Assembly (NCBI GenBank): GCA_963924555.1
Contig: OZ004595.1
Span: forward strand, 2,480,001-2,544,000
Direction of reading: 5' to 3'
DNA: 64,000 nucleotides
From: Crambe crambe
Lineage: Eukaryota > Porifera > Demospongiae > Poecilosclerida > Crambeidae
Shown: in pieces, positions 1 to 64,000 of the stretch
How the letters are laid out: the number at the start of each line of letters is the position of its first letter
Position numbering within the stretch: the first letter of the stretch is position 1
Program-made: the position numbers and the translations under genes
Notes under the pieces: model-generated
Seen by the model: only the letters and a program-made list of their open reading frames with translations
What the model was told of the DNA's origin: nothing
Databases searched by the model: none

Positions 1-1212
1 AGTCATCTCAATGGGATTGTATTTGCATTACAGTGCTTATTATCACCATTTATGCAACGCATATTTGATGGCTGGTTTAATGCTAAATGTGGTTCAGCTT
101 TTTCTTGTGTCCATAACATCCGTCCTAAAATAGTCTATTCTATTATTATTGGAGTAGTAAATTTAGATTTCTTTCGTGGTGTATATCCTAGCTTCTGCCT
201 CCATCCACAATTGAATATTATCCACATTCTTTTTCTGGATTATATAGTAGCCTTGTATCCTTTCATTTTAATCTTCATCACTTATGTGTTGCTGACATTA
301 TATGACAAAAATTATCGTTTAATAAAATTGGCATGGAAGCCTTTCAAGTATCTTCTCACATGTTATCAAAGGCAGTGGAATATACGAACGTCCCTCATCG
401 AAACATTCACCACTTTCATCCTGCTTTCCAGCACTAAGATACTATCAGTTTCTTTTGATCTCTTGGCTTTCACTATAGCCTATGATGAGATGGGGACAGA
501 GATCAAGAAGAAATTCCTATTCTATGATGCCAATATTGAGTATTTTGGACATGATCATCTTCCATTTGCTGTGCTTGCATTATTGATTGGCTTTGTATTC
601 GTGTTTCTCCCTTTCCTCCTACTAGTCCTCTACCCTTGTCACTGCTTCCAGAGATGTCTGAACTGCTTGGGGTGGAGATGCCAGACACTACATATCTTCA
701 TGGATGCCTTCCAAGGTAGCTACAAGATAGAGCCTTATGACATGAGGTACTTCTCAGCATTTTACCTCCTCTTACGTTTCTTATTCTTGATAATAGCTGA
801 AGTCATGGCCTCTTTCTTTTTCATCCCCACACTAGCTATCACTATGTTACTAAGTGCTCTTATATTTGCAATATTTCAGCCGTACAAGAAAACTTCTCAA
901 AACAGGTCAGATATTGCTTTTATGCTTTTGGTTGCATTATTTTTTATAACAGTCACAACTGATGTACTAGCCTCGTACCTTGATACGCACTGGGTAACCA
1001 CAGCAAAAGTTCTTATAACTCTTTCTGTAACATTTATCTTCCTCTACCTCATTTCAATGTTTGCTTGGCTTATATTCTATCGAATACTTAAGACGTTATA
1101 CCTGAAGATAATGAATCGTGGATCATCAGGTTTATTGGCAAGATCCTTCAATGCATTTGAGAGAAGCGAGAGAGAAGTTCATAATTATCCTCCTCTGCTG
1201 AGTTCCAGATAA
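1..1212 (+). CDS. Family M multipass membrane protein, copy M1 (5' cut by window edge)
   Basis: The reading frame is open from base 1 and ends at a stop at 1210-1212, giving 403 codons of the C-terminal two thirds. The first residues (SHLNGIVFALQ) align with residue 203 of the complete copy at 24710-26518, so the signal peptide and Cys-rich ectodomain lie outside the window. What remains is the hydrophobic part: the variable loop near FNAKCGSAFSC, the conserved NIIHILFLDY segment, the DANIEYFGHDHLPFAV segment, the Cys-rich cytosolic-looking patch CFQRCLNCLGWRC, and the basic tail. No frameshift is visible. It is one of few plus-strand copies and the only one without a disruption in the part seen. 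Function is unknown. Confidence 0.85.
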   Translation, partial: SHLNGIVFALQCLLSPFMQRIFDGWFNAKCGSAFSCVHNIRPKIVYSIIIGVVNLDFFRGVYPSFCLHPQLNIIHILFLDYIVALYPFILIFITYVLLTLYDKNYRLIKLAWKPFKYLLTCYQRQWNIRTSLIETFTTFILLSSTKILSVSFDLLAFTIAYDEMGTEIKKKFLFYDANIEYFGHDHLPFAVLALLIGFVFVFLPFLLLVLYPCHCFQRCLNCLGWRCQTLHIFMDAFQGSYKIEPYDMRYFSAFYLLLRFLFLIIAEVMASFFFIPTLAITMLLSALIFAIFQPYKKTSQNRSDIAFMLLVALFFITVTTDVLASYLDTHWVTTAKVLITLSVTFIFLYLISMFAWLIFYRILKTLYLKIMNRGSSGLLARSFNAFERSEREVHNYPPLLSSR

Positions 1213-1437
1213 TCATAGCAAGCCATGAAAATACATGGTACATTAACTTAGCAGATCATATCATTGTAACAAATATTGTATATACGTATGTATGTCATGA
1301 ATAATTGAGTTTGATTTTTAGATTTATATCCTCAGACTGATACTATAACTATACTAACATTTTTCAATGGCTACATGATCATATTGTGACTATATTATAT
1401 CATTTGATTATTTATTAAGGTCTGGGGACGAGGCTAA

Positions 1438-1580
1438 GGTAATTACATGCTTTTGAGTGTAATTTGGGTATAATTGCATGAGGAACTGGCTAGGTAATTG
1501 CACAAGGCGAAGCCGAGTGCAATTTTAGACAGTTCTGAATGCAATTATACCCAAATTGCACGAAAAAGCATGTGATTGCC
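1438..1580. repeat. Imperfect inverted repeat, MITE-like
   Basis: Left arm 1439-1479 and right arm 1539-1580 are inverted copies sharing the core TTTGGGTATAATTGCAT and its complement, around a 60-bp loop. No target duplication was identified. It could form a hairpin; whether it is mobile is inference. Confidence 0.5.
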
Positions 1581-2294
1581 TATTAATTATGTGGTAAATT
1601 ACTTGTATCAGCCAGGCAACTGTATGTAGGAAGCTGTTTATGTGAACCGGTAACGCTTGCCACAAAACACTTACTACAGCCTAGCGGTGGCCTAGTAGGC
1701 CGGCAATCCACTTAGATAAGCCCAGCGCCTACAATTCACCTTGAAAAACCGATGTACATATCAATCAAACTTGCCTACAATCTTCGTTACTAGGTTAGTC
1801 TGCACATGCGCAGTAGGTAGGAGTGAAATTATGAAGTACACAGCGAAAAATCTACAACTTGTAAGCATTCTGTAACATGTATGTAACAGAACAAAAATCT
1901 GTAAACCCTAGGCACCAGAAGTACTAATTTTTGATCTGTAGGCAGTTGGTGGGGCAGCAGGTCTGATACTAGCCTCGTTCCCAGGCTCTCAGTGAAACGG
2001 GAAATGTGGGGGCGGTGTTGCAGTGATTTCTGTTTCCCCGGGTTGCGTGTTTCCCCGCACATATAGCCCTAGGGAGGACTGCTTCCCCGCACATTGAGCT
2101 CTGAACTGCGAAGATTTATTGCCAGCAGTGGTAAGTGTTTCCCCGGATAGAATGTTTCCATCGTGAATAGCTAGCTATAGCTACGATCTGTAGTCTCTTG
2201 TTATTATCTGTAGCTAGTCTCTTGCTATTATCTGTAGCTAGTCTCTTGCAACGTAGCTAGTCAGTCGTTCCGTGTAAGGGACATGACATGATAA
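1581..2294. other. No gene seen
   Basis: I see no credible coding region. The stretch contains GC-richer unique sequence around 1960-2100 and three near-copies of a TAGCTAGTCTCTTG-like string at about 2180-2250. Confidence 0.4.
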
Positions 2295-2548
2295 CAGGGG
2301 CAGATCCAGCAATTTTGAAAGGGAGGGGTCCAACATGCCCCTCCTGTGGAAGCAAAAAATTAGTTAAATTAGAATCCCTTTGTATAGAGAACAAAACACA
2401 AAATGAGTCAATAATCAAAAAAGTACGGAAGTTTGGAATAATCATCTTTTGTTATAGCTAAACCTATTAATAATTGTCAACAAATGCAACTTCAAAATAA
2501 AAAAGGGGGGTCTGGACCCCCTGGACCCCTACCCTGGATCTGCCCCTG
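2295..2548. mobile_element. Non-autonomous DNA transposon, 5-bp TSD (hAT-like ends)
   Basis: Terminal inverted repeats CAGGGGCAGATCCAG (2295-2309) and CTGGATCTGCCCCTG (2534-2548) are perfect over 15 bp and flanked by the direct duplication GATAA at 2290-2294 and 2549-2553. There is no transposase. Ends of the form CAGGG...CCCTG fit hAT elements. The usual hAT duplication is 8 bp, but variants with 5 bp exist to my memory. Two more elements here (18072-18392, 57820-58182) have similar ends and the same duplication length. Confidence 0.75.
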
Positions 2549-2553
2549 GATAA

Positions 2554-3460
2554 ACTAGCTAGTATAACCAGCTAATGATAAGTATGAGCCACCCAACATG
2601 ATATTTACAGTGAAAGAACCAGCAGAGGAACATATTCACTTCCCTGATAAGGCCACACAGACACAAGATTTTCAGATTTCCATGAGGGATCGAGGGAACT
2701 TGGTCAATATTCAATATCGTACTTTTGGTACTGTCAATGAATTTTAAGAATAAAATCTTACCAATCTTTCAAATTTTTGTCTGAAATCTGTTTTAATTGT
2801 TCTTGTCAGTGTAAAAGTTCTGCCAGTGATGTAGGGATTATAATTGAAGGCAGCATAATTTTGATGTTGTTCACAGAAACTGCTAGCTATAGTTAAAAGT
2901 ACAGGCTAACCCTACATGGCCTTTTTATTTAGCATTTTTCCCCTTGTTTGTTTACTTTTTATATGACCTCATTTTTATTTAGAGAGGCTAGCTAGCTAGT
3001 TAGCTAGGTACTGGTTGGCATGCACGTACGTGCATGTGATTGTGACAGATGCTCACACATGACAAATGATGTCATTAATTTCAAAATGGCTGACATAGTA
3101 TCGTTTGTAATGAAAAGTTGTTTGATGTGACTGATTATTTTGGAGGAAAACTGTGTGGATAACGATGGTAAAAGCACATTGTGTGATTAGCTATAACTGC
3201 ACAAGTTGATATGAATTTGATCGTCGTATGTGAAAGGATCATGGAGTTACAGCCGTCAAAGAAAATAATGATGATGAACGAATCAAAAATTTTAGATTTA
3301 GACCGCTGCTGGTGCAGATTGTTGACGCTGTTCTGGAGGAGTTTTAGCAGACATATCTTCTGCATTGTTTTTCAGATGTAAGAAGTTGAGCCTGTAGAAG
3401 AGATACAGAGAGTCCAGTTTGTAGTGTTCTAATGAGAGAAGCCATGCCCATTCCGTGCTA
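2554..3460. other. No gene seen
   Basis: AT-rich intergenic DNA without a supported gene. Short ORFs here have no recognisable domain and no paralogue in the window. Confidence 0.4.
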
Positions 3461-3462
3461 AC

Positions 3463-3493
3463 CCTACATAGAAAGTGCTACTGCACTCTCTGA
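3463..3493 (-). repeat. Terminal fragment of the TCAGAGAG composite repeat
   Basis: Read on the minus strand from 3493, TCAGAGAGTGCAGTAGCAC matches with one change the 5' end of the composite repeats at 56169, 56901 and 57141. As in those copies the end abuts a TA dinucleotide. Only about 30 bp are preserved. Confidence 0.5.
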
Positions 3494-3814
3494 TATTTCT
3501 TTACCCCTTGCGGCGCAGGAGTTTCTATTCAATGGTAGTATTCTCAAGTGTCTGGTTTTCCCTCAGTTGTAGAGTAGGAAGTGCTAGTCAGTAGTTTTCA
3601 ACTGTAGCTGGTGCAGCTACCTGCCTCATTAACTGATGAATTATTCATGAGCAAACACTGACCCGTCACCATAAGTGAGCAGGTTAAATTTCACTGTATG
3701 CACACCACATGCATGCACCCAACCACTCAGTCCTAATTTAAAGGTCTCGATTATTTTTAGGAACCTGCATGTGTAGCTACTATGCAACAATTATTGTTGC
3801 TTAATTTTACACAG

Positions 3815-4092
3815 GAGGTGCTATTGGTCCTTGCGATAACCATGTAGATGATGATGTTGGAAACAAACAGCAGGTGATGACAGAGGGTGGAAACAATTCG
3901 ACACAACATGAAAATGGTGGAATATCGGAGAACTGTGAGAAAAGAGATTTTGATAACTCTCTCTATTCCAGTGGTACTCTTGAAGATGGAAGAAATGATG
4001 CAGTGCTGGAGTCATCGACTCTTCCCCATCTCCCGGCCCCAAGTGTCCGCAAATCCAAGAGAAGGAACTCAATGAAGCTGTATCAGATTTAA
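3815..4092 (+). CDS. Possible terminal exon of an unidentified gene
   Basis: A pyrimidine-rich stretch ending TTTTACACAG (to 3814) looks like a 3' splice acceptor. The frame is open directly from it to the stop at 4090-4092, about 92 residues. The peptide is acidic and polar (CDNHVDDDVGNKQQ, then Asn/Glu/Ser-rich) with a basic end (RKSKRRNS). I recognise no domain and found no upstream partner exon. The next sequence, from about 4150, is duplicated family M 3' flank, so any gene here is truncated or ends just before the repeat. It could also be chance. Confidence 0.3.
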
Positions 4093-4503
4093 ATGGAGAA
4101 ATAATAAATGAGCACTATACCAAAGCAGCTATTTTAGCTAGCATAATATTTTTTTTAGTGAGCCATGAAAATGCTTGTACATTAACTTAGCTGTGCCTAT
4201 GCGTGATACTTTATTGTAGATATTCTAGCTGTTGTGAATAGCTTATATAGTTTTTAAGTTCGATTTCTATAATCATATCCTCATTGTGTTATTTTAGCTA
4301 GCTAATGTGTTGTTTTTTTGTTGTTGTTGCTGTTGTTGTTGTTGTCATGGCCACATTATCATGCATGATCATTGACACCGCAGACCCCTAGCAACGCTAT
4401 AGAACTATGTGGACAACCCTTAAATTTAGTGCATACTAACTCATTAGTGCATGCATGCATATACAAAATTTAACTTAGTGGGGGTTTGATGAGTATGCAG
4501 TAT

Positions 4504-5026
4504 TGCTACTGCTGACAGTCTTTTATTTCCTTGTGGTGATTCTGAGGGTCAGTGTTGCATCAAGTCATCTCATCGTATTTGCATTGCAGTACTTATTATC
4601 ACCACTAATGCAGCGAATATTTGATGACACAGCTAGCTCTGGTTTAATGCTAGAACTTTTTCTCGTGTCTATAATATAGTCCATAAAAATTTGTGTCATA
4701 AATTTAGATTTCTTGGTGTGTTACTATCTAGCTTAATTCTGCAACTGAATATTTTTTCAGTTTCTTTTGATATCTTGGCTTTCACTACTGTATAGCTAGC
4801 CTGGGGTCAGAATCAAGAAGAAATTCCTTTGCTATGATGCTATGATGCTAATATTGAGTATTTTGGACATGATCATCTTTCATTTGCTGTGCATGTTTGC
4901 ATTATTGATCATTCCTCCTACTAATCCTCTACCCTTGTTGCTAGCTACTTCCATCCTTGTGAAGTTGACAAGTTTGGAGTAGTGAAGTGCAATGAAAATC
5001 ATAATTACCTTAAAATCCACGGGACC
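4504..5026 (+). pseudogene. Decayed family M fragment
   Basis: The sequence from 4504 reads as the first membrane segment (TVFYFLVVILR followed by VSVASSHL). It continues through the LLSPLMQRIFD and DANIEYFGHDH regions with many indels and stops. At about 4948 it switches to ectodomain sequence (VDKFGVVKC), which in intact copies lies upstream, so the fragment is rearranged. Similar remnants follow plus-strand copies at 16689, 44580 and 63640. Confidence 0.8.
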
Positions 5027-5757
5027 ATCCATATGGTGGTGGTGGTGGTGGGGGGGATCCTCAATTGCCTTGTTTTAGATTTTGGGGGAAAGTGGGGACT
5101 CAATATCTGTAATTGACAATTATTATTTTTTGGCCACATATGCAAAACATTTATGCAATCGTAAAACTGTTTGCAATAACTGCAATTATTACTGCATTCA
5201 CATAAATGACAGTATTCTGTGATACATGTGTACATTACATATAAATATGTTAACTTACTTTATATCATGTGCATGTACACAGGGAATATTTTGGATATCA
5301 ATATCATATCAGACCACGAAAACCTGGAGACATGACTATAGCTAGCTATTTGAGTTGTCACATAACCAGCACTAAAATGTACAGGTGCCCGAATTAACAA
5401 ACCCTTGCTGCCATGCCAAGAAACTAATCAACCCTTTACTGCATGTGCATGACCATGGATGTACCATGCACACGTACATGCAGCAAGGGGTTGTGATCGT
5501 TTATGGTGTATGTCCCCTCCCCCCAAATTTTAATAATCACCGAAATTACGCATTCAACTAGCTAGCTCTTGAAGTTCACTATATCAATACTTGCGTAAAA
5601 CCTGAAGTCAACCAACTGCGAATAAAACCTTTTTGCTGCCACATAAATCCAGCAAAACCAGCTCAATTCTTGTTAGTAATTCATACTACGACAAGGTATA
5701 ATATTTGTTACGATGTGCTAAGTAATAATTGTACATGTGCTTTCTCTAACTACATAA
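5027..5757. other. Duplicated intergenic DNA
   Basis: A GGT-rich run at about 5034-5055 is followed by unique-looking AT-rich sequence. The same stretch recurs at about 44940-45890 with small indels. No gene is evident. Confidence 0.5.
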
Positions 5758-7530
5758 TTACTTGTAACTTAGCAGAGGAGGATAATTACGAATTTCTCTC
5801 TCGCTTCTCTCAAATGTTTCAAAGGATCTTGCCAATAAACTTGATGATCTACAATTCATTATCTTCAGGAATAACTTCTTAAGTATTCGATGGAATGCAA
5901 ACCAAGCAAACATTAAAATGAGGTAGAGGAAGATAAGTACCATGGAAAGAATTTCAAGAATTCCTGCTGGGATTTTCCAGTGTGTGTCAAGGTACAAGGC
6001 CAGTATTCCAGTTGTGTATGTCAAAAAATATAATGCAGCTAAAAGCATAAAAATAATATCTGTCTTGTTTTGAGAACTTTTCTTGTACGGCTTAAATATT
6101 GTGAATACAAGAGCACTTAGTAACATAGTGATAGCTAGTGTGGGAATAGCAAAGAAAGAGGGTACAAGTTCAACTATTATAAGGAACAAGAAACGCAAGA
6201 GGAGGTAAAATGCTGAGAAGTACCTCAGGTCATAAGGCTCTATCTTGTAGCTACCTTGGAAGGCATCCATGAAGATATGTAGTGTCTGGCATCTCCACCC
6301 CAAGCAGTTCAGACATCTCTGGAAGCAGCGACAAGGGTAGAGGACTAGTAGGAGGAAAGGGAGGAACACGAATACAAAGCCAATCAGTAATGCAAGCACA
6401 GCAAATGGAAGATGATCATGTCCAAAATACTCAATATTGGCATCATAGAATAGGAATTTCTTCTTGATCTCTGTCCCCTTCTCATCATAGGCTATAGTGA
6501 AAGTCAAGAGATCAAAAGAAACAGATAGTATCTTAGTGCTGGAAAGCAGGATGAAAGTGGCGAATGTTTCAATGAGGGACGTTTGTATGTTCCACTGCCT
6601 TTGGTAACATGCGAGAAGATACTTGAAAGGCTTCCATGCCAATTTGATGAAACGATAATTTCTGTCATACAATGTCAGCAACACATAAGTGATGAAGATT
6701 AAAATGAAAGGATACAAGGCTACTATATAGTCCAGAAAAAGGATGTGGATAATATTCAATTGTGGATGGAGGCAGAAGCTAGGATACACACCACGAAAGA
6801 AATCTAAATTTACTACACCAAGTATTGATATGCTTATTTTATAGACACCGATAAAAGCTGAACCATTCCTAGAATTTGAAAAAAACCAACCAGTGAATGT
6901 TCGTTGCATGAGTGGTGATACTAAACACTGCAATGCAAATACGATCCCATTGAGATGACTTGATGCAACACTGATCCTCAGAATCACCACAAGGAAATAA
7001 AAGACTGTCAGTGGTAGCAAAGCCACTGCGAAATACTTCAGCCAGTTTTTGTACCCATAGTCTGTACAAGGTACACAGATGGTGTATTGATAGGAGTATG
7101 CTGCCAGTCCATGTAGAGGTTTGCATCGACCACAGAAACGTCCTTCACGATGTGTATCTACATATGAAGTTGATAGGCTGCATACAGCTTCATTAAACAA
7201 TGTTCCATTCGATATGGAGTATCTCTCAATAGGATAGAACGGACTAGAATTTCGAGCATAATAACATGTTATTAAGCAACTCCCAACAACAGATTCATTA
7301 GTGTCCTGGTCCCAATAAATGCAGTAGCAAGCATGGATTTTAAGATATTTATCGTTTTCATCACACTGCACAACTCCAATCTTGTCAACCCCACATGGAT
7401 ATTCACCATTAGCATCAGGGATCCATTGTGACCAAATTTTACGATTTACTTCCAAGTCAACAGAAGCATTGACAAGCACTAAACTGCATATTATCAAACT
7501 AAGTAAGTAGTTGATGTAAAGACATGCCAT
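5758..7530 (-). CDS. Family M multipass membrane protein, copy M2
   Basis: The 590-residue frame is intact. The start is the Met of MACLYINYLL; the upstream ATG of MKLH used by paralogues is destroyed here (TTGAAC replaces ATGAAATTG), so translation should begin about seven residues later. A hydrophobic leader (to about residue 23, VNAS) precedes the ectodomain, which keeps all 11 cysteines and the NGT glycosylation site. It is the most divergent intact copy: the loop after LMQRTFTGW reads FSNSRNGSAFIGVYKI, and the tail has GILALYLDTHWKIPAG. The CTCTCAGTT motif found just upstream of other copies is absent, so its promoter may differ. Function is unknown. Confidence 0.9.
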   Translation of the reverse strand: MACLYINYLLSLIICSLVLVNASVDLEVNRKIWSQWIPDANGEYPCGVDKIGVVQCDENDKYLKIHACYCIYWDQDTNESVVGSCLITCYYARNSSPFYPIERYSISNGTLFNEAVCSLSTSYVDTHREGRFCGRCKPLHGLAAYSYQYTICVPCTDYGYKNWLKYFAVALLPLTVFYFLVVILRISVASSHLNGIVFALQCLVSPLMQRTFTGWFFSNSRNGSAFIGVYKISISILGVVNLDFFRGVYPSFCLHPQLNIIHILFLDYIVALYPFILIFITYVLLTLYDRNYRFIKLAWKPFKYLLACYQRQWNIQTSLIETFATFILLSSTKILSVSFDLLTFTIAYDEKGTEIKKKFLFYDANIEYFGHDHLPFAVLALLIGFVFVFLPFLLLVLYPCRCFQRCLNCLGWRCQTLHIFMDAFQGSYKIEPYDLRYFSAFYLLLRFLFLIIVELVPSFFAIPTLAITMLLSALVFTIFKPYKKSSQNKTDIIFMLLAALYFLTYTTGILALYLDTHWKIPAGILEILSMVLIFLYLILMFAWFAFHRILKKLFLKIMNCRSSSLLARSFETFERSEREIRNYPPLLSYK

Positions 7531-8050
7531 TACACTGCAGTGTTCAATTAGCTATCTGCTATGCTGTTGAGATAATGTGATAGTGCATGGTATACATAAC
7601 TACAGTATTGGAGAAAATTAATTTTGGGAAACTTTTATAGATTAGCATCTAATAAAAACATGTATAGCTACGTAGCCACAACTAAGTACAGCTGAATTGT
7701 AGAGGGAAGGAAGTAGCTAGATAACCATAATTATAGAAAACATGACTTAATTATGGCTACGTTAGCTCTCTTGGACTGCAATTGAATCAAGAATGGGGAG
7801 AATGTATCTGCAAATAAGGCTTATCTGAGAGTAGCTTTGATAGTAGCTACTCTCTAAGTAGGGATGGCATGGATTGCCGCCCCATTGGACTAGTAGTTAG
7901 CATTTTCTTTCATACTTCTCTCCTACTATCAGCAACTCTTAACTTCAAGCCAGAACACCCTCAATGTGCTAGGACTCAAGTATGACGAGCACGCAGAAGA
8001 CAAAGCAGTATCATTTTATAGCGACTTCTAAAATTGCCATTCTTCATCTG
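7531..8050. other. No gene seen
   Basis: AT-rich upstream DNA of the minus-strand gene at 5758-7530. No promoter motif is clear. Confidence 0.4.
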
Positions 8051-8156
<106 letters not shown>

Positions 8157-8906
8157 CACAGGTAGCCAAAATATAGAGAAGATTTTTACATTAAAAGTCA
8201 TAATTTATCGATAGTACTGTAACAACCACAATAACCACACCCACTTAAGCTAACTATCCCTACTTTACTCCCCCCATGAGAGGACAGATAATCAGAATGC
8301 ATAACAATCGGTGGCTTTGGGGGCTTAAACCCTCCCCTCTCCCCCCTCCCACAATAATATTGAAAATTTTATCAAATAATATATGCATTCTACTACTGTT
8401 ATGACGAATTCATTGGCAATATGTTCTATGGGGAGGCCGGGAATCAGTTTTCATCTTTATTTCAGGATGCCCATGTGTACCAAGAGGACCATGTGATAGC
8501 TATAGCTACTACATATTTCTGACCGAATGAATGAATTGCTCTAGAAGATACATTATGTTTTTGACCTCCTCACTCTGTCTGTGGGAAGAGACACATCAGT
8601 CCACCTCCTGCAGCTGCTTATGCAGCCATATTGGCATGCATACTATAACCATTAGCCCCTCCATCCCATCGAGGTTATCTACACCCCTCGGTTAATGAAA
8701 TCATGAAGGCTATGTAGGAGTCAAAGTTATCCTAGTTTGGTAATTATTGGTGTGGTTCTTGAGTTTGGTGATGGGTAAGGGGTCTTGACTCACTTGTTAC
8801 TGGACTTTTTTGAACGGTATTAGCTAGCCATCCTTACTTGTCTTTTTTTCTAGAATAGTCACCAGCTACATAGTGCTGACTTTCTTTTAGAACTGGTGCT
8901 AGCTAG
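8157..8906. other. No gene seen
   Basis: Mixed AT-rich DNA between the microsatellite and the foldback element. I see no supported gene or repeat. Confidence 0.4.
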
Positions 8907-8960
8907 CTATGCTATGGAAGCCGAGAAGGGCACTTTTTTTCAAGTTGAGAGTCGGTGAGT

Positions 8961-9640
8961 GGCGGCGCCAAGCGGCGACAGTCGGCGACAGTCGGCGACA
9001 GTCGGCGACAGTCGGCGACAGTCGGCGACAGTCGGCGACAGTCGGCGACAGTCGGCGACAGTCGGCGACAGGCGGCGACAGTGGCGGCGACAGGCGGCGA
9101 CAGGCAGAGAATGGTAGGCGGCGACTGTCGGCGACAGGCGGCAACAGGTCAGCGACAGTCGGCGACAGGCGGCGACAGGTCAGCGACTGTCGGCGACAGG
9201 CGGCGACAGGTCGGCGACTATCGGCGACAGGCGGCGACAGGTCAGCGACTGTCGGCGACTGTCGGCAACTGTCGGCAACTGTCGGCAACTGTCGGCGACT
9301 GTCGGCGACAGGTCAGCGACTGTCGGCGACAGGCGGCGACAGGTCAGCGACTATCGGCGACAGGCGGCGACAGGTCAGCGACTGTCGGCGACAGTCGGCG
9401 ACAGTCTGCGACAGTTCGGCGACAGTCGGCGACAGTCGGCGACAGTCGGCGACAGTCGGCGACAGTCGGCGACAGTCGGCGACAGTCGGCGACAGGCGGC
9501 GACAGGCGGCGACAGGCGGCGACAGGCGGCGACAGGCGGCGACAGGCGGCGACAGTCGGCGACAGTCGGCGACAGGCGGCGACAGGCGGCGACAGTCGGC
9601 GACAGTCGGCGACAGGCGGCGACAGGCGGCGACAGGCGGA
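8961..9640 (+). repeat. Decamer minisatellite GTCGGCGACA (left arm)
   Basis: About 68 units of a 10-bp repeat, variants GTCGGCGACA, GGCGGCGACA and GTCAGCGACT. Ten is not a multiple of three and the unit has no stop, so several frames stay open and give Arg/Gln/Asp-rich ORFs that I do not regard as genes. Confidence 0.97.
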
Positions 9641-9762
9641 GAGTGGCAGTGCATGTTAGGAAGGTAAAGGGTCGGCAAAGACATTAGTTATTACTATTTT
9701 GGCAACTTGATCATCAACTCACTTCTTTCATGCTCAAAAACTTGCACTTTCATAGCCCATTC

Positions 9763-9765
<3 letters not shown>

Positions 9766-9796
<31 letters not shown>
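9766..9796 (+). repeat. (AAT)n microsatellite, left arm of FB1
   Basis: About ten AAT units. The inverted equivalent at 11331-11391 in the right arm is roughly twice as long. Confidence 0.9.
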
Positions 9797-11328
9797 GAGC
9801 TCTTAGTAAACAGTTTTTAAGTTATAGCTAGCTACATAGTTACTCCTATAGTGCTCATAGCTATAGAGAGTTGGTAAGGTACTTATTCATGCAGACCCCA
9901 CAGATAATGAATGAGTAGCTATATGATAAGTAGCTATAGTGAAATATAATGTGCAATAGCACTAACACACGATATGCTCTGAATATGATGTGGTTGTATA
10001 GAGGATATGATAACCCCGAGATCCAACTATACTGGCACTCCTTCCGAGACCAAGCTGCTTTACCACTCCTTACTCTTTATGGCATCCCTCCCCCTTGTTT
10101 TGTATTTCATCGTTATTTATTGTAAATAAATCATTATGGCTTTTCATTTTGTCACTTTGTTCATCACTTTAATTGGTTTGTTCTCTGTGCGCTCGCCCCA
10201 GAATTTTCTTAGCCACTATAGTGTTGCCATAGTGTAGTTGTTAGAACAAAAGGTTCCCCTTGTCAGCTATGTCTTTGGCTGGTATAAGCGCCTTTGTTGC
10301 TAGGCACGAACCACGTGCATGCATGCATACAATATCAATATCAAGATCAATATCAATCTAAATGCCATGCATGAGGGAGGCTATTCAGATCTAGTCTCGG
10401 CCCAGCCCCCACCCAGAGTGACTATGGGCATAAATCTTGGTTTTGCTGACTCAGCAGTTCAGAATAGCACTAACTGTCACATGATTCAATTTAGTGGGAT
10501 TGATCTTGCCAGCGCCATGGATCGAAGCTTACCCTGCTTGTCACTAGCACTGCATAAAATCGGCCTAGTCCAAGCTTGCAGGTGTGTGGGGGGGGCTTGA
10601 CATTCGCTGCGCACGTAGCTGAGTCAGCAAAACCAAGATTTATGCCCATAGTCACCAGACCCCTCTCCTTTCCGGGTGGGGGCATGGGCCGAGACTAGAT
10701 CTGAATAGCCTCCCTCATGCAGTCACCTGATCCCTGGCATATGCCCTTTAGGCTTTAGATTGATATTGATATTGATATTGCATGCATGCATGCACGTGGT
10801 TCGTGTCTAGTACACCTAGCAACAAAGGCACTTATACCAGTCAAAGACATAGCTGACAAGGGGAACCTTTGTTCTAACAACTATATACACTATGGCAACA
10901 CTATAGTGGCTAGGAAAATTCTGGGGCGAGCGCGCAGAGAACAAACCAATTAAAGTGATGAACAAAGTGACAAAATGAAAAGCCAAGGAAAATAATGATT
11001 TATTTACAATAAATAACGATGAAATACAAAACAAGGGGGAGGGATGCCATAAAGAGTAAGGAGTGGTAAAGCAGCTAGGTCTCGGAAGGAGTGCCAGTAT
11101 AGTTGGATCTCGGGGTTATCATATCCTTTATACAACCACATCACATTCAGAGCATATCGTGTGTTAGTGCTATTGCACATTATATTTCACTATAGCTACT
11201 TATCATATAGCTACTCATTCATTATCTGTGGGGTCTGCATGAATAAGTACCTTACCAACTCCCTATAGCTATGAGCACTATAGGAGTAACTATGTAGCTA
11301 TAACTTAAAAACTGTTTACTAAGAGTTC

Positions 11329-11330
<2 letters not shown>

Positions 11331-11391
<61 letters not shown>
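11331..11391 (-). repeat. (ATT)n microsatellite, right arm of FB1
   Basis: About 20 units, inverted with respect to the run at 9766-9796. Confidence 0.9.
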
Positions 11392-11396
<5 letters not shown>

Positions 11397-11516
11397 AATG
11401 GGCTATGAAAGTGCAAGTTTTTGAGCATGAGAGAAGTGAGTTGATGATCAAGTTGCCAAAATAGTAATAACTAATGTCTTTGCCGACCCTTTACCTTCCT
11501 AACATGCACTGCCTCT

Positions 11517-11900
11517 CTCCGCCTGTCGCCGCCTGTCGCCGCCTGTCGCCGACTGTCGCCGCCTGTCGCCGACTGTCGCCGCCTGTCGCCGACTGTTGCC
11601 GACTGTCGCCGCCTGTCGCCGCCTGTCGCCGAACTGTCGCAGACTGTCGCCGACTGTCGCCGACTGTCGCCGACAGTCGCTGACCTGTCGCCGCCTGTCG
11701 CCGACTGTCGCTGACCTGTTGCCGCCTGTCGCCGACAGTCGCCGACAGTCGCCGTCTACCATTCTCTGCCTGTCGCCGCCTGTCGCCGCCACTGTCGCCG
11801 CCTGTCGCCGACTGTCGCCGCCTGTCGCCGACTGTCGCCGCCTGTCGCCGCCTGTCGCCGACTGTCGCCGACTGTCGCCGACTGTCGCCGCTTGGCGCCG
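11517..11900 (-). repeat. Decamer minisatellite (right arm)
   Basis: About 38 units of the complement TGTCGCCGAC, with variants in the same order as the left array (for example the GAACTGTCGCAGACTGTC irregularity and the ACCATTCTCTGCC break). It is therefore the inverted counterpart of 8961-9640, shortened or the other expanded. Confidence 0.95.
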
Positions 11901-11956
11901 CCACTCACCGACTCTCAACTTGAAAAAAAGTGCCCTTCTCGGCTTCCATACTATGC

Positions 11957-12165
11957 GGTTTTTGGTTGTTAGGCATCATCCGCAAACCAATAAAAGAGAT
12001 CCCCTTCCACTAGCAGAGATGTAGCTATGTAGCTACATAACAAATCTGTGACAGTATACAGGCCATCCTAGTATAACCACCCTGAACCAGGACCCATATA
12101 GGTACCTCAGACTCACCATATCTGGACCCACCAAAGATTAACACTCCTGGAAAGTCATCATTATT

Positions 12166-12201
<36 letters not shown>

Positions 12202-13119
12202 CTCCTCCTCCTCCTGCAGGTGAACTTCAGAGAGTGAGGATATATGGAGTGTGCATCTTGTGTAGGTACAAATGTCACATAGCTACATCTGTAATGTGTG
12301 TCTAGCTACTGTTCATAGCTATAGCTATGGAGTGTCTCTAGAACTATAATCTTCCAAGAAGGATTGTTCTGTCAACTGATAGCGTTATAGTGTCAATGTT
12401 GTTATTGGACAGTTTAGCTACTCTGAGAGTAGAGAGCATGACCCCATTTATAAGCTTGCTCACATTCACATCCTCTGTTGAACTCAATGGCTCCACCATA
12501 AGTGGACTTGGTGGTACAGACAGACATGTTCAAGAAGGAGTGGCAAGACTACTGGTGTGCAGAGCACTGAGTCTGGTTAAAAGCTGTGTGATCCAACTGT
12601 GTTTATCTGACTGTTACTTACTCTATAGGTTCACCACAATGCTCAGGGTGTTTTGTTCACACTAATCCCGAAATGTCTAGTGTAGTAGATATAGCTCAAA
12701 TATGGGTCATAGCTACCCAGAAAAAATTGGTAGAGAGACAATTTTAGTATCAAAAGAAGCAGAATGTTTCATAGACTAACATATCCAAAATCCTCTATAA
12801 TCCTTTCACTGGAAAAAAATATATAGCACTTTTTATCAGTATAGGTTATAGCCAGCAAAAATTTTTGTGGTTAGAGCATGTTTGTTTGATCATGCATCTG
12901 CTTATAAGACCATGCACCTGCTTGCAAGAACATACACATGCTTGCCACCTGCTTGGTATATGAAACTTGTATCTATTCAACTCTAAATTATGTTCAAACT
13001 CAAGCCAGAAAATTGAACATGCATTACATTTGACCAGCCACTATGGATAAAAGCAGTGGAGATTATGATGGCAAAATCGATGAATATAGTTTGTCGATTA
13101 GGTGGTTTCCATACAATGA
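11957..13119. other. No firm gene; (CT)n run at 12168-12199
   Basis: A CT dinucleotide run is followed by CTCCTCCTCCTGCAG, which resembles a splice acceptor. An ORF at 12390-12665 (91 codons) has no recognisable domain. I see no convincing gene. Confidence 0.4.
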
Positions 13120-13733
13120 TGAGCTTCATGGGTAGCATTGGCACAATGATGAAGGGCTCTGGATTGGAAGAAGCATTGGGTACTGTATATGGTCCAAATG
13201 CGGTTACCCATAAATTATGATTACTGGAAAAGCCGTCTCAAGGGCTTTGTGTGGTCATTTCTTGATAGAAGCAGCATTAACGAACAAACTATTAGTTGAA
13301 GTTTGGCCACATCACAGCAGCACAACATCATTGCAAGGGAATAACAGTCAAGAGTCTGCTTATGATTTACAGGAAGAGCCAATTCGTCCTTCATTTGAAA
13401 ATACTGAGACACAAGAAAACATGGAAAGTGAGGACATCATTAGCAAACTTGACCCCATTGAGGCCGAAAAATTTGTGATTTATATGAGGGAATTCTATCA
13501 CTTGAATCTGTTGGTAATTCAGAAGCACTACACAAGCTTAATCAGTGTCTACTTCAGCACAAAGCATTTCTATGTGAGAAATCTCGCACAGCCAAACTCT
13601 GGGTGCAGTATATCGGATATAATTATTGAGAGCCGAAAGAACAGGCAATTGGAATTTGCATTTGATAGCAGTGGAAAGGATGTTAAATGTGTTTGCAGCA
13701 ACTGGTTCGTTTTCTTCAGGAAAAGTTATAGCT
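13120..13733 (+). pseudogene. Decayed ORF of a multicopy repeat-encoded protein
   Basis: Three successive reading-frame blocks make a coherent degenerate protein. A block FMGSIGTMMKGSGLEEALGT (from about 13128) meets a stop near 13215. Then comes TGKAVSRALCGHFLIEAALT in another frame. After a further shift at about 13500 come SRTAKLWVQY and AERTGNWNLHLIAVERMLN. From memory this pattern resembles a protein found in many copies in invertebrate genomes, probably carried by a transposon; I cannot name the family. It ends abruptly against a family M fragment at about 13736. Confidence 0.6.
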
Positions 13734-13735
13734 AT

Positions 13736-13980
13736 TAGGTGGAATGTAAACCAAGCAAACATTAAAATGAGGAAGAGGATACAGAAAGAGGTACAAAAAT
13801 TTCTGCTGTGGTTAGCCAGTGTGTATCAAGGTACAAGGCTATTATGTGAGTGACATAAGAACTTGATAATGCAACCAAAAGCATAAAAGCAGTATCCGAC
13901 CTTTTTCTTGTACGGCTGAAATATTGCAAACAAGAGAGAACTTAGTAAGACTGATATAACAAGCATAGGGATACATGGTT
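13736..13980 (-). pseudogene. Decayed family M C-terminal fragment
   Basis: On the minus strand this reads the last membrane segments (IFMFAWFTFH region at about 13740-13790, then the segment before it) with indels and stops. The same remnant lies upstream of other copies at 30490, 36099, 41708 and 54570. Confidence 0.7.
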
Positions 13981-14469
13981 AATTGAAATGTCTTTGACTA
14001 TAGGAAGTGACTTTTATGAAATACATAACTTTAGATAGCAGCATTGTTACACATGGTCCTGTACCAGAAATCGGTGGTTATTCTTCCTCCCTCCCTCACT
14101 CCTCCCTCTTTCTGACCTCTCCCTCCCTCATTTCTCCCCATCTCGATTCAATAAGGTTGAGAATCGCTGGAAAGGTACGCACACAGCTATAATCATGACT
14201 ATACACATTGGCCCATAGCTAGCCAACTACAAGCCATTTTTGACATTGGTTCTGAAATTTCTTATACATGATAATTATTTATGAAAGTGCTGTACAATTG
14301 TAAAAATCGAATCCCAATATGGATACTCTATAGGTGTGCAGTGCACACTAAATTGCATCTATGCACACACTAGAAGTGTGCAGTGTACACTTTCATTTTG
14401 CAGTCCTATAGCTTTGGCTACAGCTATATAGCTAGCCTCTCAGCTTATAGCTACAGCTCTCAGTTAAAC

Positions 14470-16280
14470 ATGAAATTGCACTGTAATGGAATGGCTTGCC
14501 TTTTCATGGACTACTTACTTTATTTAATGATATGCAGTTTCGTGCTTGTGAATGCTTCTATTGAAAAAGATGACTTGGAAGGAAATCGTAAAATTTGGTC
14601 GCAATCGATCCCTGATGCTACTGGTAAGTATCCTTGTGGAGTTGACAAGATTGGAGTAGTGAAGTGCGATGAAAATCATAATTATCTTGAAATCCACGCA
14701 TGCTACTGCATTTATTGGGACCAGGACATTAACAAATCTATTGTTGGAAGTTGCATACTATCATGTTTTTATAGTTCATTTCATCTTATTGAGAGATACT
14801 CCATATCGAATGGAACATTGTTCAATGAAGCTGAATGCAGCCTATCAACTCCAAATGTGGATACACACCGTGAAGGACGTTTCTGTGGTCGATGCAAACC
14901 TCAATATGGACTGGCAGCATACTCCTATCAATACACCATCTGTGTACCTTGCACAGACTATGGGTATAAAAACTGGCTGAAGTATTTTGTAGTAGCTTTG
15001 CTACCACTGACAGTCTTTTATTTCCTTGTGGTGATCCTGAGGATCAGTGTTGCATCAAGTCATCTCAATGGGATCGTATTTGCATTGCAGTGCTTATTTT
15101 CACCACTCTTTCAACGAATATTCGATGGCTTGTTTAATGCCAGGTCTGATTCAGCCTTTTCTAGTGGCCATCATTATATCCTTCCTAAAATAGTCTATTC
15201 TATATTCGGTGTAGTAAATTCAGATTTCTTTCGTGGTGTGTATCCTAGCTTCTGCCTCCATCCACAATTGAATATTATCCACATTCTTTTTCTGGACTAT
15301 AATTATAGTAGCCTTGTATCCTTTCATTTTAATCTTCATCACTTATGTGTTGCTGACATTGTATGACAGAAATTATCGTTGCCTCAAATTGGCATGGAAG
15401 CCTTTCAAGTATCTTCTCGGACGTTATCAAAGACAATGGAACATACAAACGTCCCTCATCGAAGCACTTGCCACTTTCATCCTGCTTTCCAGCACTAAGA
15501 TATTATCAGTTTCTTTTGATCTCTTGACTTTCACTATAGCCTATGATGAGATGGGGACAGAGATCAAGAAGAAATTCCTATTCTATGATGCCAATATTGA
15601 GTATTTTGGACATGATCATCTTCCATTTGCGGTGCTTGCATTATTGATTGGCTTTGTATTCGTGTTCCTCCCTTTCCTCCTACTAGTCCTCTACCCTTGT
15701 CGCTGCTTTCAGAGATGTCTGAACTGCTTGGGGTGGAGATGCCAGGCACTACATATCTTCATGGATGCCTTCCAAGGTAGCTACAAGATAGAGCCTTATG
15801 ACCTGAGGTACTTCTCAGCTTTCTACCTCCTCTTGCGTTTCTTATTCCTTATAATAACTGAACTCATGCTCTCTTTCTTTGTGATTCCCACACTAGCTTT
15901 CACTATGCTATTAAGTGCTTTTATATTTATAATAATTATTTCAGCCATACAAGAAAACTTCTCAGAACAGGTTGGATATTACTTTCATGCTTTTGGTCAC
16001 ATTATTTTTCGTGGCATTCACAGCTGAGATATTAGCCTCATACCTTGATACTCGCTGGCTAGCTGCAACAGGAGCTCTTTTGATTATTTCCGTAACACTT
16101 ATCATCCTCTACCTCATTTTAATGTTTGCTTGGCTTATATTCCATCGAATACTTAAAAAGTTATTCCTGGAGATGATGAATTGTAGATCATCAGATTCAT
16201 CGGCAAGATCCTTCGAAGCATTTGAGAGAAACAAGAGGCGAATCCTTTCACTAGATTACCCTCCTCTGCTGAGATCATAA
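14470..16280 (+). pseudogene. Family M copy M3, two frameshifts
   Basis: The frame opens at ATG 14470 (MKLHCNGMACLF), preceded by the conserved CTCTCAGTT. The leader, all 11 ectodomain cysteines and the first membrane segments are intact. A 4-bp insertion at 15300-15305 (TA became TAATTA relative to the copy at 43200) shifts the frame. The second frame runs from about 15306 to a second 4-bp insertion at 15933-15938, again TA to TAATTA compared with 62911. The third frame continues to the normal stop at 16278-16280. Without the two insertions the full family length would be coded. It could be a recent pseudogene, or sequencing error at both places. The identical scars favour a biological cause. 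Confidence 0.85.
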
Positions 16281-16688
16281 TAGCTTTAGTAAGCCATGAA
16301 AATGCTTGTACATTAACTTAGCAGATCATATCAGTGCATATACTTCGCCTAGCAATGTAGATATTCTAGCTGTCGTAAATTGTTTAGTTGTTTAGTTGGA
16401 TTTCTACTTGTCTCATTATTCTTTCCTTTACTTCAGTGTTTATCACCTATTTCGATGTAGCTAATGCAGATAGAGATGAATATTCATCATAATTTTTTGA
16501 TGTGTTAGCTAGCTAATGTGTTATTTTTATCATGGCTACATTATCATGATCATCGACATTGTGCACCTACAGGACTATGTGGACAACCCTTCAGTATACT
16601 ACCCAATAGTGCATGCATATACAAGATTTAATACATATAGTGGGGGTTCGATGAGCTATGCACAGTCACTATTGCTGTATAGCTAGCT
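16281..16688. other. Duplicated 3' flank of plus-strand family M copies
   Basis: Sequence beginning TAGTAAGCCATGAAAATGCT recurs after the copies ending at 44166 and 63256 and, without its gene, at about 4155. No gene seen. Confidence 0.6.
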
Positions 16689-16798
16689 ATAAAATGCTAC
16701 CACTGACAGTCTTTTATTTCCTTGTGGTGATTCTGAGGGTCAGTGATACATCAAGTCATCTCATCATATTTGCATTGCAGTACTTATTATCACCACTA
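16689..16798 (+). pseudogene. Short family M fragment, truncated
   Basis: Reads the first membrane segment (LPLTVFYFLVVILRVS) and stops at the LLSPL region, where it joins a 47-bp filler and then an inverted family M copy. Confidence 0.75.
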
Positions 16799-16845
16799 AT
16801 TATTATTATACATGTATAAGTCTTGAAATTTGCTAAGCAACACAT

Positions 16846-17998
16846 AAGTGATGAAGATTAAAATGAAAGGATACAAGGCTACTATATAGTCCAGAAAAAT
16901 TGTGGATGGAGGCAGAAGTTAGGATACACACCACGAAAAAAATCTAAATTTACTACACCAAATATAGAGAAGAGTATTTTAAGATTGATGTTACGGATAC
17001 AAGAAAAAGACGGACTACACGTAGCATTAAACCAGCCATCGAATATTCGTTGCATGAATGGTGATACTAAACACTGCAATGCAAATACGATCCCATTGAG
17101 ATGACTTGATGAAACACTGATCCTCAGAATCACCTCACCACAAGGAAATAAAAGACTGTCAGTGGTAGCAAAGCCACTGCGAAATACTGCAACCAGTTTT
17201 TGTACCCATAGTCTGTGCACGGTACACAGATCATAGGCGAAGGAAACAGGGGGGCACTGGGGGCATGCATATTGCAACAAATGCATTTAAATAGTGTCTT
17301 TTTATTACACCTTCATAAGGATAAAACTGATAACATCAACTTAACGAAAGTAGCACATGAATTTATATTAGTTAATGAGAGAAGGAAAAAATTTTTTGGA
17401 TTATAATTATAATAATTTTCCCCAATCATTCCCCTAAATCACATACTCTTCTCACAGCAGCCTTTGGCTGCACGTTTGTTGTGCCCGACCCCCCCCCCCC
17501 CCCCCCCCCCAGTCAAAGATATCTTCCTTCACCCATGCAGATGGTGTATTGATAGGAGTATGCTGCCAGTCCGTACTGAGGTTTGCATCGACCACAGAAA
17601 CGTCCTTCACGATGTGTATCTACATATGAAGTTGATGGGCTGCATACAGCTTCATTAAACAATGTTCCATTCGATATGGAGTATCTCTCAATAGGATAGA
17701 ACGGAATAGAGCTTCTAGTATAAAAACATGTTAGTATGCAACTTCCAACGACAGATTTCTTAGTGTCCTGGTCCCAATAAATGCAGTAACAAGCATGGAT
17801 TTCAAGATAATTATGATTTTCATCGCACTTCACAACTCCTATCTTGTCAATTCCGCAAGGATATTTACCAGTAGCATCAGATATCGATTGTGACCAAATT
17901 TTACGATTTCCTTTTGAGCCATCTTTTTCAATAGAAGCATTCACAACTAAGCTGTATAATATCAAACAAAGTAAGTAGTCCATGAAAAGACATGCCAT
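16846..17998 (-). pseudogene. Family M copy M4, truncated and interrupted
   Basis: The frame starts at 17998 (MACLFMDYLLCLIL) and reads leader and ectodomain to about 17541, where TICVPC should follow. Roughly 300 bp of unrelated DNA (about 17232-17540, including a C-run of about 20) interrupts it. Family sequence resumes at about 17231 with the first membrane segments and breaks off at 16846 in the ITYVLL region, so the last half of the protein is missing. The normal upstream MKLH start is lost by a 15-bp deletion. This is a dead copy. Confidence 0.88.
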
Positions 17999-18071
17999 TT
18001 CACTTCATGTAGAACTGAGAGTTAATAATGTTGTGGGTAACCATTATAGCTAATAGTCAAAGGTATATTAT

Positions 18072-18392
18072 CAGGGTTTCATCTAGGATTTTTTGTTTGG
18101 GGGGGGGGGAGAACTCCTTGGAATCCTTGACCACACCCACTTTTGTAGGTACTGCATGTTATTAATTTATTCTGTACTACTTTTAATGGCAGCTAAGAAT
18201 AATTCAGAAGATTTAGTTAGTATCACTCAGTATTAGAAGGAGAAAAAAAAACTCTAAAACTAATGATATAACATGTACGGCTGCTAATTGTAACTAGCTA
18301 AGTATTTTTCATGAATTACTTTGGGGGGGGGGGGGAAGATGTTGGGTTTGGGGGGAAGCTTCCCCCCTGCACCCCCAGTAGATGAAACCCTG
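18072..18392. mobile_element. Non-autonomous DNA transposon, 5-bp TSD
   Basis: The ends CAGGGTTTCATCTA and TAGATGAAACCCTG are inverted, with flanking ATTAT at 18067-18071 and 18393-18397. The interior has G- and C-runs of about 10. A related uninterrupted stretch, GGTATATGTAGCAG, lies at about 51394 in the paralogous flank and approximates the empty site. A lone right end of the same kind (GGATGAAACCCTG) sits at about 23270-23282. Confidence 0.7.
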
Positions 18393-18592
18393 ATTATGTA
18401 GCAGTTACAATAACATCATCAGTATAGGAATTGAAAATGTTAAATTTCAATATTGTTGGTTTTGAAACTCAATGTACACAGTATTCCAGCATCTTAATTA
18501 ACTCGTAACTAATCTATGGAGTTCATAGCTAGCTACTTTTGAGGGAGGGATAGAATAACCACCAACTTCTAATTTATAAAACAGTATTCAAC

Positions 18593-20069
18593 TATGGTGG
18601 CTGTTTCGGGCCATTTCCTTCTGCCGTTTTTCCATTCTATTATGGTATTTCCACTTCAATTCCAACCTACTTCCTCCTCTATTCCACTCTAATGTGATAT
18701 TTCCACTTCAATTCCAATCTACTTCCATCCCTATTCCACTCGAATACAGTATTTCCACTTCAATTCCAGCCTAGTGATTGATTCTGTTGAGGTTTGTTAG
18801 CTGTAATCATAATTAACCCTTTTCCCTATTATGTAGTCTGAACTTTCTCAATCTGGTTCTCTCCTTGGTTACTGTGCTATGCATCTCAGATTACTACAAA
18901 GATATGGGTTTCGAGTATCAAGGTTTTATAGATTCATAGCTTTAGAATTGTTTCCTTTGGTGCAAAATAATAGGGAAGAAGTGAATAATAAGGAAATAGC
19001 ACCGAATAAATAGGAGATCATATTCATCAGCCTCCTATAACAGAATAGTGCATAACATCATACTCCTCTTGTACTGTATGTAATAAAGGGCCCATATGCA
19101 TCGATGGCATCGATGGGCGAGTATTGAATCATAAAATATGTTCCTACTTTATATAACAGCCATTTGTGAAAGATTTGTGGCTAGAAATTTCTCCTACCAT
19201 TGCAGGATACTATATACAAAGATATGGTAAATTGCTCTAATCAATGTTACCTATTTTTCATAAGATGTCCTAAAACTACACTAATGTTATCTTATTTATT
19301 GTATAGCTGTGATTAGCTGTGCTGCACTATTAATTCGGATTGTTTGAAGTATGCGAGTATGCATTTATGAATGTTATCCAAGCTGATCCAGACAGGACAA
19401 AAAGAATGTGGAATGGACCAACATAATTCATACGTATAGAATTCCTGACGAGTTGTATTACTTACCTGAAGAGAGAGGTAAAGCTACATGAAATTTCCTC
19501 CTTTTTTGCTATTAGCTAATCTCCTTCATTCAGCTTACAATACCTATCCATCAACCTTAGAAGAAGCATTATCACTGTTTAATTCACCACATTAGCATGA
19601 TATGAGAAGTACAGAAGTGTTGAAATGTTGAATGAATGATACATAACTGATAGGAAAAAAAATCAGTTACCAAATTAGAACAATAGAGCTTTAAAAGGGA
19701 TGCTGTTGTAGCCCTTCTTTCGGCAGGAACAAAATACATGCTCGTGATCTTATTGGGGAGATGGGAAAAACTTCCCCCTGCTACCTTCAAAATGATGATG
19801 CTTTACACAAAGATACGCACAAGCATGACTATTTATAGAGTGGAAGTAGGTTAGAAATGAAGTGGAAATACCTTGAATAGAGTGGAAGTGGGTTGGAATC
19901 GAAGTGGAAATACCGCATTAGAGTAGAATAGAGGTGGAAGTGGGTTGGAATTGAAGTGGAAATACCGCATTAGAGTGGAATAGAGGTGGAAGTAGGTTGG
20001 AATTGAAGTGGAAATACCGTATTAGAATGGAAAAACGGCAGAAGGAAATGGCCCGAAACAGCCACCATA
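18593..20069. mobile_element. Foldback-type element FB2 with 7-bp TSD
   Basis: Inverted termini TATGGTGGCTGTTTCGGGCC (18593) and its complement ending at 20069 are flanked by ATTCAAC at 18586-18592 and 20070-20076. Each arm contains tandem copies of a roughly 50-60-bp unit with the motif TATTTCCACTTCAATTCCAA: about three in the left arm (to about 18770) and about four in the right (from about 19838). The middle of about 1.07 kb has no convincing ORF. A truncated copy lies at 45903-47393. Like FB1 it begins TATGG, but the rest of the termini differ and the duplication is 7 rather than 6 bp. Confidence 0.82.
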
Positions 20070-20185
20070 ATTCAACCCTTTATGGTGGAGTTTGACCACC
20101 CTGTGTGGTTCTGTTGAATGACTTCCATGAAATCATGCATGATATCAGGAGTGAATGTGCCTCCTGCATGGTTTCGTAGGCCTAG

Positions 20186-23086
20186 CGTAGACCTGCCAAT
20201 TATCGCCGGGTTTGTGACGTTTCCTCTTCTACCGGAAGAACTATTGTAGCACTTCACGTCAAACTGCACCTGTGGAAAGTCCCTCTATAGAGGGTTCATG
20301 ACCTCTAGACTCAGTTCAATTGAGCACCCTTTACCCGTCCAAAAAATTGCTCTATGCGGACTAATATATCGTGGCGATAATAGGAACGATTTGCCTATTA
20401 TCGCCATGGGTAAAATTATATTATTAAAAAATTGTATGTACGAATAATGAAGTATTAGAAGTATATAATTTAAAAAAATGGTTAGGCACAACTTGAACAA
20501 ACATACTTTGAAGAATTATTAGCGCAATATGTGTGGACCCATGTTCCACATTTGTCACAATCAACCCAGAAGACAGTGCTCCCACTGAAACCTTCTGGTT
20601 CTCGGGCATTGCACAAAGCACAGAGTATACCATCATCAGACTCATCACTTCCTGAGTCTGTGTTCTCACGAAACCTAGCTGGGAGTGTATGGACTCGCTG
20701 TGAACGTGGGCGACTTGAAGTGTCTTCATGCTCACTCTCGAGCTCACTAGAAGTACAAGCTTTATCCTTTCCCTTCCTGGACACACCTTTCCCTTTTCTT
20801 CTTGCCTCCACTCCTTTCCTCTTCTTATTCATCCTTTCTTCCTCTTTCCTTTTCTTCTTCCGCTCTTTTTCCTCTTCTCTCTCTTTCTTCCGCCTTTCTT
20901 TTTCCTCTTCTTTCTCTTTCTTCCGCCTCTCTCTCTCCTCCTTTCGTTGTTGCTTCAGTTCTTCCTCCTCCTTCTCTTTCCGTTCCTTTGCTTTCAGTAG
21001 GTCATAATATTCATTTTCAGTCAACACTCTAGCATCAGTTATTCTCCTTCTCTTTGGCCTGCTCTCAGGATCATCATGTGGTGTGGAGAAAATGTCAGCT
21101 AGATGAGAGGGTACAAGTCCGGCGGCAACTAAAGGATTTTCAAATGACGCTTCAGAAGAAGTTGGGGTTGAAGTTAAAGGAGGTGTTACTGTTATAGATG
21201 TAGGTGTTTCTGGTATAATACTGACTTCAGAAAAAGATTGACTACTTTCAGGGACACTTGTGTCTGCATCCACAGTTGTTGCCGGAGAAGAACTTGAACA
21301 CTCGCCTGCGGGTGGTAGAGTTGTCGGTGGAGTAGAATTTGATGAACATTCGCCCGTGGGTGGTAGAGTTGTTGGTGGAGTAGAATTTGACGAACACTCG
21401 CCCATGGGTGGTGCAATTGTAGAGCTTGATGGCAGAGCAGAATTGGATGACCTCTCACCCTGTGAAGTCTCACTTGATGTATTGAGAGCACTAGAACTTA
21501 AGGGACTATACAATTCTGATGGTAACATCTTAGAGCGATCAATTGCCCCTGGATTGAAAGGAAAAATCCCACATTTTTTGAAACCAGCTTTAATACTGCT
21601 CATAGAAAAAGCTTTCTCAAAGGGATCTTTTACTACTGATGCAAATTCTTTTTTGCTCACCACAAAATTCTTCTTTAAAAAACAGAAGGCACGTAGGGAC
21701 TTGTAAAATTGATCTTTTAATGACTTAAAAACAGAAACATCTAGTGGCTGGAGAGCATGAGTGGTGTGAGGTGGGAGACACAGAAGGATCACATCATTAG
21801 CACGAGCTAAATCAATTAATTCGAGAGTTAAATGGGACTTATGCCCGTCGATCAGCAATAAAACTGGGCGTTGAGGAACAGCATGAACTAAAAAAATTTT
21901 CTTCATCCAAGACAGGAAGAGCTCAGAGTCAACCCACCCGGACTCACTTTTGGCATAAACTGCATCATCAGGCCCTTTAAAGGTGTATGCACCCCCAGGG
22001 AAAGCTTTTGGATAAATTATCATTGGTGGCAAAGCTATTCCTGCTGCTGATGCACCACATAATAATGTAATATGCTCTGTAGTCCCAGTTACTTGACCAT
22101 AAGCACACTTACTCTTTACATAGGTCACTGCTTTCTCTCGTGAACCATCCAGTGGCAGAAACGACTCGTCACAATTGTAGATGCGACGTGGTGAAGTCAT
22201 TAAAGAATTATCTTCGAGGGTCTTTTTTAAAAGCTTAAAATACTTATCTACTACCTCAGGATTAAAGTTTTGAGCCCTATTGCGATCGAGCTTGTCCAAC
22301 TTGCGTAGAGTTATTTTAGGATGGCGTCTGCGGAAGTTTGACCACCAGCGATCTCCTGGTCCTGCTTCCTTGTTAAATGCCTTCTCTTTGCCTGAACGTC
22401 TTGCTACAGCCCACGCGTATGCCATCACCATCCGTCGAGTGAGCGGAAATCCCCTCTCTGCCATATAGATTAGGTAGTTGCAAAGAGCTTCCTCCTCTTC
22501 AGAAGTAAGGACTGTGGTTCTCCCAGGTTTTCGACCATGGACGACACGACAACGAACTCTATCATCAAGAGTCTTTCTTGGAACATGATTTAGGGCAGCA
22601 GCTTTAGAAACAGTCAATTTATCTTTCTTCACAGCATCCAAAGCCTTAATCATGTCTTCATCCTTCCAAATCAATCTTTTTCTTGCAGACAACCTCTTCC
22701 TTCTTGAGGCCATTCTATAAATTGACTGAAAAAAATTTGCCTTAAATTGTAGGTACCATCAAAGTAGCTGATATTTTTCCCCAACTTACTTCCATCTTCT
22801 AACCATCAGAAAAAAATTACCCAAGCCCTTTATGAGCTACACAGCTTACCTGAAGTCCTGTCGCTCAGAAACACTTGTGTTAAACCTAGCGCTTGGTGGT
22901 GAAAAACAGGAGATAAAACTTCACACCTCGATCTGACTGCCGTGTAAACTAGTCTAAATGAGCACGTGGCTCTAGGGATCTACTGCACATGCTCAGAGCT
23001 CAATTGAAGCATGTGCCTAGGCAGGAGGGGCTGGATGGCGATAATAGGCATAGTGTTTGTGGTGGCGATAATTGGCAGGTCTACGC
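20186..23086. mobile_element. Complete pogo-type DNA transposon
   Basis: Terminal inverted repeats of 23 bp start GCGTAGACCTGCCAATTATC at 20186 and end with the complement at 23086. TA flanks both sides (20184-20185 and 23087-23088), the target duplication of the pogo/Tc1-mariner group. A second inverted motif, TGCCTATTATCGCC near 20393-20406 and GGCGATAATAGGCA near 23037-23050, repeats the inner TIR sequence and may bind transposase. The element of 2,901 bp contains one long ORF on the minus strand. Intact ends and an intact ORF suggest a young, possibly autonomous insertion. Confidence 0.9.
20482..22713 (-). CDS. Pogo-type transposase with C-terminal PHD finger
   Basis: 743 residues, one exon. 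Residues 14-60 form a Psq-like helix-turn-helix (SKAAALNHVPRKTLDDRV), and about 65-140 a second CENP-B/Tc5-type DNA-binding domain ending in WWSNFRRRHP. The DDE catalytic core shows the expected acidic residues: D182 in YNCDES, D289 in LLIDGHKSH and D325 in THALQPLDV, with 35 residues between the last two. Residues 420-475 hold three Ser/Thr/Pro-rich repeats containing GECSSNS. Residues 575-640 are a highly charged Lys/Glu/Arg coiled-coil-like stretch. Residues 698-742 are a complete C4HC3 PHD finger (C698, C701, C719, C722, H727, C730, C739, C742). The enzyme would cut and paste the surrounding element in the nucleus; the PHD finger may read histone tails (inference). No stop or frameshift is visible. 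Confidence 0.93.
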   Translation of the reverse strand: MASRRKRLSARKRLIWKDEDMIKALDAVKKDKLTVSKAAALNHVPRKTLDDRVRCRVVHGRKPGRTTVLTSEEEEALCNYLIYMAERGFPLTRRMVMAYAWAVARRSGKEKAFNKEAGPGDRWWSNFRRRHPKITLRKLDKLDRNRAQNFNPEVVDKYFKLLKKTLEDNSLMTSPRRIYNCDESFLPLDGSREKAVTYVKSKCAYGQVTGTTEHITLLCGASAAGIALPPMIIYPKAFPGGAYTFKGPDDAVYAKSESGWVDSELFLSWMKKIFLVHAVPQRPVLLLIDGHKSHLTLELIDLARANDVILLCLPPHTTHALQPLDVSVFKSLKDQFYKSLRAFCFLKKNFVVSKKEFASVVKDPFEKAFSMSSIKAGFKKCGIFPFNPGAIDRSKMLPSELYSPLSSSALNTSSETSQGERSSNSALPSSSTIAPPMGECSSNSTPPTTLPPTGECSSNSTPPTTLPPAGECSSSSPATTVDADTSVPESSQSFSEVSIIPETPTSITVTPPLTSTPTSSEASFENPLVAAGLVPSHLADIFSTPHDDPESRPKRRRITDARVLTENEYYDLLKAKERKEKEEEELKQQRKEERERRKKEKEEEKERRKKEREEEKERKKKRKEEERMNKKRKGVEARRKGKGVSRKGKDKACTSSELESEHEDTSSRPRSQRVHTLPARFRENTDSGSDESDDGILCALCNAREPEGFSGSTVFWVDCDKCGTWVHTYCANNSSKYVCSSCA

Positions 23087-23319
23087 TAGTATATTTTAGG
23101 ATCCAAGCATTTTAAAAATACTTGTAGCTATAACTATTGTTATAGAATTTAAGCATATTTGGCTTCATGCTCTGCACAGGAGGGGGCACATCCCCTCCCA
23201 CACCCTCTCCCCCACCGTGGCCTTATGGCTACACGTTCCATGAGCTTCCCCTCCAAGGTGAAATTCCTGGATGAAACCCTGTCCTGGCTTCCCTTGATTA
23301 ATCCTTCCAGCACCCTTGG

Positions 23320-24100
23320 CTGAATAAACAACATTGCAAACTGAATAATGGTAGCTATCAGGACAATAGCTATTAGCTAAATAGCTGTTGAATACATGCC
23401 AGCAATGATTGCGAGCACAGTAAACGGGAGATGTTTGTGACCCAGGGGCTGTTTCCTGGTAGCTGACCACGCCCATTTTCTATAACCACGCCCGTTTTTG
23501 CATACTAGTAGTGTACCATCAACTGGCTCAGTGCCTGTGATTGAGGTCTCTGAAGATGGACCAGCATCATCACTTGGAACTACAATAATTATAATTAATA
23601 ATGTATGCAATCTTACATCGATAGTTACCTGTACAATTTGAGAACTGAATTGGAGTGAAAAAGGATTGAATTCTCCTCTGTGCCATAGTAGAGTCCAGGA
23701 AGACTTAATAGCAGATACTTTCTAGCAGAGCCAAGCTAACTGCTGAGCTAGGTGTTACTAATACTTAATTAACCACCTCATTCTGAGATGTTAATGCTTA
23801 GCTAGTAGGTGTTACTAACACTTAACATGCAGCATCTGTGATGTTGAATTTGCATATACTAATGCCTATGTGCTGGTACTATCCATTTTGAATGCCCCCC
23901 CCCCCCCCCAGCCCCCCTGAGTGCCATTTGCATCATATGCTGATGTGCCAAAAACTAAAATATGCAAATATTTCCACGAGAGCAATATGTTCCACTGTCT
24001 TTGGTAGAATCCAAGACAGGTCTCCAATGCTATTTTTGCTATGTAAGCAAAATGAAAGGGTACAGGGTCACTAGCTATCACTGTACAGGATGAAAGTGTG
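23320..24100 (-). pseudogene. Strongly decayed family M copy
   Basis: Minus-strand islands remain: GHKHLPFTVLAIIAG at about 23400-23460 matches GHDHLPFAVLALLIG of intact copies, and QRQWNIL and AYDANGTQ appear at about 23910-24010. They are scattered over three frames with stops between. The same remnant recurs at 47430-48205. Confidence 0.65.
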
Positions 24101-24168
24101 TACTGCACACTAAATCATCCCATACACACACTAAAAACATTGGGACAAAATGGTGTGCAGTAAACACT
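24095..24168. repeat. Short MITE-like hairpin with GTGTGCAGT ends
   Basis: AGTGTGTACTGCACAC at 24095 and GTGTGCAGTAAACACT ending at 24168 are inverted. Relatives occur at 26955-27104 and 51052-51202, and short forms at about 14333-14391, 42435-42493 and 55311-55369. Confidence 0.6.
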
Positions 24169-24709
24169 ACAGTGTATACAGCTTTAGTCAAGGGAAATAA
24201 TATTTTAATCATGGATGGAGAGGATTCAAGAAGTTAAGTGTCCCACAAGTAAAGATTTCTGAAAAAAAATATGTTTAAGCCATCTGTATACCACTCATTG
24301 CAACATAGGTGGTTTGCAATTTATGAATATAGACCCATTGAGATGACTTGATGCAGAACTTATTCACACAATAGGAAATAAAAGACTGTCTGGTAGCAAT
24401 ACGTACTGGTTGGTATAGTTATGCTATTGACAAATGCAACAGTCCCATTTATGGGAAATGTTACAAGTGGCCAGATTAGAATCCCTTACTGCCAAGAAAC
24501 TAACTAACCTTTACTCTATGTGAATGAGTGTCGACTCCAGTAGCACTATCATCATGATAATACAGTCATAACACTATCAGTAGCCATGGCAAAATGTTAC
24601 AGTGCACAAATATATAACAGTTTGAGAATATAAATTTATTCATGACAGCTACATATATACAATATTATTTTGCTAAGTAATGTATATGTGTTTTCATTGC
24701 TTGCTATGA
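24169..24709. other. No intact gene; decayed family M flank
   Basis: Low-similarity remnants (such as a GAGATGACTTGATGCA match at about 24336) and AT-rich DNA, duplicated at about 48260-48810. Confidence 0.45.
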
Positions 24710-26518
24710 TTATCTGGAGCTCAGCAGAGGAGGATAATGATGGATTTCACTCTTGTTTCTCTCAAATGCTTCAAAGGACCTTGGCAATGAACCTGATGAT
24801 CTACAATTCATTATCTTCAGGTATAATTTCTTAAGTATTCGATGGAATATAAGCCAAGCAAACATTAAAATGAGGTAGAGGACGATAAGTGCTACAGAAA
24901 GATTTATAAGAACTTTTGCTGTGGTTAGCCAGTGCGTATCAAGGTGTGAGGCTAGTATATAAGTTGTGATTGTCATGAAAAGTAATGCAACCAAAAGCAT
25001 GAAAGTAATATCTGACCTGTTCTGAGAAATTTTCTTGTACGGCTGAAATATTGCAAACATAAGAGCACTTAATAACATAGTGATAGCTAGTGTGGGGAGA
25101 GCAAAGAAAGAGGCCATGAGTTCAGGTATTATCAGGAATAAGAAACGCAAGAGGAAGTAAAATGCTGAGAAGTACCTCATGTCATAAGGCTCTATCTTGT
25201 AGCTACCTTGGAAGGCATCCATGAAGATATGTAGCGCCTGGCATCTCCACCCCAAGCAGTTCAGACATCTCTGGAAGCAGTGAAAGGGGTAGAGGACTAG
25301 TAGGAGGAAAGGGAGGAACACGAATACAAAGCCAATCAATAATGCAAGCACAGCAAATGGAAGATGATCATGTCCAAAATACTCAATATTGGCATCGTAG
25401 TAGAAGAATTTCTTCTTGATCTCTGTCCCCATCTCATCATAGGCTATAGTGAAAGCCAAGAGATCAAAAGAAATTGATAGTATCTTAGTGCTGGAAAGCA
25501 GGATGAAAGTGGCGAATGTTTCGATGAGGGACGTTTGTATATTCCACTGCCTTTGGTAACATGCGAGAAGATACTTGAAAGGCTTCCATGCCAATTTGAG
25601 GCAACGATAATTTCTGTCATACAATGTCAGCAACACATAAGTGATGAAGATTAAAATGAAAGGATACAAGGCTACTATATAGTCCAGAAAAAGAATGTGG
25701 ATAATATTCAGTTGTGGATGGAGGCAGAAGCTAGGATACGCACCACGAAAGAAATCTAAATTTACTACACCAATAATAATAGAATAGACTATTTCAGGAC
25801 GGACACAAGTTAAGGTTGAACCACATTTAGCATTAAACCAGCCATCAAATATTCGTTGCATGAGTGGTGATAATAAACACTGCAATGCAAATACGATCCC
25901 ATTGAGATGACTTGATGCAACACTGATCCTCAGAATCACCACAAGGAAATAAAAGACTGTCAGCGGTAGCAAAGCCACTGCAAAATACTTCAGCCAGTTT
26001 TTGTACCCATAGTCTGTGCAGGGTACACAGATGGTGTATCGATAGGAGTATGCTGCCAGTCCATATTGAGGTTTGCAGCGACCACAGAAACGTCCTTCAC
26101 GGTGTGTATCCACATTTGGAGTTGATGGGCTGCATACAGCTTCGTTAAACAATGTTCCATTCGATATGGAGTATCTCTCAATAGGATAGAAGGGACTATA
26201 GCCTCTCGTATAAAAACATGTAGGCATGCAACTTCCAACGACAGATTTATTAGTGTCCTGGTCCCAATAAATGCAGTAGCAAGCATGGATTTTAAGATAT
26301 TCATCGTTTTCATTGCATTTCACAACTCCAATCTTGTCAATCCCACATGGATATTCACCAGCAGCATCAGGGATCGATTTTGACCAAATTTTACGATTTA
26401 TTTCCAAGACTTCTTTTTCAATAGAAGCATCCACAACTATAAACTGCATAATAATTGTTATCAAACAAAATAAGTAGTCCATGAAAAGGCATGCCATCAT
26501 ACTGCAGTGCAATTTCAT
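24710..26518 (-). CDS. Family M multipass membrane protein, copy M5 (reference copy)
   Basis: 602 residues in one exon, used here as the family reference. Start is MKLHCSMMACLF, conserved in paralogues and preceded by CTCTCAGTTTGAC. Residues 1-31 are a signal peptide or anchor. The ectodomain to about 170 has cysteines 58, 68, 80, 82, 97, 101, 129, 145, 148, 164 and 167, and a glycosylation site NGT at 120. Hydrophobic segments lie at about 175-198, 204-220, 243-256, 272-298, 332-358, 385-410, 448-465, 470-492, 504-524 and 536-558. A Cys/basic patch (CFQRCLNCLGWRC, 414-426) and the motif DAFQGSYKIEPYDMRYF (434-450) separate the last blocks. The tail is Ser/Arg-rich. It is probably a plasma-membrane receptor- or channel-like protein. 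The family resembles multi-copy uncharacterised sponge proteins I recall; function is unknown. Confidence 0.92.
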   Translation of the reverse strand: MKLHCSMMACLFMDYLFCLITIIMQFIVVDASIEKEVLEINRKIWSKSIPDAAGEYPCGIDKIGVVKCNENDEYLKIHACYCIYWDQDTNKSVVGSCMPTCFYTRGYSPFYPIERYSISNGTLFNEAVCSPSTPNVDTHREGRFCGRCKPQYGLAAYSYRYTICVPCTDYGYKNWLKYFAVALLPLTVFYFLVVILRISVASSHLNGIVFALQCLLSPLMQRIFDGWFNAKCGSTLTCVRPEIVYSIIIGVVNLDFFRGAYPSFCLHPQLNIIHILFLDYIVALYPFILIFITYVLLTLYDRNYRCLKLAWKPFKYLLACYQRQWNIQTSLIETFATFILLSSTKILSISFDLLAFTIAYDEMGTEIKKKFFYYDANIEYFGHDHLPFAVLALLIGFVFVFLPFLLLVLYPFHCFQRCLNCLGWRCQALHIFMDAFQGSYKIEPYDMRYFSAFYFLLRFLFLIIPELMASFFALPTLAITMLLSALMFAIFQPYKKISQNRSDITFMLLVALLFMTITTYILASHLDTHWLTTAKVLINLSVALIVLYLILMFAWLIFHRILKKLYLKIMNCRSSGSLPRSFEAFERNKSEIHHYPPLLSSR

Positions 26519-27559
26519 GTCAAACTGAGAGCTACGTATTATCTATGTTGTGGGTATAGCCAGCTCCATACTACACTGTGAAATGAAAGTATACATGGTA
26601 CATCAGAGGTGTTGGAAGCAAGATTCGATTAGTCAGGCCTGAAATTGAAACGTAATCCATTGAAGTTCTACAATTTGCTATTATTCGGGCATCATAAGTA
26701 GGACACTTTCTTAAGTTATTGATTGATAGCCACATAATAATTAACCTTGTTTTTCCCAAAATATTGGTCAGGCCTGGGCCTGACTGGCCTTACCTGTTCC
26801 ACCGCCTATGGTGGTAGTGGAATTCAAACAGATTGGGGAACATTCATCTGGTGCAGCAGTGACCCCTTCATGCAGTAACAGAGTACAGATGCTGCAAGCT
26901 CATGAAATGAGCTATAACCTCCTACAATAGAGAATCATGAAATGTAAAAATAAAAGTGTTTACTGCACACCATTTTGTCCCAATACACACACCGTTTTGT
27001 TTTTGGTGTGTGTATTTAGTCTGGTGCTACCCCACCCACCGATAAAAGGAAGGTGCAATGCAAGACTAGCGTGTATTGGGACAATTTAGTGTGCAGTACA
27101 CACTTTCATTTTTACAGTGTGAAATGAGGTATAACCTCCAACAATAGAGAATCGTGAAATGAGCTACAATAGAGAGATACTTTTGTGAGAGATAAAACTG
27201 CATAATATTAGTAAACAGTCCATGCATGAAAAGCACTTCATGTAGAACTAACTGAGAACTAGTAATGTAACAGTTGTGGGTATAGCTATAGTCAAAGGTA
27301 TATGTTGCAGTTACATTCAATCATGAAAACTACATTGTATCATCAGTATAGGAATTGTTACATTTCAGTGTTGGTATTGAAGCTCAATGTACATACACTG
27401 TAGTCTGCATCCAAATAAACTTGTAACTATAGAGATATGAGTAGTCATAGCTGCGTAATGATCCTCAGTGATTTGGATGGATGGAGGGAATAACCATCGA
27501 CTTCAGGGTTATTGTGCCCTGCATGGTTCTGTTGAATGACTTCCATATGATATCAGGAG
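26519..27559. other. Upstream and intergenic DNA with one MITE
   Basis: Contains the MITE at 26955-27104 and otherwise AT-rich sequence without a gene. Almost the same sequence occurs at 50620-51640. Confidence 0.5.
26955..27104. repeat. MITE-like element with GTGTGCAGT ends
   Basis: Inverted ends AGTGTTTACTGCACAC (26955) and GTGTGCAGTACACACT (to 27104), with a longer interior than the copy at 24095-24168. An internal TTGTCCCAATACACAC and its complement extend the stem. Confidence 0.65.
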
Positions 27560-28110
27560 GGGATGTGCCTCCTGGCTTCCTTCCTTTCCAGTAACAAACA
27601 ACATTGCAAACAGAATGATGTCATGACAATAGCTGTTGAGTACATGCCAACAAGTGATTGCAAACACATTAAATGAAAGATGTTTGTGACCATACTAAGA
27701 GATCCCTAAGTTGAGTGCCATTTGCATCATAATTATGCTGATGTGAAAGCAAAAATGGCACAGCAAGCTCATAGTATTTGATATTGACAAATGTGAGGTT
27801 CGTAGCTATGATTTTTATATTACACGTACTGCCTTTGGTAGAATACATGACAGGTCTCAATACTGATATAACCACTCCTGCTGTATAACGTAAGCAAAAT
27901 GAAAGGAGTACAGGACTGCTGTAGTCAAAAGAAATGATATTTAATCATGGTTGGAAACAGAAGTCAGGATTCATGTCACGAAAGAAGTGTCCTTATATAG
28001 CTATGGAAGTAAAGGTTTCAGGAAAAAAAGCATTGTACCACAGGTTGTAATAAGCACTGCAATTGATGAATGCAGTCCCATTGAAATAACACTGATTCTC
28101 ATGACAGGAA
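27560..28110 (-). pseudogene. Strongly decayed family M copy
   Basis: Minus-strand islands such as NYDANGTQ (about 27720-27745) and the CFYQRQ-like string near 27840 match the central part of family M. No continuous frame remains. Duplicated at 51640-52210. Confidence 0.55.
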
Positions 28111-28479
28111 ATAAGACTGTCTAGTGCAAAACTACACCTTGCTTGGTACAGTTGTGCCTATTTACAAGTACTATCAGCTAGTTAGCTACAACTCATTTTT
28201 AGTTCCAAGTCAAATCGGAATTAATCGGAATTTGTGTACAAGTGTGCATGTACATATAATATTATTAATGCACTATCATTATGATTATGATAATCGAATG
28301 ATATTATAGTCACAATACGATCATGTAGCCATGGCAAAATGGTAGTATAGTTATAGTATAATACATAACAGTTTGAGGATATAAAATCTATAAATCAAAC
28401 TCAATTATTCATGACAATATTTGTTGCAATGATACAATCTGCTAAGTTAATGTACATGTGTTTTCATGGCTTGCTATGA

Positions 28480-30285
28480 TTATCTAGAACTCAGCAGAGG
28501 AGGATAATTACGGATTTCACTCTCGCTTCTCTCAAATGCTTCAAAGGACCTTGCCGATGATCCACGATTCATTATCTTCAGGAACAACTTCTTAAGTATT
28601 CGTTGGAATATAAGCCAAGCAAACATTAAAATGAGGTAGAGGAAGATAAGTGCTAGAGAGAGAATTATAAGAATTTTTGCTGTGGTTAGCCAGTGCATAT
28701 CAAGGTACGAGGCTAGTACATCAGTTGTGACTGTCATAAAAAGTAATGCAACCAAAAGCATGAAAGCAATATCTGACTTGTTCTGAGAAGTTTTTTTGTA
28801 TGGCTGAAATATTGCAAATATAAGAGCACTTAGTAACATAGTGATAGCTAGTGTGGGGATGAAAAAGAAAGAGGGTATGAGTTCAGGTATTATCAAGAAT
28901 ATGAAACGCAAGAGGAGGTAAAATGCTGAGAAGTACCTCATGTCATAAGGCTCTATCTTGTAGCTACCTTGGAAGGCATCCATGAAGATATGTAGTGCTT
29001 GGCATCTCCACCCCAAGCAGTTCAGACATCTCTGGAAGCAGCGACAAGGGTGGAGGACTAGTAGGAGGAAAGGGAGGAACACGAATACAAAGCCAATCAA
29101 TAATGCAAGCACCGCAAATGGAAGATGATCATGTCCGAAATACTCGATATTGGCATCATAGAATAGGAATTTCTTCTTGATCTCTGTCCCCATCTCATCA
29201 TAGGCTATAGTGAAAGCCAAGAGATCAAAAGAAACAGATAGTATCTTAGTGCTGGAAAGCAGGATGAAAGTGGCAAATGTTTCGATGAGGGACGTTCGTA
29301 TGTTCCACTGCCTTTGGTAACATGCGAGAAGATACTTGAAAGGCTTCCATGCCAATTTGATGAAATAATAATTTCTGTCATACATTGTCAGCAACACATA
29401 AGTGATGAAGATTAAAATGAAAGGATACAAGGCTACTATATAGTCCAGAAAAAGAATGTGGATAATATTCAATTGTGGATGGAGGCAGAAGCTAGGATAC
29501 ACACCACGAAAGAAATCTAAATTTACTACACCAATAATAATAGAATAGACTATGCTAGGACGGATGTTATGGACACAAGAAAAAGCTGAACCACATTTAG
29601 CATTAAACCAGCCATCAAATATTCGTTGCATAAGTGGTGAAAATAAGCACTGTAATGCAAATACAATCCCATTGAGATGACTTGATGCAACACTGATCCT
29701 CAGGATCACCACAAGGAAATAAAAGACTGTCAGTGGTAGCAAAGCCACTGCAAAATACTTCAGCCAGTTTTTGTACCCATAGTCTGTGCAAGGTACACAG
29801 ATGGTGTATTGATAGGAGTATGCTGCCAGGCCATATTGAGGTTTGCATCGACCACAGAAACGTCCTTCACGATGTGTATCTGCATATGAAGTTGATGGGC
29901 TGCATACAGCTTCATTAAACAATGTTCCATTCGATATGGAGTATCTCTCAATAGGATAGAATGGACTGCCTCTCGTATAAAAACATGTTACTATGCAACT
30001 TCCAACGACAGACTTCTTAGTGTCCTGGTCCCAATAAATGCAGTAGCAAGCATGGATTTTAAGATAATCATTGTTTTCATCGCACTGCACAACTCCAATC
30101 TTGTCAACCCCACATGGATATTCACCAGTAGCATCAGGGATTGATTGTGACCAAATTTTACGATTTACTTCCAAGTCATCTCTTTCAATAGAAGCATTCA
30201 CAAACACTAAATTGCATAATATTATCATCGAACAAAGCAAGTAATCTATGAAAAGGCATGCCATTACACTGCGATGCAATTTCAT
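28480..30285 (-). CDS. Family M multipass membrane protein, copy M6
   Basis: 601 residues from the conserved MKLHRSVMACLF start at 30285. An in-frame ATG 12 codons upstream (30321) exists but lies beyond the conserved CTCTCAGTTC motif, so I prefer the inner one. All 11 ectodomain cysteines are present. The first 190 or so residues are the same as in M7 and M8. From FYFLVVILR to IGVV the sequence instead resembles M1 (FDGWFNAKCGSAFSC), and the last third is mixed, so the copy is a mosaic. No disruption is visible. Confidence 0.9.
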   Translation of the reverse strand: MKLHRSVMACLFIDYLLCSMIILCNLVFVNASIERDDLEVNRKIWSQSIPDATGEYPCGVDKIGVVQCDENNDYLKIHACYCIYWDQDTKKSVVGSCIVTCFYTRGSPFYPIERYSISNGTLFNEAVCSPSTSYADTHREGRFCGRCKPQYGLAAYSYQYTICVPCTDYGYKNWLKYFAVALLPLTVFYFLVVILRISVASSHLNGIVFALQCLFSPLMQRIFDGWFNAKCGSAFSCVHNIRPSIVYSIIIGVVNLDFFRGVYPSFCLHPQLNIIHILFLDYIVALYPFILIFITYVLLTMYDRNYYFIKLAWKPFKYLLACYQRQWNIRTSLIETFATFILLSSTKILSVSFDLLAFTIAYDEMGTEIKKKFLFYDANIEYFGHDHLPFAVLALLIGFVFVFLPFLLLVLHPCRCFQRCLNCLGWRCQALHIFMDAFQGSYKIEPYDMRYFSAFYLLLRFIFLIIPELIPSFFFIPTLAITMLLSALIFAIFQPYKKTSQNKSDIAFMLLVALLFMTVTTDVLASYLDMHWLTTAKILIILSLALIFLYLILMFAWLIFQRILKKLFLKIMNRGSSARSFEAFERSESEIRNYPPLLSSR

Positions 30286-30489
30286 GTAGAACTGAGAGCT
30301 ATTAGTTCGTGGGTAGCACATGCAGTTACATATATATTGCTAGCTACATTGTATCATCAGTATAGGAACTGAAAATGTTAAATGTTGATATTGAAACTCA
30401 ATGTACACTGTAGTTCAGCATCCAAATACACTTGTAACTATGGAGCTATGAGTAGTCATACAATCATATGTTTTTCATTGGTTGCTATG

Positions 30490-30830
30490 ATTATCTGGAA
30501 CTCAGCAGAGGAAGATTTCTTTCTCACTTCTCTCAAAAGTTACAAAGGATCTTGCCAATGAATCTCTTCGGGAATAGCTATATTAGGTGGAATGTAAACC
30601 AAGCAAACATGAAGTAGAGGAAGATAAGTGCTACAGAAAGAGTTAGGGCTGTAGAACATCTACCAGTGCATATCAAGGTACGAGACTAGTGCATCGGTTG
30701 TGAATGTCATAAAAAGTAATGCAACCAAAAGCATAAAGTAATATCTGAGAATTTATGGCTGAAATATCGTAAATACGAGAGCACTTAGTATATAGCAAGC
30801 ATAGGAATACATGGAATGTCTCTGACTAGG
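30490..30830 (-). pseudogene. Decayed family M C-terminal fragment
   Basis: Minus-strand remnant of the tail (LLSHFS, NSYIRWNVNQAN-like opposite frame) and last membrane segment, with multiple indels. Copies in the same relative place occur at 36099, 41708 and 54570. Confidence 0.65.
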
Positions 30831-31043
30831 AAGTGACTTTTACGAAATACATAACTTTAGATTGCAGCATTGTTACACATGGCTATCTATCAGTCCTGTT
30901 TTCTAGACCAAAAATCGGTGGTTATTCTTTCTCCCTCCCTCACTCCTCCCTCTTTCTGACCTATACCCCCTCAATACTCTATCCTTCCAAAATTCAACAA
31001 GGTTGAGAAGGTACGCATGTAGCTATAATCATGACTATATATA

Positions 31044-31490
31044 CAAGTGAATGCAAAAAATTTCTTCGAAATAAAAATGTGAAGTAGGGATGCTATTATA
31101 ACTGCAGCTTCATTATGAAAACCAAGTACTGCAGCATCGAAGCAGTATGGCCCAAAAATCTAGCTGGAATATGTATTATAACTGCATGCAAGAGAGTGAA
31201 CTTAGTGAAGTGACCCTTACCCATCATCAAGTACGAGATACTATTCCTACTTCACTCCCTTGGCCCTTGATCATGGGAGTGAAGTAGGAATAGTATCTTG
31301 TACTTGATGATGGGTAAGGGTCACTTCACTAAGTTCACTCTCTTGCATGCAGTTATAATACATATTCCAGCTAGATTTTTGGGCCATACTGCTTCGATGC
31401 TGCAGTACTTGGTTTTCATAATGAAGCTGCAGTTATAATAGCATCCCTACTTCACATTTTTATTTCGAAGCAATTTTTTGCATTCACTTG
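31044..31490. repeat. 447-bp near-perfect palindrome, MITE-like
   Basis: The arms run from CAAGTGAATGC at 31044 to GCATTCACTTG at 31490, with a short centre near 31250-31275 (CTTGGCCCTTGATCATGGG). Few mismatches interrupt arms of about 210 bp. The paralogue at 42251 reads GACTATACACATTG where this locus reads GACTATA followed by the element, so the left boundary lies at that TATA. Part of the right end recurs degenerate at about 31925-31990. Confidence 0.85.
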
Positions 31491-32723
31491 TTTGCATTCT
31501 TTTTCTTTGTGATTATGAAAATTGATAGACACTAAAGGCTTCCTTGATTGAATTAATGATCAGTATTTCATTCTGTTCAGGGAGGAGAGTTTGAAGGATG
31601 ATCATCTGCAGTGTAATGGAGTACTGAAAGGAGTGAACATTTTAAAAAGTGAACAGCATTAGCTAATTGTTACATATGTGATCACTGAAATAATTATTGA
31701 GATGGTACGTATGTCTTGCTTGAGGGAGGAGTATGGGGAGTTTATGCATTTGGTGTAGTGATCATAATAGTGGATGCCATCAAATGGCCACATCCTGTGC
31801 AGGTGTTATATGAGGAGAACTGCTATTAATTGCCCCACCCCTTTTATGAGGTAATATCGCGAAGATTTTTTTCATACGAGGCTGCAGCACATTATAGATA
31901 GCCCAGCTAGATTTTAGGCTATCCCTACTTAACCTTTTTATTTGAAGAAATTTTTTACGCTCACTTGTTTCTATCCTTTTTCTTAGTGCTTGAAGTTGAA
32001 TGAGGGAGGCTACAGTACAGTACTATACAAAGCCAGCTCTACATAAACCTCTTTTGTAGGTACATACAGTGTCTCTTGTTGAAGAATTTGTTTAGCTATT
32101 TAAGTTTTGTTGATATAAAACTTTACAGCAACAGCAATGTAAATGACATGTACACGGCATGGTGAAGTGAGCTGATTACACTACAGCAAAGTACTGGCTA
32201 TAATGCTACTATAGGATGAGCATCTGTACTGTAATTCAGCAAGGAGTGACTGGAACATCATCAGATAATAAATGAAGACCTTGGCCATAGCTAGCTAAAC
32301 TTAAGCTTACGTGGCTCCGCCCATAAGCCCCGCCCCCTTCAAAATGGCGTAGAAAGATTCCGAGTGCTATCGAATAGTGAAGTAGAGCCTTAGTCAAAAC
32401 TAATAGCAAAAGATCAGCCTCTAGGTGCCGCTCTAACAGATGGCCAAAGCAGAATTTTGATGACTATAGCCAGTAAGTCGGTACGTCGATCTGATTATTA
32501 TTATAAAGAAAAAGAACGAAAGGTCAATTTTAGAACTCGTTTTTTTCTTATGTTAGCGAATGAATTTTTGGCTCTTGAACATTCTCCTCTCTTCTTTGTA
32601 GATATAATAATTCACTGTAGCCTTCTGAGAACCTGTAGAGTAAGGGTAGAAGAGAAAGAAGAGTTTTTAGTTTATACTGTCCTATGGACTTTGACCTGCC
32701 ATCCCTACTTAGAGAGTGCGGTA
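31491..32723. other. No gene seen
   Basis: Intergenic DNA with a degenerate palindrome end (about 31890-31990). The ORF at 32457-32738 (93 codons) runs into a MITE end and has no domain I recognise. Confidence 0.4.
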
Positions 32724-33045
32724 GGCCACTATTTATAGAATCCTAGTTTCCTGTCCAAGAAAATATCCACAAGTGCTGCGGGCAGGCGGTTATTATAATT
32801 ATTCTATTACTGCTTCGTTGTTTGTCTCAAGGGTCCTGTCTTCATCATTCACTAGTCTCGCGGCCCACGAGACTAGTCATTCACCACGGGCTTTCCCAAA
32901 AAGAGCTGCATGTGAAGCCAAATGTGCGCGCTCTACTGCGCGCATGAGCAATGGCAGGCGCTATAGGCAGTAATAATTTTTGATGCGGTGACATTTTCAA
33001 TACGCGGGCGGTGGACAGGAAACAATCATTCTATTAATAGTGGCC
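32724..33045. mobile_element. MITE with 34-bp terminal inverted repeats
   Basis: GGCCACTATTTATAGAAT at 32724 and the complement ATTCTATTAATAGTGGCC ending at 33045 are inverted. The arms continue to TTTCCTGTCC and GGACAGGAAA. An internal hairpin CACTAGTCTCG...CGAGACTAGT lies at 32850-32876. No clear target duplication. Copy at 38333-38654. Confidence 0.75.
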
Positions 33046-33565
33046 TTATTATTATTATTATTATTATTCTTAGACAACCATATCTCTCGAACCACTCAAG
33101 CTAAAGCCATGATTTCTGGACAAATCCACTCCAAATTCTACCAACTACGATCTTTTCTACTCGTTGATCCTCGAAAGAGTCGATGAAAAAGGAGACACTA
33201 TGAAGCACAGCACTCGACTAATTCAATTAGGAAGCCATCTTTTCTATAATACGCATGCGCATGTATTTGAATATCCAATTATTCGAAATCATAATATTAC
33301 TCAGCTGTCTCTAGCTAGCTAGCTAGCTCTAGCTGATGATAGACTACTGTATCGATTCGGGGATTTAGATTCACCACGGTAGACTCTATTTCAGCATCTT
33401 CGACCTCCAAGTATGGCTCAACAACACAACACCTTGACTCGATAAATGATTGGGCTGGTATGCTATTGGAGAACTTCTTTCATCTGTCCCTGCATACACA
33501 TAGAAGAATGAACTCTAATCATAGCTAAAACCATAAATGAGAGGAAAAAAGACCAGGAACAAGTA
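33046..33565 (+). repeat. Composite repeat body (R)
   Basis: After a short (ATT)n run, sequence starting TCTTAGACAACCATATCTCT continues to GACCAGGAACAAG at 33563 and leads into the palindrome at 33566. The same body occurs at 38655, 57410, 58600 and partially at 56404, 59596 (inverted) and 59930-60241. I see no coding potential. Confidence 0.8.
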
Positions 33566-33864
33566 AGGGAAAAAGCATTTCGTGAAATGAAAAAAAGATG
33601 TAGGGATGACCACTGCTCAAAAAAGTAAGGAAACAAGAAGGATGGAAATGGGATCAATCTTTGTTCTGTATATCCAGCCAACAATCCCTACATATATGTC
33701 AGGTAACTTCAGATTATAGTGTAGTAATGTGTGTATATGTAGGGATTGTTGGCTGGATATACAGAACAAAGATTGATCCCATTTCCATCCTTCTTGTTTC
33801 CTTACTTTTTTGAGCAATGGTCATCCCTACATCTTTTTTTCATTTCACGAAATGCTTTTTCCCT
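33566..33864. mobile_element. 299-bp palindromic MITE
   Basis: Arms of about 130 bp begin AGGGAAAAAGCATTTCGTGA and end with the complement, flanked by TA on both sides. The loop of about 40 bp contains GGTAACTTCAGATTATAG. Other copies: 39175-39473, 56588-56886, 58292-58568, 59092-59391, 61932-62218. In two of them the loop is inverted. Confidence 0.85.
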
Positions 33865-34091
33865 TATAATATTATTAATGCACTATCATTATGATTATGA
33901 TAATCGAATGATATAATATAGTCACAATACGATCATGTAGCCATGGTAAAATGTTAGTATAGTTATAGTATGATACATAACAGTTTGAGGATATAAAATC
34001 TATAAATCAAACTCAATTATTCATGACAATATTTGTTGCAATGATACAATCTGCTAAGTTAATGTACATGTGTTTTCATGGCTTGCTATGA

Positions 34092-35894
34092 TTATCTAGA
34101 ACTCAGCAGAGGAGGATAATTACGGATTTCACTCTCGCTTCTCTCAAATGCTTCAAAGGACCTTGCCAATGATCCACGATTCATTATCTTCAGGAACAAC
34201 TTCTTAAGTATTCGATGGAATATAAGCCAAGCAAACATTAAAATGAGGTGGAGGACGATAAGTGCTAGAGAGAGAATTATAAGAATTTTTGCTGTGGTTA
34301 GCCAGCGCATATCAAGGTACGAGGCTAGTACATCAGTTGTGAATGTCATAAAAAATAATGCAACCAAAAGCATGAAAACGATATCTGACCTGTTCTGAGA
34401 AGTTTTCTTGTATGGCTGAAATATTGCAAATATAAGAGCACTTAGTAACATAGTGATAGCTAGTGTGGGGATGAAAAAGAAAGAGGCCATGAGTTCAGTT
34501 ATTATCAAGAATAAGAAATGTAAGAGGAGGTAAAATGCTGAGAAGTACCTCAGGTCATAAGGCTCTATCTTGTAGCTACCTTGGAAGGCATCCATGAAGA
34601 TATGTAGTGCTTGGCATCTCCACCCCAAGCAGTTCAGACATCTCTGGAAGCAGCGACAAGGGTAGAGGACTAGTAGGAGGAAAGGGAGGAACACGAATAC
34701 AAAGCCAATCAATAATGCAAGCACCGCAAATGGAAGATGATCATGTCCGAAATACTCGATATTGGCATCATAGAATAGGAATTTCTTCTTGATCTCTGTC
34801 CCCATCTCATCATAGGCTATAGTGAAAGCCAAGAGATCAAAAGAAACAGATAGTATCTTAGTGCTGGAAAGCAGGATGAAAGTGGCAAATGTTTCAATGA
34901 GGGACGTTCGTATGTTCCACTGCCTTTGGTAACATGCGAGAAGATACTTGAAAGGCTTCCATGCCAATTTGATGAAACAATAATTTCTGTCATACAATGT
35001 CAGCAACACATAAGTGATGAAGATTAAAATGAAAGGATACAAGGCTATTATATAGTCCAGAAAAAGAATGTGGATAACATTCAATTGTGGATGGAGGCAG
35101 AAGCTAGGATACACACCACGAAAGAAATCTAAATTTACTACACCAATTATAGGAATGACAATTTTAGAAAGGATGTTATAGGCACAAGAAAAATCTGAAC
35201 CAGACCTTGCATTAAACAAACCATCAAATATTCGTTGCATGAGTGGTGATAATAAGCACTGCAATGCAAATACGATCCCATTGAGATTACTTGATGCAAC
35301 ACTGATCCTCAGAATCACTATAAGGAAATAAAAGACTGTCAGTGGTAGCAAAGCCACTGCGAAATACTTCAGCCAGTTTTTGTACCCATAGTCTGTGCAA
35401 GGTACACAGATGGTGTATTGATAGGAGTATGCTGCCAGGCCATATTGAGGTTTGCATCGACCACAGAAACGTCCTTCACGATGTGTATCTGCATATGAAG
35501 TTGATGGGCTGCATACAGCTTCATTAAACAATGTTCCATTCGATATGGAGTATCTCTCAATAGGATAGAATGGACTGCCTCTCGTATAAAAACATGTTAC
35601 TATGCAACTTCCAACGACAGACTTCTTAGTGTCCTGGTCCCAATAAATGCAGTAGCAAGCATGGATTTTAAGATAATCATTGTTTTCATCGCACTGCACA
35701 ACTCCAATCTTGTCAACCCCACATGGATATTCACCAGTAGCATCAGGGATTGATTGTGACCAAATTTTACGATTTACTTCCAAGTCATCTCTTTCAATAG
35801 AAGCATTCACAAACACTAAATTGCATAATATTATCATCGAACAAAGCAAGTAATCTATGAAAAGGCATGCCATTACACTGCGATGCAATTTCAT
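34092..35894 (-). CDS. Family M multipass membrane protein, copy M7
   Basis: 600 residues from MKLHRSVMACLF at 35894 (an upstream in-frame ATG lies at 35930). It is intact with all ectodomain cysteines. It differs from M6 mainly between FYFLIVILR and IGVV, where it reads SSNLNG and FNARSGSDFSCAYNILSK. The deduced protein is identical to M8 over its whole length, so one of the two is a very recent duplicate or an assembly duplicate. Confidence 0.9.
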   Translation of the reverse strand: MKLHRSVMACLFIDYLLCSMIILCNLVFVNASIERDDLEVNRKIWSQSIPDATGEYPCGVDKIGVVQCDENNDYLKIHACYCIYWDQDTKKSVVGSCIVTCFYTRGSPFYPIERYSISNGTLFNEAVCSPSTSYADTHREGRFCGRCKPQYGLAAYSYQYTICVPCTDYGYKNWLKYFAVALLPLTVFYFLIVILRISVASSNLNGIVFALQCLLSPLMQRIFDGLFNARSGSDFSCAYNILSKIVIPIIGVVNLDFFRGVYPSFCLHPQLNVIHILFLDYIIALYPFILIFITYVLLTLYDRNYCFIKLAWKPFKYLLACYQRQWNIRTSLIETFATFILLSSTKILSVSFDLLAFTIAYDEMGTEIKKKFLFYDANIEYFGHDHLPFAVLALLIGFVFVFLPFLLLVLYPCRCFQRCLNCLGWRCQALHIFMDAFQGSYKIEPYDLRYFSAFYLLLHFLFLIITELMASFFFIPTLAITMLLSALIFAIFQPYKKTSQNRSDIVFMLLVALFFMTFTTDVLASYLDMRWLTTAKILIILSLALIVLHLILMFAWLIFHRILKKLFLKIMNRGSLARSFEAFERSESEIRNYPPLLSSR

Positions 35895-36098
35895 GTAGAA
35901 CTGAGAGCTATTAGTTCGTGGGTAGCACATGCAGTTACATATATATTGCTAGCTACATTGTATCATCAGTATAGGAACTGAAAATGTTAAATGTTGATAT
36001 TGAAACTCAATGTACACTGTAGTTCAGCATCCAAATACACTTGTAACTATGGAACTATGAGTAGTCATACAATCATATGTTTTTCATTGGTTGCTATG

Positions 36099-36439
36099 AT
36101 TATCTGGAACTCAGCAGAGGAAGATTTCTTTCTCACTTCTCTCAAAAGTTACAAAGGATCTTGCCAATGAATCTCTTCGGGAATAGCTATATTAGGTGGA
36201 ATGTAAACCAAGCAAACATGAAGTAGAGGAAGATAAGTGCTACAGAAAGAGTTAGGGCTGTAGAACATCTACCAGTGCATATCAAGGTACGAGACTAGTG
36301 CATCCGTTGTGAATGTCATAAAAAGTAATGCAACCAAAAGCATAAAGTAATATCTGAGAATTTATGGCTGAAATATCGTAAATACGAGAGCACTTAGTAT
36401 ATAGCAACCATAGGAATACATGGAATGTCTCTGACTAGG
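36099..36439 (-). pseudogene. Decayed family M C-terminal fragment (unit 2)
   Basis: Counterpart of 30490-30830, with only a few base differences seen (for example CATCCGTTG here, CATCGGTTG there). Confidence 0.6.
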
Positions 36440-36652
36440 AAGTGACTTTTACGAAATACATAACTTTAGATTGCAGCATTGTTACACATGGCTATCTATC
36501 AGTCCTGTTTTCTAGACCAAAAATCGGTGGTTATTCTTTCTCCCTCCCTCACTCCTCCCTCTTTCTGACCTATACCCCCTCAATACTCTATCCTTCCAAA
36601 ATTCAACAAGGTTGAGAAGGTACGCATGTAGCTATAATCATGACTATATATA

Positions 36653-37099
36653 CAAGTGAATGCAAAAAATTTCTTCGAAATAAAAATGTGAAGTAGGGAT
36701 GCTATTATAACTGCAGCTTCATTATGAAAACCAAGTACTGCAGCATCGAAGCAGTATGGCCCAAAAATCTAGCTGGAATATGTATTATAACTGCATGCAA
36801 GAGAGTGAACTTAGTGAAGTGACCCTTACCCATCATCAAGTACGAGATACTATTCCTACTTCACTCCCTTGGCCCTTGATCATGGGAGTGAAGTAGGAAT
36901 AGTATCTTGTACTTGATGATGGGTAAGGGTCACTTCACTAAGTTCACTCTCTTGCATGCAGTTATAATACATATTCCAGCTAGATTTTTGGGCCATACTG
37001 CTTCGATGCTGCAGTACTTGGTTTTCATAATGAAGCTGCAGTTATAATAGCATCCCTACTTCACATTTTTATTTCGAAGCAATTTTTTGCATTCACTTG
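36653..37099. repeat. 447-bp palindrome (unit 2)
   Basis: Counterpart of 31044-31490 at the 5,609-bp offset; I noticed no difference. Confidence 0.85.
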
Positions 37100-38332
37100 T
37101 TTGCATTCTTTTTCTTTGTGATTATGAAAATTGATAGACACTAAAGGCTTCCTTGATTGAATTAATGATCAGTATTTCATTCTGTTCAGGGAGGAGAGTT
37201 TGAAGGATGATCATCTGCAGTGTAATGGAGTACTGAAAGGAGTGAACATTTTAAAAAGTGAACAGCATTAGCTAATTGTTACATATGTGATCACTGAAAT
37301 AATTATTGAGATGGTACGTATGTCTTGCTTGAGGGAGGAGTATGGGGAGTTTATGCATTTGGTGTAGTGATCATAATAGTGGATGCCATCAAATGGCCAC
37401 ATCCTGTGCAGGTGTTATATGAGGAGAACTGCTATTAATTGCCCCACCCCTTTTATGAGGTAATATCGCGAAGATTTTTTTCATACGAGGCTGCAGCACA
37501 TTATAGATAGCCCAGCTAGATTTTAGGCTATCCCTACTTAACCTTTTTATTTGAAGAAATTTTTTACGCTCACTTGTTTCTATCCTTTTTCTTAGTGCTT
37601 GAAGTTGAATGAGGGAGGCTACAGTACAGTACTATACAAAGCCAGCTCTACATAAACCTCTTTTGTAGGTACATACAGTGTCTCTTGTTGAAGAATTTGT
37701 TTAGCTATTTAAGTTTTGTTGATATAAAACTTTACAGCAACAGCAATGTAAATGACATGTACACGGCATGGTGAAGTGAGCTGATTACACTACAGCAAAG
37801 TACTGGCTATAATGCTACTATAGGATGAGCATCTGTACTGTAATTCAGCAAGGAGTGACTGGAACATCATCAGATAATAAATGAAGACCTTGGCCATAGC
37901 TAGCTAAACTTAAGCTTACGTGGCTCCGCCCATAAGCCCCGCCCCCTTCAAAATGGCGTAGAAAGATTCCGAGTGCTATCGAATAGTGAAGTAGAGCCTT
38001 AGTCAAAACTAATAGCAAAAGATCAGCCTCTAGGTGCCGCTCTAACAGATGGCCAAAGCAGAATTTTGATGACTATAGCCAGTAAGTCGGTACGTCGATC
38101 TGATTATTATTATAAAGAAAAAGAACGAAAGGTCAATTTTAGAACTCGTTTTTTTCTTATGTTAGCGAATGAATTTTTGGCTCTTGAACATTCTCCTCTC
38201 TTCTTTGTAGATATAATAATTCACTGTAGCCTTCTGAGAACCTGTAGAGTAAGGGTAGAAGAGAAAGAAGAGTTTTTAGTTTATACTGTCCTATGGACTT
38301 TGACCTGCCATCCCTACTTAGAGAGTGCGGTA
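37100..38332. other. No gene seen (unit 2)
   Basis: Counterpart of 31491-32723. Confidence 0.4.
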
Positions 38333-38654
38333 GGCCACTATTTATAGAATCCTAGTTTCCTGTCCAAGAAAATATCCACAAGTGCTGCGGGCAGGCGGTT
38401 ATTATAATTATTCTATTACTGCTTCGTTGTTTGTCTCAAGGGTCCTGTCTTCATCATTCACTAGTCTCGCGGCCCACGAGACTAGTCATTCACCACGGGC
38501 TTTCCCAAAAAGAGCTGCATGTGAAGCCAAATGTGCGCGCTCTACTGCGCGCATGAGCAATGGCAGGCGCTATAGGCAGTAATAATTTTTGATGCGGTGA
38601 CATTTTCAATACGCGGGCGGTGGACAGGAAACAATCATTCTATTAATAGTGGCC
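38333..38654. mobile_element. MITE with 34-bp TIRs (unit 2)
   Basis: Counterpart of 32724-33045. Confidence 0.75.
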
Positions 38655-39174
38655 TTATTATTATTATTATTATTATTCTTAGACAACCATATCTCTCGAA
38701 CCACTCAAGCTAAAGCCATGATTTCTGGACAAATCCACTCCAAATTCTACCAACTACGATCTTTTCTACTCGTTGATCCTCGAAAGAGTCGATGAAAAAG
38801 GAGACACTATGAAGCACAGCACTCGACTAATTCAATTAGGAAGCCATCTTTTCTATAATACGCATGCGCATGTATTTGAATATCCAATTATTCGAAATCA
38901 TAATATTACTCAGCTGTCTCTAGCTAGCTAGCTAGCTCTAGCTGATGATAGACTACTGTATCGATTCGGGGATTTAGATTCACCACGGTAGACTCTATTT
39001 CAGCATCTTCGACCTCCAAGTATGGCTCAACAACACAACACCTTGACTCGATAAATGATTGGGCTGGTATGCTATTGGAGAACTTCTTTCATCTGTCCCT
39101 GCATACACATAGAAGAATGAACTCTAATCATAGCTAAAACCATAAATGAGAGGAAAAAAGACCAGGAACAAGTA
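38655..39174 (+). repeat. Composite repeat body R (unit 2)
   Basis: Counterpart of 33046-33565. Confidence 0.8.
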
Positions 39175-39473
39175 AGGGAAAAAGCATTTCGTGAAATGAA
39201 AAAAAGATGTAGGGATGACCACTGCTCAAAAAAGTAAGGAAACAAGAAGGATGGAAATGGGATCAATCTTTGTTCTGTATATCCAGCCAACAATCCCTAC
39301 ATATATGTCAGGTAACTTCAGATTATAGTGTAGTAATGTGTGTATATGTAGGGATTGTTGGCTGGATATACAGAACAAAGATTGATCCCATTTCCATCCT
39401 TCTTGTTTCCTTACTTTTTTGAGCAATGGTCATCCCTACATCTTTTTTTCATTTCACGAAATGCTTTTTCCCT
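39175..39473. mobile_element. 299-bp palindromic MITE (unit 2)
   Basis: Counterpart of 33566-33864, same loop orientation, TA on both sides. Confidence 0.85.
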
Positions 39474-39700
39474 TATAATATTATTAATGCACTATCATTA
39501 TGATTATGATAATCGAATGATATAATATAGTCACAATACGATCATGTAGCCATGGTAAAATGTTAGTATAGTTATAGTATGATACATAACAGTTTGAGGA
39601 TATAAAATCTATAAATCAAACTCAATTATTCATGACAATATTTGTTGCAATGATACAATCTGCTAAGTTAATGTACATGTGTTTTCATGGCTTGCTATGA

Positions 39701-41503
39701 TTATCTAGAACTCAGCAGAGGAGGATAATTACGGATTTCACTCTCGCTTCTCTCAAATGCTTCAAAGGACCTTGCCAATGATCCACGATTCATTATCTTC
39801 AGGAACAACTTCTTAAGTATTCGATGGAATATAAGCCAAGCAAACATTAAAATGAGGTGGAGGACGATAAGTGCTAGAGAGAGAATTATAAGAATTTTTG
39901 CTGTGGTTAGCCAGCGCATATCAAGGTACGAGGCTAGTACATCAGTTGTGAATGTCATAAAAAATAATGCAACCAAAAGCATGAAAACGATATCTGACCT
40001 GTTCTGAGAAGTTTTCTTGTATGGCTGAAATATTGCAAATATAAGAGCACTTAGTAACATAGTGATAGCTAGTGTGGGGATGAAAAAGAAAGAGGCCATG
40101 AGTTCAGTTATTATCAAGAATAAGAAATGTAAGAGGAGGTAAAATGCTGAGAAGTACCTCAGGTCATAAGGCTCTATCTTGTAGCTACCTTGGAAGGCAT
40201 CCATGAAGATATGTAGTGCTTGGCATCTCCACCCCAAGCAGTTCAGACATCTCTGGAAGCAGCGACAAGGGTAGAGGACTAGTAGGAGGAAAGGGAGGAA
40301 CACGAATACAAAGCCAATCAATAATGCAAGCACCGCAAATGGAAGATGATCATGTCCGAAATACTCGATATTGGCATCATAGAATAGGAATTTCTTCTTG
40401 ATCTCTGTCCCCATCTCATCATAGGCTATAGTGAAAGCCAAGAGATCAAAAGAAACAGATAGTATCTTAGTGCTGGAAAGCAGGATGAAAGTGGCAAATG
40501 TTTCAATGAGGGACGTTCGTATGTTCCACTGCCTTTGGTAACATGCGAGAAGATACTTGAAAGGCTTCCATGCCAATTTGATGAAACAATAATTTCTGTC
40601 ATACAATGTCAGCAACACATAAGTGATGAAGATTAAAATGAAAGGATACAAGGCTATTATATAGTCCAGAAAAAGAATGTGGATAACATTCAATTGTGGA
40701 TGGAGGCAGAAGCTAGGATACACACCACGAAAGAAATCTAAATTTACTACACCAATTATAGGAATGACAATTTTAGAAAGGATGTTATAGGCACAAGAAA
40801 AATCTGAACCAGACCTTGCATTAAACAAACCATCAAATATTCGTTGCATGAGTGGTGATAATAAGCACTGCAATGCAAATACGATCCCATTGAGATTACT
40901 TGATGCAACACTGATCCTCAGAATCACTATAAGGAAATAAAAGACTGTCAGTGGTAGCAAAGCCACTGCGAAATACTTCAGCCAGTTTTTGTACCCATAG
41001 TCTGTGCAAGGTACACAGATGGTGTATTGATAGGAGTATGCTGCCAGGCCATATTGAGGTTTGCATCGACCACAGAAACGTCCTTCACGATGTGTATCTG
41101 CATATGAAGTTGATGGGCTGCATACAGCTTCATTAAACAATGTTCCATTCGATATGGAGTATCTCTCAATAGGATAGAATGGACTGCCTCTCGTATAAAA
41201 ACATGTTACTATGCAACTTCCAACGACAGACTTCTTAGTGTCCTGGTCCCAATAAATGCAGTAGCAAGCATGGATTTTAAGATAATCATTGTTTTCATCG
41301 CACTGCACAACTCCAATCTTGTCAACCCCACATGGATATTCACCAGTAGCATCAGGGATTGATTGTGACCAAATTTTACGATTTACTTCCAAGTCATCTC
41401 TTTCAATAGAAGCATTCACAAACACTAAATTGCATAATATTATCATCGAACAAAGCAAGTAATCTATGAAAAGGCATGCCATTACACTGCGATGCAATTT
41501 CAT
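39701..41503 (-). CDS. Family M multipass membrane protein, copy M8
   Basis: 600 residues from MKLHRSVMACLF at 41503 (upstream in-frame ATG at 41539). The translation is identical to M7 at 34092-35894. It shares with M7 the FNARSGSDFSCAYNILSK loop. Both intact frames and flanks are the same in the parts I compared, so this is either a very young tandem copy kept homogeneous or a duplicated contig piece. Confidence 0.9.
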   Translation of the reverse strand: MKLHRSVMACLFIDYLLCSMIILCNLVFVNASIERDDLEVNRKIWSQSIPDATGEYPCGVDKIGVVQCDENNDYLKIHACYCIYWDQDTKKSVVGSCIVTCFYTRGSPFYPIERYSISNGTLFNEAVCSPSTSYADTHREGRFCGRCKPQYGLAAYSYQYTICVPCTDYGYKNWLKYFAVALLPLTVFYFLIVILRISVASSNLNGIVFALQCLLSPLMQRIFDGLFNARSGSDFSCAYNILSKIVIPIIGVVNLDFFRGVYPSFCLHPQLNVIHILFLDYIIALYPFILIFITYVLLTLYDRNYCFIKLAWKPFKYLLACYQRQWNIRTSLIETFATFILLSSTKILSVSFDLLAFTIAYDEMGTEIKKKFLFYDANIEYFGHDHLPFAVLALLIGFVFVFLPFLLLVLYPCRCFQRCLNCLGWRCQALHIFMDAFQGSYKIEPYDLRYFSAFYLLLHFLFLIITELMASFFFIPTLAITMLLSALIFAIFQPYKKTSQNRSDIVFMLLVALFFMTFTTDVLASYLDMRWLTTAKILIILSLALIVLHLILMFAWLIFHRILKKLFLKIMNRGSLARSFEAFERSESEIRNYPPLLSSR

Positions 41504-41707
41504 GTAGAACTGAGAGCTATTAGTTCGTGGGTAGCACATGCAGTTACATATATATTGCTAGCTACATTGTATCATCAGTATAGGAACTGAAAATGTTAAA
41601 TGTTGATATTGAAACTCAATGTACACTGTAGTTCAGCATCCAAATACACTTGTAACTATGGAACTATGAGTAGTCATACAATCATATGTTTTTCATTGGT
41701 TGCTATG

Positions 41708-42048
41708 ATTATCTGGAACTCAGCAGAGGAAGATTTCTTTCTCACTTCTCTCAAAAGTTACAAAGGATCTTGCCAATGAATCTCTTCGGGAATAGCTATA
41801 TTAGGTGGAATGTAAACCAAGCAAACATGAAGTAGAGGAAGATAAGTGCTACAGAAAGAGTTAGGGCTGTAGAACATCTACCAGTGCATATCAAGGTACG
41901 AGACTAGTGCATCCGTTGTGAATGTCATAAAAAGTAATGCAACCAAAAGCATAAAGTAATATCTGAGAATTTATGGCTGAAATATCGTAAATACGAGAGC
42001 ACTTAGTATATAGCAACCATAGGAATACATGGAATGTCTCTGACTAGG
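41708..42048 (-). pseudogene. Decayed family M C-terminal fragment (unit 3)
   Basis: Counterpart of 36099-36439. Confidence 0.6.
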
Positions 42049-42570
42049 AAGTGACTTTTACGAAATACATAACTTTAGATTGCAGCATTGTTACACATGG
42101 CTATCTATCAGTCCTGTTTTCTAGACCAAAAATCGGTGGTTATTCTTTCTCCCTCCCTCACTCCTCCCTCTTTCTGACCTATACCCCCTCAATACTCTAT
42201 CCTTCCAAAATTCAACAAGGTTGAGAAGGTACGCATGTAGCTATAATCATGACTATACACATTGCCCCATTGCTAGCCTACTACAAGTCATTAGACATGA
42301 TATTATCCAAGTTTCAACATTAATTGGCTCTGAAATTTAATATCAATTCTTATACATGATAACTATTTATGAAAGTGCTACAACTGTAAAAACAGAAGAG
42401 TTCTAATATCCCAATAATTATGGATACTCTATAGGTGTGCAGTGTACAGTAAATTGCATCCATGCACACACTATAGGTGTGCAGTGTACACTTTCATTTT
42501 GCAGTCCTATAGCTTTGGCTACAGCTATATAGCTAGCCTCTCAGCTTATAGCTACAGCTCTCAGTTAAAC

Positions 42571-44166
42571 ATGAAATTGCACTGCAGTGGAATGGCTTGC
42601 CTTTTCATGGACTACTTACTTTATTTAATGATATGCAGTTTCGTGCTTGTGAATGCTTCTATTGAAAAAGATGACTTGGAAGGAAATCGTAAAATTTGGT
42701 CGCAATCGATCCCTGATGCTACTGGTAAGTATCCTTGTGGAGTTGACAAGATTGGAGTAGTGAAGTGCGTAATTATCTTAAAATCCATGCTTGCTACTGC
42801 ATTTATTGGGACCAGGACATTAACAAATCTATTGTTGGAAGTTGCATACTATCATGTTTTTATAGTTCATTTCATCTTATGAAGTATTTTGTAGTAGCTT
42901 TGCTACCACTGACAGTCTTTTATTTCCTTGTGGTGATCCTGAGGATCAGTGTTGCATCAAGTCATCTCAATGGGATCGTATTTGCATTGCAGTGCTTATT
43001 TTCACCACTCTTTCAACGAATATTTGATGGCTTGTTTAATGCCAGGTCTGATTCAGCCTTTTCTAGTGGCCATCATTATATCCTTCCTAAAATAGTCTAT
43101 TCTATATTCGGTGTAGTAAATTCAGATTTCTTTCGTGGTGTGTATCCTAGCTTCTGCCTCCATCCACAATTGAATATTATCCACATTCTTCTTCTGGACT
43201 ATATAGTAGCCTTGTATCCTTTCATTTTAATCTTCATCACTTATGTGTTGCTGACATTGTATGACAGAAATTATCGTTGCCTCAAATTGGCATGGAAGCC
43301 TTTCAAGTATCTTCTCGGACGTTATCAAAAACAATGGAACATACAAATGTCCCTCATCGAAGCATTTGCCACTTTCATCCTGCTTTCCAGCACTAAGATA
43401 TTATCAGTTTCTTTTGATCTCTTGACTTTCACTATAGCCTATGATGAGATGGGGACAGAGATCAAGAAGAAATTCCTATTCTATGATGCCAATATCGAGT
43501 ATTTTGGACATGATCATCTTCCATTTGCGGTGCTAGATTGGCTTTGTATTCGTGTTCCTCCCTTTCCTCCTACTAGTCCTCTACCCTTGTCGCTGCTTCC
43601 AGAGATGTCTGAACTGCTTGGGGTGGAGATGCCAGGCGCTACATATCTTCATGGATGCCTTCCAAGGTAGCTACAAGATAGAGCCTTATGACCTGAGGTA
43701 CTTCTCAGCATTCTACCTCCTCTTGCATTTCTTATTCCTTATAATAACTGAACTCATGCTCTCTTTCTTTGTGATTCCCACACTAGCTTTCATTATGTTA
43801 TTAAGTGCTCTTATATTTGCAATATTTCAGCCATACAAGAAAACTTCTCAGAACAAGTTGGATATCGCTTTCATGCTTTTGGTCACATTATTTTTCGTGG
43901 CATTCACAGCTGAGATATTAGCCTCATACCTTGATACTTGCTGGCTAGCTGCAGCAGGAGCTCTTTTGATTATTTCCGTAACACTTATCATCCTCTACCT
44001 CATTTTAATGTTTGCTTGGCTTATATTCCATCGAATACTTAAAAAGTTATTCCTGAAGATGATGAATTGTAGATCATCAGATTCATCGGCAAGATCCTTC
44101 GAAGCATTTGAGAGAAACAAGAGGCAAATCCTTTCACTAGATTACCCTCCTCTGCTGAGATCATAA
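42571..44166 (+). pseudogene. Family M copy M9, three deletions
   Basis: Starts MKLHCSGMACLF at 42571 after CTCTCAGTTAAAC. Compared with M3, about 10 bp are missing at 42769 (after GTGCG), shifting the frame. About 190 bp are missing at 42880, where the ectodomain from IERYS to NWL is lost with eight residues around the joint reading HLMKYF. Eight bp are missing at about 43533 (GTGCTAGATTGG), shifting again. The remaining frame runs to the normal stop. Two positions broken in M3 (43205, 43823) are uninterrupted here and serve as the empty reference. The loss of five cysteines means no functional ectodomain. Confidence 0.88.
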
Positions 44167-44579
44167 TAGCTTTAGTAAGCCATGAAAATGCTTGTACATT
44201 AACTTAGCAGATCATATCAGTGCATATACTTCACCTAACAATGTAGATATTCTAGCTGTCGTAAATTGTTTATTTGTTTAGTTGGATTTCTACTTGTCTC
44301 ATTATTCTTTCCTTTACTTCAGTGTTTATCACCTATTTTGATATAGCTAATGCAGATAGAGATGAATATTCATCATAATTTTTTAATGTGTTAGCTAGCT
44401 AATGTGTTATTTTTATCATGGCTACATTATCATGATCATCGACATTGTGCACCTACAGGACTATGTGGACAACCCTTCAGTATACTACCCAATAGTGCAT
44501 GCATATACAAGATTTAATACATATAGTGGGGGTTTGATGAGCTATGCACAGTCACTATTGCTGTATAGCTAGCTATAAA
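44167..44579. other. Duplicated 3' flank
   Basis: Same sequence as 16281-16688 with minor changes; no gene seen. Confidence 0.5.
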
Positions 44580-44925
44580 ATGCTACCACTGACAGTCTTT
44601 TATTTCCTTGTGGTGATTCTGAGGGTCAGTGATACATCAAGTCATCTCATCATATTTGCATTGCAGTACTTATTATCACCACTAATGCGGCAAATATTTG
44701 ATGGCACAGCTATATAGTGCTAGAACTTTTTCTTGTATCTATGATATAGTCTATAAAAATTGGTGTCATAAATTTATATTTCTTGGTGTGTTACTATCTA
44801 GCTCAATTGAATTTTTTTTTTCAGTTTCTTTTGATATCTTTCACTATAGCCTGGGGTCAGAGATCAAGAAGAAATTCCTTTACTATGATGCCTGAGTATT
44901 TTGGACATGATCATCTTTCATTTGC
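44580..44925 (+). pseudogene. Decayed family M fragment
   Basis: Reads LPLTVFYFLVVILRVS, then degenerate LLSPL and KKKFLYYDA pieces with stops. Colinear with 4504 and 63640. Confidence 0.75.
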
Positions 44926-45902
44926 TGTATAATTACCTTAAAATCCACGCTTGCTACTGTATTTATTGGGACCATCCATGTGGTGGTGGGGGAGGGGAGG
45001 GGGATCCTCAATTGCCCTGTTTTAGATTATATTTGGGGGAAGTGGGGACTCGAAATTTATAATTGCAATAATTATTTTTTGGCCACATATGCGAAACATT
45101 TATGCAATCGTAAAACTGTTTGCAATAACTGCAATTATTACTGCATTCACATAAATGATAGTATTCTGTGATACACGTGTACATTACATATAAATATGTT
45201 ACTTTATATGATTTCAACAATAATTCATGTGCATGTACACAGGGAATATTTCGGATATCAATATCATATCAGACCACAACCTGGAGCCATGACTAGCTAT
45301 TTGAAATATCTAAAATGTCCAGGTGCCCGAATTAATAAACCCTTGCTGCCATGCCAAAAAATCAATCAACCCTTTACTGCATGTGCATGACCATGAATGT
45401 ACCCTACGCACGCACGTGCATCAAGGGGTTATAAAGTGATCGCTTATGGTGTATGTCCCCCCCCCCAAATTTTAAGAATCAGCAAAACTACACATTCAAC
45501 TAGCTAGCTCTTAAACTTCACTATATCAATACTTTAGTAAAACCTCAGAACTGCAAAAAACAAAAAAACAACAACAAAAAAACAAAAAAAAAACAAACAA
45601 CAAAACCTTTTTGCTGCCACATAAATCTAGTGAAACCAGCTCGATTAATAATTCATACTACAAATATATATGGTATGCATAATCTATGTGAAATATAATA
45701 TGAAATCTCTGATTATACAATCAAGCTATACTAGTCACAACACAATTACGTTATACATTCAGGAGAATAAGTTATAAGAAACTAAAAAAAACCAAGCTCA
45801 ACCAGCTAGCTATTATTTGTTACAATCTGCTAAGTAATAATTGTACATGTGTTTTCATAAATTTCTTCTAACTACATGATTACTTGTAACTCAGCAGAGG
45901 AT
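44926..45902. other. Duplicated intergenic DNA with A-rich run
   Basis: Related to 4940-5770. A run of A/AAC (about 45555-45606) and a C-run (about 45459-45466) are present. At about 45890 the 3' end of a minus-strand family M copy (CAGCAGAGGA) begins and is cut off at once by the FB2 remnant. Confidence 0.55.
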
Positions 45903-47393
45903 GGTATTATGGTATTTCCACTTCAATTCCAATCTACTTCCATCCCTATTCCACTCAAATACAGTATTTCCACTTCAATTCCAACCTACTTCCGAGCCAC
46001 TTCCACTTTAATTCCATGCAACATGTAGCACATAATGTGCATGCATGCATGCATCTTATTGATATCATACGTATGACATCACACATGCAACGTAGTAGCT
46101 AGTCGTTTCAAGGTTCTCAGTGACAAAAAAATTCCATGGAGACAAGCTAAAAATCTTAAAATCAGTTTATAGGAATACCCAGTTTCAAAGTAGCTATAGC
46201 TTGACAAGCCTGATCTTCAAATCAGAATCCATGTTGCAATTTTATGTGTGATGATATGTGTCGAGAAAAAGAGGCTGTGGTAGTGACATCAGCCTAGTGA
46301 TTGATTCTGTTGAGGTTTGTTAGCTGTAATCATAATTAACCCTTTTCCCTATATGTAGTCTGAACTTTCTCAATCTGGTTCTCTCCTTGGTTACTGTGCT
46401 ATGCATCTCAGATTACTACAAAGATATGGGCTTCGAGTATCAAGGTTTTATAGATTCATAGCTTTAGAATTGTTTCCTTTGGTGCAAAATAATAGGGAGG
46501 AAGTGAATAATAAGGAAATAGCACCGAATAAATAGGAGATCATATTCATCAGCTTCCTACGTATAACAGAATAGTGCATAACATCATACTCCTCTTGTAC
46601 TGTATGTAATAAAGGGCCCAAATGCATCGATGGCATCGATGGGCGAGTATTGAATCATAAAATATGTTCCTACTTTATATAACAGCCATTTGTGAAAGAT
46701 TTGTGGCTAGAAATTTCTCCTACCATTGCAGGATACTATATACAAAGATATGGTAAATTGCTCTAATCAATGCTACCTATTTTTCATAAGATGTCCTAAA
46801 TCTACACTAATGTTATCTTATTTATTGTATAGCTGTGATTAGCTGTGCTGCACTATTAATTCGGATTGTTTGAAGTATGCGAGTATGCATTTATGAATGT
46901 TATCCAAGCTGATCCAGACAGGACAAAAAGAATGTGGAATGGACCAACATAATTCATACGTATAGAATTCCTGACGAGTTGTATTACTTACCTGAAGAGA
47001 GAGGTAAAGCTACATGAAATTTCCTCCTTTTTTGCTATTAGCTAATCTCCTTCATTCAGCTTACAATACCTATCCATCAACCTTAGAAGAAGCATTATCA
47101 CTGTTTAATTCACCACATTAGCATGATATGAGAAGTACAGAAGTGTTGAAATGTTGAATGAATGATACATAACTGATAGGGGAAAAAAATCAGTTACCAA
47201 ATTAGAACAATAGAGCTTTAAAAGGGATGCTGCTGTAGCCCTTCTTTCGGCAGGAACAAAATACATGCTCGTGATCTTATTGGGGAGATGGGAAAACTTC
47301 CCCCTGCTACCTTCAAAATGATGATGCTTTACACAAAGATACGCACAAGCATGACTATTTATAGAGTGGAAGTAGGTTGGAAATGAAGTGGAA
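45903..47393. mobile_element. Truncated FB2 foldback copy
   Basis: Contains part of the left-arm repeats (TATTTCCACTTCAATTCCAA) and a 0.3-kb sequence not present in FB2 (about 45995-46288). It then has the FB2 middle (46290-47370, near-identical to 18772-19850) and the first few bases of the right arm. The outer left terminus and most of the right arm are missing, so it cannot move as a unit. Confidence 0.78.
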
Positions 47394-47429
47394 ATACCTG
47401 GCTTCCCTTGATTAATCCTTCCAGCACCC

Positions 47430-48205
47430 TTGGCTGAATAAACAACATTGCAAACTGAATAATGGTATCAGGACAATAGCTATTAGCTAAATAGCTGTTG
47501 AATACATGCCAACAATGATTGCGAGCACAGTAAACGGGAGATGTTTGTGACCCAGGGGCTGTTTCCTGGTAGCTGACCGCGCCCATTTTCTATAACCACG
47601 TCTGTTTTTGCATACTAGTAGTGTACCATCAACTGGCTCAGTGCTTGTGATTGAGGTCTCTGAAGATGGACCAGCATCATCACTTGGAAATACAATAATT
47701 TTTATTAATAATGTATACAATCTTACATCGATAGTTACCTGTACAATTTGAGAACTGAATTGGAGTGAAAAAGGATTGAATTCTCCTCTGTGCCATAGTA
47801 GAGTCCAGGAAGACTTAATAGCAGATACTTTCTAGCAGAGCCAAGCTAACTGCTGAGCTAGGTGTTACTAATACTTAATTAACCACCTCATTCTGAGATG
47901 TTAATGCTTAGCTAGTAGGTGTTACTAAGCATCTGTGATGTTGAATTTGCATATACTAATGCCTATGTGCTGGTACTATCCATTTTGAATGCCCCCCCCC
48001 CCCCCCAGCCCCCCTGAGTGCCATTTGCATCATATGCTGATGTGCCAAAAACTAAAATATGCAAATATTTCCACGAGAGCAATATGTTCCACTGTCTTTG
48101 GTAGAATCCAAGACAGGTCTCCAATGCTATTTTTGCTATGTAAGCAAAATGAAAGGGTACAGGGTCACTAGCTATCACTGTACAGGATGAAAGTGTGTAC
48201 TGCAC
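47430..48205 (-). pseudogene. Strongly decayed family M copy
   Basis: Counterpart of 23320-24100 (GHKHLPFTVLAII, QRQWNIL, AYDANGTQ islands). No open frame. Confidence 0.6.
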
Positions 48206-48810
48206 ACTAAATCATCCCATACACACACTAAAAACATTGGGACAAAATGGTGTGCAGTAAACACTACAGTGTATACAGCTTTAGTCAAGGGAAATAATAT
48301 TTTAATCATGGATGGAGAGGATTCAAGAAGTTAAGTGTCCCACAAGTAAAGATTTCTGAAAAAAATATGTTTAAGCCATCTGTATACCACTCATTGCAAC
48401 ATAGGTGGTTTGCAATTTATGAATACAGACCCTTTGAGATGACTTGATGCAGAACTGATTCACACAATAGGAAATAAAAGACTGTCTGGTAGCAATACGT
48501 ACTGGTTGGTATAGTTATGCTATTGACAAATGCAACAGTCTCATTTATGGGAAATGTTACAAGTGGCCAGATTAGAATCCCTTACTGCCAAGAAACTAAC
48601 TAACCTTTACTCTATGTGAATGAGTGTCGACTCCAGTAGCACTATCATCATGATAATACAGTCACAACACTATCATGTAGCCATGGCAAAATGTTACAGT
48701 GCACAAATACCTATATAACAGTTTGAGAATATAAATTTATTGATGACAGCTACATATATACAATATTATTTTGCTAAGTAATGTACATGTGTTTTCATTG
48801 CTTGCTATGA

Positions 48811-50619
48811 TTATCTGGAGCTCAGCAGAGGAGGATAATGACGGATTTCACTCTCGTTTCTCTCAAATGCTTCAAAGGACCTTGGCAATGAACCTGATGA
48901 TCTACGATTCATTATCTTCAGGTATAATTTCTTAAGTATTCGATGGAATATGAGCCAAGCAAACATTAAAATGAGGTAGAGGACGATAAGTGCTACGGAA
49001 AGATTTATAAGAACTTTTGCTATGGTTAGCCAGTGCCTATCAAGGTGTGAGGCTAGTATATAAGTTGTGATTGTCATGAAAAGTAATGCAACCAAAAGCA
49101 TGAAAGTAATATCTGACCTGTTCTGAGAAGTTTTCTTGTATGGCTGAAATATTGCAAACATAAGAGCACTTAATAACATAGTGATAGCTAGTGTGGGGAG
49201 AGCAAAGAAAGAGGCCATGAGTTCAGGTATTATCAAGAATAAGAAACGCAAGAGGAGGTAAAATGCTGAGAAGTACCTCATGTCATAAGGCTCTATCTTG
49301 TAGCTACCTTGGAAGGCATCCATGAAGATATGTAGTGCCTGGCATCTCCACCCCAAGCAGTTCAGACATCTCTGGAAGCAGTGACAAGGGTAGAGGACTA
49401 GTAGGAGGAAAGGGAGGAACACGAATACAAAGCCAATCAATAATGCAAGCACAGCAAATGGAAGATGATCATGTCCAAAATACTCAATATTGGCATCATA
49501 GTAGAAGAATTTCTTCTTGATCTCTGTCCCCATCTCATCATAGGCTATAGTGAAAGCCAAGAGATCAAAAGAAATCGATAGTATCATAGTGCTGGAAAGC
49601 AGGATGAAAGTGGCGAACGTTTCGATGAGGGACGTTCGTATATTCCACTTCCTTTGGTAACATGTGAGAAGATACTTGAAAGGCTTCCATGCCAATTTGA
49701 GGCAACGATAATTTCTGTCATACAATGTCAGCAACACATAAGTGATGAAAATTAAAATGAAAGGATACAAGGCTACTATATAGTCCAGAAAAAGAATGTG
49801 GATAATATTCAGTTGTGGATGGAGGCAGAAGCTAGGATACGCACCACGAAAGAAATCTAAATTTACTACACCAATAATAATAGAATAGACTATTTCAGGA
49901 CGGACACAAGTTAAGGTTGAACCACATTTAGCATTAAACCAGCCATCAAATATTCGTTGCATGAGTGGTGATAATAAACACTGCAATGCAAATACGATCC
50001 CATTGAGATGACTTGATGCAACACTGATCCTCAGAATCACCACAAGGAAATAAAAGACTGTCAGCGGTAGCAAAGCCACTGCAAAATACTTCAGCCAGTT
50101 TTTGTACCCATAGTCTGTGCAAGGTACACAGATGGTGTATCGATAGGAGTATGCTGCCAGTCCATATTGAGGTTTGCATCGACCACAGAAACGTCCTTCA
50201 CGGTGTGTATCCACATTTGGAGTTGATGGGCTGCATACAGCTTCGTTAAGCAATGTTCCATTCGATATGGAGTATCTCTCAATAGGATAGAAGGGACTAA
50301 AGCCTCTCGTATAAAAACATGTAGGCATGCAACTTCCAACGACAGATTTATTAGTGTCCTGGTCCCAATAAATGCAGTAGCAAGCATGGATTTTAAGATA
50401 TTCATCGTTTTTATTGCATTTCACAACTCCAATCTTGTCAATCCCACATGGATATTCACCAGCAGCATCAGGGATCGATTTTGACCAAATTTTACGATTT
50501 ATTTCCAAGACTTCTTTTTCAATAGAAGCATCCACAACTATAAACTGCATAATAATTGTTATCAAACAAAATAAGTAGTCCATGAAAAGGCATACCATCA
50601 TACTGCAGTGCAATTTCAT
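48811..50619 (-). CDS. Family M multipass membrane protein, copy M10
   Basis: 602 residues from MKLHCSMMVCLF, intact, and the segmental duplicate of M5. Differences from M5 are scattered: for example C69-K70 region CNKND instead of CNEND, LLNEAVC instead of LFNEAVC, LTCYQRKW instead of LACYQRQW, and SSTMILS instead of SSTKILS. All ectodomain cysteines are kept. CTCTCAGTTTGAC precedes the start as in M5. Most changes are conservative, which fits a copy still under selection or a very recent one; I cannot calculate which. Confidence 0.9.
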   Translation of the reverse strand: MKLHCSMMVCLFMDYLFCLITIIMQFIVVDASIEKEVLEINRKIWSKSIPDAAGEYPCGIDKIGVVKCNKNDEYLKIHACYCIYWDQDTNKSVVGSCMPTCFYTRGFSPFYPIERYSISNGTLLNEAVCSPSTPNVDTHREGRFCGRCKPQYGLAAYSYRYTICVPCTDYGYKNWLKYFAVALLPLTVFYFLVVILRISVASSHLNGIVFALQCLLSPLMQRIFDGWFNAKCGSTLTCVRPEIVYSIIIGVVNLDFFRGAYPSFCLHPQLNIIHILFLDYIVALYPFILIFITYVLLTLYDRNYRCLKLAWKPFKYLLTCYQRKWNIRTSLIETFATFILLSSTMILSISFDLLAFTIAYDEMGTEIKKKFFYYDANIEYFGHDHLPFAVLALLIGFVFVFLPFLLLVLYPCHCFQRCLNCLGWRCQALHIFMDAFQGSYKIEPYDMRYFSAFYLLLRFLFLIIPELMASFFALPTLAITMLLSALMFAIFQPYKKTSQNRSDITFMLLVALLFMTITTYILASHLDRHWLTIAKVLINLSVALIVLYLILMFAWLIFHRILKKLYLKIMNRRSSGSLPRSFEAFERNESEIRHYPPLLSSR

Positions 50620-51051
50620 GTCAAACTGAGAGCTATTATCTATGTTGTGGGTATAGCCAGCTCCATACTACACTGTGAAATGAAAGTATACATGGTACAT
50701 CAGAGGTGTTGGAAGCAAGATTCGATTAGTCAGGCCTGAAATTGAAACGTAATCCATTGAAGTTCTACAATTTGCTATTATTCATGCATCATAAGAAGGA
50801 CACTTTCTTAAGTTATTGATTGATAGCCACATAATAATTAACCTTGTTTTTCCCAAAATATTGGTTAGGCCTGGGCCTGACTGGCCTTACTTGTTCCACC
50901 GCCTATGGTGGTAGTGGAATTCAAACAGATTGGGGAACATTCATCTGGTGCAGCAGTGACCCCTTCATGCAGTAACAGAGTACAGATGCTGCAAGCTCAT
51001 GAAATAAGCTATAACCTCCTACAATAGAGAATCATGAAATGTAAAAACAGA

Positions 51052-51202
51052 AGTGTTTACTGCACACCATTTTGTCCCAATACACACACTGTTTTTGTTT
51101 TTGGTGTGTGTATTTAGTCTGGTGCTACCCCACCCACCAATAAAAGGAAGGTGCAATGCAAGACTAGCGTGTATTGGGACAATTTAGTGTGCAGTACACA
51201 CT
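51052..51202. repeat. MITE-like element with GTGTGCAGT ends
   Basis: Counterpart of 26955-27104 in the duplicated block. Confidence 0.65.
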
Positions 51203-51639
51203 TTCATTTTTACAGTGTGAAATGAGGTATAACCTCCAACAATAGAGAATCATGAAATGAGCTACAATAGAGAGACACTTTTGTGAGAGATAAAACTGCA
51301 TAATATTAGTAAACAGTCCATGCATGAAAAGCACTTCATGTAGAACTAACTGAGAACTAGTAATGTTGTGGGTATATAGCTCTAGTCAAAGGTATATGTA
51401 GCAGTTACATTCAATCATGAAAACTACATTGTATCATCAGTATAGGAATTGTTACATTTCAGTGTTGGTATTGAAGCTCAATGTGCGTACACTGTAGTCT
51501 GCATCCAAATAAACTTGTAACTATAGAGCTCTGAGTAGTCATAGCTGCATAATGATCCTCAGTGATTTGGATGGATGGAGGGAATAACCATCGACTTCAG
51601 GGTTATTGTGCCCTGCATGGTTCTGTTGAATGACTTCCG

Positions 51640-52210
51640 TATGATATCAGGAGGGGATGTGCCTCCTGGCTTCCTTCCTTTCCAGTAACAAACAACATTG
51701 CAAACAGAATGATGTCATGACAATAGCTGTTGAATACATGCCAACAAGTGATTGCAAACACATTAAATGAAAGATGTTTGTGACCATACTAAGAGATCCC
51801 TAAGTTGAGTGCCATTTGCATCATAATTATGCTGATGTGAAAGCAAAAATGGCACAGCAAACTCATAGTATTTGATATTGACAAATGTGAGGTTCGTAGC
51901 TATGATTTTTATATTACACTGCCTTTGGTAGAATACATGACAGGTCTCAATACTGATATAACCACTCCTGCTGTATAACGTAAGCAAAATGAAAGGAGTA
52001 CAGGACTGCTGTAGTCAAAAGAAATGATATTTAATCATGGTTGGAAACAGAAGTCAGGATTCATGTCACGAAAGAAGTGTCCTTATATAGCTATGGAAGT
52101 AAAGGTTTCAGGAAAAAAAGCATTGTACCACAGGTTGTAATAAGCACTGCAATTGATGAATGCAGTCCCATTGAAATAACACTGATTCTCATGACAGGAA
52201 ATAAGACTGT
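51640..52210 (-). pseudogene. Strongly decayed family M copy
   Basis: Counterpart of 27560-28110. Confidence 0.5.
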
Positions 52211-52570
52211 CTAGTGCAAAACTACACCTTGCTTGGTAGAGTTGTGCCTATTTACAAGTACTATCAGCTAGTTAGCTACAACTCATTTTTAGTTCCAAGT
52301 CAAATCGGAATTAATCGGAATTTGTGTACAAGTGTGCATGTACATATAATATTATTAATGCACTATCATTATGATTATGATAATCGAATGATATAATATA
52401 GTCACAATACGATCATGTAGCCATGGTAAAATGTTAGTATAGTTATAGTATAATACATAACAGTTTGAGGATATAAATCTATAAATCAAACTCAATTATT
52501 CATGACAGTATTTGTTGCAATGATACAATCTGCTAAGTTAATGTACATGTGTTTTCATGGCTTGCTATGA

Positions 52571-54377
52571 TTATCTAGAACTCAGCAGAGGAGGATAATT
52601 ACGGATTTCACTCTCGCTTCTCTCAAATGCTTCAAAGGACCTTGCCGATGATCCACGATTCATTATCTTCAGGAACAACTTCTTAAGTATTCGATGGAAT
52701 ATAAGCCAAGCAAACATTAAAATGAGGTAGAGGAAGATAAGTGCTAGAGAAACAATTATAAGAATTTTTGCTGTGGTTAGCCAGTGCCTATCAAGGTACG
52801 AGGCTAGTACATCAGTTGTGACTGTCATAAAAAGTAATGCAACCAAAAGCATGAAAGCAATATCTGACTTGTTCTGAGAAGTTTTTTTGTATGGCTGAAA
52901 TATTGCAAATATAAGAGCACTTAGTAACATAGTGATAGCTAGTGTGGGGAGAGCAAAGAAAGAGGGTATGAGTTCAATTGAGTATTATCAAGAATATGAA
53001 ACGCAAGAGGAGGTAAAATGCTGAGAAGTACCTCATGTCATAAGGCTCTATCTTGTAGCTACCTTGGAAGGCATCCATGAAGATATGTAGTGCTTGGCAT
53101 CTCCACCCCAAGCAGTTCAGACATCTCTGGAAGCAGTGATAAGGGTAGAGGACTAGTAGGAGGAAAGGGAGGAACACGAATACAAAGCCAATCAATAATG
53201 CAAGCACCGCAAATGGAAGATGATCATATCCGAAATACTCGATATTGGCATCATAGATTAGGAATTTCTTCTTGATCTCTGTCCCCATCTCATCATAGGC
53301 TATAGTGAAAGCCAAGAGATCAAAAGAAACAGATAGTATCTTAGTGCTGGAAAGCAGGATGAAAGTGGCAAATGTTTCGATGAGGGACGTTCGTATGTTC
53401 CACTGCCTTTGGTAACATGCGAGAAGATACTTGAAAGGCTTCCATGCCAATTTGATGAAATAATAATTTCTGTCATACATTGTCAGCAACACATAAGTGA
53501 TGAAGATTAAAATGAAAGGATACAAGGCTACTATATAGTCCAGAAAAAGAATGTGGATAATATTCAATTGTGGATGGAGGCAGAAGCTAGGATACGCACC
53601 ACGAAAGAAATCTAAATTTACTACACCAATTATAGGAATGACAATTTTAGAAAGGATGTTATAGGCACAAGAAAAATCTGAACCAGACCTTGCATTAAAC
53701 AAACCATCAAATATTCGTTGCATGAGTGGTGATGATAAGCACTGCAATGCAAATACAATCCCATTGAGATTACTTGATGCAACACTGACCCTCAGAATCA
53801 CTATAAGGAAATAAAAGACTGTCAGTGGTAGCAAAGCCACTGCGAAATACTTCAGCCAGTTTTTGTACCCATAGTCTGTGCAAGGTACACAGATGGTGTA
53901 TTGATAGGAGTATGCTGCCAGGCCATATTGAGGTTTGCATCGACCACAGAAACGTCCTTCACGATGTGTATCTGCATATGAAGTTGATGGGCTGCATACA
54001 GCTTCATTAAACAATGTTCCATTCGATATGGAGTATCTCTCAATAGGATAGAATGGACTGCCTCTCGTATAAAAACATGTTACTATGCAACTTCCAACGA
54101 CAGACTTCTTAGTGTCCTGGTCCCAATAAATGCAGTAGCAAGCATGGATTTTAAGATAATCATTGTTTTCATCGCACTGCACAGCTCCAATCTTGTCAAC
54201 CCCACATGGATATTCACCAGTAGCATCAGGGATTGATTGTGACCAAATTTTACGATTTACTTCCAAGTCATCTCTTTCAATAGAAGCATTCACAAACACT
54301 AAATTGCATAATATTATCATCGAACAAAGCAAGTAATCTATGAAAAGGCATGCCATTACACTGCGATGCAATTTCAT
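52571..54377 (-). pseudogene. Family M copy M11, one frameshift
   Basis: Reads MKLHRSVMACLF from 54377 through the ectodomain and first eight or so membrane segments. At about 52975 it has TTCAATTGAGTATTATC where M6 has TTCAGGTATTATC, a net gain of 4 bp. The frame then ends after FLIILN. The remaining C-terminal 120 residues are open in the other frame (52930 to 52571). Between FYFLIVILR and IGVV it matches M7/M8 rather than M6, yet its tail matches M6, so it too is a mosaic. The change is a single event, so a sequencing error cannot be excluded. Confidence 0.85.
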
Positions 54378-54569
54378 GTAGAACTGAGAGCTATTAGTTC
54401 GTGGGTAGCACATGCAGTTACATATATATTGCTAGCTACATTGTATCATCAGTATAGGAACTGAAAATGTTAAATGTTGATATTGAAACTCAATGTACAC
54501 TGTAGTTCAGCATCCAAATACACTTGTAACTATGGAACTATGAGTAGTCATACAATCATAATGTTTTTT

Positions 54570-54912
54570 ATTGGTTGCTATGATTATCTGGAACTCAGCA
54601 GAGGAAGATTTCTTTCTCACTTCTCTCAAAAGTCACAAAGGATCTTGCCAATGAATCTCTTCGGGAATAGCTATATTAGGTGGAATGTAAACCAAGCAAA
54701 CATGAAGTAGAGGAAGATAAGTGCTACAGAAAGAGTTAGGGCTGTAGAACATCTACCAGTGCATATCAAGGTACGAGACTAGTGCATCCGTTGTGAATGT
54801 CATAAAAAGTAATGCAACCAAAAGCATAAAGTAATATCTGAGAATTTATGGCTGAAATATCGTAAATACGAGAGCACTTAGTATATAGCAACCATAGGAA
54901 TACATGGAATGT
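54570..54912 (-). pseudogene. Decayed family M C-terminal fragment
   Basis: Counterpart of 36099-36439 and 41708-42048. Confidence 0.6.
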
Positions 54913-55445
54913 CTCTGACTAGGAAGTGACTTTTACGAAATACGTAACTTTAGATTGCAGCATTGTTACACATGGCTATCTATCAGTCCTGTTTTCTAGA
55001 CCAAAAATCGGTGGTTATTCTTTCTCCCTCCCTCACTCCTCCCTCTTTCTGACCTATACCCCCTCAATACTCTATCCTTCCAAAATTCAACAAGGTTGAG
55101 AAGGTACGCATGTAGCTATAATCATGACTATACACATTGCCCCATTGCTAGCCTACTACAAGTCATTAGACATGATATTATCCAAGTTTCAACATTAATT
55201 GGCTCTGAAATTTAATATCAATTCTTATACATGATAATTATTTATGAAAGTGCTACAACTGTAAAAACAGAAGAGTTATAATATCCCAATAATTATGGAT
55301 ACTCTATAGGTGTGCAGTGTACAGTAAATTGCATCCATGCACACACTATAGGTGTGCAGTGTACACTTTCATTTTGCAGTCCTATAGCTTTGGCTACAGC
55401 TATATAGCTAGCCACTCAGCTTATAGCTATAGCTCTCAGTTAAAC

Positions 55446-56168
55446 ATGAAATTGCACTGCAGTGGAATAGCTTGACTTTTCATGGACTACTTACTTTGTT
55501 TAATGATATGCAGTTTCGTGCTTGTGAATGCTTCTATTAAAAAAGATGACTTGGAAGGAAATCGTAAAATTTGGTCACAGTCGATCCCTGATGTTACTGG
55601 TAAGTATCCTTGTGGAGTTGACAAGATTGGAGTAGTGAAGTGCGTAATTATCTTAAAATCCATGCTTGCTACTGCATTTATTGGGACCAGGACATTAACA
55701 AATCTATTGTTGGAAGTTGCATACTAGCTATCATGTTTTTATAGTTCATTTCATCTTATTGAGAGATACTCCATATCGAATGGAACATTGTTCAATGAAG
55801 CTGAATGCAGCCTATCAACTCCAAATGTGGATACACACCGTGAAGGACGTTTCTGTGGTCGATGCAAACCTCAATATGGACTGGCAGCATACTCCTATCA
55901 ATACACCATCTGTGTACCTTGCACAGACTATGGGTACAAAAACTGGCTGAAGTATTTTGCAGTGGCTTTGCTACCACTGACAGTCTTTTATTTCCTTGTG
56001 GTGATCCTGAGGATCAGTGTTGCATCGAGTCATCTCAATGGGATTGTATTTGCATTGCAGTGCTTATTATCACCACTCTTTCAACGAATATTTGATGGCT
56101 TGTTTAATGCAAGGTCTGATTCAGCCTTTTCTAGTGGCCATTATATATATCCTTCCTAAAATAGTCTA
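55446..56168 (+). pseudogene. Family M copy M12, 5' part
   Basis: The ATG at 55446 is followed by TGA at codon 10 (GGAATAGCTTGAC instead of GGAATGGCTTGCC). The same 10-bp deletion after GTGCG as in M9 is present at about 55643, so M9 and M12 share a broken ancestor. The ectodomain from IERYS through CVPC is retained here. The gene is cut at AATAGTCTA (56168) and continues at 62221. Confidence 0.88.
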
Positions 56169-56886
56169 TCAGAGAGTGCGGTAGCACTCTCTATGTAGGG
56201 ATGACTCGGACGGCCGCGCGCGCCGCCTATCGACTAATACTAAAGTGAAATTCTAGTTCCCCCACTTAGACCTAACAAAAGCTACTGTGAATGATTATCC
56301 AGCCTACTAGAGCCTACTACAATGTGCAGACCAAGTTTCAGGACCAGGGAGCTTACCGTTTCAGAAATACAGCAAGCAGGTAAATCGCTTCTTCTCTATT
56401 ATTCTTAGACAACCATATCTCTCGAACCACTCAAGCTACAGCTATGATTTCTGGATACATCAACTCCAAATTCTACGAACTACGATCTTTTCTACTCATT
56501 GATCCTCGAAAGAGTCGATAAAAAAGGAGACACTACGGAGCACAGCACTCGACGAATTCAATTAGGAAGCCATCTTTTCTACAAGTAAGGGGAAAAGCAT
56601 TTCGTGAAATGAAAAAAAGATGTAGGGATGACCACTGCTCAAAAAAGTAAGGAAACAAGAAGGATGGAAATGGGATCAATCTTTGTTCTGTATATCCAGC
56701 CAACAATCCCTACATATACGTACATTACTACACTATAATCTGAAGTTACCCGACGTATATGTAGGGATTGTTGGCTGGATATACAGAACAAAGATTGATC
56801 CCATTTCCATCCTTCTTGTTTCCTTACTTTTTTGAGCAGTGGTCATCCCTACATCTTTTTTTCATTTCACGAAATGCTTTTTCCCT
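56169..56886 (+). repeat. Composite repeat copy E1 (internally deleted)
   Basis: TCAGAGAG end with a 9-bp hairpin AGAGAGTGC/GCACTCTCT, a unit to about 56396, part of body R (56404-56583), then the 299-bp palindrome (56588-56886, loop inverted). Confidence 0.75.
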
Positions 56887-56900
56887 TATTATTATTATTA

Positions 56901-57140
56901 TCAGAGAGTGCGGTAGCACTCTCTATGTAGGGATGACTCGGACGGCCGCGCGCGCCGCCTATAGACTAATACAAAAGTGAAATTCCAGTTCCCCCACTTA
57001 GACCTAACAAAAGCTACTGTGAATGATTATCCAGCCTACTAGAGCCTACTACAATGTGCAGACCAAGTTTCAGGACCAGGGAGCTTACCGTTTCAGAAAT
57101 ACGGCAAGCAGGTAAATCGCTATATTCTTCTTCTTCTCTA
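56901..57140 (+). repeat. Composite repeat 5' unit, copy E2
   Basis: Only the TCAGAGAG unit of about 230 bp, followed by a CTT/ATT-rich run and the next copy. Confidence 0.8.
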
Positions 57141-58568
57141 TCAGAGAGTGCGGTAGCACTCTCTATGTAGGGATGACTCGGACGGCCGCGCGCGCCGCCT
57201 ATAGACTAATACAAAAGTGAAATTCCAGTTCCCCCACTTAGACCTAATAATAGCTACTGTGAATGATTATCCAGCCTACTAGAGCCTACTACAATGTGCA
57301 GACCAAGTTTCAGGACCAGGGAGCTTACCGTTTCAGAAATACGGCAAGCAGGTAAATCTCTATTATTATTCTTCTTCTCTATTATTATTCTTCTTATTAT
57401 TATTCTTCTTCTTAGACAACCATATCTCTCGAACCACTCAAGCTACAGCTATGATTTCTGGACAAATCCACTCCAAATTCTACGAACTACGATCTTTTCT
57501 ACTCGTTGATCCTCGAAAGAGTCGATGAAAAAGGAGACACTAAGGAGCACAGCACTCGACTAATTCAATTAGGAAGCCATCTTTTCTATAATACGCATGC
57601 GCATGTATTTGATATCCAATTATTCGAAATTATAATATTATTCAGCTGCCTCTAGCTAGCTAGCTAGCTAGGTATAGGTATATGTAGCTAGAATAATGAT
57701 GATGATGATGATAGACTACTGTATCGACTCGGGGATTTAGATTCAACAAGGTAGACTCTATTTCAGCATCTTCTACCTCCACCTTGACTCGTTGATAGTG
57801 ATTGGGCTGGTATGCTATTCAGGTGCGTAGCCAGGATTTTATCATAGGGGGTGCTTAGCAAGAAAAGAAATATCCGCGTGCTAATTGCATGTAGAAAAAT
57901 TTTATCTAGCCATGCCCACTTACCCATACCACCACACCTTTTGGATAAACCGCGCCCACTTGAAGTCAATTATCATTAGCCGACCTTTGAACTAATAGTA
58001 GCTATAGCAGAAGTAGTTAGCTCTAAAACAAGCGTAGTTTTTATATCAATTTGAGCTTGGTGGATCTGGGTACGTAAATTGGTAAATCTTGGTCTGTTAA
58101 TAATTAACTAGCTATTTACACATCCGGTGCAGCTCAAAGGGGGTGCTCGAGCCCCCTGAGCCCCTCCCTGGCTACGCACCTGCTATTGGAGAACTATTCT
58201 TCTTTCATCTGTCCCTGCATACACATAGAAGAATGAACTCTATACATAGCTAAAACCATAAAAGAGAGGAAATAAAGACCAGGAACAAGTAAGGGAAAAA
58301 GCATTTCGTGAAATGAAAAAAGATGTAGGGATGACCACTGCACAAAAAAGTAAGGAAACAAGAAGGATGGAATCTTTGTTCTGTATATCCAGCCAACAAT
58401 CCCTACATGTACGTACATTACTACACTATAATCTGAAGCTACCCGACGTATATGTAGGGATTGTTGGCTGGATATACAGAACAAAGATTTCATCCTTCTT
58501 GTTTCCTTACTTTTTTGTGCAGTGGTCATCCCTACATCTTTTTTCATTTCACGAAATGCTTTTTCCCT
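57141..58568 (+). repeat. Composite repeat, most complete copy E3
   Basis: Order: TCAGAGAG unit, (ATT/CTT)n, body R, terminal palindrome 58292-58568 (loop inverted). R is interrupted by the hAT-like element 57820-58182. Without that, the copy is about 1.06 kb. No ORF of note. Confidence 0.78.
57820..58182. mobile_element. Non-autonomous DNA transposon, 5-bp TSD, empty site known
   Basis: CAGGTGCGTAGCCAGG and CCTGGCTACGCACCTG are inverted ends. CTATT is duplicated at 57815-57819 and 58183-58187. The uninterrupted sequence GGTATGCTATTGGAGAAC occurs at about 33459 and 39068 in other copies of body R, which confirms boundaries and duplication. Probably hAT-like. Confidence 0.9.
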
Positions 58569-58591
58569 TACTTGTTATTATTATTATTATT

Positions 58592-59391
58592 ATTATTCTT
58601 AGACAACCATATCTCTCGAACCACTCAAGCTACAGCCATGATTTCTGGACAAATCCACTCCAAATTCTACGAACTACGATCTTTTCTACTCGTTGATCCT
58701 CGAAAAGAGTCGATGAAAAAGGAGACACTATGGAGCACAGCACTCGACTAATTCAATTAGGAAGCCATCTTTTCTATAATACGCATGTGCATGTATTTGA
58801 ATATCCAATTATTCGAAATCATAATATTACTCAGCTGTCTCTAGCTAGCTCTAGCTAGCTGATGATAGACTACTGTATCGATTCGGGGATTTAGATTCAC
58901 CACGGTAGACTCTATTTCAGCATCTTCGACCTCCAAGTATGGCTCAACAACACAACACCTTGACTCGATAAATGATTGGGCTGATATGCTATTGGAGAAC
59001 TTCTTTCATCTGTCCCTGCATACACATAGAAGAATGAACTCTAATCATAGCTAAAACCATAAAAGAGAGGAAAAAAGACCAGGAACAAGTAAGGGAAAAA
59101 GCATTTCGTGAAAATGAAAAAAAGATGTAGGGATGACCACTGCTCAAAAAAGTAAGGAAACAAGAAGGATGGAAATGGGATCAATCTTTGTTCTGTATAT
59201 CCAGCCAACAATCCCTACATATATGTCGGGTAACTTCAGATTATAGTGTAGTAATGTGTGTATATGTAGGGATTGTTGGCTGGATATACAGAACAAAGAT
59301 TGATCCCATTTCCATCCTTCTTGTTTCCTTATTTTTTTGAGCAGTGGTCATCCCTACATCTTTTTTTCATTTCACGAAATGCTTTTTCCCT
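58592..59391 (+). repeat. Composite repeat copy E4 (lacks 5' unit)
   Basis: Body R from TCTTAGACAACC to the palindrome at 59092-59391, loop in the 33566 orientation. Confidence 0.78.
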
Positions 59392-59395
59392 TATT

Positions 59396-59830
59396 ATAGA
59401 AAAGATGGCTTCCTAATTGAATTCGTCGAGTGCTGCGCTCCATAGTGTCTCCTTTTTCATCGACTCTTTCGAGGATCAACGAGTAGAAAAGATCGTAGTT
59501 GGTAGAATTTGGAGTAGATTTGTCCAGAAATCATGGCTGTAGCTTGAGTGGTTCGAGAGATATGGTTGTCTAAGAAGAAGAATAATAATAATAGAGAAGA
59601 AGAAGAAGAATATAGCGATTTACCTGCTTGCCGTATTTCTGAAACGGTAAGCTCCCTGGTCCTGAAACTTGGTCTGCACATTGTAGTAGGCTCTAGTAGG
59701 CTGGATAATCATTCACAGTAGGTCTAAGTGGGAGAACTAGAATTTCACTTTAGTATTAGTCTATAGGCGGCGCGCGCGGCCGTCCGAGTCATCCCTACAT
59801 ACATATAGAGAGTGCTACCGCACTCTCTGA
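59396..59830 (-). repeat. Composite repeat copy E5 (inverted, partial)
   Basis: Minus-strand copy starting TCAGAGAGTGCGGTAGCAC at 59830, with its 5' unit and the start of body R up to about 59396. It lacks the palindrome and abuts E4 head to tail in opposite orientation. Confidence 0.75.
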
Positions 59831-59929
59831 TAATACCCATGTGCATATCCAATTATTCGAAATTATAATAGTCTCTAACTAGCTAGATGATGATTAGCTT
59901 CGTCCCCAGGGGCCTGGGAACGAGGCTAG

Positions 59930-60241
59930 ATGATGATAGACTACTGTATCTACTCGGGGATTTAGATTCACCACGGTAGACCATCTTCGACCTCCAAGTA
60001 CACAACACCTTGATTCGTTGATAATGATGGCTGGTATGCTGGAGAACTATTTTTTCATCTGTCCCTGCATAGCTAGCTAGCTCTAGACAATGATGATAGA
60101 CTACTGCATCGACTCGGGGATTTAGATTCACGATGGTAGACTCTATTTCAACATCTTTCTTCGACCTCCAAGTATAGCTCAACAATGACACAGCACCTTG
60201 ACTCGTGGGCTGGTGTGCTATTGGAGAACTATTCTTCTTTC
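59930..60241 (+). repeat. Two partial copies of body R
   Basis: GATGATAGACTACTGTATC... (59930-60075) and again from 60088 to 60241, ending CTTCTTTCATCT. The R sequence that should follow reappears only at about 61876 (ACATAGCTAAAACCATAAA). Confidence 0.75.
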
Positions 60242-60341
60242 ATCTAGTCACACTTTACAGAGCCACAGTTTAGAGAGCCTATCTTGAAATAATATCGATG
60301 TTACAGTTGTCATAACTATTCCGTTTCAATAATAATTATAG

Positions 60342-60488
60342 GCCAGAGTGTTTCGTGGTGTGTGAGAGGGAGAAATACCAGCAACTCTCGGAAGTTACAG
60401 GCTCTTGTTTTAAGGTGGTTTCTGCACGTGAAGAACTTAGAGGCTTCAAAATTGCAGTGATCAAGGAGTGGGTTTTGAACAAAGCCAG
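60342..60488 (+). CDS. Possible orphan internal exon
   Basis: A 147-bp open segment lies between an acceptor-like AATAATTATAG (to 60341) and a donor GCCAG-GTAAG at 60489. Both junctions are in phase 1 after the first base, so the exon is symmetric. It codes 48 full residues beginning PECFVVCEREKYQQLSEV and ending KIAVIKEWVLNK. I do not recognise the protein. No neighbouring exon was found. It lies opposite the metallothionein-like gene's 3' side inside the insertion, which suggests a captured gene fragment. Confidence 0.35.
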
Positions 60489-60610
60489 GTAAGAAAATAA
60501 TTGAATGCACTATGCACACCACTGAACATAACATACAATGGTAGATAATAAATGCAATAAAAAGAATGCAACACTTGGTAACAGGTTTAAAATGTTCAAT
60601 TTCTGTTGGT

Positions 60611-61426
60611 TTATGAGCAACATTTGCCAGTAGCAGGACAGCATTCTGCAGGACACTTGCACTCTGGTCCACAACATTTGCCACCAGGAGGACAGCAATC
60701 TGCAGGACACTTGCACTCTGGTCCACAACATTTGCCACCGGAAGGACAGCAATCCCCACTGCAATCTGCAGGACACTTGCAATCTGGTCCACAATTACAG
60801 TTCTCTAATAATAGGGAGAGAGAAAAATTTTTTAAGGGAGGTAACTATGGCAACTACAGTCATGTCCCCGGGGGGGCCCCATGCTTGTTGCCAGGAGGTA
60901 ACTATGGCAACTACAGTCGATGTCCCATGCTCGTGGCACTAGTAACCAGGAGGTACTATGGCAACTAGTTTCCTATTTTGCAGGGAGGTTTCTGTTAGCC
61001 CTTACTGGATAAGTTACACTGCATAATGAAACTGAGTGAACTCGTGGCAAAAGACGGGCTAAAAAGTAAAAACCACACCAAAGATCCCTAGTGAACTACA
61101 AATAGAACCAAGACAGGTGACAAGGGTACTTACTGCATTTGGTGCAGGCATTGGCACAGCAATTGCTTGGACACTTGCACTTTGACTTGTCTGTACACTT
61201 GCACGATTCGGGAGTCCCATCACATCCTTGGCAGACACAGGGACAGCATCCATTGGGGCCTCCTTTGCAGGTATCACCACACTGACATTTGTCACCACAG
61301 CTGCAGTTTCCACCTAGATAAACAAATGAAAAAACAGCTAGCTAGTTTTTAAGCAGCCTGGGTAACTAGCCATAGAGAGAGTAGCTTACCACAAGCAGGG
61401 TTCTTGCAAGCACCAGTGTCAGACAT
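60611..61426 (-). CDS. Metallothionein-like Cys-rich protein, three exons
   Basis: Exons on the minus strand are 61426-61390 (37 nt), 61313-61134 (180 nt) and 60804-60611 (194 nt), joined at GT-AG borders. Together they make 411 nt, an exact frame of 136 residues plus stop. The start is MSDTGACKNPACG. Forty-one of 136 residues are Cys (30%), in CXC, CC and CXXC groups, with no aromatic residues, as expected of a cytosolic metallothionein binding Zn, Cd or Cu through thiolates. It is longer than the usual 60-75 residues. The third exon repeats an 18-residue module (CCGPECKCPADCCPPGGK and variants), which may explain the length. The gene lies within the 6-kb repeat insertion. A TATACAA at 61547-61541 and MRE-like heptamers lie upstream. 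An unrelated Cys-rich protein is possible but less likely. Confidence 0.85.
60836..60970. repeat. Tandem repeat with X-box-like palindromes in intron 2
   Basis: GTAACTATGGCAAC occurs at 60841-60854 and 60898-60911, and a form short by one base at 60953-60965. The first two lie in a 57-bp direct repeat with GGAG before and TACAGTC after. The palindrome differs at one position from the RFX/X-box consensus GTNRCCATRGNAAC. Confidence 0.6.
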
Positions 61427-61540
61427 ATTGATATCTATAGTTCAGTTAATTTGAAGTTTCGAAGAAAAGAAAGTCTTTGCGGTTAGTTGAAGTCCTCTTG
61501 CTCTCGAGAATGTGATTTGAATGGTCTCTTTCTTCTCCTT

Positions 61541-61547
61541 TTGTATA
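61541..61547 (-). promoter_or_regulatory. TATA-like box of the metallothionein-like gene
   Basis: TATACAA on the minus strand, 115 bp before the ATG and about 45 bp downstream of the nearest MRE-like heptamer. Spacing is plausible for a core promoter; no transcript evidence. Confidence 0.35.
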
Positions 61548-61590
61548 CTGGGTTTACTCGATCGTGGCGCGACGCCTCACTTTTGGTGCC

Positions 61591-61817
61591 GTGTGCAATC
61601 ATTTCGTGTGCAAGTTTTGTATTTCGCGCGCTGGCCGTGTGCAAATTCTGGGCGGAGCTAGTCGCCGAGCGCATGCGTACTAGCTGCAAAAGTATCGTGT
61701 GCAAAATTATCGTGGGTGGAGCTAGCTAGCTTAGCTCTAGTTCCGTGTCGTGTGCATGTATAACACACAGTCATATCGTGCATGTGCAATTGTGCACCAG
61801 CTCTAGTTCTGTGTGCA
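61591..61817 (-). promoter_or_regulatory. Cluster of metal-response-element-like heptamers
   Basis: On the gene strand TGCACAC, which fits the MRE core TGCRCNC, occurs six times, always in the same orientation: complement of 61591-61597, 61606-61612, 61637-61643, 61697-61703, 61750-61756, 61811-61817. A seventh fit, TGCGCTC, is at 61667-61673. Several extend to TTGCACACG, and the one at 61637 continues GGCC as in the animal MTF-1 consensus. They lie 165-390 bp upstream of the start codon. Confidence 0.65.
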
Positions 61818-61875
61818 AAACCACACAATAGTACCAGACTACCAGTGCCAGAATACATAGGCGTAGGAGAGGGGT

Positions 61876-62218
61876 ACATAGCTAAAACCATAAAAGAGAG
61901 GAAAGAGAGGAAAAAAGACCAGGAACAAGTAAGGGAAAAATCATTTCTTGAAATGAAAAAAGATGTAGGGATGACCACTGCTCAAAAAAGTAAGGAAACA
62001 AGAAGGGTGGAAATGGGATCAATCTTTGTTCTGTATATCCAACCAACGATCCCTACATATACGTTGGGTAGCTTCAGATTATAGTGTAGTAATGTATGTA
62101 TATGTAGGGATTGTTGGCTGGATATACAGAACAAAGATTGATCCCTTCTTGTTTCCTTACTTTTTTGAGCAGTGGTCATCCCTACATCTTTTTTCATTTC
62201 AAGAAATGATTTTTCCCT
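61876..62218 (+). repeat. Right end of a composite repeat with palindrome
   Basis: R resumes with ACATAGCTAAAACC and passes into the palindromic MITE 61932-62218, which forms the right end of the insertion in M12. Substitutions (ATCATTTCTTGAAATG) distinguish it from other copies. Confidence 0.8.
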
Positions 62219-62220
62219 TA

Positions 62221-63256
62221 TTCTATATTTAGTGTAGTAAATTTAGATTTCTTTCGTGGTGTGTATCCTAGCTTCTGTCTCCATCCACAATTGAATATTA
62301 TCCACATTCTTTTTCTGGACTATATAGTAGCCTTGTTAATCTTCATCACTTATGTATGACAGAAATTATCATTGCCTCAAATTGGCATGGAAGCCTTTCA
62401 AGTATCTTCTCACATATTACCAAAGGCAGTGGAATATACGAATGTCCCTCATCGAAATATTCGCCACTTTCATCCTGCTTTCCAGCACTAAGATACTATC
62501 TGTTTCTTTTGTTTCACTATAGCCTATGATGAGATGAGGACAGAGATCAAGAAGAAATTCCTATTCTATGATGCCAATATTGAGTATTTTGGATATGATC
62601 ATCTTCCATTTGCTGTGCTTGCATTATTGATTGGCTTTGTATTCGTGTTTCTCCCTTTCCTCTTACTAGTCCTCTACCCTTGTCGCTGCTTCCAGAGATG
62701 TCTGAACTGCTTGGGGTGGAGATGCCAGGCACTACATATCTTCATGGATGCCTTCCAAGGTAGCTACAAGATAGAGCCTTATGACCTGAGGTACTTCTCA
62801 GCATTCTACCTCCTTTTGCGTTTCTTATTCCTTATAATAACTGAACTCATGCTCTCTTTCTTTGTGATTCCCACACTAGCTTTCACTATGCTATTAAGTG
62901 CTTTTATATTTATAATATTTCAGCCATACAAGAAAACTTCTCAGAACAGGTTGGATATTACTTTCATGCTTTTGGTCACATTATTTTCGTGGCATTCACA
63001 GCTGAGATATTAGCCTCATACCTTGATACTTGCTGGCTAGCTGCAGCAGGAGCTCTTTTGATTGTTTCCGTAACGCTTATCATCCTCTACCTCATTTTAA
63101 TGTTTGCTTGGCTTATATTCCATCGAATACTTAAAAAGGTATTCCTGAAGATAATGAATTGTAGATCATCAGATTATCGGCAAGATCCTTCGAAGCATTA
63201 GAGAGAAGCGAGAGGCAAATCATTTCACTACATTACCCTCCTCTGCTGAGATCATA
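62221..63256 (+). pseudogene. Family M copy M12, 3' part
   Basis: Resumes the family sequence at TTCTATATTTAGTGTAGTAA and runs to the normal stop region at 63254-63256. Deletions occur at about 62335 (part of ALYPFILIF), 62355 and 62513, and a 1-2-bp loss at about 62986, so no long frame survives except 62534-63013. The stretch TTTATAATATTTCAG at 62910 is the unbroken counterpart of the M3 scar. Confidence 0.87.
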
Positions 63257-63639
63257 ATAGCTTTTAATAAGCCAAAAATGCTTGTAGCAGATCATATCAG
63301 TGCATATGCATGATACTTCACCTAACGATGTAAATATTCTAGCTGTTGTAAATTATTTAGTTGTTTAGTTCGATTTCTACTTATCTCATTATTCTTTCCT
63401 TTACTTCAGTGTTTATCACCTTTTTTGATGTAGCTAATGCAGATAGAGATGAATATTCATCATAATTTTTTTATGTGTTAGCTAGCTAATGTCATTATGT
63501 GTTATTTTTGTCATGGCCACATTATCATGATCATTGACATTGTGCACCTATAGGACTATACAAGATTTAAATATATTGGGACTTACATGTAGTGCTGTAG
63601 CATATAATATATATTATAACTAGCTATAAAATGTGTCAT
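63257..63639. other. Duplicated 3' flank
   Basis: Matches 16281-16688 and 44167-44579 with small deletions; no gene seen. Confidence 0.5.
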
Positions 63640-64000
63640 TGCTACCACTGACAATCTTTTATTTCCTTGTGGTGATTCTGAGGGTCAGTGATGAACCAAG
63701 TCATCTCAATGGGATCGTATTTGCATTGCAGTACTTATTATCACCACTCATGCAACGAATATTTGATGGTACAGCTAGTGCTAGTACTTTTTCTTGTATC
63801 TATAATAATATTATAGTCTATAAAAATTGGTGTCATAAATTTAGATTTCTTGGTGTGTTACTATCTAGCTTAATTCCGCAACTGAATCTTTCTTTTTTAT
63901 ATCTTTCACTATAGCCTGGGGTCAGAGATCAAGAAGAAATTCCTTTGCTATGATGCTTATATTGAGTATTTTGGACATGATCATCTTTCATTTACTGTAT
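63640..64000 (+). pseudogene. Decayed family M fragment, cut by window edge
   Basis: Reads LPLTIFYFLVVILRVS, then SHLNGIVFALQYLLSPLMQRIF, and degenerate later pieces with stops. It is the longest of the plus-strand remnants of this type. Confidence 0.75.

Follow-up and report, generated by a model that had tools for sequence, protein, structure and literature searches.

A Helitron-like repeat in the sponge Crambe crambe holds an intact metallothionein-like gene with a near-identical likely donor on another contig

Introduction

How does a complete gene, with its introns and upstream sequence, come to lie inside a transposable element that itself interrupts another gene? The question is raised by a 64,000-nucleotide stretch of the Crambe crambe genome (hereafter the window; C18:2,480,001-2,544,000 in an assembly of 143 Mb and 119 contigs), where a preliminary description had placed a metallothionein-like gene within a repeat element (R) that splits a member of a local gene family (family M). 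Helitron cargo often consists of gene fragments, with an origin and direction that are hard to prove, and intact captured genes are also known from maize Helitrons. That Helitrons capture host sequence is established, as described in PMC4778049 and PMC4289320. Among the open-access papers listed there was no report of a Helitron-borne metallothionein, and we found no open-access paper on Helitron gene capture in a sponge.

Results

The insertion sits at an A|T site of a family M gene copy

When the 6,052-bp insertion is removed, the two halves of the interrupted family M copy (M12) join cleanly, as had been described: the rejoined flanks, aligned as an empty site with the uninterrupted paralogue near 43.1 kb, meet exactly (AATAGTCTA/TTCTATATT) and show 85 substitutions in 2,789 aligned bases (3.05%). 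M12 (window 55437-63242) also has frameshifts beyond the insertion when compared with an intact family member. Family M itself is an array of multi-pass-like proteins (window 24713-54392) that includes two 605-aa frames (41518-39704 and 35909-34095) which are 100% identical, the others being 84-97% alike. A partial family M protein matched no Pfam family at E-values up to 0.01.

The TA that had been read as duplicated at this site is better explained by an insertion that separated A from T and duplicated nothing. Among the flanks counted, A precedes the 5' TC of the repeat in 41/41 distinct flanks (TA in 28 and AA in 13), a count that takes only matches starting with TC, drops reverse matches of the palindromic hairpin and includes the window copies. 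We therefore place the insertion at A|T without a target duplication, as all of these flanks end in A and many of them in AA. A cut-and-paste element that duplicates its TA target was rejected on account of the same AA flanks and because elements with the same ends encode a Rep-helicase. At the 3' end, T follows CTTA in 24/24 cases and CTTG in 16/16, with four internal palindrome arms set aside, diverged ends missed by the fixed motifs, and at least one of the 16 CTTG ends (L038, minus strand) resembling an internal arm. Repeat counts are lower bounds, as 40 of 2,138, 40 of 1,115 and 40 of 1,125 candidates were scored.

The repeat has Helitron2-like ends and autonomous relatives

The repeat has the 5' TC and the A/T insertion without target duplication of canonical Helitrons, and ends in CTTA or CTTG rather than in the canonical 3' CTRR. 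The 13-bp sequence ATGTAGGGATGAC lies near both ends and constitutes an asymmetric terminal inverted repeat, the Helitron2 feature, in both the short and the autonomous elements. This terminal inverted repeat and a strong 5' hairpin (0/200 shuffles equal it) resemble those of Helitron2 as described in PMC5148889 and PMC4067079. The 3' hairpin is weak: CATTTC..GAAATG, a short palindrome placed some 11 bp before the end as in canonical Helitrons, is equalled in folding by 7/200 and 12/200 shuffles. The features of Helentrons were not found: insertion is at A|T rather than T|T, and the Rep-helicase protein pieces searched, which exclude the N-terminal part before L023, contained no match to an endonuclease model.

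The Helitron_like_N model (PF14214) has 67 matches in the genome, 21 of them inside open frames of more than 2,000 aa. Two autonomous elements, on contigs C10 and C11, share 99.8% identity over 1,978 bp on the 5' side and 99.65% over 3,712 bp on the 3' side, and the C10 copy encodes Helitron_like_N, PIF1 and OTU domains in an open frame of 2,323 aa. Their 5' terminus matches that of the repeat over 39 bp at 94.9%, and their 3' termini match it with GTCATCCCTACATC followed by TTTTTCCCTTACTTG|T. On the basis of these shared termini and of the near-identical autonomous copies, the repeat is most readily interpreted as a Helitron that is non-autonomous, has Helitron2-like ends and is related to a recently active family. 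The common ends also suggest that the Rep-helicase proteins may move the repeat. The 3'-side inverted arms of the autonomous elements at L059 and L060 (about 2550-3720) lie some 0.8-1.0 kb apart, and the short copies are similar on a smaller scale.

The insert is a nest of element copies broken by a 1,629-bp block

The insert had been taken for one repeat body. Mapping to a single clean 1,065-bp copy, which supplies the R coordinates, with exact ends taken from the window sequence, instead resolved it into nested copies (Table 1). R0 (56169-56581 and 59831-62220) encloses R1, which is on the minus strand and is without its middle; R1 encloses E2, and E2 encloses E3. R1, then E2, then E3 would thus have inserted into R0. 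Element copies enter one another, often at internal TTA/TTC tracts, and the nest here is four deep; similar nests occur in several sampled loci.

Table 1. Features of the insertion, in window coordinates.
Feature	Position	Strand	Description
Whole insertion	56169..62220	+	After A (56168) and before T (62221) of the family M copy; Helitron ends 5' TC and 3' CTTA; from empty-site alignment and end rules of other copies
Outer Helitron R0, 5' part	56169..56581	+	R 1-465 of the 1,065-bp copy
Nested R1, 3' part	56582..56900	-	Ends CTTG
Nested E2, 5' part	56901..57140	+	From mapping
Nested E3	57141..58574	+	Ends CTTACTTG; further insert at about 57820-58180
Nested E2, 3' part	58575..59393	+	Ends CTTA
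Nested R1, 5' part	59394..59830	-	From mapping
R0, middle part	59831..60070	+	R 486-717; ends in step back
R0, repeated middle piece	60071..60245	+	About R 569-706; left of captured block; 98.3% identical to C11 copy
Captured block, 1,629 bp	60246..61874	.	Copy of C8:7,524,695-7,526,318; replaces 32 bp of R
147-bp exon of VPS9-domain gene	60342..60488	+	Both splice sites kept
Metallothionein-like gene, exon 3	60611..60804	-	Stop; gene model
Metallothionein-like gene, exon 2	61134..61313	-	Gene model
Metallothionein-like gene, exon 1	61390..61426	-	Start codon; gene model
Upstream region	61428..61872	-	Seven MRE-like TGCRCNC sites; motif count
MITE, first 20 bp	61855..61874	+	Complete at C8
R0, 3' part	61875..62220	+	Palindromic region; CTTA end

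Within R0 the repeat breaks off at 60245 and continues from 61875, which agrees with the earlier observation that about 1.63 kb stands in place of a short stretch of the repeat; the 33 bp given for that stretch is the same gap counted from ACATAG, and is 32 bp here. At other loci, 45/61 anchor pairs have exactly 32 bp in this interval, another 15 have 0-37 bp and one has 479 bp, the loci possibly overlapping and seven window-derived loci having been left out beforehand. The extra sequence in the 479-bp case (L050) is edged by a repeat of about 6 bp. The left join of the block has 2 bp in common (CT), by itself little more than chance, and the right join has none. The R0 pieces to the left and right of the block match one and the same C11 copy at 98.3% and 98.0% (substitutions), and so were probably contiguous once. 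R0 pieces diverge by 1.4-3.4% from the nearest relative in the comparison, a distance that gives no insertion date relative to the block.

The block contains an intact metallothionein-like gene

The three Cys-rich exons noted in the preliminary description are present on the minus strand, where they form one continuous reading frame. The predicted protein is small (136 aa), rich in Cys (41 residues) and non-aromatic, with no F, W, Y or H, as are metallothioneins. Because it matched no Pfam family at E-values up to 0.01, and metallothioneins are short and divergent, we use only the label "metallothionein-like". The gene model is intact, and its coding region differs from that of the near-identical C8 locus (below) at 2/411 bases, with one amino acid change and both frames open. 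The earlier account of the block as three exons with their introns is right as far as it goes, and overlooked an additional exon on the plus strand that belongs to a VPS9-domain gene (Table 1). This exon is a multiple of three in length and lies on the strand of M12, so that a read-through transcript could splice it in.

The reported cluster of MRE-like sites was recovered: the upstream region has six TGCACAC and one TGCGCTC, all in gene sense, giving seven TGCRCNC matches against 0.35 expected from the whole-window density (Poisson 9e-8). We take TGCRCNC to be the consensus of the metal-response element. The same region at C8 has seven TGCRCNC in sense and one in antisense, with none in the 381 bp beyond the captured edge, and a paralogue at C8:1.96 Mb has three per strand. 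The gene is predicted to be expressed and to respond to metal.

A near-identical locus on contig C8 is the likely donor

A DNA search of the genome returned the window, the near-identical segment C8:7,524,695-7,526,318 and the paralogue at C8:1.96 Mb, which is 82% identical (3/3 candidates scored), and a protein search returned the same three metallothionein-like loci (5/5 candidates). The search that had been proposed for a donor outside repeats led to a likely one, the near-identical C8 locus, which is not in this repeat; the accompanying search for further copies of R with the Cys-rich exons yielded only the window element, and neither the DNA nor the protein search of the genome revealed another gene-bearing element. 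The block and the C8 segment differ by 19 substitutions in 1,606 bases (1.18%) and 8 gaps, or by 25 substitutions and 6 indels with another aligner.

The C8 locus sits within the VPS9-domain gene (Pfam E = 2.1e-15), outside the Helitron repeat. The exons of this gene, as modelled, extend to either side of the copied segment, and the metallothionein-like gene adjoins the 147-bp exon on the opposite strand. The MITE (31/31 candidate places of its family scored, C8 included) is whole at C8. C8 thus looks like the donor, and the direction from C8 to the window follows from the cut MITE (20 bp) and the single exon of the C8 host gene that the window contains. The substitutions give no direction because they are evenly spread: with the C8:1.96-Mb paralogue as outgroup, three changes fall on the C8 side and two on the window side, with one unresolved, in 496 columns.

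Discussion

It is well supported by these sequence comparisons that the gene inside the transposable element is complete, retains its introns and the MRE-like sites upstream of it, and was copied from C8. Retroposition of the gene was ruled out because introns and upstream sequence are retained. The preliminary description had proposed that an element captured the whole gene with its upstream region and carried it to a new place. The capture is well supported; as to the carriage, the searches found a single gene-bearing element, and a copying event into an element that was already in place would explain this no less well than transport.

Our preferred reading, in which we have moderate confidence, is that a non-autonomous Helitron (R0), lying in the family M copy, took up the C8 segment through template-switch gap filling. 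After a break or stalled fork within R0, synthesis would have stepped back inside Helitron sequence, jumped to the C8 copy and then come back to R0, so that the gap was filled. The internal breakpoints, the 32-bp loss, the single gene-bearing element and the duplicated R 569-706 piece by the left join lead us to favour such repair, and breakpoints inside the element, missing element sequence and an identified donor are the marks by which gap filling was judged. Most single-copy captures by animal TIR transposons are attributed to gap filling in PMC8277862, with a median microhomology of 2 bp and breakpoints skewed inward. Against gap filling here, that account concerns TIR elements and reports a bias towards nearby donors, whereas donor and target in our case are on different contigs. 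The step at 60070/60071, which among the 40 of 1,125 candidates scored is spanned by more than 15 bases in the window alone (three matches start 15 bases before it), may predate the capture and have nothing to do with it.

The main alternative is that a Helitron captured the gene elsewhere or during transposition, and that R0 and the gene then entered the family M gene as a unit. The regular Helitron ends and A|T site of the outer insertion agree with this, as do the autonomous elements with the same termini that are present in near-identical copies, and capture during transposition has been demonstrated in cell culture (PMC4778049). The route described there is reading past the 3' end, which leaves cargo at that end of the element. 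The internal position of the block in our case disfavours 3' read-through, and the genome searches found no second element bearing the gene. We regard this history as possible, at clearly lower probability than gap filling of a resident R0. An assembly error, in which a piece of the C8 locus or its other allele was misjoined into C18, is very unlikely: the joins are known here from the assembly alone and 1.2% divergence could be allelic, but both joins lie within a single element, from which exactly 32 bp are gone, the outer insertion has clean edges down to the base, and the block differs from C8 by indels as well as substitutions. Largely excluded is a history in which the window copy is ancestral and C8 the recipient, or in which both derive from a third locus. 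The even distribution of substitutions would allow it; the window, however, has a fragment of the MITE and one exon of a gene that extends both ways at C8, and the genome searches found no third near-identical copy.

Helitron gene capture is a known process. The present case is a good example of it, as the multi-exon gene is intact, has its upstream sites and can be traced to a donor, and the evidence for donor and direction is unusually complete. Because a single assembly supplies the donor, the direction, the two breakpoints and an autonomous partner, the way in which an element gains a gene becomes directly testable. The genome searches found three metallothionein-like loci, of which the cargo is one, and the copy number of metallothionein-type genes is plausibly under selection. 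A more far-reaching scenario, which we think improbable, is that a Helitron family with intact autonomous members bears a complete metal-inducible metallothionein gene of which the new copy is expressed and could move again, and that rolling-circle elements would in this way raise metallothionein dosage in metal-stressed populations.

Comparison with known systems

In its ends the repeat is like the Helitron2-type FoHeli elements of Fusarium as described in PMC5148889, with a 5' TCAG, a 5' hairpin, an asymmetric terminal inverted repeat, a Rep-helicase partner and an AT-rich insertion site. It differs from FoHeli1/2, for which the same source gives a 3' ATTTT, in ending with CTTA or CTTACTTG and in having an animal-type partner with OTU. 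As a Helitron with host-derived regulatory or coding sequence, the window element resembles the captured NUBPL promoter of bats (PMC4778049) and the HELPO genes of Pleurotus (PMC4289320). Those captures, as presented in these sources, were amplified or are of unknown origin, whereas here there is one copy, a donor in the same assembly and an intact intron-containing gene model. The animal single-copy Pack-TIR elements of PMC8277862 differ in being TIR transposons rather than Helitrons, and the donor here is on another contig. The window element nevertheless has in common with them, as they are described there, a single copy, internal breakpoints, short microhomology and filler from the parental locus.
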